Shown here piece by piece: positions 1 through 45,377 of a stretch of 45,377 bases of DNA. The stretch spans positions 1-45,377 of the forward strand of contig JARLHC010000036.1 in NCBI GenBank assembly GCA_031292455.1. Reading direction: 5' to 3'. The stretch comes from Ignavibacteriaceae bacterium. Lineage in GTDB: Bacteria; Bacteroidota; Ignavibacteria; Ignavibacteriales; Ignavibacteriaceae. Below the pieces are notes generated by a model, which searched no databases, had not been told where the DNA came from, and saw nothing but the letters and a program-made list of their open reading frames with translations. The stretch's first letter is position 1; each line of letters starts with the position of its first letter. The position numbers and the translations under genes were made by a program.

Positions 1-208
1 ACCTTGAGCCTGCTTTAAAACTAATAGTATCTCCAGAATTAAATCTTGTAGAATTAATCCTGGAGATAGTATTCCAGGCCGCAGATGGGGATATGCCTGA
101 ATTGGTATCATTACCATTCACATTATCCACATAATAGGTGGAAGAATAGGCATCTCTGGCAATATACAGTAAAATTAAACCGATAAATCTTAATGTCGAT
201 AAACACAT
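1..208 (-). CDS. Secreted beta-helix-type protein, N-terminal fragment
   Basis: The reading frame starts at an ATG at 208 and runs off the left edge, giving 69 residues. It begins MCLSTLRFIGLILLYIA, a plausible though short export signal, followed by a segment with YYVDNVNGNDTNSG and then AWNTISRIN and SGDTISFKAG. This pattern (YYVD..GND..SG, then a W/I-rich strand, then GD.I.F..G) is the usual start of right-handed parallel beta-helix proteins such as polysaccharide lyases and related surface proteins. It lies downstream of the polysaccharide locus on the same strand, 97 bases after the preceding gene, so it may be a lyase or surface protein acting on the polymer. That role is inferred, since the catalytic part lies outside the window. 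Confidence 0.6.
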   Translation of the reverse strand, partial: MCLSTLRFIGLILLYIARDAYSSTYYVDNVNGNDTNSGISPSAAWNTISRINSTRFNSGDTISFKAGSR

Positions 209-305
209 AATAATTGCTTTATTAAAAATATTTTATTTCAGTTTTCTATTTTATATCGTCAATTATACGAATTATATTTAGAAACATTTTTACAACTAAA
301 AAGTT

Positions 306-2048
306 TTACATTTTAATATTTACACAGCTTCTGAACATTTTCACGCTAGCTAAAAAAGATAACACCAAACTTTTTTCAGACATTGTTCCTTTAAAAAATA
401 AAAGGTTACAATCATTTTTAAGTTCTTCATCCTGGATATAATTTATATTTTCAGAAAAGTAATTATTTATATAGTTCTTAACTTTTGTATTTCGACTATA
501 CCAATAATCATATGGGTGCATCTGTTTCTGAGTATGTAAACCAATATTAAAAATACCAGTCTTTTTTAATATTTTAGGTAGTAGCTGACTAATAGGTATC
601 TTTTTCCCGGATATTTTGATTTTAATAGCCGTGATCTTTGTATTATAATTTTCCCATTTGAATTTAGCAGCTTGAGGATGCTTTTTTAGTATCCATTTAA
701 AATAGATATTGTGATTATTTCTATATTTTAAAGGTATGGTCAGGCAATATTCCATAAAATCCAGGTCATAAAATGGAGAGAAGGATTCAGAATATTCTTG
801 CATTATAGAAGGAGTGCCTAAATTCATTCCAGAGAATCCTCTTGAATAAAAGTTAAATATTTCCTGATTTTTATACCCATGCTTTAATTTAATATCAGGC
901 ACTTTATTTATTAATCTTAATGATGCAGCTTTTCCCAGAATATTTAATTCCTTTTTTCTATTACCAGACGCATATCCGGCACCTACTATAACATCACCTA
1001 ACATCCCTGTATGAATCAAACCAATATTTTCGAAATTAATTAACTCAGTAAATTCGATAAGCTGCCCTAGTGATGTGTATAGAATCATCCCTTCTGAAAT
1101 CTGAGTTGCCTCGTCTATTCTGGTAAGAGATAAACCGTTATCTAAAGTTGTAAACATTAGCTGATTACCTAAATAATTAGCAACACTCTTTGCTATAATT
1201 TCATCAAGATAATTTGATTGGGAGTACGTATAATTTATAATTTTTTCATCTGCCCTTTTTACATCATTTAATACCCATGTGGTCATACGTGAATCTAATC
1301 CACCACTTAGACTAACCATATTGTTATAACCATATTCCCGGTTTTTATTTAAACATTTTGATACTGATTGTTTAAATAATAAATCGATATTTTCAATTAT
1401 TTCATCTTCATTTAGGTCGTTATTTGGCGAATTATTAAATAAATGATATCGATTTGTTGATATTCCTTCCTTACTATATTTTAAATATGTTCCCGCCTCA
1501 AGTTTTTTAACTTCAGTAATAGGAGTAATGTCTTCGAAATAGTATGAATTTGTTAACATCAAATATGCAGCTTCTTTATTTAGGCTAACATGAATCCCCA
1601 TTTCCTTGCAATAACTAAGTATATCTACAATCTTTGAAGAAAAGACAAGTTGTTTATCATCCTTATAATAAAATAATTGCTTATCGCCGATGTGGTCGGT
1701 ATATACAATTAAAATTTCTTTAACTTTATCATAAATAAGTCCACAGAAACTACCTCTGAAATTATTAAAAAATGCCTCTCCAAGATTTTCATACATTATC
1801 TCTAACAGGGCACCCAGTTCTATTCTATTATATTTTATTTTTAACTCTTGTAAATTGAATATAAAACCATCTAAAATAAATATGTAATTATTTGTTTCTT
1901 TGAAGATTTTGTCATTTAAAAATTTATTTAGTGTATGTCTGTGTAAATAAATATTATCTTTTTTGATTTCCTCATTAACTAAATTTTTTTTATCTACCAT
2001 AGAATAAGGTTTATAATCGGTACTTATGAAACCAAAAAATCCGGGCAT
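306..2048 (-). CDS. Asparagine synthetase-like protein lacking the glutaminase cysteine
   Basis: This 580-residue protein has the two-domain plan of class B asparagine synthetases: an N-terminal Ntn-hydrolase-like domain (about 1-200) and a C-terminal ATP-pyrophosphatase domain with the P-loop SGGLDS at 248-253. It begins MPGFFGF where active enzymes begin MCGI.G, so the Cys2 nucleophile that releases ammonia from glutamine is absent, and the usual RGP and RLSIIDL glutamine-site motifs are not recognisable. It probably activates a carboxylate with ATP and joins it to free ammonia or another amine, as beta-lactam synthetase-type relatives do. A second, complete homologue lies at 7135-9150. It is the last biosynthetic gene of the locus, 196 bases after the methyltransferase, and that gap contains a 12-bp palindrome. 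Family membership is firm; the substrate is unknown. Confidence 0.82.
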   Translation of the reverse strand: MPGFFGFISTDYKPYSMVDKKNLVNEEIKKDNIYLHRHTLNKFLNDKIFKETNNYIFILDGFIFNLQELKIKYNRIELGALLEIMYENLGEAFFNNFRGSFCGLIYDKVKEILIVYTDHIGDKQLFYYKDDKQLVFSSKIVDILSYCKEMGIHVSLNKEAAYLMLTNSYYFEDITPITEVKKLEAGTYLKYSKEGISTNRYHLFNNSPNNDLNEDEIIENIDLLFKQSVSKCLNKNREYGYNNMVSLSGGLDSRMTTWVLNDVKRADEKIINYTYSQSNYLDEIIAKSVANYLGNQLMFTTLDNGLSLTRIDEATQISEGMILYTSLGQLIEFTELINFENIGLIHTGMLGDVIVGAGYASGNRKKELNILGKAASLRLINKVPDIKLKHGYKNQEIFNFYSRGFSGMNLGTPSIMQEYSESFSPFYDLDFMEYCLTIPLKYRNNHNIYFKWILKKHPQAAKFKWENYNTKITAIKIKISGKKIPISQLLPKILKKTGIFNIGLHTQKQMHPYDYWYSRNTKVKNYINNYFSENINYIQDEELKNDCNLLFFKGTMSEKSLVLSFLASVKMFRSCVNIKM

Positions 2049-2113
2049 ATCTGTCTCCGTTTAGCTTAATTGGATTAAATATATTTGTATGAGTTATTAA
2101 ATTACTCTAATTG

Positions 2114-2125
2114 ATAAGTACTTAT
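2114..2125. promoter_or_regulatory. 12-bp palindrome in the gap before the second asparagine-synthetase-like gene
   Basis: ATAAGTACTTAT is a perfect 12-bp palindrome about 66 bases upstream of the start at 2048, in a 196-base gap within an otherwise tightly packed gene set. It could be an operator or part of a promoter. In DNA this AT-rich it could also be chance. Confidence 0.2.
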
Positions 2126-2244
2126 ATCGGATTAGCAAAAAATATTTGAACTTTAATGTAATAAATCGCTATATCGTAGGAACAATCTAATATTATTTTT
2201 ATTTTAAGTTAGATGGTCAAATATAGGTGGGAAAATCTTCAAAA

Positions 2245-3114
2245 TTATAATAATGGGATTTTATAGACATGTTTTTTTACTATTTGGTTATCAATAATAC
2301 ATATCCCCATTTGCCTTAAATGAAATGTGATTCTAACTCTATCATTTGATTCAATATACTTCCAGCCCTTTTTCATACTCTCTGACCAGGAAATATTATC
2401 GACTATAAATAATGCCTTTTCTGATACATATGGAATTATCTGATTAAAATTATTTATTGTCGCAGGTCCATCAAGATGTCCGTCAATAAAGACATAATCA
2501 AATGGACCATATTGTTTGAGAACAGTTGGTAATGTATCCTGAAATCTGCCTTCTATAATATCAATATTACCAAGATTGAGTAATTGAAAATTCTTTTTCG
2601 CAATCGAAGCAAGCGAAGCCGCTCCTTCCAGTGTAACCATTCTCCCTATTCCGTTTAGTTTTAGGGCTGCAGCTTGAAATGACGCTGATAACCCCATACA
2701 AGAGCCTAATTCCAAACAGGACTTTGGTTGAAATTTTCTTATAAGTTTGAATAGAATAAACACCCAGAAAAACAACTCACTGCCGCTTTTGCACTTCGCA
2801 CCAACTGTAATATTAACTGTTTTCCCAATCTCCAATTCCTGATTGGTAATATTTGAATCGGGTTCTATAGCTCCATAGTCTATTACTTCTATTTTTTCAT
2901 TTGAGGATTCTAATTCCTTTCGAAGCGATTCTATCTTGCCTATCCATTGTTTTTCTTCTTCAGAAACAATGTTTTGTAAGACTTCAGTTAGTGCATTTCC
3001 AATCTCTTTTGTATAACCTTCAGAGTTTTTACTTAGATCGGATATCTTCTTTTGCGCTTTTAGTCTCCAGACCAAACTAATAATAGGTTTTCCTATCTTT
3101 CTTAAAGATATCAT
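2245..3114 (-). CDS. Class I SAM-dependent methyltransferase
   Basis: The protein has 289 residues. After a polar helical N-terminal stretch (about 1-100) comes a Rossmann methyltransferase core: motif I CLELGSCMGLSA near 133-144, an acidic position TLEG near 161-164, and FDYVFIDGHLDG near 205-216, which resembles the catalytic-metal or motif IV region of O-methyltransferases of the Methyltransf_24 type. It probably methylates a sugar or the small molecule made by the neighbouring ligase and amidotransferase genes. It lies 59 bases downstream of the NadE-like gene on the same strand. Fold assignment is solid from the motifs; the acceptor cannot be read from the sequence. Confidence 0.8.
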   Translation of the reverse strand: MISLRKIGKPIISLVWRLKAQKKISDLSKNSEGYTKEIGNALTEVLQNIVSEEEKQWIGKIESLRKELESSNEKIEVIDYGAIEPDSNITNQELEIGKTVNITVGAKCKSGSELFFWVFILFKLIRKFQPKSCLELGSCMGLSASFQAAALKLNGIGRMVTLEGAASLASIAKKNFQLLNLGNIDIIEGRFQDTLPTVLKQYGPFDYVFIDGHLDGPATINNFNQIIPYVSEKALFIVDNISWSESMKKGWKYIESNDRVRITFHLRQMGICIIDNQIVKKHVYKIPLL

Positions 3115-3173
3115 ATGTATTCTGAAAAAATTATAAAATTAATGAGGTAAGTAATTATTAATTCAGTTTTTAC

Positions 3174-4163
3174 TTAAGATTTCATTATTATTTCAACCGA
3201 ATAGACATCAAGTGCTTCCCTCCTGAGGTATTCTGTTGTACTCATTCTTTTTTTAATGTCTGCTATCACATTCTCAACTTGTTCAACTGATAGTTCTAAA
3301 ACATCAGCAATTTTCTGAGAAGGAACTTCTTTTTCCCATCCGAACCATATTCTGTCCAGAATATCAAAAGGTAGTCTGAAGAAAAATTCCTCCTGAGATT
3401 GGTAAGCACTATAAGTATCTGACGTTGGAATTCGTTTTCTTATTTCATCAGGTATTTCCAGGTAATCTGCTAGTTGATATATCTGAGTTTTGAATAAGTG
3501 TTTAAGAGGTCTGATATCGGACCCGCTATCACCGTATTTTACAAAAAAACCTTGATCATGCTCATTTTTATTCGGAGTACCGATTACTGCATAATTTCTC
3601 TGCTCTGCTAAATAATATAGCATGCTCATCCTGGTCCTTTGTTTAAAGTTTGAAGCAGCAACAATCTGCAGGTATTGTTTTAGTGGAAGCCTCTTCTTTT
3701 TTACTTCACCACTAGGTGAAATAATTTCTAAATAAAAAATATTAAGACTATCAGTTTTCATAATACCCTGCGGCAGAATAATTCTCATTTTATACGTCTT
3801 ATCGTATTCAGGGAATAGTTCTTTTACTGCCTTATCTCTTCTCCTGTAACAACCCAGACCATTAAGCGCATCTGTTATTTCTTCGGTAACACATTCTACA
3901 TTAATTTTCTTAAGTAACTTTTCAACAAAAACGATATTATCGTCGGCCGATTCTTTCTCAGGAAGATTAACAGCAAGTACTCTGTCATTTCCTAAAGCCA
4001 TTGCAGTTAAAGCTAAAGCTACTGAAGAATCCACACCTCCGCTTACTCCTAAGACTGCTCCCTTTTTCTTAAACATATCCTGAACAGAATACTTTATTGC
4101 TTTTACAATTTTGTCAACTTCTTCCTTTGTATTAATCAGAATAGAATTTTTACTAAAGTTCAT
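3174..4163 (-). CDS. NadE-like ATP pyrophosphatase (NAD synthetase family)
   Basis: The protein has 329 residues and is an ammonia-type member of the NAD synthetase family with no glutaminase or nitrilase domain. The P-loop SGGVDSS is at 41-47. Further along, TPNKNEHDQGFF.KYGDSGSDIRPL matches the family signature (GT.NK.E...GY...YGD...DI.PL), followed by KTQIYQLADYL and IP..IR..IP. Family enzymes adenylate nicotinate adenine dinucleotide and amidate it with ammonia. Its place between a class III aminotransferase and a methyltransferase inside a polysaccharide locus suggests a paralogue that amidates another carboxylate, although true NAD synthesis cannot be excluded. It carries a longer middle segment than compact NadE proteins. 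I leave the symbol blank because the substrate is uncertain. Confidence 0.78.
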   Translation of the reverse strand: MNFSKNSILINTKEEVDKIVKAIKYSVQDMFKKKGAVLGVSGGVDSSVALALTAMALGNDRVLAVNLPEKESADDNIVFVEKLLKKINVECVTEEITDALNGLGCYRRRDKAVKELFPEYDKTYKMRIILPQGIMKTDSLNIFYLEIISPSGEVKKKRLPLKQYLQIVAASNFKQRTRMSMLYYLAEQRNYAVIGTPNKNEHDQGFFVKYGDSGSDIRPLKHLFKTQIYQLADYLEIPDEIRKRIPTSDTYSAYQSQEEFFFRLPFDILDRIWFGWEKEVPSQKIADVLELSVEQVENVIADIKKRMSTTEYLRREALDVYSVEIIMKS

Positions 4164-4222
4164 TATTGCCTTAATGATATTTCATTATAATATATATTTA
4201 TTGCAAAAGTATTACTTCATAA

Positions 4223-5494
4223 TCATGGATTACTTTTCATTGTTACATTTTTAGAATGCTGCTTTGCAAGTACTTCTTTAAATCCATTAATAACTCTTAA
4301 TATTTGTTCAGTCGTAATAACAAGAGGGGGCTCAAGCATTATTATATTAGCATTTCCAAACGATTGATAAACTATAATATTCTTTTTAACTAATCCCCTC
4401 ACAATTTCAAATGCAATATTATTATTAATAATTTCTATTCCGAACATCAATCCTATACCACTGAAAGATAATATAATATCCGGATAATTATTCATCATTT
4501 GATTTAGTTGATCAGAAATAATCAATCCCTTTTCTCTAACTGAATTTAAAATATTATTTGATTGAATAAACTTTATTGATTCAATAGCGGTGCGGCATGC
4601 AAGAGAATTACCCCCATAACTTGTAGCTGACATTGGAAAGCTAAGTCCAAACCTTTGCCAAAGATTTTTATTGGTGATAATGGCTCCGACGGGAATTAAA
4701 CCTGCTCCAAGTGATTTCCCAATAACCATTATATCCGGAATTACCTGGAAATAATCTGATGCAAACATATACCCTGTTTTTCCTATTCCGGTAATAACCT
4801 CATCAAATATTAAAATTATATTTTTCTCATCACATAATTTCCGAATTTCTTGTAAATATTTTTTTGATGGTATCCGGATTCCTGCATCATGTTGAATAGG
4901 TTCAATTAATAAAGCACCGACTTCTTTATCATTGAGGCGATTTAATTCTTCAAAGTTATCAAATTCCAGTTGTTCAAAACCTGGGAGCAAAGGTTCATAA
5001 GGTTTTCTAAATGATGCAACTCCTGAAGCTGATAAGGCTCCTAGAGTAAAACCATGAAAGGAGTTCTTCATTGATATTATTTTTTTCTGCCCTTTGTATA
5101 ACCTTACAAGTTTTATAGCACTTTCTATTGCTTCGGACCCGCTGTTAAACAGGTAAGAGCATTCTAATTTATCAGGAGTAATATTTTTTAATAATTCTGC
5201 TAATTCAATCTGGTTTTTATTTATGAATGGCCTGGTATTAACCTCCTTTTTTCTTAATTGATCAATAATTGCCTCAACGATAACGGGATTATTATGTCCA
5301 AGATTCCCCAACCCAAAGCCTGATGTGCAATCTATAAAGATATTACCTTTTGAATCAGTTATCGTAGCCCCTTCTGCTTTAATGCCGGTATTGATTATTC
5401 CTAAATCCAACAGATGATTCATATACCATGAGTTTATTAATTCTCCGTATTTCTCATAGTAATAATTACTTACTGATTCTTGTTTCTCAACCAT
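4223..5494 (-). CDS. Class III PLP-dependent aminotransferase
   Basis: The protein has 423 residues, the usual length for ornithine/acetylornithine-type class III aminotransferases. The PLP phosphate site NSGSEAIE is at 117-124, the cofactor-stacking SFHG at 145-148, the pyridine-binding Asp in IFDEVITG near 229-236, and the Schiff-base lysine in VIGKSLGAG is K260. Enzymes of this class usually move an omega-amino group or aminate a ketone or aldehyde. It lies 18 bases downstream of the AMP-forming ligase and 59 bases upstream of the NadE-like gene, so the three are probably cotranscribed. It may make an amino-acid building block that the ligase activates. It is not of the DegT type that aminates nucleotide sugars. 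Confidence 0.88.
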   Translation of the reverse strand: MVEKQESVSNYYYEKYGELINSWYMNHLLDLGIINTGIKAEGATITDSKGNIFIDCTSGFGLGNLGHNNPVIVEAIIDQLRKKEVNTRPFINKNQIELAELLKNITPDKLECSYLFNSGSEAIESAIKLVRLYKGQKKIISMKNSFHGFTLGALSASGVASFRKPYEPLLPGFEQLEFDNFEELNRLNDKEVGALLIEPIQHDAGIRIPSKKYLQEIRKLCDEKNIILIFDEVITGIGKTGYMFASDYFQVIPDIMVIGKSLGAGLIPVGAIITNKNLWQRFGLSFPMSATSYGGNSLACRTAIESIKFIQSNNILNSVREKGLIISDQLNQMMNNYPDIILSFSGIGLMFGIEIINNNIAFEIVRGLVKKNIIVYQSFGNANIIMLEPPLVITTEQILRVINGFKEVLAKQHSKNVTMKSNP

Positions 5495-5512
5495 TATTAT
5501 TGGGATAAATAT

Positions 5513-7108
5513 TTACTGATTTAATAATTCTTGTTTCAATATTTTTTTATCAATCTTGCCATTAGGACTCTTAGGTAATTCTTTCACAAATTCTATATGC
5601 TTTGGAACCATAAAAGATTCCATATTTTTTGAACAATAAAAAAGGATATCATTAGTTTCAATTTTCCATCCATCTTTTATGACTATAAATGCTTTTATAG
5701 CTTGTCCTAATATTTCATCCGGGACACCTATTACGGCCGATTCAGCTACTCCATTAATTGAGCACAATATGTTTTCTATTTCCTTTGGACTTATACGCTC
5801 ACCCTTTGATTTAATCATATCATCTTTCCTTCCGAGAAAATACAAAAATCCATCATCATCTTTGCGAAATAAATCCCCGGTATATAGCAAAGTTTCCCCC
5901 TGATATATTCCTTTCCTATAAACCTTCTCTGTAAGTTCGGGCGCATTCCAATAACCCCGCATAACATTTGAGCCCCTGACTACTAATTCGCCAACTTCTC
6001 CTGCTGATACTTCTTTACCGCTTTCATCCATGATAAAAACTTCACAATTTGGTATGGCTTTACCTACTGAAGCAGGTCTTTTGCTTATTTCTTCCGGTGG
6101 TAAATATGCTATACGTTTGCATTCTGTTAAACCAAACATTGAATATATTTTAATATGGGGGAATATTTTATTAAATTTTTGAATATGAGGAACAGGAAAT
6201 GCAGCACCTGTATTGCTAATATATCTTAACGAATTCAGTTTATAGTTTTCAATATCTTTCATTTTTAACAATAATGATATTATTGTGGGAACAATTGGAA
6301 ATCCTGTAACTTTTTCATTCTCAATGAGTTCAATAATCTTGATAGGGAACATAAACGATGTTTCCAAAATAAGTGTTCCGCCAAACATTGTACTCATTAA
6401 CATCTGATATAAACCATAATCAAAAGATAAAGGCAGAACTTCAAGTATTATATCATTATTATCGTTTTCCAGATATTCAATGATACTGCGTGCAGCTGAA
6501 ATCATATTGAAATGTGAACTGATAACCCCTTTGGGCTCTCCTGTTGAACCGGAAGTATAAATGAGAGTAGCTAAATCATAATCAATGATTTTATCAAATT
6601 GAATAGAAAGTTTTTTTGACAAACTAATGTTTTGTTGACTAATAAGATCTTCAAAATAAAAATTGGAGATGCTCACAGATATATCGGCAAAATTAGCTCC
6701 TACCAAAATTACTTTTATACCATTAATTTTGTTTAGTAAGGCACTATTCACCACATCATATTTTTGTAAGTCAGCTATAATTATGGTGGCTCCGGAATCC
6801 TTAATTATATATTCTAGTTTATTTGGTTTTATAGACCCATTTAAAACTATGAATACAGCACCGGTCTTTAGTATACCCCAGATTGAAATAATACTTTCTA
6901 TAGAATTATCCAAAAAAATGATCACACGGTCGTGCCGTTGGATCCCTAATTCAATCAATGAGTTAGCGAATTGAGTAGACCTGTCGTTCAATTCGCCATA
7001 GGTCATTCGATGGCTACCAAATACTAATGCCTCTTTGCTGTTATATTTTTCAGCAGTATCTATTAAAAAATTATGTAATAGCCTTGGCTGAAACATTCGT
7101 TTTTTCAT
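5513..7108 (-). CDS. AMP-forming acyl/aminoacyl ligase (adenylation enzyme)
   Basis: The protein has 531 residues and is a full-length ANL-superfamily enzyme. The ATP-binding loop YTSGSTGEPKG is at 184-194, the SMFGLTE region at 323-329, YTGDLFRKDDDG at 409-420, the hinge GRKDDMIKSKGERI at 426-439, and the C-terminal catalytic lysine is in SPNGKID (K518). It would adenylate a carboxylic or amino acid and pass it to a thiol carrier. A free acyl carrier protein lies 2.2 kb upstream in the same transcription direction and is the obvious acceptor. Gene order with asparagine synthetase and ACP recalls the ligase/amidotransferase/ACP sets of exosortase-associated exopolysaccharide loci and also DltA/DltC, but no exosortase and no DltB-like acyltransferase are visible. 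Substrate unknown. Confidence 0.88.
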   Translation of the reverse strand: MKKRMFQPRLLHNFLIDTAEKYNSKEALVFGSHRMTYGELNDRSTQFANSLIELGIQRHDRVIIFLDNSIESIISIWGILKTGAVFIVLNGSIKPNKLEYIIKDSGATIIIADLQKYDVVNSALLNKINGIKVILVGANFADISVSISNFYFEDLISQQNISLSKKLSIQFDKIIDYDLATLIYTSGSTGEPKGVISSHFNMISAARSIIEYLENDNNDIILEVLPLSFDYGLYQMLMSTMFGGTLILETSFMFPIKIIELIENEKVTGFPIVPTIISLLLKMKDIENYKLNSLRYISNTGAAFPVPHIQKFNKIFPHIKIYSMFGLTECKRIAYLPPEEISKRPASVGKAIPNCEVFIMDESGKEVSAGEVGELVVRGSNVMRGYWNAPELTEKVYRKGIYQGETLLYTGDLFRKDDDGFLYFLGRKDDMIKSKGERISPKEIENILCSINGVAESAVIGVPDEILGQAIKAFIVIKDGWKIETNDILFYCSKNMESFMVPKHIEFVKELPKSPNGKIDKKILKQELLNQ

Positions 7109-7134
7109 AAATATAAGAGATTATGTCCCATATT

Positions 7135-9150
7135 TTAGTTATTACTATTTACTTTATTCGAAGACAAATCCAAAGAGGAAGTTGTTCTTCTGTCAATAAC
7201 ATTGTCAAATATGCTAGGATTGATTTTATGAGCATTATAATTTTCGATAAAAGTGTCATAAAATATTTGAGCGGTCAGAATACCAACTAATGCCATATTA
7301 TCAAATTCACTTGATTCCTCTACTCGAGACAATTTTTCTACTATTTTTTTTACCATTATCGGGTTAAACAAATTAAAATCTCTTACTTTTTCATCAGATA
7401 AATAATAATCGACATATTCTAGATTTTTATTTAAAAGACTGTTTTTAATAGGTGCTCTATATGGATGCTTGGGTCTGTTTAAAATGGTTTGCGGCAAAAT
7501 GTCTTTGTACAACTTCTTTAAAATAGATTTTTCGTTTAAGCCTCTGATTTTCAAATATGAAGGAACCTTCCCGATAAACTCAATCAATCTATAATCCAGA
7601 TAAGGCATCCTTATTTCCAAAGAATGAGCCATAGCCACCCTATCGCCCTGTGATGAAAGCAAATAATTCGACATAAATATTTTCATTTCCAGGTATTGTG
7701 CCTTGGACAATGCATCCCATTTGGCAAATTTTTCAGGAAGTAGATCATTTAAATCCAACAAAGGGTCATAATCCTGCATTGAATTATCGATATTTTCACT
7801 GAAAAATCTCTTAATTCTTGCTGTATTGTTCCATCTGATTAAATGTGAAAAGAAAGGATTTTGAGGTTGATCGATTCCCTCTTTGAAAAATGAACTCATG
7901 CTTGCCCTGCTACGAGCATCTTTAAATATATATGGGTACAATTTTTCCAGCAATCGGGGACGAAAAGTTGAGTCAGGATATTTTGCCCAGAAAGCTCTTA
8001 TCAACGTTTCTCTGAAAATATTATAACCGCCAAAAACCTCATCAGCTCCTTCCCCTGTTAATACAACTTTAAAACCCGATTTATTTACTAATTCTGACAA
8101 CATGTACAATGGAACCGGAGAAAGCCGTAATAACGGTATCTCAGTATGCCAAATAACTTCGGGTACTAATTCCCCGATTTTTTTATTTGTCGCTAATATT
8201 TCTTTATGATCAACCTGCAATTTTGAAACCATCTCATGCTGATATTTTCCTTCGTCAAAAGCTTCATCTTCAAATCTAATCCCAAATGTTTTTAATTGAT
8301 TATTAAAATTGTTTTTTACAAAAGAGGTAATTCCTGAAGAATCTAAACCTCCGCTTAAATAACATCCAACCGGAACATCGGCTCTTAACCTGATATCAAT
8401 TGAATCTATAAGCAATTCTTTAGAATATGATGTAATTTCATTTGAGGAATAAGCAATTAAATCATCGTTCAAGGCAAAATTAAAATCCCAGTATTGATTA
8501 ACTGAATATTTGTTTTCTGATATGCTTAAATATGAACCGGCAGGCAGTTCATTTATGTTTTTAAACATTGTCCTACCGGGAAGGGTTGTCCAAAAAGTAA
8601 ATACCTGATTCAGAGAATGATGATTTAGATTGCGATCAACATTCTTATTCGCAAACAAAGCTTTTATTTCAGAACCGAAAAGAAATTGATTATGGCAAAA
8701 AGTATAGTACAACGGCTTTTTACCGACTCTGTCTCTGGCCATAAAAATATTCTTTTTTTTAGAGTCCCATATGGCAAAAGCAAATTGTCCATTGAGTTCA
8801 CAAAGGCAATCTTCTTTTCGATCTTCGTATAAATGAAGAATAATTTCAGTATCTGAATTTGTATAGAGTTTGTGGCCGGAGGCAATTAGCTTATTTCTAA
8901 TTTCGATATAATTATATATCTCACCATTAAAAACAATCCAAAGTGTTTCATCTTCATTATGTATAGGTTGACTTCCTCCTGCTAAATCAATTATACTAAG
9001 TCGGGTCTGGGCAATACCGATCCAATCGTCAATATATATTCCTGACTCATTCGGGCCGCGATGAGTAAGAGTGCCGGCCATTTTACTAAGATCATCAACT
9101 GTAATCGGATGTGGCTCAGTTAGATTTAATATTCCCGCTATTCCACACAT
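7135..9150 (-). CDS. asnB: Asparagine synthetase (glutamine-hydrolysing) family
   Basis: This 671-residue protein is a complete class B amidotransferase. It starts MCGIAGI with the Cys2 nucleophile. RGP (31-33), RLSIIDLAGGSQP (50-62), FNGEIYN (74-80) and the acidic SDTE (99-102) form the glutamine site. The ATP-pyrophosphatase domain carries SGGLDSSG at 266-273, a later GEGADEVFGGYN and the EIRMPYLDYRLIEF segment. The length exceeds E. coli AsnB (about 550) and fits the longer forms found in polysaccharide and natural-product clusters. It may make asparagine or amidate a cluster-specific acid; the position between the ACP and the AMP ligase favours the second. A 206-base gap with an 18-bp near-palindrome precedes it. 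Confidence 0.87.
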   Translation of the reverse strand: MCGIAGILNLTEPHPITVDDLSKMAGTLTHRGPNESGIYIDDWIGIAQTRLSIIDLAGGSQPIHNEDETLWIVFNGEIYNYIEIRNKLIASGHKLYTNSDTEIILHLYEDRKEDCLCELNGQFAFAIWDSKKKNIFMARDRVGKKPLYYTFCHNQFLFGSEIKALFANKNVDRNLNHHSLNQVFTFWTTLPGRTMFKNINELPAGSYLSISENKYSVNQYWDFNFALNDDLIAYSSNEITSYSKELLIDSIDIRLRADVPVGCYLSGGLDSSGITSFVKNNFNNQLKTFGIRFEDEAFDEGKYQHEMVSKLQVDHKEILATNKKIGELVPEVIWHTEIPLLRLSPVPLYMLSELVNKSGFKVVLTGEGADEVFGGYNIFRETLIRAFWAKYPDSTFRPRLLEKLYPYIFKDARSRASMSSFFKEGIDQPQNPFFSHLIRWNNTARIKRFFSENIDNSMQDYDPLLDLNDLLPEKFAKWDALSKAQYLEMKIFMSNYLLSSQGDRVAMAHSLEIRMPYLDYRLIEFIGKVPSYLKIRGLNEKSILKKLYKDILPQTILNRPKHPYRAPIKNSLLNKNLEYVDYYLSDEKVRDFNLFNPIMVKKIVEKLSRVEESSEFDNMALVGILTAQIFYDTFIENYNAHKINPSIFDNVIDRRTTSSLDLSSNKVNSNN

Positions 9151-9265
9151 ATTAAATTAAATAGATATTTCGGATCACTGTGATTGGATACTTGAATTAA
9201 TTATAATGAAAGGTCTAACAGTACTCATTGCTTAAAATTTTCCTTTCTATGCTAATAGCCTGAAA

Positions 9266-9283
9266 TTTTCTAAGCTTGGAAAA
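9266..9283. promoter_or_regulatory. 18-bp near-palindrome between ACP and asparagine synthetase genes
   Basis: TTTTCTAAGCTTGGAAAA is symmetric over 18 bases with one mismatched pair. It sits in the middle of the 206-base gap between the ACP gene and asnB. With no loop and no following T-run it looks more like a protein-binding dyad than a terminator. Function is not established. Confidence 0.25.
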
Positions 9284-9356
9284 ATTGCTGAATATAATTG
9301 ATATAAATCTTTTTGTAGAAATAAAAATAACTATGACCTTTATTATAAATGGTATT

Positions 9357-9617
9357 TTAAATTATCTGCGTTTTTACAGATAATTTTTTCTTAAGATATT
9401 CGTTGACTTTAGTTAACGAAGAAAAATTTTCTTTAATTAATTCATTATCTAGTACGGAAATATTATAGGTTTCTTCTATAAAGGAAACTAATTCAAGTGT
9501 ACCGGTAGAATCAATTATTCCTTTATTAAAAAAATCGGTATCATTTTCCAGCGAATCTTTCTGCCCAAACATAAAATTATTTATAACAAATTCCTTTAAT
9601 TCATCTAAATAATCCAT
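9357..9617 (-). CDS. Free-standing acyl (or aminoacyl) carrier protein
   Basis: This 86-residue acidic protein has the four-helix carrier-protein pattern. The phosphopantetheine attachment serine is in GIIDSTGTLELV (S37), preceded by the FFNKGIIDS loop and followed by helix II LELVSFIEETYNI. The length and position of the serine fit ACP/DltC-like carriers. DST instead of the DSL usual for fatty-acid ACPs suggests a specialised carrier rather than the household AcpP. It is probably the acceptor for the AMP-forming ligase at 5513-7108. Neighbours are a hexapeptide acyltransferase upstream (53 bases) and asparagine synthetase downstream, so the loaded acyl group may be amidated while attached or transferred to a sugar. 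Confidence 0.85.
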   Translation of the reverse strand: MDYLDELKEFVINNFMFGQKDSLENDTDFFNKGIIDSTGTLELVSFIEETYNISVLDNELIKENFSSLTKVNEYLKKKLSVKTQII

Positions 9618-9670
9618 TTATCTCTCTCTTATTGTAATTAATCTTTTATTAAAATAATTAACTATTCTTT

Positions 9671-10264
9671 CTAAGTAATCGTCCATAGAAAATGACCTAC
9701 TGAACCTTTAACATATAATGGACCTTCATCTAGAATTTTTTTAATATTCATCTTAAATTCATCATTAGGAGAAGTAAATTTTTCAGAATTATATGATGGC
9801 CTTACTTTAATCAATTCCTTATGCATTTGTATAAATTCATCAAATTTAGAATATACACGTGCCGGAACCCCCGCCACACATGAATTTGGAGGTATATTTT
9901 TATTAACCACTGATCCGGCAGCAATTAAAACATTTGGTCCTATTTCAACCCCAGGTAGTATAATTGCGTTGGAACCTATATAACAATTATTTTTAATAAC
10001 TACTTTACCCAATCTTGTAAATCCATTAGTAAATTTATAAGTTGATGCATCATGTGCAAGAACTATAACTCCATTGCTTAAAGAGCAATTATCACCGATA
10101 CTAATTAGAAACGAATACCGCGGATCTATATATGCACCAGGCATAATAGTCACGTTTCGACCTAACGATAGTCCATTAGCAATACAATTATTTACCTTCC
10201 GTTTATAATTAATATATTTGTATTTATCACTTATCGAAAGTATTATCTTTAAAATTATGTTCAT
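9671..10264 (-). CDS. Left-handed beta-helix (hexapeptide) O-acetyltransferase
   Basis: The protein has 197 residues and shows hexapeptide repeats: SIGDNCSLSNGVIVLAHD, VVIKNNCYIGSNAIILPG, VEIGPNVLIAAGSVVNKN, ending with the typical VAGVPARVYSKF. A histidine in VLAHD is in the position of the catalytic base of maltose/galactoside acetyltransferases. It would move an acetyl or other acyl group from CoA, or possibly from the ACP encoded next, to a sugar hydroxyl. The C-terminal 50 residues go beyond the repeats and have no motif I recognise. It lies in the minus-strand polysaccharide operon between the SGNH-like gene and the ACP gene. Confidence 0.82.
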   Translation of the reverse strand: MNIILKIILSISDKYKYINYKRKVNNCIANGLSLGRNVTIMPGAYIDPRYSFLISIGDNCSLSNGVIVLAHDASTYKFTNGFTRLGKVVIKNNCYIGSNAIILPGVEIGPNVLIAAGSVVNKNIPPNSCVAGVPARVYSKFDEFIQMHKELIKVRPSYNSEKFTSPNDEFKMNIKKILDEGPLYVKGSVGHFLWTIT

Positions 10265-10359
10265 GCGTGTGATATCCTAAAATTATTTGATCATTTGTTT
10301 GAATCAGGTTACAAATAAATTTGATTTGTGGATATCCTGATATTGGTATATTTGACTCA

Positions 10360-11202
10360 TTAGTTAATGGATTTTTTCATAGTAATTATTTCGAATATTT
10401 TTTCAATAAGCTCCCTGCTAATAACTTTTTGACCCTTCATGTTCAGATGCCCGCCATCATCTGTAAAATCTTTAATCATAGAGTATGCCGGTATCCCGTT
10501 CACCATAATTATTTCCCTTTTGTCATCAGGATATGTAGATTCTGCTTTAGCAAGGTCAAAGATGCATTCTTTAGGATATTTTGCTAAAATAAGTTTATTA
10601 TATTTATCTCTAGCTATATTATCTTGTGGGTCGTCTAAATCACGGTTCATTAAAATCGCCTTAATTTTTTTTATCCAAGTAGGTTGGGATTTTATTGGAA
10701 CAGTAAAATGAACAATCGTTAAATTAGGGTATCTTTTTTGCAAGGAATCTATTGTATTAACATAGGAATTGAAGATATTTTCTAAATTTGAATTTTTATT
10801 AATATCAACAAAACATAGTTTCATCATGGCTAATTCCAGATTTTTCCTTGAAAGTATCTCTACGATTTTTGCAAATTCTCTGAATTTTCCTTTTGGGTCT
10901 CCGTTATTTCCTATTTTTGAATGGACAAAATAATAACTATTTAGAATTTTATTATTATTATTTAATTCTTTAACAATAAATTCATTTTGACCGCTTCCAG
11001 ATATTATTTTATTTAAACCCGAAACAATATTTTCACCAACAGATTGATGTCCGAAATAAATATGTGATTCACTAATAACTTTAATTTTATGAGAAATATC
11101 TGGATTCATATCTTGGACCACTTTGTTCGGATAGAATAATATTATTCCGATTATTAGCAATAGTGATAAAACTACATAATGAATTTTCCTATTTATTAGC
11201 AT
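10360..11202 (-). CDS. Membrane-anchored SGNH-hydrolase-like protein
   Basis: The 280-residue protein has an N-terminal hydrophobic anchor (about 9-24) after a basic MLINRK, so most of it should lie outside the cytoplasmic membrane. The core resembles SGNH/GDSL esterases: the serine may be S54 in YFGHQSVGEN, and DDGGHLN at 248-254 supplies the terminal D-x-x-H dyad (D249, H252). The canonical GDS block is replaced by GHQSVG, so this is a divergent group. Placed directly before the hexapeptide acyltransferase and the ACP, it may add or remove acyl groups on the exported polymer. Catalytic activity is inferred from the two blocks only. Confidence 0.6.
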   Translation of the reverse strand: MLINRKIHYVVLSLLLIIGIILFYPNKVVQDMNPDISHKIKVISESHIYFGHQSVGENIVSGLNKIISGSGQNEFIVKELNNNNKILNSYYFVHSKIGNNGDPKGKFREFAKIVEILSRKNLELAMMKLCFVDINKNSNLENIFNSYVNTIDSLQKRYPNLTIVHFTVPIKSQPTWIKKIKAILMNRDLDDPQDNIARDKYNKLILAKYPKECIFDLAKAESTYPDDKREIIMVNGIPAYSMIKDFTDDGGHLNMKGQKVISRELIEKIFEIITMKKSIN

Positions 11203-11286
11203 AATTTCATCTTAAGTAATTTTATATATTTATTCTCTTTATTTTAGTAGCATATCGTGATATTAATTTATAAAATAATATTTAAA

Positions 11287-12270
11287 TTAATAATTATTTA
11301 CCATTTCTTTCAATTTTTGAACTGCAGAACTATTATCAAAATTATAACCTAATTTAATATTATCAATATTTTTAATAGCAATTTCCAATTGTTCAGAATT
11401 GTTAACAACTTTCGTAAAGCCCATCTCTTCAAGCTTAAACTGAAGATCTTCTTTCATATCGTTTTTTGAAGGCAATTCGCCATAGGAATAGTCCCTCGGC
11501 ATTACAATAAATTTTTTTTTCATTTTTAAACATTTGGTTACAATCCCGGCACTCTCTTGTGTTATTATGAAGGCTGAATTAAATATTAATTCATCTATTC
11601 CCTTCTGTGAGCAAAAGTCAAATATTTCCATCTTATCAGATTTATATTCAGTATAGCCTGCTTGAACTTTTATACTATTTGTTATAATGCCTTTCTTTTT
11701 CAATTCCTCAACAGATTTAATTAACCTTGTAAATTGTTCGGTACGGGTTCCAAGTGCAACAAATATATAATTTGTTGTTTGAGTAATTTTGTGATCTGAA
11801 ATAACTGACTTAAAAACAGGCCCTAGGTATTCAATTTTATTGTCGCTATTATTTTCCCACTGAGTGTAAATTTTTTGACCTGATCTTAATAAAAATTTTG
11901 CGAATAAGGATAAATTATTGACCCTTGAATATGTATCAATATAGATAAATTTTATTTTGAATATCTTGGAAATATAAAATGCTAGAAATCCGGTTCTGCC
12001 TGAGCCTGTTGATATTATATGTGTTGGCTTTTCCTTATAGTAAACAGACAAATAAAAAGGTATGTGGGGTAAATAAGTCCATGGCCTCTTATAATGACCT
12101 GATTTAATGAAGTAGACTTTTTCATTTATTAGTTCAGAAACTGTCTGTTGACTTTTATTCGTTATCCAGAAGTGAGTGTAAGCATCATAAAAATTGGATA
12201 AATTCGATAACTGTTCAAAATGACCTCCACTGGTTGCGATTAATGCTAGTTTAATTTTATTTTCTTTCAT
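11287..12270 (-). CDS. Fused Alg14-Alg13-like glycosyltransferase (PssD-PssE fusion)
   Basis: The 327-residue protein combines two halves usually encoded separately in bacteria. Residues about 5-165 match Alg14/PssD: ALIATSGGHFEQL at the start and ISTGSGRTGFLAFYISK, then the short YIDTYSRV. Residues about 170-325 match Alg13/PssE, the GT28-type C-terminal half: YIFVALGTRTEQFTRLI, then a QAGYTEY segment and FIITQESAGIVTKCLKMKKKFIV, where the conserved sugar-nucleotide site lies. Such pairs transfer a sugar from UDP to a lipid-linked sugar, usually as the second step of repeat-unit assembly. The start overlaps the end of the upstream oxidoreductase gene by 14 bases, indicating translational coupling. 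Confidence 0.82.
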   Translation of the reverse strand: MKENKIKLALIATSGGHFEQLSNLSNFYDAYTHFWITNKSQQTVSELINEKVYFIKSGHYKRPWTYLPHIPFYLSVYYKEKPTHIISTGSGRTGFLAFYISKIFKIKFIYIDTYSRVNNLSLFAKFLLRSGQKIYTQWENNSDNKIEYLGPVFKSVISDHKITQTTNYIFVALGTRTEQFTRLIKSVEELKKKGIITNSIKVQAGYTEYKSDKMEIFDFCSQKGIDELIFNSAFIITQESAGIVTKCLKMKKKFIVMPRDYSYGELPSKNDMKEDLQFKLEEMGFTKVVNNSEQLEIAIKNIDNIKLGYNFDNSSAVQKLKEMVNNY

Positions 12271-13285
12271 TTATTCCTGCTATTGAAGAATAAATTTTTT
12301 CAATTATTTCAACTGTTTTTAATCCATCCTCGCCAGTAGCGGCAATTGTACCATTATGATTTAATACATAAATAACATTTTCATAAATCTTATCATGATT
12401 TGACATAGATCCCTGATAGAATCCATATTCATTTGCAGGGCGTGACTCTGGTATATCCGATATTACATAATTGTCTATGCATTGATATTCCAGGACATTT
12501 AGGTATTGCCCCCCTACTTTTACTGTACCCTTTTCACCCACAATAGTAATGGAGCCTTCCATGTTTTTTTTAAAGCTATTAATGGAATAGTTAATAGCAC
12601 CAATTGCCCCATTAAAAAATTCTAAGACAACGACACCTGAATCTTCAAATTCAATTGTGCTCGGATGCATATAATTTCTTGTAAATGAATAGACTTTTGA
12701 AACTTCCCCTACCAGCCAATATAAAAGATCAATAAAATGGCTGAATTGTGTAAATAAAACCCCACCGTCCAAAGCTTTCTTTCCTTTCCAGTCTGAATCC
12801 AGGTAGTATGCATCTGTTCTATTCCAAAAACAATTAAGCTGAACATTCATAATTCTACCAAGCCTCCCCTCCTCGATAACTTTTTTAAGAGCAACAATGG
12901 GGGGGTTGAATCTATTTTGCTTGATAATAAAAAGTGTTTTATCGACATCTTTAGAAGTTTTTATCATGAGCTTACAATCAGCAGCATTTAATGCCATAGG
13001 TTTTTCACATACGACATGATATCCTTTATTTAAAGACTTTATTGAATGCGAAGCGTGAAGGCCGTTCGGTGTACATATAGAAACTACATCAATTGTTTTT
13101 AATTCATCCAGCAGTACATCAATATCAACATAGTGTTTACATTTGTATATATCAGATAATTGAATGGCTCTATTTTCTTTTATATCACAAACAGCAACAA
13201 GATTACCAAGCCTGGCTATATGTTCCGCATGTCTTTTCCCAATATATCCACACCCAATGAGTGCAAAATTTATTCTGTCAGCCAT
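12257..13285 (-). CDS. Gfo/Idh/MocA family sugar oxidoreductase
   Basis: The 342-residue protein has an N-terminal NAD(P) Rossmann domain with ALIGCGYIGKRHA at 9-20 and CTPNGLHASH at 71-80, and the family catalytic EKP at 94-96. The C-terminal domain has FSHFIDLLYWL, containing the conserved active-site His region, and FEDSGVVVLEF. Members oxidise or reduce sugar or nucleotide-sugar hydroxyls. It likely prepares a sugar precursor for the polymer. The gene lies 95 bases downstream of the third deacetylase-like gene and overlaps the next glycosyltransferase gene by 14 bases. A second member of the family lies at 26912-28033. The sugar substrate is not predictable. Confidence 0.87.
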   Translation of the reverse strand: MADRINFALIGCGYIGKRHAEHIARLGNLVAVCDIKENRAIQLSDIYKCKHYVDIDVLLDELKTIDVVSICTPNGLHASHSIKSLNKGYHVVCEKPMALNAADCKLMIKTSKDVDKTLFIIKQNRFNPPIVALKKVIEEGRLGRIMNVQLNCFWNRTDAYYLDSDWKGKKALDGGVLFTQFSHFIDLLYWLVGEVSKVYSFTRNYMHPSTIEFEDSGVVVLEFFNGAIGAINYSINSFKKNMEGSITIVGEKGTVKVGGQYLNVLEYQCIDNYVISDIPESRPANEYGFYQGSMSNHDKIYENVIYVLNHNGTIAATGEDGLKTVEIIEKIYSSIAGINERK

Positions 13286-13380
13286 TATATTCTTAATTTA
13301 TGAAATAATTATTTTTACAATTTGTTTGTTCTTTCAAAATTTGTCTAGCTTTGTCTAAGGATAATAAATTATTATCCATT

Positions 13381-14076
13381 TTAGGTCCTCATTAATTCTG
13401 CATTTTCCAAAATATATTTCAATTCATTATATAGCAGATTATTAGTAATAATATTTTCAACGTGAATAAGAAGAACTAAATCACGTAATTTAGACTCCCT
13501 AATTAACCAATTTATATCAAAAGATTTTGTGTCGCGCCAATGATGTTCTAGCCAAAATGCGGCAGGATAAAACATGAGCCTTTGATTTGTTATTGAAAAA
13601 TCAATAGTAGGGTCTTCTAAATTTCCAAAGAAAATTTTCATTCCCAATTTAGAACCCCAATCAAGGTATTTCGTTGGCTCATAAGAAGGGAAGTGATGTA
13701 AACCATATTTGAATTTTCCTGATCCATGTTTTGAGAACACTTCAATTTTTGAATTAATATTGCTTTCTAAAAACTTTAATTCCTCTTTAAAGCTATCGAG
13801 TGAAATTGAATTTTCAAGATGAAGTCCAATAATGTGATTACCTTGCCGTAAATGGTCCAATATAATATTGGTCGGTAATGTACATTTTCTAAAGAAAAAA
13901 TTTCCTTGTATTGATTTACTATTTAAATAAATAATAAAATCATCTAAATATTTTAAATAAGGCAAGAATAAAAGTGGTGTTATATTATAATCGGATGCTA
14001 TTCGACTGCATATGTGATTAAAGACATTTTCCTTCCCATATGGGCTGTCAACATCGATTCTTAAAATAAGTGACAT
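13381..14076 (-). CDS. Divergent polysaccharide-deacetylase-fold protein
   Basis: The 231-residue protein starts ILRIDVDSPYGK, with Asp8 and Asp10 at the first strand as in NodB-fold deacetylases. It later shows QGNFFFR (the ATFF-like second strand), a GNHIIGLHLENS segment and VFSKHGSG. A canonical H-(S/T)-x-x-H zinc motif is not obvious; the two histidines in NHIIGLH have different spacing. I place it tentatively with the WbmS-like group of NodB-fold proteins found in O-antigen clusters. It follows a GT2 gene by 14 bases and so belongs to the same transcript. A deacetylase role is possible, but the altered metal site leaves it open. Confidence 0.5.
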   Translation of the reverse strand: MSLILRIDVDSPYGKENVFNHICSRIASDYNITPLLFLPYLKYLDDFIIYLNSKSIQGNFFFRKCTLPTNIILDHLRQGNHIIGLHLENSISLDSFKEELKFLESNINSKIEVFSKHGSGKFKYGLHHFPSYEPTKYLDWGSKLGMKIFFGNLEDPTIDFSITNQRLMFYPAAFWLEHHWRDTKSFDINWLIRESKLRDLVLLIHVENIITNNLLYNELKYILENAELMRT

Positions 14077-14090
14077 TAGATCTTATAAAA

Positions 14091-14972
14091 TTATATAAAT
14101 AAAAGGCGCAGGATATTTATTCTGTTAAGTTGAAATTTTTTTATGAAATTAATCAGATTTTCATCATTTATCCGATCACTTTGTGTTATTACAGAATAAA
14201 GATATCCTGCAAATAATGACAGCCCAAATAAGATATAGGGTCTCTTACTAAAATTATTCAAACAGCTTAAAATTAAATATAAGGGGTTATACCCCATATA
14301 ATAATTTAATACCCCCCTACGCCAGGCATACTTTAGAGGCCCTGTCTCCTGACCAGTTGCACGAAGGTGTAGAACAGTAATATTCTTAAAACTTTTAGTT
14401 TCCCAACCAAGCATCATAGCTTTCATCTCATCAATACCGTCCCATCCAAATACAGGCATCAAACCTCCGATGTCATCAAAACATTTTTTCCGATACATCT
14501 TGGTAGCACCTCTAACATGATATTCAGGCGTACTATCAATTTTCTTTTTATTCCCTTTTATAGAATTAATACAATAGCCGCCTGATATGCCTAGTTTATT
14601 ATTTATTTTAAATTGTTCAATTAGTTTCTCAAAATAATCTTCTTCAAATTTTAGATCTGCGTCTAATTTTACCACATAATCATAATTTTCTTTAATGGAA
14701 CGAAGTCCAAAATAAAATGCATTAACGACATTGCTACCAGGGGCTCTTTTATCATTGGTGTTTTTTTTTAGAAGAGTGATCCAGCTATAATTCTGGATAG
14801 CTTTCAAAACGATACTACATGTGTCATCTAAAGAACCGTCATCAACTATAATCCATTTTACAGGTTTTATTGATTGTCGGATCATCGAATCTAAAGTAAA
14901 ACTTATATACTTTGACTCATTTTTAGCTGGTGTTATAACAACATACTTGTTCATTATATTATCGATTACCAT
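14091..14972 (-). CDS. GT2 family glycosyltransferase
   Basis: The 293-residue protein has a GT-A fold. YVVITPAKNES with the following FTLDSM, then KWIIVDDGSLDDT, identify the nucleotide-binding half, and VVKLDADLKFEEDYF carries the DxD metal motif. GGATKMYRKKCFDDIGGL-like and GWDGIDEMKAMMLGW segments form the acceptor side. A single hydrophobic stretch near the C-terminus (YILFGLSLFAGYLYSVI) may anchor it to the membrane. It should add one sugar of the repeat unit. The start is chosen at 14972, giving MVIDNIM; Met7 at 14954 is an alternative and neither has a clear ribosome site. It is followed 14 bases later by the deacetylase-like gene. Confidence 0.87.
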   Translation of the reverse strand: MVIDNIMNKYVVITPAKNESKYISFTLDSMIRQSIKPVKWIIVDDGSLDDTCSIVLKAIQNYSWITLLKKNTNDKRAPGSNVVNAFYFGLRSIKENYDYVVKLDADLKFEEDYFEKLIEQFKINNKLGISGGYCINSIKGNKKKIDSTPEYHVRGATKMYRKKCFDDIGGLMPVFGWDGIDEMKAMMLGWETKSFKNITVLHLRATGQETGPLKYAWRRGVLNYYMGYNPLYLILSCLNNFSKRPYILFGLSLFAGYLYSVITQSDRINDENLINFIKKFQLNRINILRLLFI

Positions 14973-14996
14973 TTATCAGTTATTTCTCAAATATAA

Positions 14997-16196
14997 TTAT
15001 GAAATCATACTGTGTGATATGAGAGAATATTCGTTAATTATATTTTTAGCCCAAGTATTCCAACTAAAATTATTCTTAACCCACTCAGATATTTTCAACC
15101 TGTCCCACTTAGTGTTAGACGCCAAAATAATTTTTTCCATTAGATCCTCGGGTGAATCGGGCGCACATAAATAACCATTAAAACCATCTTTAATTATTTC
15201 TCTCATTCCTCCGACATTCGTTCCGACAACAGGTAATCCGCAGGCCATGGCTTCCAAAGGAGCAGCAGGTAATCCCTCTGATCGGCTAGGCATACAAAAT
15301 ATATCATTTTTCCTAAGTAGATATGGAATGTCACTATGCGATATCTGGCCCAGAAATAATACGTGCTTCTCCAATTTATTGTCTTTTACAAATTGCTGGC
15401 ATTTATCTAATTCCGGACCAGTTCCAACTAAAGTTAATTTTATTGCTCTTTTACTATAAAGTAATGCCTTGAGTAATATATCCTGTCCTTTTACTGAATA
15501 AAATCCCCCTACATGCAATATATTTAAATTTTCTCCACTGTTTGAGTGGCAATTCTCCTTAAAATTAAATGACTCTCCGTCATATCCATTTCTTATAATT
15601 TTCACTTTTTGAAGTTCGGTTTTACTTAACATTTGTGTTTTCATCATGCTTGAAACGGCAATCACAAGATCACAATTTTCGTTTATAGTCTTTTCTAATT
15701 TTGCCCAACCTTTAAATTTTGTTGAATCGATAAGCACATCACTCCCTTCAGCAAGAGCAAAATAATTTATTTCGGATTTTTTAGGAATATATTTTGAATA
15801 AACACTAAACGGATTCAACCAGGTACTAATAATAAGATCTGGTCGAAAGTAATTTATTATTTTTTGAGTTTCCCTGCCTATAAAAAAATGCAATACAGCT
15901 GCATGATATTTCGAAAATAATTTGTTGGGAGCTTTTATCCATTTGGGATGGATTATTTTAATTCCACTATTAAACTCAATTTTGGGGACAGATAGAAGAT
16001 TACTGTAATATTTAACTAGCTCTTTTATTTTAAGTTTGGGGAAAAAGTGTTCCATATGAGGATTCAGACTTATTGGAGCAATAATAAGAACATCATTTCC
16101 TAAATTTTTTAATGCCCTGGCTCTGGATAAATTGAATATCCCATAGGTGGGAAAACTTTTATTAGGGAATAAATTGCTAAAAAGAATTATTCTCAT
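14997..16196 (-). CDS. GT4 family glycosyltransferase
   Basis: The 399-residue protein is a GT-B enzyme. The N-terminal half begins MRIILFSNLFPNKSFPTYG with RARALKNLGNDVLIIAP. The C-terminal half has NILHVGGFYSVKGQDILLKA and the donor-site signature SRSEGLPAAPLEAMACGLPVV, containing the E-x7-E pair, then GTNVGG. These are the features of retaining GT4 transferases that use nucleotide sugars to extend lipid-linked repeat units on the cytoplasmic face. It lies 92 bases after the bipartite deacetylase gene and 24 bases before the GT2 gene. Specificity is unknown. Confidence 0.88.
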   Translation of the reverse strand: MRIILFSNLFPNKSFPTYGIFNLSRARALKNLGNDVLIIAPISLNPHMEHFFPKLKIKELVKYYSNLLSVPKIEFNSGIKIIHPKWIKAPNKLFSKYHAAVLHFFIGRETQKIINYFRPDLIISTWLNPFSVYSKYIPKKSEINYFALAEGSDVLIDSTKFKGWAKLEKTINENCDLVIAVSSMMKTQMLSKTELQKVKIIRNGYDGESFNFKENCHSNSGENLNILHVGGFYSVKGQDILLKALLYSKRAIKLTLVGTGPELDKCQQFVKDNKLEKHVLFLGQISHSDIPYLLRKNDIFCMPSRSEGLPAAPLEAMACGLPVVGTNVGGMREIIKDGFNGYLCAPDSPEDLMEKIILASNTKWDRLKISEWVKNNFSWNTWAKNIINEYSLISHSMIS

Positions 16197-16288
16197 CTAT
16201 TTAATTAAAGTATTTTTCAATTATATATTCTTGATAGCAAATTGGTTTAATCTAATTCTCAAAATTAAGAAAGTCTTATCCCTAAAAA

Positions 16289-17755
16289 TTATTTCAAATT
16301 TTGGAACATTCTGACTGCTTTTTTAATTGGTCTCATAATGAATACTTTTTTTTCTTCAAGAATTATTCTATAATGTTCAAGATTTGGACTTGGAAAATGA
16401 AACATAACTTCTGAAAGTGAATGCAACCTTTTATTCTGTTTAATACCGTCAATATATTGAACTTTACCAATTAAGGTGCAACCTTTCATATATTTCCCTG
16501 AAATTTTAATTTGTTCTGAAGATTTATCTCCCTTTGAATTTCTATTTTCGTTATGATCTGAAAAACTGGTGTCAATGATAAATAGATTGCCACGGCCTAT
16601 TTGATTAGACCATCTTTTAATTTCCACTGGAGAAACATGGTGCTTTGTCATTTCAAACATAGATTTATCAAGCGATTCGATATTTGCTTCTGTATTTTGA
16701 AAGTTAACAATATAGGTCGCTCCAATCTTTCCTAGTTTTTTAATACAATCAGCAAGATGATCCGGCTGAAATAGGTATTCAATATTACTAGTGCAAATTA
16801 TTAAATCAACAGAATTCAATTGTAATTTCGGATCCAGTATCTCTTCCTTATTTAAAATAAAACAGCAAATTGATTCATCATCTAAGAATTTATTTGATTC
16901 AATAATTAAGTATCTATTTCTCTTTGCTATTTCTTTAATAAATAACGGCATTTCTTCGTACCAATAACAAATAATAGCAATAATATTATTATTTAACTTC
17001 ATCATTTCTTTTGTAACAATTTTTTCATAGTTATGTTCTAGGCATTGTTTATTTGTATCACTTTGGTTATTCTTTGACAGATATTTTGACATTGAAGCCC
17101 TTCTGTATAAATCTGCTGCCTCAGAAAAATTTACTAAAGGAACTCGACTTTCTACAGCAATTTGTAGAATTTTTTCCCACGCTTGTAAAATTTCTTCCGG
17201 GTTGAAACTAGCTACGAAATCGTGAAGTCCAAATGCAATATAAGCACGACTTTTCATCAATTTTGAGAACTTTTGGACCCATTCTGTGGAAGTTAGATTA
17301 CCTTCGTGTAATGGCCAATCATCAGCTGTTATCGGAAGTCGGACTAATCCTTTATAAATATAATAGGGCTCTGAATGTTTATCAGATTCTGCAGTCCAAA
17401 GAAACCCTTCGTCCCAAATAGTTTGCACTGCACTTTGAGAAATTTGTGATCTTGGGGATCGATACCCTTTAGGAATCGGGGAAACTTTCCTACATAATGC
17501 AATTTCATTTGAATAATATTCTGGCTTCCAATCAGGATAATGATTAAAAGAATGGAAAGCGATTTCTTGCCTTTCTGCTAAAATATAGTCGATTAAATCC
17601 GGTTGTTCTATAAATAATTTCCCTACAATATTATATGTAGCATGTATATTATATTTTTTCTCCAACTTAAGAAATTCATATACCATCTTTCGACATTCCT
17701 CTGGCTTGGCATGGCTATCATAGTTTTGTTCTATGTCATGATAAAAAGTAATCAT
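16289..17755 (-). CDS. Polysaccharide deacetylase domain fused to a degenerate methyltransferase-like domain
   Basis: The protein has 488 residues, far longer than a single NodB domain. Residues 1-225 are a deacetylase: YHDIEQ (Asp7) at the first strand, HATYNIVG, AFHSFNH with the zinc histidines, YRSPRSQIS and FGLHDF at the end. Residues about 260-480 alternate strand and helix in a Rossmann-like way (IIAIICYW, YLIIESN, VDLIICTSNIEYL, GATYIVNFQN, GNLFIIDTSF) and recall a class I methyltransferase, but no glycine-rich SAM loop is present. The second part may be a non-catalytic binding domain. It belongs to the glycosyltransferase section of the locus and probably trims acetyl groups from sugars of the repeat unit or polymer. 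Confidence 0.7.
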   Translation of the reverse strand: MITFYHDIEQNYDSHAKPEECRKMVYEFLKLEKKYNIHATYNIVGKLFIEQPDLIDYILAERQEIAFHSFNHYPDWKPEYYSNEIALCRKVSPIPKGYRSPRSQISQSAVQTIWDEGFLWTAESDKHSEPYYIYKGLVRLPITADDWPLHEGNLTSTEWVQKFSKLMKSRAYIAFGLHDFVASFNPEEILQAWEKILQIAVESRVPLVNFSEAADLYRRASMSKYLSKNNQSDTNKQCLEHNYEKIVTKEMMKLNNNIIAIICYWYEEMPLFIKEIAKRNRYLIIESNKFLDDESICCFILNKEEILDPKLQLNSVDLIICTSNIEYLFQPDHLADCIKKLGKIGATYIVNFQNTEANIESLDKSMFEMTKHHVSPVEIKRWSNQIGRGNLFIIDTSFSDHNENRNSKGDKSSEQIKISGKYMKGCTLIGKVQYIDGIKQNKRLHSLSEVMFHFPSPNLEHYRIILEEKKVFIMRPIKKAVRMFQNLK

Positions 17756-17797
17756 AATTCAAATAATTTTAATTGGCCAATTAATTTTTAAAATCTA

Positions 17798-18919
17798 TTA
17801 TAACTCGCTTATAAAATTCTCAACAATTTTAGCCTGAATGTCCCATGTATATTTATGCAGAACAATTTCTCTTCCTTTATATGCATTGCCTTTTAGTTCA
17901 TCCAGCTTATTAATAGCTTCAAGGATTTTATTGCCCAAATCTGTTGGATTATCAGGGTTAAAATATAACGCAAATTTTGAATTTTGGGGAACTACTAATT
18001 GGTGAGCAGAAATATTGCTTAAAATAATCGGTTTTTCCATGGCAAGATATTCCATTAATTTTAATGGACTCGATATTTCCCACCAAAATATTCTCGGTAA
18101 TGGAACAATACATATATCGGCTAGATTGATATAAGCAGCCATCTGTTCGTGTTTTATTGCATTTAATAATAGTAAATTATTAGCCATACTATAATTGTTT
18201 ATTTTGCAATAATCATCTATATAGTCGTTTCTTTCACTGATACTCAAAAACAATATATTGGGAAAAGTATTCTTAATCTCGTTAACTGCATCTAATATAA
18301 GGTTAATCCCTCTATTGGGACTTATTGAACCATGATAAAAGATCACAATCTTTTTTTTAACTTTTTGCTTAATTTCATTTGATATATTATCAATATGTAT
18401 TGGGGAAAAAAGAAAGGGGTTGACTGCCGAAGTAAAAATTGCATATTTTTTATATTTTAAATGAAAGGACTTTTCTATAAAGTCTTTAGTACCAGTTGAA
18501 ATGAAGGTCGCCCCATTATACCATTTTTGGGCTATTCTACAACCATACTTGTAATCCCACTGAAATTTCTCTTCTACAGGAATAGATCTTATATCCAATA
18601 TAATTTTAATTGATAATATTTTTCTTAAAGCTATCAAAAGTAATGTTCCCAAAATTATCCCACTACTTACTATTACTACGTCAATTTTCTTTAGAATACA
18701 ATACATCGGTAAAAAAAAGGATAATTCCATCATGAAAAATCTTCGCTTTCTAAATGGGATTTTTAGCAATACTAAATCATTATCAAACTTATTCTTATTA
18801 TTAATCCCGATTAATATTACTTTATGTCCCAACTTTTTTAATGCTTGTGATAATTGTAAATAGTCGGCAGTATAATTGTTTTTTCGTATAAATTCGTTTC
18901 GAACTAAAAGAATATTCAT
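17798..18919 (-). CDS. GT4-type glycosyltransferase
   Basis: The 373-residue protein is a GT-B enzyme. It opens MNILLVRNEFIRKNNYTADY with LSQALKKLGHKVILIG, has a membrane-associating hydrophobic patch near 70-95 (LLIALRKILSIKIILD), and in the C-terminal half IVIFYHGSISPNRGINLILDA and the donor-site region CIVPLPRIFWWEISSPLKLMEYLAMEKPIIL. The second acidic residue of the usual E-x7-E appears as the E of KLMEYLA; the first is displaced, so it is a divergent GT4. It lies between the polymerase and the bipartite deacetylase genes and should transfer a sugar in repeat-unit assembly. Confidence 0.82.
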   Translation of the reverse strand: MNILLVRNEFIRKNNYTADYLQLSQALKKLGHKVILIGINNKNKFDNDLVLLKIPFRKRRFFMMELSFFLPMYCILKKIDVVIVSSGIILGTLLLIALRKILSIKIILDIRSIPVEEKFQWDYKYGCRIAQKWYNGATFISTGTKDFIEKSFHLKYKKYAIFTSAVNPFLFSPIHIDNISNEIKQKVKKKIVIFYHGSISPNRGINLILDAVNEIKNTFPNILFLSISERNDYIDDYCKINNYSMANNLLLLNAIKHEQMAAYINLADICIVPLPRIFWWEISSPLKLMEYLAMEKPIILSNISAHQLVVPQNSKFALYFNPDNPTDLGNKILEAINKLDELKGNAYKGREIVLHKYTWDIQAKIVENFISEL

Positions 18920-19003
18920 TTTCTCATTTTATTAGGATTAATCTTATAATATGGGTTTAATTCTTCGAAGATAGCAGAATATTTTCTAAGATTAAGATTT
19001 TTT

Positions 19004-20341
19004 TTATGAAGATTGCATAAATGAAAAATAATACGTAGAAAGTTTTTCATAGCCCTTGTTTAAAACAGAATATCTTTGATACAAGATTCCTAATATTACC
19101 CAATAACTAAATCCTACTTGTGTTGCCCAGGCTGATGTATAGAAAATTGATCCAATAAAAATCAATGTAGAAGGAATAAAGGAACAGGCGACTACATTCA
19201 TATATTCTGAATTTTCAATTTTAATGTAATTTTTAAGTGTCGGAATACCTAAAAATATGATAAAGATTACGATTAAAAGACCCAAAAGACCTGTAGTACC
19301 AAGCAACTTAACGGAATCTTCTAACCTGGATAGAAAAATAAACTTTGGTCTATTAACATCTGCAAATTGAGATTCTGCAATTGCATCACTCCCTACTCCC
19401 CAAATTATACTTGTATTATTATTAAAGATATTCAAGAATAGTTTATTATAACCAGCAACTCTTCCAAACTTTGGGTCTCCGTTTTCATATTGTTCTATCT
19501 TATCCGGAGAGGATATGACATCTAAATTCAGATACGTTTTACCAAATCTAGTCTGTGGAGCAATGATAATAATGGCTATTAAAGAGCTGCTTATAATTAT
19601 CCCCCCCAATAATAGTATCTTAACAAATCTTACTATATCAAATCGGCTATAATACACAAAATAACTTACTACTGTTAAGAGAACAGTAACAGGTAATAAC
19701 ACGATTCCTAACCTTGATCCGCCTACAATGGGCGGAATAAAAGTTAATAATGTAATTAATAATCTTTTTAATGTAAAACCTTGAATTAAAATCTTAGATA
19801 TCATAAAGGATAGTAGAAAAGTCATCAGAATAGCCACTATTCCTGTTCCATCATTCTTGCCAACGAATGATATTGTTCCAGAATTATAATCAGCGCTTGG
19901 ATAGTGAAGAAACATATATTGATATAAAGAAACTGGTATTTGGATAAATATTAATAAATAAATAAACCTTATAATTTTATACTGATTCTTTTCATTCAAA
20001 TCAAACTCTAATATTGCCAAAAACAAAATCAAATTAACTAAACTATAATTCAGAAATACTTTAGCCACCAAAAACATATTATTATAATTTAATACTGAGC
20101 TGATAAGGGCAGTTATTAAAAACAATAAAATACAATATTTGTAAAGTCTTAGTTTAACATCTGAATTAATAAATTCTTTATTGTGAATAAGTTTTTTAAA
20201 ATATGTAATTAAAAATAATCCAAATATACCTAGCTCAATAGTAGATGGAGGTAGCCGGGATAATCCTAGATACCTGAAACCAAAAGGATATAAATAATCA
20301 ATTCCAATTAGTACATATATAACAAATAACAGATAATTCAT
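19004..20341 (-). CDS. Wzy/O-antigen ligase-like polysaccharide polymerase
   Basis: This 445-residue, highly hydrophobic protein has about ten to twelve membrane segments (for example LFVIYVLIGIDYL, YCILLFLITALISSVL, LLITLLTFIPPIVGG, LLGGIIISSSLIAIIIIA, LIVIFIIFLGIP). A large soluble loop between about 265 and 345 contains GRVAGYNKLF and WGVGSDAIAESQF. That topology, with the periplasmic loop in the second half and G-x-G-x-D in it, is typical of O-antigen polymerases and ligases. It follows the flippase gene by 11 bases, which supports the Wzy role: joining repeat units on the periplasmic side. Sequence identity in this family is low, so polymerase versus ligase is decided by context. Confidence 0.78.
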   Translation of the reverse strand: MNYLLFVIYVLIGIDYLYPFGFRYLGLSRLPPSTIELGIFGLFLITYFKKLIHNKEFINSDVKLRLYKYCILLFLITALISSVLNYNNMFLVAKVFLNYSLVNLILFLAILEFDLNEKNQYKIIRFIYLLIFIQIPVSLYQYMFLHYPSADYNSGTISFVGKNDGTGIVAILMTFLLSFMISKILIQGFTLKRLLITLLTFIPPIVGGSRLGIVLLPVTVLLTVVSYFVYYSRFDIVRFVKILLLGGIIISSSLIAIIIIAPQTRFGKTYLNLDVISSPDKIEQYENGDPKFGRVAGYNKLFLNIFNNNTSIIWGVGSDAIAESQFADVNRPKFIFLSRLEDSVKLLGTTGLLGLLIVIFIIFLGIPTLKNYIKIENSEYMNVVACSFIPSTLIFIGSIFYTSAWATQVGFSYWVILGILYQRYSVLNKGYEKLSTYYFSFMQSS

Positions 20342-20352
20342 GTTATATTATT

Positions 20353-21909
20353 TTAAGATTGACTAAAACCAAATACGCGGAAGAATATGTTAAGTTTAGG
20401 AGAGAGCTTATTAATAGTATTGAACAAAATACTTTCTTCAGTTTCACTAAACGGCTTAATAAGTTTATATAGTATTAGAAAAGTAATAAAACCGACAATA
20501 AGTGGTAATATAATTTGTAATATAAGGTTATTTATTAAACTTACACCATACATACTCAAGCCAACTATCGTTATTATTGAAATTGTATCGATAAAATTCT
20601 TAAATAATAATTTAACTTTTGTGTTTCTTTTCATTACCAAATACATATATAAGTTTCTTAGAAAATTTGAAAGCCCCGTGGCAAAAGCTACTCCGATCAA
20701 TCCCCATCCCGTATACTTTAGTACAAATATTACGGCAAAAACATTAAAAATTGCAAAAAATTGCGCATATAAACTATGTTCAATTTTTTCCTTCAATTCA
20801 ATAATCATATAAATTGAGAATGTAAATGCTCGTAATAGAACGAAAAGTAATATAATTATTAGTAATAGCTGAGTTTCTAAATATTTGGATTTGAAAACAT
20901 AAATATTAATCAATTTCTGATAGGATATTATACACGCTATAATTGTTCCATATAACAGAATGTATACTTTAACTAAAAAATTGAAAATTTCTTTCAAGAA
21001 GGAATTATCCTCATTTCTTTCATAATATTTATTGATGAAAAAAGGCCTCATTAATTCATTAATACGGCCAATCGGTATCCAATTAAATATGGAATTTATT
21101 ATTTTATATGGGAATGCGTATAGTCCCATCGCGAATGGTCCCAAAAATGCAGACACAAAATAATAATCCGATATTTGGCTAAAACCTCCCTCCCCCATTT
21201 CGCTTGCAGTTGAAAGTAATGCAAATCTATAAATTCTTCTTCTATATTTCTTTTTTTCTTTTACAGGAATCTGAGTATCTGAATTAATAGCCAAGACTGA
21301 AATTTTTTTATACGCATATAAAAGAGAGGGAATTGTAGATATTCCCATTCCTATTGCTTCAATAATAAAAATTAAATTAATTGAAAGAAATGAAAAAAAT
21401 ATCCAGTACAATAGTCCTCTAACAATTATTCCAATAACATTTATGATTGAAAGAAATTTTTGTTCAAATAAAGGTATCAGAATATTCTGACTAACTGTGA
21501 ATTGAAAGTATATAAATATGTTAATAATAAATAAAGAATAGTATGTGCTAAAATTCGGAATATTAAGTAGAACCCCGATAGTTTCTTTATATATAAATAT
21601 TATTAAAACAAATAGAAAAGTGACAAATAGTGAAATAAAAAAAAGCTTCACTATAATCGATTTATGAAAAGTAAAATATTTTTTTTGAATAAGTTCAGGA
21701 CTGAATCGCGTCAAAGAAATGAGTATCCCATTAATCGAGAACATGGCGAATACACTTAAACTACCAAAGAACAAACTGTAAATCCCAAAGTCTTTAACTG
21801 GCAATTTTCGAATTAAGAAAATTGTTATCGATAGAGAAATTATATTAGAAAATATTGTCCCGACTATCAACCAACCGACATTTTCAGTTAACTTTTTTAA
21901 AGTATGCAT
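20353..21909 (-). CDS. Wzx-type polysaccharide flippase (MATE/MOP superfamily)
   Basis: The 518-residue protein has about 12 to 14 hydrophobic segments, beginning WLIVGTIFSNIISLSITIFLI and followed by RKLPVKDFGIYSLFFG, the usual first-loop pattern of Wzx/RfbX proteins. Near the middle, SEMGEGGFSQISDYYFVSAFLGPFA matches the G..D.....F.....G segment of the second half. It moves lipid-linked repeat units across the cytoplasmic membrane. It lies directly upstream of the polymerase gene (11 bases) and 93 bases after the NodB deacetylase gene. Confidence 0.88.
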   Translation of the reverse strand: MHTLKKLTENVGWLIVGTIFSNIISLSITIFLIRKLPVKDFGIYSLFFGSLSVFAMFSINGILISLTRFSPELIQKKYFTFHKSIIVKLFFISLFVTFLFVLIIFIYKETIGVLLNIPNFSTYYSLFIINIFIYFQFTVSQNILIPLFEQKFLSIINVIGIIVRGLLYWIFFSFLSINLIFIIEAIGMGISTIPSLLYAYKKISVLAINSDTQIPVKEKKKYRRRIYRFALLSTASEMGEGGFSQISDYYFVSAFLGPFAMGLYAFPYKIINSIFNWIPIGRINELMRPFFINKYYERNEDNSFLKEIFNFLVKVYILLYGTIIACIISYQKLINIYVFKSKYLETQLLLIIILLFVLLRAFTFSIYMIIELKEKIEHSLYAQFFAIFNVFAVIFVLKYTGWGLIGVAFATGLSNFLRNLYMYLVMKRNTKVKLLFKNFIDTISIITIVGLSMYGVSLINNLILQIILPLIVGFITFLILYKLIKPFSETEESILFNTINKLSPKLNIFFRVFGFSQS

Positions 21910-22002
21910 ATTTTCGAATAAAATTTTAATGAAAATTTGATTGGAGAATCTAATAATAAATTTGAGAATAGCGCCCTAAATAATAATTTATTTATTCTAA
22001 AA

Positions 22003-22692
22003 CTAATAAATACCATTAATTGGAAGTTGAGAAAATAAATGAGGAGATATTCTTGTGCTCTGTAGAAAACTTTCTAATCCTTTTACGGTTATATCCCCCG
22101 AAAAAGTTCCAGGGCGTCTGCCGTCATGTAATAAAATGATTTTCCCTGATTGAATTTGATCTTTTAATAAAGTAGATAATTTTGTTGATTCATTTTGATT
22201 ATAATCTTTGGGATCAAGATTCCAATGAATAAAGGTCAACCGGTTAATCAATATATATATTAGACTGAATAAATTTAATTTACCATATGGAGGGCGGACA
22301 TAAATAGCTCTAATTCCATATTTCTTAAGAATTTTGTTTCCATTATATAAATCTGACATACCTTTCCAGGGTAATATTTTCCACGGATGTAAATGATTTT
22401 CACCATGTATACCAATTGTATGACCTTCCATTAATATTCTTTGAGTAAGCGCTGGATTTTGTTCCACGTTTACACCCAGCACAAAAAAAGTAGCCCGTAT
22501 ATTATGTGTTTTAAGAAAATCTAATATCTGTCCCGTCGTTGATATTTCGGGTCCGTCATCAAAAGTAAGAAATATTTTTCCGGAATCACTGACCCACTTT
22601 AATAACTGTCTCCTCCAGAACTTCTTAACTAAATGCGGAAGTATATAATTAAGAAAAAATATTATAAAAACGAATAGTATTAATAAAATCAT
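22003..22692 (-). CDS. NodB-type polysaccharide deacetylase, membrane-anchored
   Basis: The 229-residue protein has an N-terminal membrane segment (about 2-19) and then a complete NodB domain. Motif 1 TFDDGP is at 43-48, ATFFVLG at 67-73, motif 2 HGENH (H96, H100) supplies the zinc ligands, motif 3 is RPPYGK, motif 4 WNLDPKDY and motif 5 ILLHDG. All catalytic positions are present, so it should be an active metal-dependent N- or O-deacetylase acting at the membrane or in the periplasm. It sits 13 bases after the Wzz/BY-kinase gene, as in many exopolysaccharide loci where deacetylation tunes adhesion of the polymer. Confidence 0.92.
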   Translation of the reverse strand: MILLILFVFIIFFLNYILPHLVKKFWRRQLLKWVSDSGKIFLTFDDGPEISTTGQILDFLKTHNIRATFFVLGVNVEQNPALTQRILMEGHTIGIHGENHLHPWKILPWKGMSDLYNGNKILKKYGIRAIYVRPPYGKLNLFSLIYILINRLTFIHWNLDPKDYNQNESTKLSTLLKDQIQSGKIILLHDGRRPGTFSGDITVKGLESFLQSTRISPHLFSQLPINGIY

Positions 22693-22705
22693 AATTGCTA
22701 AATAA

Positions 22706-25228
22706 CTAAACTATAGTTATTTGCTTATTAAACTTTTTGTTTTTCTTGTTAAATTTATTAGGCTCATATGCATATTTATAACCATATCCATATCCATATC
22801 GATGCTTGTAACTGGACTTTTCAATTTCAAATCCGTTAGCAATTACTCCAATTATATTTATATTTTCATTTTTAAATTCTTTAAGACCTTCTTCTACGCT
22901 TTCTTTAAGTGAAAAATTATCACGAACAATCAGAATTACATTATTTATTATTCGTCCCAGAACAAGGGAGTCAATTACTCTTGTAATTGGTGGAGTATCA
23001 ATTAAGATATAATCATAGAAACTAGCCTTTAACATATTTATTAAATCAAGAAATTTAGCCGACTGCAGTAATTCACTTGAATTCTCACTAACATCGCCGG
23101 CAGGTAGGAGATTTAATAATTTCTCTTTTATGGATCGTCCGAAAACATTGGATAAATTCTTTACAGGAATGTTCTGTAAATCTCTTTCAAGAAATGAAGT
23201 TAGCCCAGGAGAGTTTCGGGGGATATCAAACATATCAGATAAGGTACATCTTTTCAGATCCCCATCAATTATGAGAATTTTTTTATCTGCGTTAATTAAA
23301 GATAACGCTAAATTTGAAATTATGGTTGTTTTACCGCTATGTTCTTCACAACTAGTAAACATTATAACTTTACTCTTATTTTCTAGCTCAAAATTAAGCT
23401 TTGTTTGTAAGACCTTATATGATTCAATTATTCCGACATTGTCTGTAGAAAGAACCGCAAATCTTTCTTCTAAGGATTGTGCATTATCTAATTTCTTTTT
23501 TAACTTTGTGGAATATTTTGGTATAATTGATAGCAAGGGTAGTTTAAGATCTTTCTCAATTTGATCAAGTTGAAGAAATCGGGTGTCTCTGTTGATGCCT
23601 ATAAATATTAACACCATAAGAACGCCACACCAAACAAATAAGCAAATTACTGCAGTTAAATATTTATTAGGCGATACTGGGAATATCGGTAAAGTTGCTG
23701 GATCAACAACGGAAATATCCTGAAATTGTGCTATTTCTTTAACTCTGAGTTCTTCTCTTTTATCTAGAAGTAAATTAAATATTTTAAAATAAACATCTTT
23801 ATCCCGCATCAAACTAACTAATTTAGTTTCCTTCCCCGGAAGCCCTTGAACTTTACCTTGATATTGATTAATCAAATTTTCTAAATTTTTCTTCTTCTGC
23901 TGAAGTGAGCTGATCATAACCTTATATGCAGTTAAGGTATTTTGATTATAATTACTCAACTGTTTTTTTAATTGAGCTATTTGATTATCAATACTGATAA
24001 CATCAGGGTGAGACTCTGTTTCTTTTTGTAATAGTTCAATTCTTCTTACTTCTAAAGTAGAAAGTTGATTTTGAACTGCCGAAAAGGCATTGCCTCCTCC
24101 ATTGTTGGTTTCACTGGGAGATAAATAAGATTCATCAAAGTATCCCTTTTTCTCAGATACTTTAAGTAATTGGTTTTCTTTTTCAACTAATTCACCTAAT
24201 TTTAAATCATTGTCTATTTTTTCAGCTTCCAGATTACTTAAAAATCCTACTAAATCACTCGAGTTTTTATCTAAATTTGCAATCCCAGTAGAAGATTGAT
24301 AATCGCTTAATTTATTTTCAGCATCTTTTAGCTTTTGTGAAGTTTCATTTAATTGTGTATCAATTGAAGCATATGATTCGTGAATAAGCCATCTCTGTTG
24401 GTCCGTCCTTGATTCTTTAAATTTATCGACTAAGGTACTTGCAATTAGTTGGGCAATATCAGGATTTTTATCTTTGACTGAAATCTCTAATAAATTTGTT
24501 TCTTCTTTTTGAGATACGTTAATATTATTACTAAGTTGCAAATATGCGCTAGCGTTATTATAAATTGTAAAATATAATTTGGACCCGTTAGAGACTCCTG
24601 GCCAATATATAATAATTTGAAATCCCAGAGTATTAATTTTTATTGGATTATTATTTGGCAATAAACCAGCAAAAATATTCTTTTTATTTTCGGTTTTATA
24701 CAGTAGGTACCCATTATCATCCTTTATCAATACTAGGTTCATGGTATTATCAAGAGAATCTGCTTGAAAAGATAAAAATTGAGGCATTATAGTATATTTA
24801 TCATTGCCAAATGATAAATTATATTCAGCTAATGTCTTGTTTACTTCAATTGTTTTGTCATCAGATGTGACAATTTTATCAATTGATAAATCCAGATTTA
24901 ATTTTTTGATTACCCCATCTAATACTGTTTTAGTTTTGATCAAAGCCATCTCGGTCGTAATATCATCCTGGGACTGTAGTGCAATTAATTTAAGATATGG
25001 ATCATCTCTTTGCGCATTATCCTTACTCCCTTCTTTTTTAAGCAAAACAGTGGACTCATAAATATGCGCAGCTGTTTTTAAATAATAATACCCCACAGAA
25101 AAAATTATTAAAAAAGATAATATTAAAATATATTTCCATTTTGATATTATACGAACAATCCTTTGAAAGTCTATTTTGTTTGAGCTGTTTTGGGTTTTAA
25201 TCAATTCTTTGATTTGATCATATTCCAT
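22706..25228 (-). CDS. Polysaccharide co-polymerase with BY-kinase domain (Wzc-like)
   Basis: The 840-residue protein has a Wzz domain with TM1 at about 33-50, a long periplasmic coiled-coil region (about 280-490), and a proline-rich box PATLPIFPVSPN before TM2 (LTAVICLFVWCGVLMVLIFI). A cytoplasmic tyrosine autokinase follows: Walker A SCEEHSGKT at 626-634, Walker A' ILIIDGDLKR at 651-660, and Walker B YILIDTPP at 740-747. The C-terminus has a tyrosine cluster of seven Tyr between 807 and 821, autophosphorylated in this family. It sets chain length and couples polymerisation to export with the SLBB export protein encoded 26 bases upstream. Three Tyr-Gly codon pairs of the tail are encoded by a 6-bp tandem repeat. 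Confidence 0.93.
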   Translation of the reverse strand: MEYDQIKELIKTQNSSNKIDFQRIVRIISKWKYILILSFLIIFSVGYYYLKTAAHIYESTVLLKKEGSKDNAQRDDPYLKLIALQSQDDITTEMALIKTKTVLDGVIKKLNLDLSIDKIVTSDDKTIEVNKTLAEYNLSFGNDKYTIMPQFLSFQADSLDNTMNLVLIKDDNGYLLYKTENKKNIFAGLLPNNNPIKINTLGFQIIIYWPGVSNGSKLYFTIYNNASAYLQLSNNINVSQKEETNLLEISVKDKNPDIAQLIASTLVDKFKESRTDQQRWLIHESYASIDTQLNETSQKLKDAENKLSDYQSSTGIANLDKNSSDLVGFLSNLEAEKIDNDLKLGELVEKENQLLKVSEKKGYFDESYLSPSETNNGGGNAFSAVQNQLSTLEVRRIELLQKETESHPDVISIDNQIAQLKKQLSNYNQNTLTAYKVMISSLQQKKKNLENLINQYQGKVQGLPGKETKLVSLMRDKDVYFKIFNLLLDKREELRVKEIAQFQDISVVDPATLPIFPVSPNKYLTAVICLFVWCGVLMVLIFIGINRDTRFLQLDQIEKDLKLPLLSIIPKYSTKLKKKLDNAQSLEERFAVLSTDNVGIIESYKVLQTKLNFELENKSKVIMFTSCEEHSGKTTIISNLALSLINADKKILIIDGDLKRCTLSDMFDIPRNSPGLTSFLERDLQNIPVKNLSNVFGRSIKEKLLNLLPAGDVSENSSELLQSAKFLDLINMLKASFYDYILIDTPPITRVIDSLVLGRIINNVILIVRDNFSLKESVEEGLKEFKNENINIIGVIANGFEIEKSSYKHRYGYGYGYKYAYEPNKFNKKNKKFNKQITIV
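22782..22799 (-). repeat. 6-bp tandem repeat encoding Tyr-Gly in the kinase tail
   Basis: Three perfect copies of CCATAT (ATATGG on the coding strand) encode the YGYGY part of the BY-kinase tyrosine cluster. Copy-number change would keep the frame and alter the number of phosphorylatable tyrosines. Confidence 0.7.
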
Positions 25229-25254
25229 GCACGATATTCCTATCTTTAAATTAC

Positions 25255-25866
25255 TTACTTATGATAATATATTAGCGCAATTACAACAGAAGCTATAACA
25301 CCCATCGTTGATAATAATACTGTTTGTGTAGTTCCACTAAACCATTTTCGTGTAACATAAATTTGATCACCGGATTGTAAACCGATATCATCTAATTTAC
25401 TTCCATTCTGGATCGCTTTCTCCCCATTAATTTCGATTTCTTTATTCTGCCTTGTTATATTAATATCACCAAGATCGGCATCCGCTGTTGTCCCCCCGGC
25501 TTTTGCTATAATATCAGATAATTTATCAGTGCCGGTAACATAGTAAAAGCCCGGATTTCTTACTTCGCCGAATATATTTATTCTCATAATAGCTAAAATT
25601 GTTAATTCAGGGTTTTTATATAAATTACTATACTTTGAATTAATCTCAAACTTTATACTATCAATATTTCTGTCAGCAGCTTTTATCTTACCAAGAAAGG
25701 GAAGAGAAATGTACCCATCCTCCTGTATATAATAATCTCCTGAAATTGAATCGGCTTGGTGATAAAGAATAATTTTAATCCCATCTCCAGGTTGAAGAGT
25801 TTGAGCCAGGTCATTATAACTGCATACTATAATCATAAAAAAAAGGAACAAATATATCTTGTTCAT
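25255..25866 (-). CDS. Polysaccharide export protein with PES and SLBB domains (Wza-like)
   Basis: The 203-residue protein begins with an export signal (MNKIYLFLFFMIIVCSYNDLAQ). Then come a polysaccharide-export domain starting LQPGDGIKIILYHQ, with YYIQEDGYISLPFLGKI (about 24-95), and an SLBB domain with INIFGEVRNPGFY and DIIAKAGGTTADADLG (about 100-175). A hydrophobic helix closes the protein (TVLLSTMGVIASVVIALIYY, 180-200). It is about half the length of E. coli Wza and ends in a membrane segment, as in short Bacteroidota export proteins. It should form the periplasmic or outer-membrane channel with the BY-kinase fusion encoded next. Cys15 has a poor lipobox, so lipidation is uncertain. It is the first gene after a 581-base gap. 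Confidence 0.88.
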   Translation of the reverse strand: MNKIYLFLFFMIIVCSYNDLAQTLQPGDGIKIILYHQADSISGDYYIQEDGYISLPFLGKIKAADRNIDSIKFEINSKYSNLYKNPELTILAIMRINIFGEVRNPGFYYVTGTDKLSDIIAKAGGTTADADLGDINITRQNKEIEINGEKAIQNGSKLDDIGLQSGDQIYVTRKWFSGTTQTVLLSTMGVIASVVIALIYYHK

Positions 25867-26447
25867 ACATACCTAATGAATTATGGAAATTAGCAATAAA
25901 TCAAAATCTATTTTTTTAATTTTTTATTCTCGCATTTAAGTAATTATCTGTTTAAGTACAGCTTCGCCACTTGAGTCACATAATAAATATTAAAGAATAA
26001 ATAAAGTTCCTTAGAAATGATGCCATTATATTATTTATCCCAATATTTGCAAAAACGATTCTTTTATCAACTTATTCTTAAAATTCGACTAATAATTATA
26101 ATGTTTCAAAATTAAATCAGAAGTTGATTTCACTATATTATTCTGATTTAATTAATCGATGTAAAAACATATATTACAAATGGTTATCAATTATTATGCC
26201 TTAGATTTAATTAGAATATAGTTTCAAATAAACAAAAAAATAATAATATTAATTCAAATTATTGAATTTACGCATCACTTGAGATGAATTTGTATATTGG
26301 ATATCATTCTCAGAACAGGACAGCAATTTATAATATGAATCATTATAGTAAAACAATAAATTGATCATATAATTGCCCTTATTCAAGAAAACAGTCCCAC
26401 TTGCTGAAACTGTTTACAAAATTTAGTCAGTGTAAAAATCTAAACTT
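25867..26447. other. 581-base intergenic region between leader set and main polysaccharide operon
   Basis: This very AT-rich stretch has no credible coding sequence on either strand. It must hold the promoter of the main locus if the two sets are transcribed separately. I searched by eye for a -24/-12 sigma-54 pattern (GG-N10-GC on the minus strand) and found none. A 7-bp inverted repeat, AAACAGT at 26389-26395 and ACTGTTT at 26409-26415 with a 13-base loop, follows the end of the acyltransferase gene. It has no clean T-run, so it is at best a weak terminator. No tRNA or small RNA could be recognised. Confidence 0.5.
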
Positions 26448-26909
26448 CTATTTTATATTTTTTGCCGGTACGCCTGCAACGGTCATATTTGGTAACACAT
26501 TTTTTGTAACTACCGCACCAGCCCCTACTATTGCATTTTCTCCAATAATAACGCCACATAGAACTGTAGATGAGGATCCGATTGAGGCACCTTTTTTAAC
26601 TAATGTTTTTGTCACAACCCAGTCTTCCTCAGTTTGCAATTCACCATCATTATTTGTAGCTCTCGGATATTTATCATTAATAAATGTTACATTATGCCCT
26701 ATAAAAACATTATCTTCAATTTCAACTCCTTCACATATGAATGTATGAGAAGAGATTTTGCAGTTTTTACCGATAATTGCATTTTTTTGAATCTCCACAA
26801 ATGTTCCTATTTTTGTATTGTCATCTATTGAACATCCATATAGGTTAACAAAGTCAAATATCTTAACATTATTACCCAGTTTTACGTTATTTATGTTTTT
26901 CTTTTCCAT
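26448..26909 (-). CDS. Hexapeptide N-acetyltransferase, WlbB/WbpD-like
   Basis: The 153-residue protein is almost wholly left-handed beta-helix repeats: VKLGNNVKIFDFVNLYG, TKIGTFVEIQKNAIIGKN, VEIEDNVFIGHNVTFIND, then VTKTLVKKGASIGSSSTVLCG and IGENAIVGAGAVVTKNV, ending VAGVPAKNIK. The FINDKYPRA segment and size match the UDP-2-acetamido-3-amino-glucuronate N-acetyltransferases (WlbB/WbpD), which act after a Gfo/Idh oxidase and an aminotransferase. The Gfo/Idh gene lies 2 bases upstream. No DegT-type aminotransferase is nearby, so the product could be another N-acylated amino sugar. It is the last gene before the 581-base gap. Confidence 0.83.
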   Translation of the reverse strand: MEKKNINNVKLGNNVKIFDFVNLYGCSIDDNTKIGTFVEIQKNAIIGKNCKISSHTFICEGVEIEDNVFIGHNVTFINDKYPRATNNDGELQTEEDWVVTKTLVKKGASIGSSSTVLCGVIIGENAIVGAGAVVTKNVLPNMTVAGVPAKNIK

Positions 26910-26911
26910 AT

Positions 26912-28033
26912 TTAAAATCCAACTGCCTTTTCAAATTCTGTAGAATTTATGTTTGTGTCTTTATTTTTATTCATATTAAATTTTTGATATTCTCCCATTT
27001 TTTTTGAGTACTCATCTGATTTTATAACTTTCATTAATTCAACATAAGCTCCTTTGTTTTTTATTGATTTATCCGTAGCCTCCAGTATTCTTACAACTTC
27101 AAGGCCTTCCTCGGCACCGGTTAAAGGTTGTCTATCTTCCTTAATAGCTGAAATGAATTCATTTACACAGGCCGCTAATGCTTCATATTGTTCAATTTTC
27201 GGAGAATGCATATCTCCGATTCTGTATTGTGCCAGCGCTGAGTGTATATCTTCAATTGAATTCATCTCCACCCGACAATCATAAACTTTTATTTTTTCTG
27301 AGTTTTCCATATCATCATAAACAAGCATTCTCTTTTTTCCAGCAATCATAATTCTTCTTATCTTTACTGGAGATGTCCAGTTAACATGAAAATGGGCAAA
27401 ACAGTTTGATTTTTCAAAATGAAGTGAAAGCTGGGCGAGGTTTTCCTGATCATAATAATTTGAGACTCCACAAGCTGTTACTGCTTCAATTTTTTTATTT
27501 GGTAGTATAAAATTCATAATTGATAGATCATGTGGTGCAAGATCCCATACTACATTACAATCATGCTGAAATAAACCAAGATTAATCCTGACAGAATCAA
27601 AATATATTATCTCCCCAAGCTCGCCTTTATCGACTAGTTCCTTAATCTTTCGAACAGCACCTGTATAAATAAAAGTATGGTCTACAAATATTTTTAGGTT
27701 ATTTTTATCAGCTATTTCAATTAATTCCTGAGCCTGCTGAGAACTTGAAGTAAAAGGTTTTTCAACCCAGATATGTTTACCGGCCTCAAGAGCTCGCCTG
27801 GCAAACCAATAATGTGTTCTGACTGGTGTTGCAACTGCAATTGAATCAATATCTGCATTTAGAAGTGCCTGATAATCATCCGTAATTTCGATCTCAGGAA
27901 ATTTATTTTTAACAAAACTTAATCTGTCCACTCTTTTATCACAGCCTATAACTTTCTCAACTTCATTACAGCTTAGAAAATTTCTAATAATATTAGGCCC
28001 CCAATATCCCAGTCCAACAACACCTACTTTCAT
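26912..28033 (-). CDS. Gfo/Idh/MocA oxidoreductase, WlbA/WbpB-like
   Basis: The 373-residue protein begins MKVGVVGLGYWGPNIIRNF, a dinucleotide-binding motif at 6-12, with ATPVRTHYWFA, the catalytic EKP at 91-93 and DLAPHDLSIMNFI in the second domain. WGPN after the glycine motif is characteristic of the WlbA/WbpB sub-group that oxidises C3 of UDP-N-acetylglucosaminuronate. The start overlaps the stop of the upstream gene by one base (TAATG) and the acyltransferase gene follows after 2 bases, so the three are a tight translational unit. The C-terminal 40 residues are polar and look like an added tail. Confidence 0.85.
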   Translation of the reverse strand: MKVGVVGLGYWGPNIIRNFLSCNEVEKVIGCDKRVDRLSFVKNKFPEIEITDDYQALLNADIDSIAVATPVRTHYWFARRALEAGKHIWVEKPFTSSSQQAQELIEIADKNNLKIFVDHTFIYTGAVRKIKELVDKGELGEIIYFDSVRINLGLFQHDCNVVWDLAPHDLSIMNFILPNKKIEAVTACGVSNYYDQENLAQLSLHFEKSNCFAHFHVNWTSPVKIRRIMIAGKKRMLVYDDMENSEKIKVYDCRVEMNSIEDIHSALAQYRIGDMHSPKIEQYEALAACVNEFISAIKEDRQPLTGAEEGLEVVRILEATDKSIKNKGAYVELMKVIKSDEYSKKMGEYQKFNMNKNKDTNINSTEFEKAVGF

Positions 28034-28581
28034 TATGCCCCTCCTGTTTTCATCATTTTATTCAAAACTTTTTTGTTACAAAATTCTCTATTATTATCAT
28101 AGTCATTGCGAATATCTTTGAAAAATTTCATTAATTTCATTTTTCTCCCTTTAAAAGAAATATGACAGGCACCGTCTTCATAATCAATATATCCCTTTAT
28201 ATTAATTCTTGAATTGTTTTCGGCTAATAATTTTTCTTTAAGCTTGTTACCTGAATTCCCATTACTGATAATGAGTAGGTTCTTTTCGGGTCTGCTACCT
28301 AAAATCCTGGAGGAATAAAATCTTCTGCCTCCAATTCTGTATAATAATACAAAAAGAATTTGAAAATAATCTTCTTTATTTGTTTTATTAGACCTACAAA
28401 CAAAAACATAGATGAAAAAAAGAATCGATAAAATTGATAATGAGGCTAATATAATTTCAGATGGTCTTTGATATTTCTTTGAAACTAATAATACTAAGGA
28501 TAAAGCAAATGTTATTGAATTGGCAATAACCAATAGATTCGTAGCTAAAACATTATTTTTATATTTTGGTAGTTTGAACAT
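28033..28581 (-). CDS. Truncated polyprenyl sugar-phosphotransferase relative (no catalytic domain)
   Basis: The 182-residue protein has two membrane segments (about 14-34 and 42-62). A short Rossmann-like stretch follows, NLLIISNGNSGNKLKEKLL with INIKGYIDYEDG, which resembles the nucleotide-binding-like middle part of WcaJ/WbaP-type initiating enzymes (usual pattern R.LI.G.G..G..L...L then GF.DD). Those enzymes are about 460 residues and carry a conserved C-terminal catalytic domain; nothing of it is present here. The next gene begins at the stop codon, so there is no leftover downstream coding sequence. It may be a stable stand-alone regulatory or scaffold protein or an old remnant. Homology rests on a short segment. 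Confidence 0.45.
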   Translation of the reverse strand: MFKLPKYKNNVLATNLLVIANSITFALSLVLLVSKKYQRPSEIILASLSILSILFFIYVFVCRSNKTNKEDYFQILFVLLYRIGGRRFYSSRILGSRPEKNLLIISNGNSGNKLKEKLLAENNSRINIKGYIDYEDGACHISFKGRKMKLMKFFKDIRNDYDNNREFCNKKVLNKMMKTGGA

Positions 28582-28627
28582 TTTTATATAAAAATATTAC
28601 TATGTAGAACTAAATTTCTATCTTTCA

Positions 28628-29077
28628 TTATTTCAAAATATCAGAAGCAATTTTGCTGAAATCGGGGATAAAAAGCTGTCTTCCTTCATAATTAAGTTTA
28701 CCTAAGAGAAATTCATTTTCATCACTAGTTGAGAATTTTAACTTGCTTTTAAAGCCTTTGCTCATCGAAAAAATTTCTTTAACTCGTTCAACAAAAAAAC
28801 CAAATGTTTTATCTTGGTTTTCAACAATAATAATCCTTTTATCTTTCGAATTCGATTTATGCTCAACACCAAAAAATTTATGAATATCTATAATTTGAAT
28901 GATCAAATCATTTATTTGGATTTTTGGCTCATGAGAATCAAATAGACTGGGCTGATTTAATTCATTTGGATTAATTATTGCTGAAACGTTCTTGATATCA
29001 GTGCAAAATTCCATCTCTGAAATTTCAAATACCACTAGACCAGTCAGCGATTCGCCTATTAAATGATGATCGATCAT
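28628..29077 (-). CDS. CheW-like signalling adaptor
   Basis: The 149-residue protein matches a single CheW domain: LTGLVVFEISEMEFCTDIKNVSAII as the first strands, PKIQINDLIIQIIDIHKFFG as the middle barrel segment (usual V..L.G.I.P..DL...L), RIIIVENQDKTFGFFVERVKEI (usual IVV......G..VD.V.EV), and a final GKLNYEGRQLFIPDFSKI. CheW proteins couple receptors to a CheA kinase; no CheA or receptor is in the window. It is the first gene after a sigma-54-like promoter and stands at the head of the polysaccharide gene set, suggesting a regulatory or scaffolding role in exopolysaccharide control. Confidence 0.78.
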   Translation of the reverse strand: MIDHHLIGESLTGLVVFEISEMEFCTDIKNVSAIINPNELNQPSLFDSHEPKIQINDLIIQIIDIHKFFGVEHKSNSKDKRIIIVENQDKTFGFFVERVKEIFSMSKGFKSKLKFSTSDENEFLLGKLNYEGRQLFIPDFSKIASDILK

Positions 29078-29118
29078 ACATGCTTTAAATTTTCTATGAA
29101 TATTTAAATCGGAATAAC

Positions 29119-29134
29119 AACAAATCCGGTGCCA
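29119..29134 (-). promoter_or_regulatory. Candidate sigma-54 (-24/-12) promoter
   Basis: The minus strand reads TGGCACCGGATTTGTT. Against the consensus TGGCAC-N5-TTGC it matches the whole -24 element and TTG of the -12 element with exact spacing; the last conserved C is T. Transcription would begin about 30 bases before the CheW-like start at 29077. The gene just upstream encodes a sigma-54 activator. No equally good match was found by eye in the other gaps of the locus. Confidence 0.6.
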
Positions 29135-29220
29135 GGAAATTCTTTGTTTCTCATTGATTTATGAAATTTTTTATAGGAAAAGTTCAATTATTGTATTTGA
29201 AATCCAATATTTATCCATAT

Positions 29221-29236
29221 CTTGAAAAATATCAAG
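29221..29236. promoter_or_regulatory. Candidate activator-binding dyad upstream of the sigma-54 site
   Basis: CTTGA-AAAATA-TCAAG is a perfect 5-bp inverted repeat with a 6-base spacer, about 90 bases upstream of the -24 element, where enhancer sites of NtrC-type activators commonly lie. It also lies just after the stop of the activator gene, but no T-run follows, so a terminator is less likely. Confidence 0.3.
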
Positions 29237-29248
29237 TTAGGAGAAATT

Positions 29249-30613
29249 TCATTCGGTTTTCTTTGTCAGACCGTAAGTTTCTATTTTGTTATATAAAGTA
29301 GTTTTTGCTATACCTAATACTTTTGCTGCAACTTGTTTATCCCAGTTTACTTTTTCCAATACAAGTTTAATATGCGACTTTTCAATTGCAGCAAGACTTA
29401 AAGTCGCGTTGTTTATTTCACTTTTAACATCTTTATTTTTAATATTCTCATCTTTTTTAAGAAGGATATACTCTTTCTCCAAAACATCACCCTTAGCAAG
29501 TACTACTGCTTGCAAAAGAGTATTTTCGAGCTCTCTGACATTCCCCACCCAATTATGTGTCTGAAGTAATTCCATTACTTCATATGGTACCTTCCAGACA
29601 TTCTTATGGAGTTCTTTATTTATTTTTTTAAGGAAGTGAACTACAAGTTTGGGAATGTCTTCTTTGCGTTCTCTCAAGGGAGGTATTTCTATTGTAAAAA
29701 CCTTAAGTCGGTAGTAAAGATCTTCTCTGAATTTTCCCTGTTGCACCCACTCAGCAAGATTTTTATTACTGGCCGAAACAATTCTGGCTCTCATTGGTAT
29801 CGATAGTTCCCCTCCCACCCTTTCAAATTCCCTTTCTTGTAGGACACGTAATAATTTCACTTGTAAATTTGGAGAAATCTCTGATATTTCATCAAGAAAT
29901 ATAGTCCCGTCTTCAGCTAATTCGAATTTACCTTTTTTATCCCTGATAGCCCCAGTGAAAGCACCTTTAACATGACCGAACAACTCACTTTCTAAAAGTG
30001 ATTCTGAAAGTGCTGTGCAGTTAACTGCAATGAATGGTTGATGATGCGTTATTCCAGTATAATGAATGATTTTAGTTATCAATTCTTTTCCAGTCCCGCT
30101 TTCTCCCTGAATTAACACATTCACTCTCGTAGATGAAATTTTACCAATTTTCTTATAAATTTCTTTCATCGCCTTAGTCGATCCAATTAGGCTGTTCTCA
30201 AGCTCATAATCAGATGAATCTTCAGAAATTGCTATAACCAACCTTTCGCTAAGCTTTTTACTTTCAAGCGCACGCCTGGTAATGGCTTTAATTCTTTCTA
30301 ATTCAAGTTTTTCAACATAATCATATGCTCCTAGTTGTATTGCTTTTATAGTTGAATCCACATCTTCAAATGCGGTTAGCATTATCACCTGGATATTAGC
30401 ATCTATTTCCTTAATCCTTTTCAAAACCTCCAGACCATTAAGATGCGGCATTTTATAATCAGTTATCACAAGATCTGGATGTTCTCGCTCAATAATATCT
30501 AACCCTGCTTTCCCGCTATTGGCTCTTAAAACTCTACATTTCATATCAGAAAGAAATATCTCCAGTGTTTCACCAAAAGATTCATCATCATCAATTATTA
30601 ATATAGTTTCCAT
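29249..30613 (-). CDS. NtrC-family sigma-54-dependent response regulator
   Basis: The 454-residue protein has three domains. A receiver (1-120) carries acidic residues DDD at 8-10 and the phosphoacceptor Asp52 in VITDYKMP. A AAA+ domain (about 140-370) has Walker A GESGTGKE at 170-177, the sigma-54 contact loop GAFTGA at 217-222, Walker B IFLDE at 238-242 and FREDLYYRL. A C-terminal Fis-type helix-turn-helix has VAAKVLGIAKTTLYNKI. All elements for activating sigma-54 RNA polymerase are intact. The kinase gene ends one base upstream, so they form a two-component pair. The target is probably the promoter at 29119-29134. Confidence 0.95.
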   Translation of the reverse strand: METILIIDDDESFGETLEIFLSDMKCRVLRANSGKAGLDIIEREHPDLVITDYKMPHLNGLEVLKRIKEIDANIQVIMLTAFEDVDSTIKAIQLGAYDYVEKLELERIKAITRRALESKKLSERLVIAISEDSSDYELENSLIGSTKAMKEIYKKIGKISSTRVNVLIQGESGTGKELITKIIHYTGITHHQPFIAVNCTALSESLLESELFGHVKGAFTGAIRDKKGKFELAEDGTIFLDEISEISPNLQVKLLRVLQEREFERVGGELSIPMRARIVSASNKNLAEWVQQGKFREDLYYRLKVFTIEIPPLRERKEDIPKLVVHFLKKINKELHKNVWKVPYEVMELLQTHNWVGNVRELENTLLQAVVLAKGDVLEKEYILLKKDENIKNKDVKSEINNATLSLAAIEKSHIKLVLEKVNWDKQVAAKVLGIAKTTLYNKIETYGLTKKTE

Positions 30614-30614
30614 T

Positions 30615-32933
30615 CTATTCTACGTTATTATTTTTAAATAAAATTTCAAATATTGTCTCCCCCGGCCTTGAACTAATCAATGTTAATTCGGCATTATGCT
30701 GCTTCAAAATATTTTTAGCAATGGTCAGGCCTAATCCGGTACCGGATGCTTTAGTAGTAAAAAAAGGATCAAATATTTTGGTATTCTCGCTGATCCCGCA
30801 ACCATTATCTTTTATTAACACTGAACAAGAAATATCCTCATGAGACTTTGAATAAATCTCAATTACCCCGCCATCAGGCATTGATTCTATTGAGTTTTCG
30901 ATTAAGTGTAAAAAAACTGTTTGCAGATTTCTGAAATCACCCCGCACACGTAAATTAGTTAAATAATTAAACAGGGTAATATTCTGTTTTTTGAGTACAG
31001 GTTTCATTAAATCCTGTATATTATCAACTAGCTTCTCAATATCTACAGGATGAAATACCAGGTTTAATTCACGGGAATATAGCAATAGATTTTTCAGTAA
31101 TGATTCAAGCCTTTTAATTTCTTTTTGAACGATTTGAAATGACTTTTGATTGTTTTCAGACATGGATATCTTATTATACAGCATGTCTATATTCATTTTG
31201 ATCGATGCAAGTGGAGTTTTTATTTCATGAGATAAAATTGCTGCCTGTTTCCCTATAGCTGCAAATTTTTCAGCATTCTTCAATTCCTCCTCATTCTTTT
31301 TCATTTCCGTTATGTCATGGTATATCCCCAATAACAAAGGTTCGCCATTCTCTAAGTCAATAAATGAAAAGGATTCTATCAAAACTACGCTATCCTGTCT
31401 CCGGTATTTATAATTTGTCTGCCTGTAAGTATCAATATCTCTTGTAACAAACTTTTTCCTATAATTCTCTATCCGGATAATTGGATCACCACATTCTTCT
31501 TGTGTATAAATCAACGTATACGGTCTGCCGACTAAGTCCTTTTCAGCTATTCCTATTAATGAACAATATGCTTTATTAACTGCTACAATATTACCTTCAC
31601 TGTTGGTAAGCCTCATTCCATCATTTGAGTTTTCCCAAATAGAGCGAAATCTTAATTCTGAGTTCTTTAAAGCATCCTCGGCCTTCTTCCTTTCAGAAAT
31701 ATCTCTCATAATTCCTATTATACCGTCAGGTTTGCCGAACATATCAAGAATTAGCGAAGCACTGATTTCAATTGGAATCTGTTCACCATTTTTACGAATT
31801 ATTGTATATTCCAGGTTTCTTAAAATACCTGTCTCTATAACTATCCTGGCATCTCTGAAGATTCTTTTCTTGTCACGGGGAGTGAAAAAAGAAAAAATAT
31901 TCTGCTCCTGAATCTCTTCTACATTTTCAAATCCCAGAGTGACAGCCACTTGCTTATTACTCATTAGAATCTTTCCATTTAAGTCCAGCATTATAATTGC
32001 ATCGGGAGAAGTCTCAATCAATGTACGATACATTTCTTCATTCTTACGCAATTTAATTTCGTTCCTTTTTTGCTCAGTTATGTCGTAAGAAATAATTGTA
32101 ATTCCTGTTAATATACCTTTACTGTTTTTAATTGAGCTAATTTGATATAATGCCTGCACTATTGAACCATTTTTCTTCTTATTGGTAGTCTCATATTTAT
32201 CTATATTATTCTCATCTTTTAGTTGCTGGATTATTTTTTTAAATTCATTCTTTCGATCTCTCGAAAATAATAGAGATATGGATTTACCGGCTACCTCAGT
32301 AGCCGAATAACCATAAATCTTTTCAGCACCAATATTCCAGCTTATAATTTTACCAAAAAAGTCTACAGAAATAATTGCAATTTTGGAAGGATCAATATCT
32401 GTTTTAGAAGTGATAGTTTCACCGATCGTCGCTTTTTCTTTTGTAACATCCCGGAATAATGTTAAAAGTAAAGTTTCATTATTATCGTTAGATGACTCAT
32501 CCGTATTTACAAAAGTATTTATTCCATCAACAAATAAAGATTTATCTCTTGTGGTTATAAATCTTTCAAAATAATAGTCAATATTCGGTTTTAACAGGTT
32601 CCTGTCATATAGCATCAGTAGTTCTTCCAGATCCTCGCTATTATTTTTATCATATACCGAGTTATATGATTCCCCTATTATTTCTTTCTCCTCTTTGGCA
32701 AATAGTGAACAGAATGATCTGTTCGCACCTATAATAACACCATTTCTATTTACTAACCTAATTCCAAACTTAAAATCTTGACCTTTTTCAGTCAATATGT
32801 TCTGAACTATCGAAGTATCTGTTTTATTATAATTTACAAAAATCAGTAAATTGTTACGGAATTCATTTAATGCATTTAATACCTCATTATTTCCTGGTTT
32901 GTCAGGAACTAAGTTCTCCATACTTGCTGCCAA
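30615..32933 (-). CDS. Soluble multi-PAS sensor histidine kinase
   Basis: The 772-residue protein has no membrane segment or signal peptide, so it senses inside the cell. Four PAS domains can be seen, starting near GIRLVNRNGVIIGANRSF, IISVDFFGKIISWNIGAEKIYGYS, ETSPDAIIMLDLNGKILMSN and NSNDGMRLTNSEGNIVAVNKAY, each followed by a PAC-like strand set (for example LTGITIISYDITEQKR). The kinase core has the phosphoacceptor His569 in SHEIKTPLASI, the N box HLIENSIESMPDGG, G1 DNGCGIS and G2 GTGLGLTIAKNIL. It pairs with the NtrC-type regulator encoded one base downstream. No haem- or flavin-binding signature could be picked out by eye. Confidence 0.94.
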   Translation of the reverse strand: MAASMENLVPDKPGNNEVLNALNEFRNNLLIFVNYNKTDTSIVQNILTEKGQDFKFGIRLVNRNGVIIGANRSFCSLFAKEEKEIIGESYNSVYDKNNSEDLEELLMLYDRNLLKPNIDYYFERFITTRDKSLFVDGINTFVNTDESSNDNNETLLLTLFRDVTKEKATIGETITSKTDIDPSKIAIISVDFFGKIISWNIGAEKIYGYSATEVAGKSISLLFSRDRKNEFKKIIQQLKDENNIDKYETTNKKKNGSIVQALYQISSIKNSKGILTGITIISYDITEQKRNEIKLRKNEEMYRTLIETSPDAIIMLDLNGKILMSNKQVAVTLGFENVEEIQEQNIFSFFTPRDKKRIFRDARIVIETGILRNLEYTIIRKNGEQIPIEISASLILDMFGKPDGIIGIMRDISERKKAEDALKNSELRFRSIWENSNDGMRLTNSEGNIVAVNKAYCSLIGIAEKDLVGRPYTLIYTQEECGDPIIRIENYRKKFVTRDIDTYRQTNYKYRRQDSVVLIESFSFIDLENGEPLLLGIYHDITEMKKNEEELKNAEKFAAIGKQAAILSHEIKTPLASIKMNIDMLYNKISMSENNQKSFQIVQKEIKRLESLLKNLLLYSRELNLVFHPVDIEKLVDNIQDLMKPVLKKQNITLFNYLTNLRVRGDFRNLQTVFLHLIENSIESMPDGGVIEIYSKSHEDISCSVLIKDNGCGISENTKIFDPFFTTKASGTGLGLTIAKNILKQHNAELTLISSRPGETIFEILFKNNNVE

Positions 32934-33134
32934 TACACCTATTTTATTTGTACAAAATTAGAATTCTTTTATGTATTAAATGTAATGAATATCAAGCTAT
33001 TTTAAGAATTCGCTTCTTTACCAAAACTATTTAAGATTTCTCCAAGATCCTAAGAATAGTAAAAATCCGGATTAGTAAAATTTTTCAGAAATGGAAACAT
33101 TAGTTGGTCTTGCCCTTAACCGTGAAGGTTCTAT

Positions 33135-34220
33135 TTATGTTAATAATTGATCCCGCTCAGCTTGTGGGGAGTCAAGAATTACCCCACCTCCCAGACAAAT
33201 TTCCCCTTTATAAAATACTGCAAATTGCCCCGGTGCTATCCCTTGATCAGGCCTGTCTATTTTAACTTCTGCCTTATTTTCCCCCAACATCCTCATCTTG
33301 CAATTAAAAAAAGAAGCCCCATGCCTTATTTTGACCTGAAATTCATTCCCCTCGGGTGCTTTCCCCGATATCCAATTAAAATTGCCTGCAATAAAATAGT
33401 CTTTTGCTCTATCAGCGAAATTTTCTCTTGAGATATAAATAATATTATTCCCAATATCCTTTTTTACTACATACCAGGGCCCGCCCGATAATCCAAGCCC
33501 TGACCTTTGCCCAATGGTATAATAATAATATCCGTTATGTGTCCCCAGCTTCTTGTCAGTTTCAAGTTCAATTATGTCCCCCTTAATATCACCCAGGTGA
33601 TGCCTTATAAAATCATTAAACTTAATCTGTCCTAAAAAACAAATCCCCTGGCTGTCTTTCCTGTCCATATTCGGCAAAGAAAATTCATGTGCAAACTTTC
33701 TTATTTCCTGCTTCATATATTTACCAATAGGAAATAAAGCTCGTGATAACTGCTTTTGAGTAAGATATGCCAGAAAATAAGTCTGGTCTTTTATTGGATC
33801 CGGAGATCTCTTTAACAAAAATTCCCCATCAGAATTCAATACCTCAGCATAGTGACCGCTTGCTACCTTTTCAAATGCATCATCAATTTTATCGTAGAAT
33901 TGTCCGAATTTAATGAGACTATTGCAGAATATATCCGGATTAGGAGTACGTCCTTCCTTTATCTCACCTATTGTATATGTTACAACAGTTTCCCAGTATT
34001 CAGTCTGAAGAGGCATTATTTCAAGTGGTATATTTAATAGCTTACAAACTCCCACGGCATAGTTAAGATCATCTTCCCAGGGACAATCTCCTAAAAAGGA
34101 AAACTCATCCTGAAGCCAAATCTTCAAATAGAAAGCAGTAATATCATGTCCTTCCTTCTTTAGAAGATTCAAAGCCACAGAACTGTCTACCCCCCCCGAT
34201 AATAATACTGCAATTTTCAT
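33135..34220 (-). CDS. mnmA: tRNA-specific 2-thiouridylase MnmA
   Basis: The 361-residue protein is a full-length MnmA, which thiolates U34 of tRNA for Lys, Glu and Gln. The PP-loop SGGVDSSVAL is at 8-17, the catalytic cysteines are C99 (PNPDIFCN) and C194 (SQGICFLG), DQTYFLAYL lies at 145-153, and YYTIGQRSGLGLSGGPWYV marks the central domain. It starts 1 base after the upstream membrane-protein gene ends, so those two are coupled. A 201-base gap separates it from the histidine kinase gene. Confidence 0.96.
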   Translation of the reverse strand: MKIAVLLSGGVDSSVALNLLKKEGHDITAFYLKIWLQDEFSFLGDCPWEDDLNYAVGVCKLLNIPLEIMPLQTEYWETVVTYTIGEIKEGRTPNPDIFCNSLIKFGQFYDKIDDAFEKVASGHYAEVLNSDGEFLLKRSPDPIKDQTYFLAYLTQKQLSRALFPIGKYMKQEIRKFAHEFSLPNMDRKDSQGICFLGQIKFNDFIRHHLGDIKGDIIELETDKKLGTHNGYYYYTIGQRSGLGLSGGPWYVVKKDIGNNIIYISRENFADRAKDYFIAGNFNWISGKAPEGNEFQVKIRHGASFFNCKMRMLGENKAEVKIDRPDQGIAPGQFAVFYKGEICLGGGVILDSPQAERDQLLT

Positions 34221-34221
34221 A

Positions 34222-34716
34222 TTAACTTATCCCTTGCCTGCTTTTGATCCCAATCTTATTAACAATTTCATCATAAATCCTTCTGTCTACCTTGCTTAAA
34301 ATAAAAGACTCAAACTCATTGGCATTGTTCATACTGTGATAAAATCCTACGCTTACATTATTCTTACTGTTAATCTTCATAACTCCATTAATCCGCCCCT
34401 CAAATATTCCACCATTTAACGATTCAATCTCTTTGAAAAAGATATCTTCCCTCCTGTGCGACAACAGAAAGTCCTTGCATATAAGCCGATCCTCATCAGT
34501 AAATATCTTATAGGGAATAATTTTATATAAAGTGATATAAAATCTGTTAAGAAAATAAATCATCATCAGGGTAATTATTAGTGGAATCATTAAAAGTATG
34601 TTGTGGTCAAGATTAACAACTAATGGTATCAATAAGATTATCAACAATAAGGTTAAGGGTAAATTTGCATATCGGTATAAGAACTTGAAAAAAATAGAAT
34701 ATGTGTATTCTTTCAT
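34222..34716 (-). CDS. Small two-segment membrane protein, function unknown
   Basis: The 164-residue protein has two adjacent membrane segments (about 17-34 and 39-57) joined by a short loop. A soluble C-terminal part follows with alternating strands (YKIFTDEDRLICKD, INGVMKINSKNNVSVGFYHS) that recalls the small PH-like domains of bacterial membrane proteins such as the YcxB type; that resemblance is weak. It is encoded directly upstream of mnmA with one base between them and probably shares its transcript. I do not recognise a family with confidence. Confidence 0.6.
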   Translation of the reverse strand: MKEYTYSIFFKFLYRYANLPLTLLLIILLIPLVVNLDHNILLMIPLIITLMMIYFLNRFYITLYKIIPYKIFTDEDRLICKDFLLSHRREDIFFKEIESLNGGIFEGRINGVMKINSKNNVSVGFYHSMNNANEFESFILSKVDRRIYDEIVNKIGIKSRQGIS

Positions 34717-34945
34717 TTATAAAAACTTAAAAAGATATTCCGGCCTGCGTTGCTATACACCAATATTTAAAATCAACCAATATTTTACTTGTGATATAGA
34801 TACTTACTAATTATTCCATAAATGGCAACCGGACATTATATTTTATATCTTAAATATACAAAAATTTAATGAGGCTTAAAGTTCATTTCGGATGGTAAAC
34901 ACCATTTCATATATTTACGGATCATAAAGATTATATAATGCGAAA

Positions 34946-35833
34946 ATGAGAATATTTATTACTGGTGGTAGCGGATTATTAGGACAGTATTTAAATACAT
35001 TACTGTCCGTAGATAATGAAATATTTACAATATTTAATTCAAAACCCGGAAATTGCAACAATTATGATTCCGCTAAGGCAGATATAACTGATTATAATAG
35101 AATTCATTCCCTGCTGAACGAATTTAAACCAGAGGTCATCATTCATACAGCAGCAATTTCTTCTGTACAAATGGTAGATAAACTCCCTTCTAAATTTGTT
35201 TATGAAGTAAACGTAAACGCTACACGAAATCTTGCTGAATTGTCTTCTGCATTTAATTCTAAATTGATTTATACATCCACCGATCTGGTCTATGCAGGTT
35301 ATCGCGGATCTATGCTCACAGAAGATAGTAAACTTATCCCTGCTTCCTTTTATGCAGAAACAAAACTGATGGGAGAAGAAAAAATAAAAGAAGTGTCTGA
35401 TAATTATGTAATCCTGAGAACAGGACTCCTTTATGGTTTCGGTACAAATGGTGCTGTTAACCATTTTAATTACTTGTATCAAAATCTGAAGAACAACAAA
35501 CCCGTTAAACTCTTTTATGATCAGTACCGTACCCCCCTTTCTTTGTGGGAAGCTGCCCGGATCATATCATCTTTAGTCAACATGAATATTCAAAATGAAA
35601 TCCTGAACTTCGGCGGAAAAGAAAGAGTCTCACGTCTGGAATTATGCCGGCAGTTATGCCTGGTCGCAGGATTTGATTGTTCCCTTTTAGAAGAGATTTC
35701 AATGTACGATATACCCGGTATACCGGATGCTGCCGATGTTTCCATGAATACCGATAAGCTTCAATCACTTGGCATCACCCTTAAAAATATCAATGAATCA
35801 TTGAAAGAAATAATTGAAAAATATATCCCATAA
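34946..35833 (+). CDS. RmlD-like NAD-dependent sugar reductase (SDR extended family)
   Basis: The 295-residue protein is an extended short-chain dehydrogenase: cofactor motif TGGSGLLG at 6-13, HTAAISSV at 67-74, STD at 111-113 and the catalytic YAETK at 136-140. Overall it follows the dTDP-4-dehydrorhamnose reductase (RmlD) pattern, including RTGLLYGFGT and the late RTPLSLWEAARII. Other rml genes are absent nearby, so the rhamnose role is unproven, and bacterial relatives with other substrates exist. It starts a plus-strand pair with endonuclease IV (12-base gap) and is divergent from the mnmA unit across a 229-base gap, which must hold both promoters. Confidence 0.8.
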   Translation: MRIFITGGSGLLGQYLNTLLSVDNEIFTIFNSKPGNCNNYDSAKADITDYNRIHSLLNEFKPEVIIHTAAISSVQMVDKLPSKFVYEVNVNATRNLAELSSAFNSKLIYTSTDLVYAGYRGSMLTEDSKLIPASFYAETKLMGEEKIKEVSDNYVILRTGLLYGFGTNGAVNHFNYLYQNLKNNKPVKLFYDQYRTPLSLWEAARIISSLVNMNIQNEILNFGGKERVSRLELCRQLCLVAGFDCSLLEEISMYDIPGIPDAADVSMNTDKLQSLGITLKNINESLKEIIEKYIP

Positions 35834-35845
35834 AAGAGGTTCAAT

Positions 35846-36718
35846 TTGGAACAACTATTAGGAGCACATACTTCAATAAGTGGCGGAGTCTCTAATGCCG
35901 TCGATTTAGCGGAAAAATTAAACTTTACCGCTATGCAGATATTTACAAAGAATAACAATAGATGGTTTGCTAAACCGCTTGATGAAAAAGAGATCGGAAC
36001 ATATATATCTAAACTCAACTCTTCACACATTAAAATCGTTGTCGCTCATGATTCTTACCTGATAAATTTATGCTCCAAAGATTTGGATATGCTTAATAAG
36101 TCAAGGGAATCTTTTATTGATGAATTGCATAGATGCGAACTGTTAGGCATTCCCCACTTGAACTTTCATCCGGGCGCTCACCTCGGACAAGGAGAGGAGG
36201 ATGGTATTAAATTAATAGCCGAATCCCTCAATATTGCTCACCTGAAAACTCCCGGCTATAACGTAACCAGTATGTTAGAAACTACCGCCGGCCAGGGGAG
36301 CGCTATAGGTTATAAGTTTGAACACCTCAGGAAAATAATTGATCTCGTAGATGATAAAAAAAGAATGTCTGTCTGCATTGATACTGCCCATATCTTCGCT
36401 GCTGGGTATGATATTAAAAATACTACTGCATACCGAAAAGTTATAAATGATTTCGATAGCATAATAGGACTTGATAAATTGAAATGCATGCATATGAATG
36501 ATAGTAAAAAACCCCTCGGTTCCAAAGTTGACAGGCATGAACATATAGGAAAAGGATTTATCGGTCTTGAAGGTTTTACTAATATTATGAATGATAAAAA
36601 ACTAAATCCTGTCCCTAAAGTACTCGAAACTCCCAAAGGGAAAGATCAGCTTGAGGATCTGGAAAATATTAAAACTCTGAAAAGCCTTATCAGGAACTCA
36701 AAGCTAAAGAGCTCTTAA
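35846..36718 (+). CDS. nfo: Endonuclease IV (AP endonuclease)
   Basis: The 290-residue protein is a complete Nfo, which cleaves DNA at abasic sites using three zinc ions. Metal-site residues are all visible: VVAHDSYL, NFHPGAHLG, MLETTAGQGS, CIDTAHIFAAGYD, CMHMNDSK, VDRHEHIGKGFIG and the final VLETPKG. The start is a TTG at 35846, supported by GAGG six bases upstream, and the N-terminus then reads MEQLLGAHTSISGG as in the family. The 3' end overlaps the convergent DUF1460 gene by 15 bases. Confidence 0.95.
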   Translation: MEQLLGAHTSISGGVSNAVDLAEKLNFTAMQIFTKNNNRWFAKPLDEKEIGTYISKLNSSHIKIVVAHDSYLINLCSKDLDMLNKSRESFIDELHRCELLGIPHLNFHPGAHLGQGEEDGIKLIAESLNIAHLKTPGYNVTSMLETTAGQGSAIGYKFEHLRKIIDLVDDKKRMSVCIDTAHIFAAGYDIKNTTAYRKVINDFDSIIGLDKLKCMHMNDSKKPLGSKVDRHEHIGKGFIGLEGFTNIMNDKKLNPVPKVLETPKGKDQLEDLENIKTLKSLIRNSKLKSS

Positions 36719-37549
36719 TACTATAATACCGGTGTGCTTCTTTGAATTAATGATATAATCTGATAATGTTTCTTTTGTAGTATATACCCTCATATTTGGC
36801 TGGGGCTCATGTAATAAATGAATCCTTCCATCCTTTCCCTTTACTGCAATACCGGTATGACTAACATCTAATCCGCTTACAGTTGTCGTAAAAGCAATTA
36901 TATCCCCATCCCTCAACTCACCCTCAATCGATTTTACCTTTCCTTTTGGAATGTAATAATAGGTCCTGGTATTAATTGCCTCTTCTTGTGCCTTTATAAT
37001 AGGTATAAACAAGGGATTCCCTTTCAGATGTTTATAAAGATCAGGATGAGTCGACATAAAGTTAATTTCAAACTTTACCTTCTCACCTCCCAGGTCTTTC
37101 GTAATATCCTCAACTACATCCTTTTTAACATTATCATAAATCCAGTCAGTAAAATAATGCAGCCTTGAGGGATACTTGTTAATTATTCCATTACGGTAAC
37201 GTATATGCGTCAATTCTCTAACGTAACTGTCAAATGATGTCGAATCTTTTTTAATAAGACGGGCAAATACAAGAGCATTCTCAATAAAGGTTGTACAATC
37301 AAGCCCCGTAAGATCTACTACTAACTTCTCCTCCCCTTCCCTTTCAAGAGCAAATGCTCTATAATCCGTTCCCGTAAAACTTTCCCCTATCCTCGCTATT
37401 ACCTCGCCTATCGGTTTTACCTTAAGATTTTCCTTCTCCGCTATCTTAAATTTGGATTCACATACTTTAACATCAGCTTCCTTATAAACCTGGCAGAATA
37501 TGATAGTCTGAAATAACAGAAGAATAGATACAAGAAGACGGATTTTCAT
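36704..37549 (-). CDS. Secreted DUF1460 (NlpC/P60-like amidase) protein
   Basis: The 281-residue protein has a signal peptide (MKIRLLVSILLLFQTIIFCQ). The DUF1460 pattern is VDLTGLDCTTFIENAL with the presumed nucleophile C85, RLHYFTDWIYDN, and SHTGIAVKGKDGRIHLLHEP with the partner histidine. Family members are periplasmic cysteine hydrolases of the N-acetylmuramoyl-L-alanine amidase or NlpC/P60 fold acting on muropeptides. The start overlaps the dnaB stop by 4 bases (ATGA type), so it is co-translated with dnaB. The 3' end overlaps nfo tail to tail. Confidence 0.85.
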   Translation of the reverse strand: MKIRLLVSILLLFQTIIFCQVYKEADVKVCESKFKIAEKENLKVKPIGEVIARIGESFTGTDYRAFALEREGEEKLVVDLTGLDCTTFIENALVFARLIKKDSTSFDSYVRELTHIRYRNGIINKYPSRLHYFTDWIYDNVKKDVVEDITKDLGGEKVKFEINFMSTHPDLYKHLKGNPLFIPIIKAQEEAINTRTYYYIPKGKVKSIEGELRDGDIIAFTTTVSGLDVSHTGIAVKGKDGRIHLLHEPQPNMRVYTTKETLSDYIINSKKHTGIIVLRAL

Positions 37550-38961
37550 ATTATATCTTCGTTCTTTTGAGTCTCACTGTACTCTTCTATTTGCCGTGCA
37601 TGTGCAAGATTTTCAAATCGGGCATATTCCTTTACAAAGGCTAACCTTAAATCTCCTATAGGGCCGTTCCTCTGCTTGCCGATAATTACCTCTGCTACCC
37701 CTTCATTTGAATTTCCACTCTCATCCTTCATTATTCCATAATATTCAGGACGGTTAAGAAATATTACAACATCTGCATCCTGCTCTATCGAACCGGATTC
37801 CCTTAGATCTGATAGCTGAGGACGCTTGTCCGTTCTCGCTTCAACTGCTCTGTTAAGCTGCGCTAACGCTATTACAGGAATATTCAGTTCCTTTGCCAGC
37901 GCTTTAAGCGATCTCGAAATATGCGATATCTCTCTTTCTCTGCTCTCTGCTTTCGCCGGTCCTGTCATTAACTGAAGATAATCGATAATGATCATACCGA
38001 TGTTCTTCTCTACTTTTAATCTCCTTGCCTTTGCCCTTATTTCCAATATAGACTGCGATGGAGAATCATCAACATATACCGGGGATTCTATAAGCTTGTG
38101 TGCATTCCTGCTTAACTTTACTGCTTCATCCATGGGCAGCTTTCCTGTCCTTACAAGATGTGCATTCAACCGCCCCTCTGCACATAGCATCCTTATTACA
38201 AGCTGCATAGTTGACATTTCAAGACTGAATATTCCTACCGGCACTTTGTTGTCTATTGCAGCATTCCTGGCTAGCGTTAATGCGAATGCTGTCTTACCCA
38301 TCGAAGGACGGGCTGCTACTATAATTAAATCCGACTTCTGAAAACCGCCTAACAAGTCATCAAGTTCATAAAAACCTGTAGGTACTGAAAACTTCAAATC
38401 TTTGTTGGAATGTATCGATTCTATATATTCAAGCGCTTCCCTTACTGCCCTGTCCATTCCTAAAAAAGATCTTTTAAGATGCTTCTCGGTTATTTCAAAT
38501 ATCCTTCGCTCTGCATCATCAAGTATATCAAATGCATCGTCGGTCCCCGAATATGCCGATCGGGCTATGTCATGCGCACTCGTTATTAGCCCCCTTAATA
38601 TCTCTTTCTCCAGGATGATCTTTGCATGATATTCAATATTTGCAGCAGAGGATATATTCTGCGAAAGCTTCGTAATGTATATTATGCCGCCGACTTCCTC
38701 TACCTGCTCCCTTTTCTTCAGTTCATCATAAAGTGTTACTGTATCAATCGGTATGCTTGATTCGAAAAGATACCTCATCGCCTCATAAATCAACTTATGC
38801 TCTTTCAGATAAAAACTATCGGGCGTAAGAAGCTCAAAGGCCTTTGCAACCGCCTCTTTTTCTATAAGCATCGCTCCCAAAACAGATGCTTCAATCTCAG
38901 GTACCGCTGGTGGCTTTACATTTGCTGGTACTATCGATTCTAAATTGTTATTCTTTGACAT
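37546..38961 (-). CDS. dnaB: Replicative DNA helicase DnaB
   Basis: The 471-residue protein has the usual DnaB length and plan. The N-terminal domain begins PPAVPEIEASVLGAML, the linker region GMDRAVREALEYIE includes the spacing found in intact proteins, and the RecA-type domain has Walker A ARPSMGKT at 217-224, IIDYLQLMTG, SRSLKALAKELNIPVIALAQLNR and LSDLRESGSIEQDADVV. No intein or insertion interrupts it. It unwinds DNA ahead of the replication fork. It follows the uracil-DNA glycosylase gene by 21 bases. Confidence 0.97.
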   Translation of the reverse strand: MSKNNNLESIVPANVKPPAVPEIEASVLGAMLIEKEAVAKAFELLTPDSFYLKEHKLIYEAMRYLFESSIPIDTVTLYDELKKREQVEEVGGIIYITKLSQNISSAANIEYHAKIILEKEILRGLITSAHDIARSAYSGTDDAFDILDDAERRIFEITEKHLKRSFLGMDRAVREALEYIESIHSNKDLKFSVPTGFYELDDLLGGFQKSDLIIVAARPSMGKTAFALTLARNAAIDNKVPVGIFSLEMSTMQLVIRMLCAEGRLNAHLVRTGKLPMDEAVKLSRNAHKLIESPVYVDDSPSQSILEIRAKARRLKVEKNIGMIIIDYLQLMTGPAKAESREREISHISRSLKALAKELNIPVIALAQLNRAVEARTDKRPQLSDLRESGSIEQDADVVIFLNRPEYYGIMKDESGNSNEGVAEVIIGKQRNGPIGDLRLAFVKEYARFENLAHARQIEEYSETQKNEDII

Positions 38962-38982
38962 TATTAACGGACATTTATAATA

Positions 38983-39735
38983 TTATTTGGTATCTGCTTT
39001 AACTTGTTCATCATATAATTTCCTGAATGCCTGAACATCTTCCCAGCATCCCCTTTTCCAGTTAGGGTTTCTTAATAATGCTGCAGGATGATATGTAACC
39101 ATAACCTTTCTTCCTTCAAATTCAAATACCTTTCCGCGCATGCTTGTAAGTGAATCTTTATTATTTAGTAACCCGTGTGCTGCGGTTAATCCGACACAAA
39201 GTATAAGCTTTGGATTAATTAGTTCAATCTGCTTCCGTAAATATGGCATGCATGTGTCCATTTCACTTGGAAACGGAGTCCTGTTATTGGGAGGACGGCA
39301 TTTTACAATATTAGCTATATATACTTCCTCCCTCTCAAATTTAATCGCCTTAAGAATATCATTAAGCAGCTTTCCAGCTCTGCCTACAAAGGGAATTCCC
39401 TGCTCATCTTCATCAGCTCCCGGCCCTTCTCCAAGTACTAATGCATCAGCTTTTGGATTCCCTGTCCCGAATACAAAATTCTTCCTTGTGCTTCCTAATG
39501 GACATTTCAGACAGTTACAGATTAAACTGTTTAATTCCTCTAATGATTTGGCATCTTTAAATGTATCAGGTACTGTATCCTTCACAGTCCCCGTTTCCGT
39601 TTCCATTATTCTCTCAGTAACCACTTCAGTGCGCCTTGTTAATACTACACTATCCTTATCATCAAATAATACATCACCAAAGATCTCACGCTGTACCTTT
39701 AATGCATTAATTACTTCTTCTTTTAATTTATCCAT
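38983..39735 (-). CDS. Uracil-DNA glycosylase, 4Fe-4S (family 4) type
   Basis: The 250-residue protein carries a polar N-terminal extension (about 1-68) and then a family 4 core. The cluster ligands appear as C75 and C78 (CNCLKCPLG), C146 (NIVKCRPPNN) and C162. The active-site motifs are GEGPGADEDEQGIPFVG (102-118) and YHPAALLR (215-222). It removes uracil from DNA. The extension is longer than in minimal family 4 enzymes and resembles those of bacterial members annotated as phage-polymerase-related glycosylases. It starts one base after the coaBC stop, so it belongs to that operon. Confidence 0.92.
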   Translation of the reverse strand: MDKLKEEVINALKVQREIFGDVLFDDKDSVVLTRRTEVVTERIMETETGTVKDTVPDTFKDAKSLEELNSLICNCLKCPLGSTRKNFVFGTGNPKADALVLGEGPGADEDEQGIPFVGRAGKLLNDILKAIKFEREEVYIANIVKCRPPNNRTPFPSEMDTCMPYLRKQIELINPKLILCVGLTAAHGLLNNKDSLTSMRGKVFEFEGRKVMVTYHPAALLRNPNWKRGCWEDVQAFRKLYDEQVKADTK

Positions 39736-39736
39736 T

Positions 39737-40942
39737 CTATTTCAGGATTTCGGATATTATTCTGTTGGCAGCACGGAATTTTGACTCTAACGGAAAATCA
39801 ATCTGTTCCCCGTTCTTATGTATTACGGTTATCTTGTTTGTGTTATGCTCAAACCCGCTGTTTTTATCCTTCAGTGAATTAAGCACTATCATATCCAGCA
39901 GTTTATTCTTAAGCTTCTTTCTTGCATTCTCTGTTTCATTATCTGTTTCAAGCGCAAACCCTATTACCTTTTTCCCCGATACTTTTAAAGTAGATAATAT
40001 ATCCTCGGTCTGCGTCAGCTTTATCATGTCAAGATTATCTTCTTTCTTCAGTTTCCGGTCTGATATTTTTATAGGTTTGTAATCTGCTACGGCTGCTGCC
40101 ATAATAAGTATATCATTATTAACCATCTCTGCATCTACAGCCTTTTTCATTTCCTCTGCTGTGCGGATACTTATTACCTTAACTTCAGGATATATGCTTT
40201 CACTTACAGGACCCGATATTAATGTAACCTCGGCACCTCTTAGATATGCAGCTTTTGCAATATTGTACCCCATCTTTCCTGACGATCTGTTCCCTATAAA
40301 TCTAACAGGATCAATATCCTCGTTTGTCGGTCCTGCCGTTACAAGCACTTTTTTATTATGTAAATCCCTTTTGTATCCAAGTAATATAACCTCAGCGGCA
40401 TCGGCAATTTTATTTATATCTGCCATTCTGCCTCCCCCTTCAAGCCCTGATGCTAGTTCACCCTTCTCGGCTTTTACAATAGAATACCCCATATCTTCCA
40501 GCGTCCTGAAATTCTTCTGGGTTATTTTATTCTCGTACATGTCTATATCCGCTGCCGGCGCAATCAGTAATGGTGAACGTAATGCAAGCACTACAGTTAA
40601 TAGCGCATTATCCGATATACCCGCGGCTATTTTGGCTGCTGTGTTTACAGTGCAGGGAGCAATTATCATCAGGTCTGCCCATCTTACCAGATCAATATGC
40701 CACGTCTTCATCGACGTGCCGTTATTCTGATTGTCAGGAAATATATTAACTACTACTTCGTTCTTTGAAAGGGAGGAAAATGTTAGCGGCTGTACAAATT
40801 GAAGTGCTGAGGGGGTCATCACTACCTTTACCTCTGCGCCTCGCTTAATTAGTTCTCGGGTTAACCAGCATGCTTTATAAGCAGCTATCCCTCCGGTAAC
40901 TCCAAGGATTATCTTCTTACCGCTTAACTGGTCAGCATGCAT
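39737..40942 (-). CDS. coaBC: Bifunctional phosphopantothenoylcysteine decarboxylase/synthetase CoaBC
   Basis: The 401-residue protein carries out two coenzyme A steps. The N-terminal flavoprotein domain has GVTGGIAAYKA (14-24), catalytic H82 in TWHIDL and PCTVNTAAKIAAGISDNAL. The C-terminal synthetase has VTAGPTNEDIDPVRFIGNRSSGKMG (201-225) and IMAAAVADYKP. In the substrate lid the usual A-C-G-x-x-G-x-G-R-M is here ASGLEGGGRM (164-173), so the cysteine that acts in the decarboxylase of E. coli is serine; Bacteroidota-type proteins often vary here. It is the gene before the uracil-DNA glycosylase and 7 bases after the omega subunit gene. Confidence 0.94.
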   Translation of the reverse strand: MHADQLSGKKIILGVTGGIAAYKACWLTRELIKRGAEVKVVMTPSALQFVQPLTFSSLSKNEVVVNIFPDNQNNGTSMKTWHIDLVRWADLMIIAPCTVNTAAKIAAGISDNALLTVVLALRSPLLIAPAADIDMYENKITQKNFRTLEDMGYSIVKAEKGELASGLEGGGRMADINKIADAAEVILLGYKRDLHNKKVLVTAGPTNEDIDPVRFIGNRSSGKMGYNIAKAAYLRGAEVTLISGPVSESIYPEVKVISIRTAEEMKKAVDAEMVNNDILIMAAAVADYKPIKISDRKLKKEDNLDMIKLTQTEDILSTLKVSGKKVIGFALETDNETENARKKLKNKLLDMIVLNSLKDKNSGFEHNTNKITVIHKNGEQIDFPLESKFRAANRIISEILK

Positions 40943-40949
40943 TATTTAC

Positions 40950-41240
40950 TTATTTTTTATATTCGAATTCTATCTTCCCGGCAAGAAGCTCATTAATTGC
41001 ATCTATGTGGGGTTTCTCTCTTTTCTCAAATTCCATTGAAATCTTCATCTGCGCAGGATTCATAATATCTTCACTGTCATCATCATTTGCAGATACGGGT
41101 ATTGTGCTTATCTGTGCATTATATGCAATCTTTATCTCATCATTTATTTGCCGGGCCCTTTTCGCAGCTACTATTATCGCCTCGTATACATTCGCTGCCT
41201 TCTTATCTATCTCCCTCAAATCAACCGGTGTTATTTCCAT
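40950..41240 (-). CDS. rpoZ: RNA polymerase omega subunit-like protein
   Basis: The 96-residue protein has the omega pattern: NVYEAIIVAAKRARQIND near 17-34 (usual .R...V..A.KRARQL), then an acidic linker (NDDDSEDIMN) and a helix ending in KPHIDAINELLAGKIEFEY (usual KP...A..E...GK). The first base overlaps the last base of gmk, and coaBC follows after 7 bases. The gmk-rpoZ-coaBC order is common in bacteria and supports the call. Confidence 0.88.
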   Translation of the reverse strand: MEITPVDLREIDKKAANVYEAIIVAAKRARQINDEIKIAYNAQISTIPVSANDDDSEDIMNPAQMKISMEFEKREKPHIDAINELLAGKIEFEYKK

Positions 41241-41815
41241 TAATTACTCCTGTCTGTTATTGTACTAATTAAAACCTTTATTTCTTTATATGCAGTACTA
41301 AGATCATTATTAACTACAAAATAATCAAATTTATCCTTTTGACTCAACTCCATTTTCGCTCTCCTGATCCTCTTCTTTAATTCTTCATCGTTTTCTGTCT
41401 GTCTCTTCTTTAACCTTACAAGTAGTTCTTTTAAGCTCGGTGGCGCAATATAAATCAATATTGCCTCGGGATAGATCTTCTTTATCTTCAGTGCACCCTT
41501 TACATCAACCTCAAGAAGAACTGGTTTTCCCTTGCTTCTGTTTTTCTCTATAAAACTGCTGAAAGTTCCATAATAATTATCGTAAAAAACTTCCCATTCT
41601 ACAAATTCATTTTTCTCAATCTTCTTCTTAAACTCTTCCTCGGGAATAAAGAAATAATCAACTCCCTCTGCCTCATTCTTTCTCCTTGTCCTTGTAGTCG
41701 CCGATACGGAAAAAACAATCTCCGGAAAATCGTTTAATATCCTCCTTACAATGGTTGTCTTGCCGGTACCGCTTGGAGCGGATATTGTAATTATTGCTCC
41801 TTTTTTACTTTTCAA
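41240..41815 (-). CDS. gmk: Guanylate kinase
   Basis: The 191-residue protein is of normal length and phosphorylates GMP to GDP. The P-loop APSGTGKTT is at 13-21, SVSATTRTRRKNEAEGVDYFF forms the GMP site, FVEWEVFYDNYYGT and LLEVDVKGALKIK follow, and RLKKRQTENDEELKKRI is the lid. It starts 2 bases after the yicC stop and ends overlapping rpoZ by one base. Confidence 0.97.
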   Translation of the reverse strand: MKSKKGAIITISAPSGTGKTTIVRRILNDFPEIVFSVSATTRTRRKNEAEGVDYFFIPEEEFKKKIEKNEFVEWEVFYDNYYGTFSSFIEKNRSKGKPVLLEVDVKGALKIKKIYPEAILIYIAPPSLKELLVRLKKRQTENDEELKKRIRRAKMELSQKDKFDYFVVNNDLSTAYKEIKVLISTITDRSN

Positions 41816-41817
41816 GA

Positions 41818-42693
41818 TTATTCAATATTTTGTATTTGTTCCCGTATCTTTTCTATCTCTTCCTTTACAAGCACCATATTATGCGTTATATCTGTACTTA
41901 TCGATTTGGATGAAATAGTATTTGCCTCACGATTCATTTCCTGGCATAAGAAATTAATCTTCCTTCCTGGCTCTTCTCCGTTATCTATACTATCTAGGAA
42001 AAACTTTAAGTGACTTCTTAACCGCACACACTCTTCCGTAATTTCAGCCCTGTCGGCTATAATCGCTAACTCAAGCTCAAGACGGTCACTATAAGGTGTA
42101 ATATCCTGTATTAGAAGCTTTATCCTTTCCTTTAGCTTCTCAAAATATTCTAATTTGCTCTCCGAAGATTCATTCTCAACTTCCTCAACCTTATCTCCTA
42201 TTATCCCTATCCTTTTCCTTAAATCCTTCGCAAGCTCTTTCCCTTCATTTTTCTTCATTACTATTAGCTGATCAAGAGCATCGTTTAATGCCTTAATTAC
42301 ATGCACAAATTCAATTTCTGTAAACTTGGTATTCTCCGATAAAAATAAATCACGGTTTGAAATTAAATTCTCAAGTTTAATTTTATCGGTCAGCTTGGCA
42401 CTTTTCTTTATCTCCTTTATAAGAGATATAAAGCCCTTTAATTTATCCTTATCAATTGTGGTTTCCCCCTCAGATACTTCACCTGTCTTTATCTGAACAA
42501 ATACAGCTAATTTTCCCCTCTTAACTTTGCTTTTAATAAGCTCCCTTAACTCGTATTCCTTGTTCGATAAACTCGATGGTAACTTTAACGAAATATCAAG
42601 GTATCGGCTGTTTACACTCTTTACCTCTACTTCGGCTGAAAGCTTGGAATTACCCGCACTTCCCTTTCCGTAACCGGTCATACTCATTAACAT
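41818..42693 (-). CDS. yicC: YicC-family endoribonuclease
   Basis: The protein is 291 residues from the start chosen here. It begins MLMSMTGYGKG, the family N-terminus, and ends with LCQEMNREANTISSKS and a MVLVKEEIEKIREQIQNIE tail typical of YicC. A longer reading from 42759 adds 22 hydrophobic residues unlike the family. I choose 42693 because AGGA lies five bases upstream and the family motif follows at once. YicC proteins are endoribonucleases. Pairing with gmk is widespread. It starts the housekeeping operon. Confidence 0.93.
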   Translation of the reverse strand: MLMSMTGYGKGSAGNSKLSAEVEVKSVNSRYLDISLKLPSSLSNKEYELRELIKSKVKRGKLAVFVQIKTGEVSEGETTIDKDKLKGFISLIKEIKKSAKLTDKIKLENLISNRDLFLSENTKFTEIEFVHVIKALNDALDQLIVMKKNEGKELAKDLRKRIGIIGDKVEEVENESSESKLEYFEKLKERIKLLIQDITPYSDRLELELAIIADRAEITEECVRLRSHLKFFLDSIDNGEEPGRKINFLCQEMNREANTISSKSISTDITHNMVLVKEEIEKIREQIQNIE

Positions 42694-43377
42694 AAAAATC
42701 CTAAAAAAAGAGAGGTAAAAATACTTAAAATTGATATGGTAACCAAGTGATATTACCATTTACCTCGTTTCACTCTCTTCTGATAATCTCTCCGGCTAAT
42801 TATCTGCATTATATGAAAACAATCTATCTCAGTATGACCTCAAATCCGCTAAATATCCCTATTTTAGCCATATTTTAATGAAAATCAAGCTTCTGGAACA
42901 TTGATTAAATGGTTACTTTCGTCACCTTTTGGGGCCTATTCCTTACCAAATAACAAATCTTTACCTTTTTGCCTGATTAACCCGCCTCCCCTGAACAATG
43001 TACGAACCGGGAGATCTACATGTAGCCTCCATAATACCCATAGAATACCCGTAGAATACCCGTAGAATACCCATAGATATGAAACGGCAATGGAACAGGT
43101 CTGATCCGGGAAGTGCAAAGGTAGTGTAAATAATTTTTCGGTAAGTATATATCCTAAATAAAACCTATGCCCCTTAATGTCCATCAACTCCACAGCAGTA
43201 TATTATGTCTCTCCTCTATCCCTCATCCTGTTTGCTTAAATTTCAACATTTTATAGGTATAAGCACTTTTTCATCACCAATATCAGTACATCCCCTAATC
43301 TATTTCAGGGCTTCCCCTATTGAAGAGCACACCCCCTTAACTTACGTTTGTTACAGAACTTAACAAAAAATAAAAAT
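42694..43377. other. 684-base divergent intergenic region with 11-bp tandem repeats
   Basis: This stretch separates yicC (minus) from a small plus-strand gene and should hold promoters for both. It contains a dyad GGAG-AT-CTACATGTAG-C-CTCC around 43010-43030, of which CTACATGTAG (43016-43025) is perfect, directly followed by four 11-bp tandem repeats (43033-43076). An 85-codon minus-strand frame across the repeats is low-complexity and I judge it not a gene. No RNA gene was recognised. Confidence 0.6.
43033..43076. repeat. Four tandem 11-bp repeats
   Basis: The units are AATACCCATAG, AATACCCGTAG, AATACCCGTAG and AATACCCATAG, without gaps. The only variable base is position 8 (A, G, G, A). 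They directly follow a dyad centred on CTACATGTAG. They could be a repeated protein-binding site or a slippage-made minisatellite. Confidence 0.85.
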
Positions 43378-43623
43378 ATGGTTATGGATAATTTAGCTTT
43401 AGCAAACGATCAAATAAGAATTAAACTTCTCGATAAATGTTTTAACCTGGGTTTACCTGCTAGTACAAAAGACGACATCAACACTTTAAAAATGTACCTT
43501 GACGTAGATTCAAAATTAGATGTCGATGATTTTAATTTTCAAATTGAGACAGTTAAAAAAGAAAATAAGAGTTTGGGCTTTAAGTCCATTCTTTATAAAT
43601 TACTGTCGATTTCATTTTCCTAG
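43378..43623 (+). CDS. Small hypothetical protein
   Basis: The 81-residue protein reads MVMDNLALANDQIRIKLLD at the start and ends KSILYKLLSISFS. It is charged and helical, with no membrane segment or motif I recognise. I chose the ATG at 43378; an upstream TTG at 43348 would add ten residues but lacks support, and the ATG has an A-rich leader like other genes here. It lies 71 bases before the pilin-like gene on the same strand and might be coexpressed. Being a real gene is likely but not certain. Confidence 0.5.
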   Translation: MVMDNLALANDQIRIKLLDKCFNLGLPASTKDDINTLKMYLDVDSKLDVDDFNFQIETVKKENKSLGFKSILYKLLSISFS

Positions 43624-43640
43624 TTATTACCTTTAGAAAT

Positions 43641-43660
43641 ATCACCGGATTGCCGGCGAT
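43641..43660 (+). promoter_or_regulatory. Short hairpin in the leader of the pilin-like gene
   Basis: ATCACCGG-ATTG-CCGGCGAT forms an 8-bp stem with one mismatch and a 4-base loop, followed by an AT-rich run. It lies between the small hypothetical gene and the pilin-like gene. It could stabilise the messenger 5' end or partly terminate upstream transcription. Confidence 0.3.
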
Positions 43661-43694
43661 AAATATTTATAACTATAAATTATAGGAGTCATTC

Positions 43695-44072
43695 ATGGGT
43701 CAGCAACAGTTACTTCTTATCGTTCTCGGCGTTATCGTAGTTGGTATCGCTGTTGTAGTTGGTATCAATTTATTCACTGCAAACGCAGTTTCCTCTAACA
43801 GAGATGGCGTTGTAGCAGATCTTAACAATTTAGGAGCTATGGCTCAGCAGTTCTATAGAAAACCAACCTCTATGGGCGGTGGCGGCAATACTTTCACAGG
43901 TTGGATAATCCCTACAAAGACTGATACCACACCTAATGGTACCTATGCTGCAACAGTTTCAGCTCAGAGCGTAACTATCGTCGGAACCGGAAATGAATTA
44001 AATGCCGGATCTGCTATCGTACATACTGCAACTGTAACGCCTACTGGAATTTCAGTTGTTAAAACTAACTAA
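43695..44072 (+). CDS. Pilin-like secreted/surface protein with very short leader
   Basis: The 125-residue protein begins MGQQQLLLIVLGVIVVGIAVVVG: a glycine, a short polar stretch and a 20-residue hydrophobic helix as in type IV pilin N-termini. The usual basic leader is missing and the Glu5 position is not acidic. The rest has VVADLNNLGAMAQQFYRKP, the helix continuation, then GGGGNTFTGW and a beta-rich tail. Such proteins recur in Ignavibacteria-like genomes and are probably pseudopilins cut after Gly2. A strong ribosome site AGGAG lies 7 bases before the ATG and a strong terminator follows, suggesting abundant expression from a single-gene transcript. Confidence 0.7.
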   Translation: MGQQQLLLIVLGVIVVGIAVVVGINLFTANAVSSNRDGVVADLNNLGAMAQQFYRKPTSMGGGGNTFTGWIIPTKTDTTPNGTYAATVSAQSVTIVGTGNELNAGSAIVHTATVTPTGISVVKTN

Positions 44073-44104
44073 GTTTAACTAAGCAACTCAACTGTTGCTT
44101 GTCC

Positions 44105-44146
44105 AAGGCTGATAGAATGACCCTTATTCTATCAGCCTTTTCTTTT
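44105..44146 (+). terminator. Intrinsic terminator after the pilin-like gene
   Basis: AAGGCTGATAGAAT (44105-44118) and ATTCTATCAGCCTT (44126-44139) form a perfect 14-bp stem with a 7-base loop, and the last stem bases run into TTTTCTTTT. It lies 33 bases after the stop codon and is the strongest terminator seen in the window. Confidence 0.93.
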
Positions 44147-44184
44147 AATTAAAAGAAATAATCTATAAATTAAATAATCGGCTT

Positions 44185-45377
44185 ATGGAGTTATCACATA
44201 CTTTAAATACTGCTGCAGACAAAATTAAACAGTCGCTCAAATCCTTTGTCCCTCTGTCAATTGGCCTATTTGTTATCTTCCTCCTTATTAGGATATTTGA
44301 TTTACTATACATAGGCGCCGGGTCAGTAACTAATTCTCTTCTCTCCGATCTGATCTTTTTCTTTAATATATCATTTATTCCCGGTATCATATTTATCCTG
44401 ATCTCCCTCTTTAGTATTAAAGCAGCAAGAATATTTTATTATATCTTTTCTGTACTTATTTCAGTCGGCTATTTATTGCTTCTCTTCTATTTTTCTAAAT
44501 CAGCAGTGCCCCTTGGCTCCGATCTCTTCGGCTATTCACTTTCTGAGATTTCCCATACAGTCTCTGCCTCCGGCGGAATTGGCATCCTGCCAGTTATATG
44601 CTCCCTGGTAGTAGCCGCCCTTGTCATTGCTCTACTTATATATTCCCTGAAGATTAAATCCTCCATTAATTTTAATTATATATTCGCTCTCTGTATCATA
44701 GCATCTTTCTTCTGGGGAAACGATTTCTATCCTTCTCCTTCTTCTTATCAATCTCAAAGGGACTATTATTTAACACTTAATAAACTTCAGTTCTTTTTCT
44801 CTAAAACATCTGACTATATCTTTGCAAAAAATGATGCCGTCTCTACTGCAGGAGTCTATTTTGATAATGGTACTGATGACTCCCCCTCTGTCAAATATGT
44901 CGATAAAAATTATCCCTTCCTGCATGAAGAAAATACAAAAGATGTACTGGGTAACTTTTTCAATACAATGCCCCCTAAACCTAATATAGTATTCGTCCTC
45001 GTAGAAAGTCTTGGGAAAGGTTATTCCGGCAAATCGGCTTATCTCGGAAGTTTCACCCCCTTCCTCGATTCCCTCGCTGATCATAGCCTGTATTGGGAAA
45101 ACTTCTTAAGTACGGGAGGAAGAACTTTCGCTGCCCTTCCATCATTGTTTGGCTCACTCCCCTTTGCTTCAAAAGGATTCCTCGAGCTCGGCGAGTCTAT
45201 GCCTAAGACCTTCTCTTTAATAGATTTTCTTAAATCTCAGGGATATAAGACCTCTTTCTATCACGGCGGCGATGCTCATTTCGATAATATGGATCTCTTC
45301 CTCAAAAAGAACAATATCAGTTTTATCCTGGATGAGAATAATTTCGGTAACGCTTTTAAGAAGATGCCTTCATCCGG
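44185..45377 (+). CDS. LTA synthase/MdoB-like membrane phosphotransferase, N-terminal part
   Basis: The reading frame starts at an ATG at 44185 and runs off the right edge, giving 397 residues. Residues 1-190 contain about five membrane segments (for example FVPLSIGLFVIFLLIRIFDLLY, IIFILISLFSIKAARIFYYIF). The extracytoplasmic part then begins with PNIVFVLVESLGKGYSG, and STGGRTFAALPSLFGSLPF carries the threonine matching the catalytic nucleophile of LtaS; the Glu of VESLG matches its metal ligand. SFYHGGDAHFDNMD follows. Family enzymes move glycerol-phosphate or phosphoethanolamine head groups from lipids to an outer polymer or sugar. The C-terminal metal ligands lie outside the window. Confidence 0.87.
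   Translation, partial: MELSHTLNTAADKIKQSLKSFVPLSIGLFVIFLLIRIFDLLYIGAGSVTNSLLSDLIFFFNISFIPGIIFILISLFSIKAARIFYYIFSVLISVGYLLLLFYFSKSAVPLGSDLFGYSLSEISHTVSASGGIGILPVICSLVVAALVIALLIYSLKIKSSINFNYIFALCIIASFFWGNDFYPSPSSYQSQRDYYLTLNKLQFFFSKTSDYIFAKNDAVSTAGVYFDNGTDDSPSVKYVDKNYPFLHEENTKDVLGNFFNTMPPKPNIVFVLVESLGKGYSGKSAYLGSFTPFLDSLADHSLYWENFLSTGGRTFAALPSLFGSLPFASKGFLELGESMPKTFSLIDFLKSQGYKTSFYHGGDAHFDNMDLFLKKNNISFILDENNFGNAFKKMPSS

Follow-up and report, generated by a model that had tools for sequence, protein, structure and literature searches.

A four-gene set of carrier protein, AMP ligase, AsnB and NadE-like protein beside a polysaccharide locus of an Ignavibacteriaceae bacterium, and a candidate role in glycan modification

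The ligase VinN loads (3-methyl)aspartate via its beta-carboxylate onto a free acyl carrier protein (ACP), according to excerpts from three papers (PMC7756342, PMC12186527, PMC11253843). Those from the last define the VinN type by its K330-R331 loop, which is one residue shorter than in adenylation domains for alpha-amino acids. According to the first two, VinN, BolO and AfcQ belong to pathways that make vicenistatin and lipopeptides. Here, we analyze a gene block with a predicted ligase of the VinN type, in which two putative nitrogen-transfer enzymes are encoded next to the ligase and its ACP.

The gene block and its polysaccharide setting

The window, i.e., the whole stretch of 45,377 nucleotides that was analyzed, is an entire contig (C57) of the Ignavibacteriaceae genome. 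An earlier note, made from the sequence alone, had described seven genes in a row on one strand. ORF coordinates and domain matches from a scan of the window confirmed all seven, in the order given there. They are listed below, followed by two neighboring ORFs.

9357 to 9617, minus strand: freestanding acyl carrier protein, core; 86 residues, DS at residues 36-37, NCBIfam carrier models below cut-off
7135 to 9150, minus strand: AsnB1, glutamine-dependent amidotransferase, core; TIGR01536, Cys2 and SGGLDS
5513 to 7108, minus strand: VinN-type AMP ligase, class I, core; pocket residues align gapless with VinN
4223 to 5494, minus strand: class III aminotransferase, accessory, non-core; putrescine/acetylornithine aminotransferase family
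3174 to 4163, minus strand: NadE-like ATP pyrophosphatase, core; NF002048, predicted NadE fold
2245 to 3114, minus strand: methyltransferase, local, non-core; PF13578
306 to 2048, minus strand: AsnB2, lacking Cys2, local, non-core; starts MPGFFG, SGGLDS kept at residue 248
9671 to 10264, minus strand: hexapeptide acyltransferase, possible enzyme of the transfer step; PF00132
10360 to 11202, minus strand: SGNH-like ORF, possible periplasmic partner; no Pfam match

From the ACP downwards, the intergenic gaps measure 206, 26, 18, 59, 59 and 196 bases. The block stops 305 bases short of the contig end and may be truncated by it. Upstream on the same strand lie the hexapeptide acyltransferase, the SGNH-like ORF, glycosyltransferases, Wzx, Wzc and Wza, placing the block beyond a Wza/Wzc-type polysaccharide locus (EPS-type), in agreement with the setting proposed earlier. 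The distinction drawn there between a complete AsnB1 and a second AsnB-like protein without Cys2 also holds, the two starting with MCGIAG and MPGFFG, respectively. In AsnB1, SGGLDS is kept as well, so that both the glutaminase Cys2 and the synthetase PP motif are present; its match to TIGR01536 reaches 507 bits (cut-off 267).

A recurrent core of four genes

For the co-occurrence count we took 60 related loci that extend 4 kb or more beyond the NadE-like gene in both directions. Within 6 kb of this gene we found an AsnB gene in 55 loci, a ligase gene in 54 and an ACP gene in 55. All three partners were present together in 48 loci, and at least one was missing in 12. When flanks are ignored, the corresponding numbers for all 96 NadE-like sequences (95 loci plus the window) are 80, 81 and 77, with all three partners in 64. 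Short flanks had removed 36 sequences, the window among them, from the stricter count. Two loci on the same contig (L021 and L082) are both in the 96 and not in the 60, which include two S. meliloti strains. Since 80 of the 95 related loci are the best 80 of 587 relatives, these figures hold for the nearer relatives, and the search profiles behind them derive from these very loci. One of the 12 loci with a missing partner is L027, which ranks second in closeness of its NadE among the best 80 of 587 and has no ligase gene within 6 kb. After the core, the next neighbor families are found with at most 15 of 94 sequences. Hence, a conserved core of ACP, AsnB, AMP ligase and NadE-like protein is well supported.

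In 61 of the 64 full quartets all four genes lie on one strand, in 11 different gene orders, which points to a shared function rather than inherited synteny. A search of 296 genomes, with four candidates scored per genome, recovered the ligase at E <= 1e-85 in four of them, including its own, and always within 2.4 kb of a NadE-like gene. This cut-off drops the distant ligase classes: among the 11 further genomes that carry a NadE-like gene, 8 have no ligase passing it. Mirror-tree correlations (Pearson 0.43 to 0.52) are too even to pick out pairs. The related loci span many bacterial phyla and include cultured Sinorhizobium, Azospirillum, Shinella, Winogradskyella and Geothrix, which makes the cassette testable in named bacteria. 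At 1e-20, none of 50,697 phage records matched the NadE-like protein. We found no description of the four-gene set in the literature searched, a weak result since subscription papers fell mostly outside the search.

The remaining genes of the block behave differently. Among the 95 related loci (80 of them the best 80 of 587), an aminotransferase homologue occurs once, in a close relative (L026) where it lies between the ligase and NadE-like genes as it does here. In the same set, the methyltransferase has no homologue as best match, AsnB2-type ORFs are absent, and homologues of the SGNH-like ORF occur in six loci. The proposed co-occurrence across genomes is thereby upheld for ACP, AsnB, ligase and NadE-like protein and fails for aminotransferase, methyltransferase and AsnB2. 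A single seven-gene module can be ruled out, as only four genes recur in related loci. What stands of the earlier interpretation is the thioester-forming pair, the nitrogen-transfer enzymes, the glycan setting and the cross-phylum co-occurrence.

Ligase pocket and NadE-like protein

Residues D230, Y231, T300, K331 and R332 of the window ligase align gapless with D230, F231, S299, K330 and R331 of VinN, whose numbers assume an offset of 16, with which four residues fall into place at once. Tyr for Phe and Thr for Ser are similar rather than identical, and the motif ECKRI is common to both proteins, again gapless. The Asp that binds the amino group in the VinN type is retained as D230 and occurs in 29 of the 81 ligases near NadE-like genes, which we call class I. 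The short loop with Lys-Arg accompanies it in 29 of 29, while Lys occupies that loop site in none of the 44 other ligases that are readable there. The loop Arg, located by GrsA numbering, is found in all 74 ligases with a residue at its site, including L050, which is another kind of ligase and was excluded from the class counts. This signature of Asp, short loop and Lys-Arg against the rest would allow the acid to be predicted from a ligase sequence.

The substrate half of the ligase finds VinN as its best PDB match (4e-17; next kind 5e-11). Over the full length, linear gramicidin synthase leads the PDB sequences (1.5e-97), ahead of VinN at 8e-76. VinN also tops the list for the structure model (Z 50.5, 34% identity), with other ligases tied within 1. 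ACP sequences are little conserved (mean identity 0.335). The window ACP has no Pfam match and matches NCBIfam carrier models only below their cut-offs. The VinN-like pocket and the recurrent neighborhood support the earlier proposal that ligase and ACP form a thioester-making pair, and we regard carrier loading as well supported. The pocket sets the ligase apart from plain fatty acyl-CoA ligases, and the acid loaded by class I ligases is likely aspartate.

AsnB1 and the NadE-like protein both belong to the core, which sustains the view of two ATP-dependent nitrogen-transfer enzymes beside the ligase and ACP. The AsnBs of the cassettes carry a conserved 'R.KqpYRAP' at the site of RQKEQFSDG in E. 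coli AsnB. The NadE-like protein scores 427 bits against NF002048 (cut-off 313), a family named NAD(+) synthase in NCBIfam, and its AlphaFold model (pLDDT 94) adopts the NadE fold (Z 28). The PP-loop residues are kept and the PTTDTY motif is altered. An inserted element carries an invariant Y106 and nearly invariant R109 and I128. At the level of sequence, insert and altered motif show a changed pocket. N172, R176 and R178, which we presume to be positioned at the NaAD site, are common to the NadE-like and canonical proteins.

In the tree, a branch separates the NadE-like set from 10 canonical NadEs (11 loci were taken, and L115 was dropped for want of a frame). All 12 genomes with a NadE-like gene encode a further NadE-family protein, which scores at least 240 bits in 11 of them and 102 bits in the twelfth (G109). 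The NadE-like protein is therefore unlikely to be the NAD enzyme of its genome, and with the separate position in the tree we reject plain NAD synthase as its likely role. By implication, many NF002048 genes annotated as NAD(+) synthase may have another function. Excerpts from PMC7646526 describe a third NadE of Azospirillum brasilense without glutaminase domain, detected in cell extracts and not bound by GlnZ; we infer that it is the NadE-like protein of this cassette.

The kind of ligase switches 8 times along the NadE-like tree (58 labeled rows), compared with an average of 16.8 upon shuffling. The NadE-like protein accompanies both kinds of ligase and hence need not touch the product of the ligase.

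Possible pathway, alternatives and known systems

We consider the chances about evenly balanced that the four proteins build an acyl-ACP donor for glycan modification, namely a beta-aspartyl-ACP, with amidation of the free carboxylate either preceding or following transfer. The class I ligase would activate L-aspartate, or an acid much like it, by adenylating its beta-carboxylate, with R332 and K331 predicted from the pocket to hold the alpha-carboxylate and D230 the alpha-amine, yielding a beta-aspartyl thioester on the ACP. AsnB, the NadE-like protein or both would then act on the free carboxylate, taking the place of the PLP decarboxylase that acts after VinN, and give the alpha-amide (isoasparaginyl); both site and product of amidation are what we infer. 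Lastly, an acyltransferase would move the group to a sugar amine or hydroxyl. In the window this is probably the hexapeptide protein; a hexapeptide acyltransferase lies within 5 kb in 14 of the 60 loci. Amidation may also come after transfer, since a group that gains its alpha-amide while still bound as a beta-thioester could leave the carrier by cyclising to aminosuccinimide. Where the ligase is of another class, the acid probably has no alpha-amine but retains the second carboxylate. A beta-linked aspartyl group on a 4-amino sugar, in line with this pathway, is named for Providencia stuartii O33 in a reference title in PMC10609480. Counting against the pathway are the two amide-forming enzymes for a single free carboxylate, which is one too many, the full-length match of the ligase to linear gramicidin synthase, the structural tie of VinN with other ligases, Thr in place of VinN S299, the 12 of 60 loci with a missing partner, the 18 with neither acyltransferase nor glycan gene recognized, the low conservation of the ACP, and the association of the NadE-like protein with both kinds of ligase.

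More tentatively, the NadE-fold and AsnB-fold enzymes may both amidate the ACP-held diacid, so as to place a beta-linked isoasparaginyl group (a diacid monoamide with other classes) onto surface glycans. If true, a NadE-fold enzyme would have a substrate bound to a carrier protein, and glycan substituents of the aspart-4-yl type would have a biosynthetic route. More generally, the cassette offers a way, open to testing, by which bacterial surface glycans may acquire amino-acid and diacid-amide substituents.

The quartet could instead make a small soluble or lipid-linked natural product derived from beta-aspartate or a diacid, with the glycan context being incidental, which we consider rather unlikely. 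Neither a recognized glycan gene nor a recognized acyltransferase was found in 18 of the 60 loci, searched with few query proteins, and the vicenistatin and lipopeptide roles of VinN, BolO and AfcQ fit such a product. However, glycan genes are present in 31 of the 60 loci and acyltransferases of five kinds in 30, and the window block itself sits in an EPS-type locus.

With still lower probability, the NadE-like protein amidates a nucleotide-linked uronate (e.g., UDP-hexuronate to the uronamide), and ligase, ACP and AsnB supply an independent acyl group; the genes would cluster since both modifications go onto one sugar. Such a uronate is laid out like NaAD, the residues N172, R176 and R178 are those of canonical NadE, and primary uronamides occur in O-antigens (excerpts from PMC10609480). 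Nevertheless, its retention together with the three other core genes in 48 of 60 loci suggests one pathway, and the insert and altered PTTDTY motif do not point to a uronate substrate.

Two-step amidine or nitrile chemistry, in which AsnB makes an amide that the NadE-like protein activates with ATP to form an amidino or cyano acyl group, appears improbable, although it would explain the joint retention of two nitrogen-transfer enzymes. GMP synthase and QueC, with folds related to NadE, are precedents for amide activation, and GMP synthase is a structural neighbor of the NadE-like model (Z about 16). Acetimidoyl groups are found on glycans (excerpts from PMC10609480). Characterized NadE relatives (NMN and NAD synthetases) activate carboxylates, however, and the residues give no sign of amide activation. 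Finally, the NadE-like gene could encode an extra NAD synthase that lies beside a fatty acyl-CoA synthetase by coincidence. The NCBIfam name and the retained PP-loop residues would agree with this reading, which is most improbable given the conserved neighborhood, the other NadE-family gene in 12 of 12 genomes, the separate side of the tree and the VinN-like ligase pocket.

Returning to the acyl-ACP donor, its likeness to described systems is partial in each case. TIGR03098 and TIGR03108 of the XrtA/PEP-CTERM system are the best NCBIfam match of the ligase and the second of AsnB1, yet at 473 of 592 and 447 of 817 bits both stay below cut-off. PF09721 has no match in the genome (97% complete), bearing out the reported absence of an exosortase, and an exosortase A/PEP-CTERM locus is ruled out. 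Francisella NMN synthetase is a NadE homologue with a changed substrate (excerpts from PMC3376133). Its structure (3fiu) shares the NadE fold with our model (Z 28.1), yet it remains a pyridine nucleotide enzyme, and no counterpart of the insert is expected in its 238 residues. We know of no ACP-ligase context for it.

In glutarimide polyketides, AsnB-type amidotransferases act on ACP-bound malonate; they share the free ACP with the cassette, but work in a PKS context and have no known NadE-like partner. Dlt D-alanylation likewise uses a ligase and a carrier to feed an acyltransferase. The window ACP stays below the cut-offs of the Dlt carrier models (TIGR01688, 20 of 52 bits; NF003464, 28 of 68), and no MBOAT protein was seen in the window. 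The statement that the block is without DltB thus applies to the window as scanned, whereas several related cassettes carry a DltB-type MBOAT protein. To our knowledge, AsnB and the NadE-like protein have no Dlt counterpart.

VinN/VinL/VinO (vicenistatin), BolO/BolC/BolN and AfcQ/AfcP pair a freestanding ligase with a freestanding ACP as found here, and VinN-type ligases have the Asp and the Lys-Arg on a short loop in common with the window ligase, whose bulky aromatic residue (Tyr for Phe) is similar. No PLP decarboxylase of the VinO/BtrK type is among the scanned window ORFs, and one query for the decarboxylase partner of VinN had no match in the 95 loci (80 being the best 80 of 587); the single PF02784 gene of the genome lies elsewhere, on contig C95. 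Where VinN systems employ this PLP decarboxylase, the cassette has AsnB and the NadE-like protein instead, with glycan genes around the window block.

Window locus and the recurring quartet

Contig C57, which the window spans entirely, is 1 of 171 contigs in a 3.36 Mb genome. ORF and domain calls recovered all seven genes that the earlier note had placed at 306-9617, in the same order.

9617 down to 306, minus strand: ACP, AsnB1, AMP ligase, class III aminotransferase, NadE-like protein, methyltransferase, AsnB2 (ORFs and domain matches)
Upstream of the ACP-to-AsnB2 block, minus strand: hexapeptide acyltransferase, SGNH-like ORF, glycosyltransferases, Wzx, Wzc, Wza (domain scan)

The ORF at 10360-11202 has no Pfam match, and its hydrophobic N-terminus is accompanied by GHQSVG and DDGGHLN motifs that look SGNH-like; homologues occur in 6/95 quartet-related loci, some adjoining a hexapeptide protein. 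Three further ORFs sharing a single locus (13381-14076, 16289-17755, 22003-22692) resemble polysaccharide deacetylases, one with a strong PF01522 match, one at the cut-off and one similar by eye, with no Pfam match.

Of 296 genomes from the phylum, 12 encode the NadE-like protein, the source genome counted; so do 116 plasmid records (76 from Sinorhizobium). A GTDB scan gave at least 587 candidates, of which the best 80 were kept; with these as the GTDB part, record titles of the kept loci cover Bacteroidota, Ignavibacteria, Chloroflexota, Zixibacteria, Cyanobacteria, Acidobacteria, Planctomycetes, Armatimonadetes and Proteobacteria. On the tree, its closest relatives among kept loci are L026 (77%), found in a MAG of Ignavibacteriales, and L027, found in one of Bacteroidetes.

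Partners were scored within 6 kb at the 60 loci whose NadE-like gene has 4 kb or more of flank on both sides (drawn from a set of relatives whose GTDB part is the best 80 of at least 587). AsnB was found at 55, the ligase at 54, ACP at 55 and all three together at 48. Clustering of all ORFs from 94 sequences, again including some from the best 80 of at least 587, returned AsnB in 74, ligase in 73 and ACP in 57, followed by a hexapeptide protein and Wzc (15 each). Where the quartet is complete (64 sequences), it lies on a single strand in 61, in 11 gene orders. In the reverse search of the 296 genomes, the ligase (E<=1e-85) appeared in three besides the source genome, always within 2.4 kb of a NadE-like gene, and at this cut-off the remaining eight NadE-like genomes gave none. 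The quartet is very probably a functional module. The single system proposed earlier is real in these four recurring genes and was drawn too wide: across 95 related loci the aminotransferase recurs once (L026, same position), the methyltransferase and AsnB2 never, and these three drop out as module members.

On pSymB of S. meliloti AK57 (CP130047.1), minCDE is close to the quartet, which looks disrupted, with a ligase split over two frames and an AsnB fragment; in S. meliloti AK76 a class I ligase (Asp, short loop, Lys-Arg) was detected along with AsnB and ACP.

The NadE-like protein

The modelled protein adopts a NadE fold (Z 28 against 1xng, 2e18 and the NMN synthetase 3fiu) and retains the PP-loop residues and N172/R176/R178. 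A PTTDTY motif and an insert, in which Y106 is invariant and R109 and I128 are almost invariant, separate it from NadE, and in a quick tree carrying a long-branch warning it falls on its own side of a branch from 10 canonical NadEs (SH-aLRT 100). All 12 genomes carry a further NadE-family gene, 11 at >=240 bits and one at 102, despite which NCBIfam NF002048 labels the NadE-like proteins NAD(+) synthase.

The ligase and its predicted acid

Searched against PDB sequences, the substrate half of the ligase is closest to VinN, the (3-methyl)aspartate ligase of the vicenistatin pathway (3wv4, 3wvn; 4e-17, next kind 5e-11); at full length, linear gramicidin synthase (1.5e-97) precedes VinN (8e-76). 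VinN also heads the structural matches of the AlphaFold model (pLDDT 89; Z 50.5, rmsd 1.7, 369 residues), a lead to be read as a tie with rows up to 1 Z apart. Window and VinN align gaplessly at SFDYGLY/SWDFGLY, SNTG/TNSA and LTECKRI/QTECKRI. According to PMC7756342 and PMC11253843, D230 of VinN binds the amine, S299/R331 bind the alpha-carboxylate and the beta-carboxylate is activated; the latter places K330-R331 on a shortened loop, and PMC12186527 has AfcQ, with the same Arg, using L-Asp.

Asp, short loop and Lys-Arg occur jointly in 29 of 81 ligases near NadE-like genes. Lys precedes Arg in none of the 44 readable others, 38 of which have a longer loop, and the Arg is present in all 74 ligases with a residue there. 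Accordingly, class I ligases, the window's among them, are predicted from sequence to take aspartate, and the other classes a diacid without that amine. For the window itself aspartate is the favoured acid, by a modest preference; the earlier note, which saw a real system, could not have known its acid. Class switches number 8 on the NadE-like tree, against a mean of 16.8 in 300 shuffles; ligase class and NadE-like phylogeny are linked, yet class has often switched.

A proposed donor for glycan modification

Acyltransferases of five kinds accompany 30 of the 60 loci, glycan genes 31 and neither 18 (from the set of relatives whose GTDB part is the best 80 of at least 587). Such varied transferases beside a constant quartet fit a shared acyl-ACP donor, which is probably the product of the quartet. 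MBOAT proteins occur in cassettes L061, L063, L072, L075 and L101; a methyltransferase family is common to all of them but L072, and L061 additionally encodes a SnoaL-like protein. Aspart-4-yl on amino sugars is chemically known from Providencia stuartii O33, going by a title cited in PMC10609480. Placement of an amidated aspartyl group on a glycan is a tentative suggestion; overall, the best explanation, at about even odds, is that the quartet builds an acyl-ACP donor (in the window aspartyl, amidated either on the carrier or once transferred) for glycan modification.

In VinN-type systems a PLP enzyme decarboxylates the loaded aspartate, according to PMC7756342, and PMC12186527 names AfcP as such an enzyme. 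No decarboxylase of this type was found in the window, and the source genome's one family member, on another contig, had no match as single query in the 95 related loci. Where VinN-type systems have the PLP decarboxylase, the quartet instead has AsnB and the NadE-like protein, which would amidate the loaded group, with the alpha-carboxylate as the obvious target.
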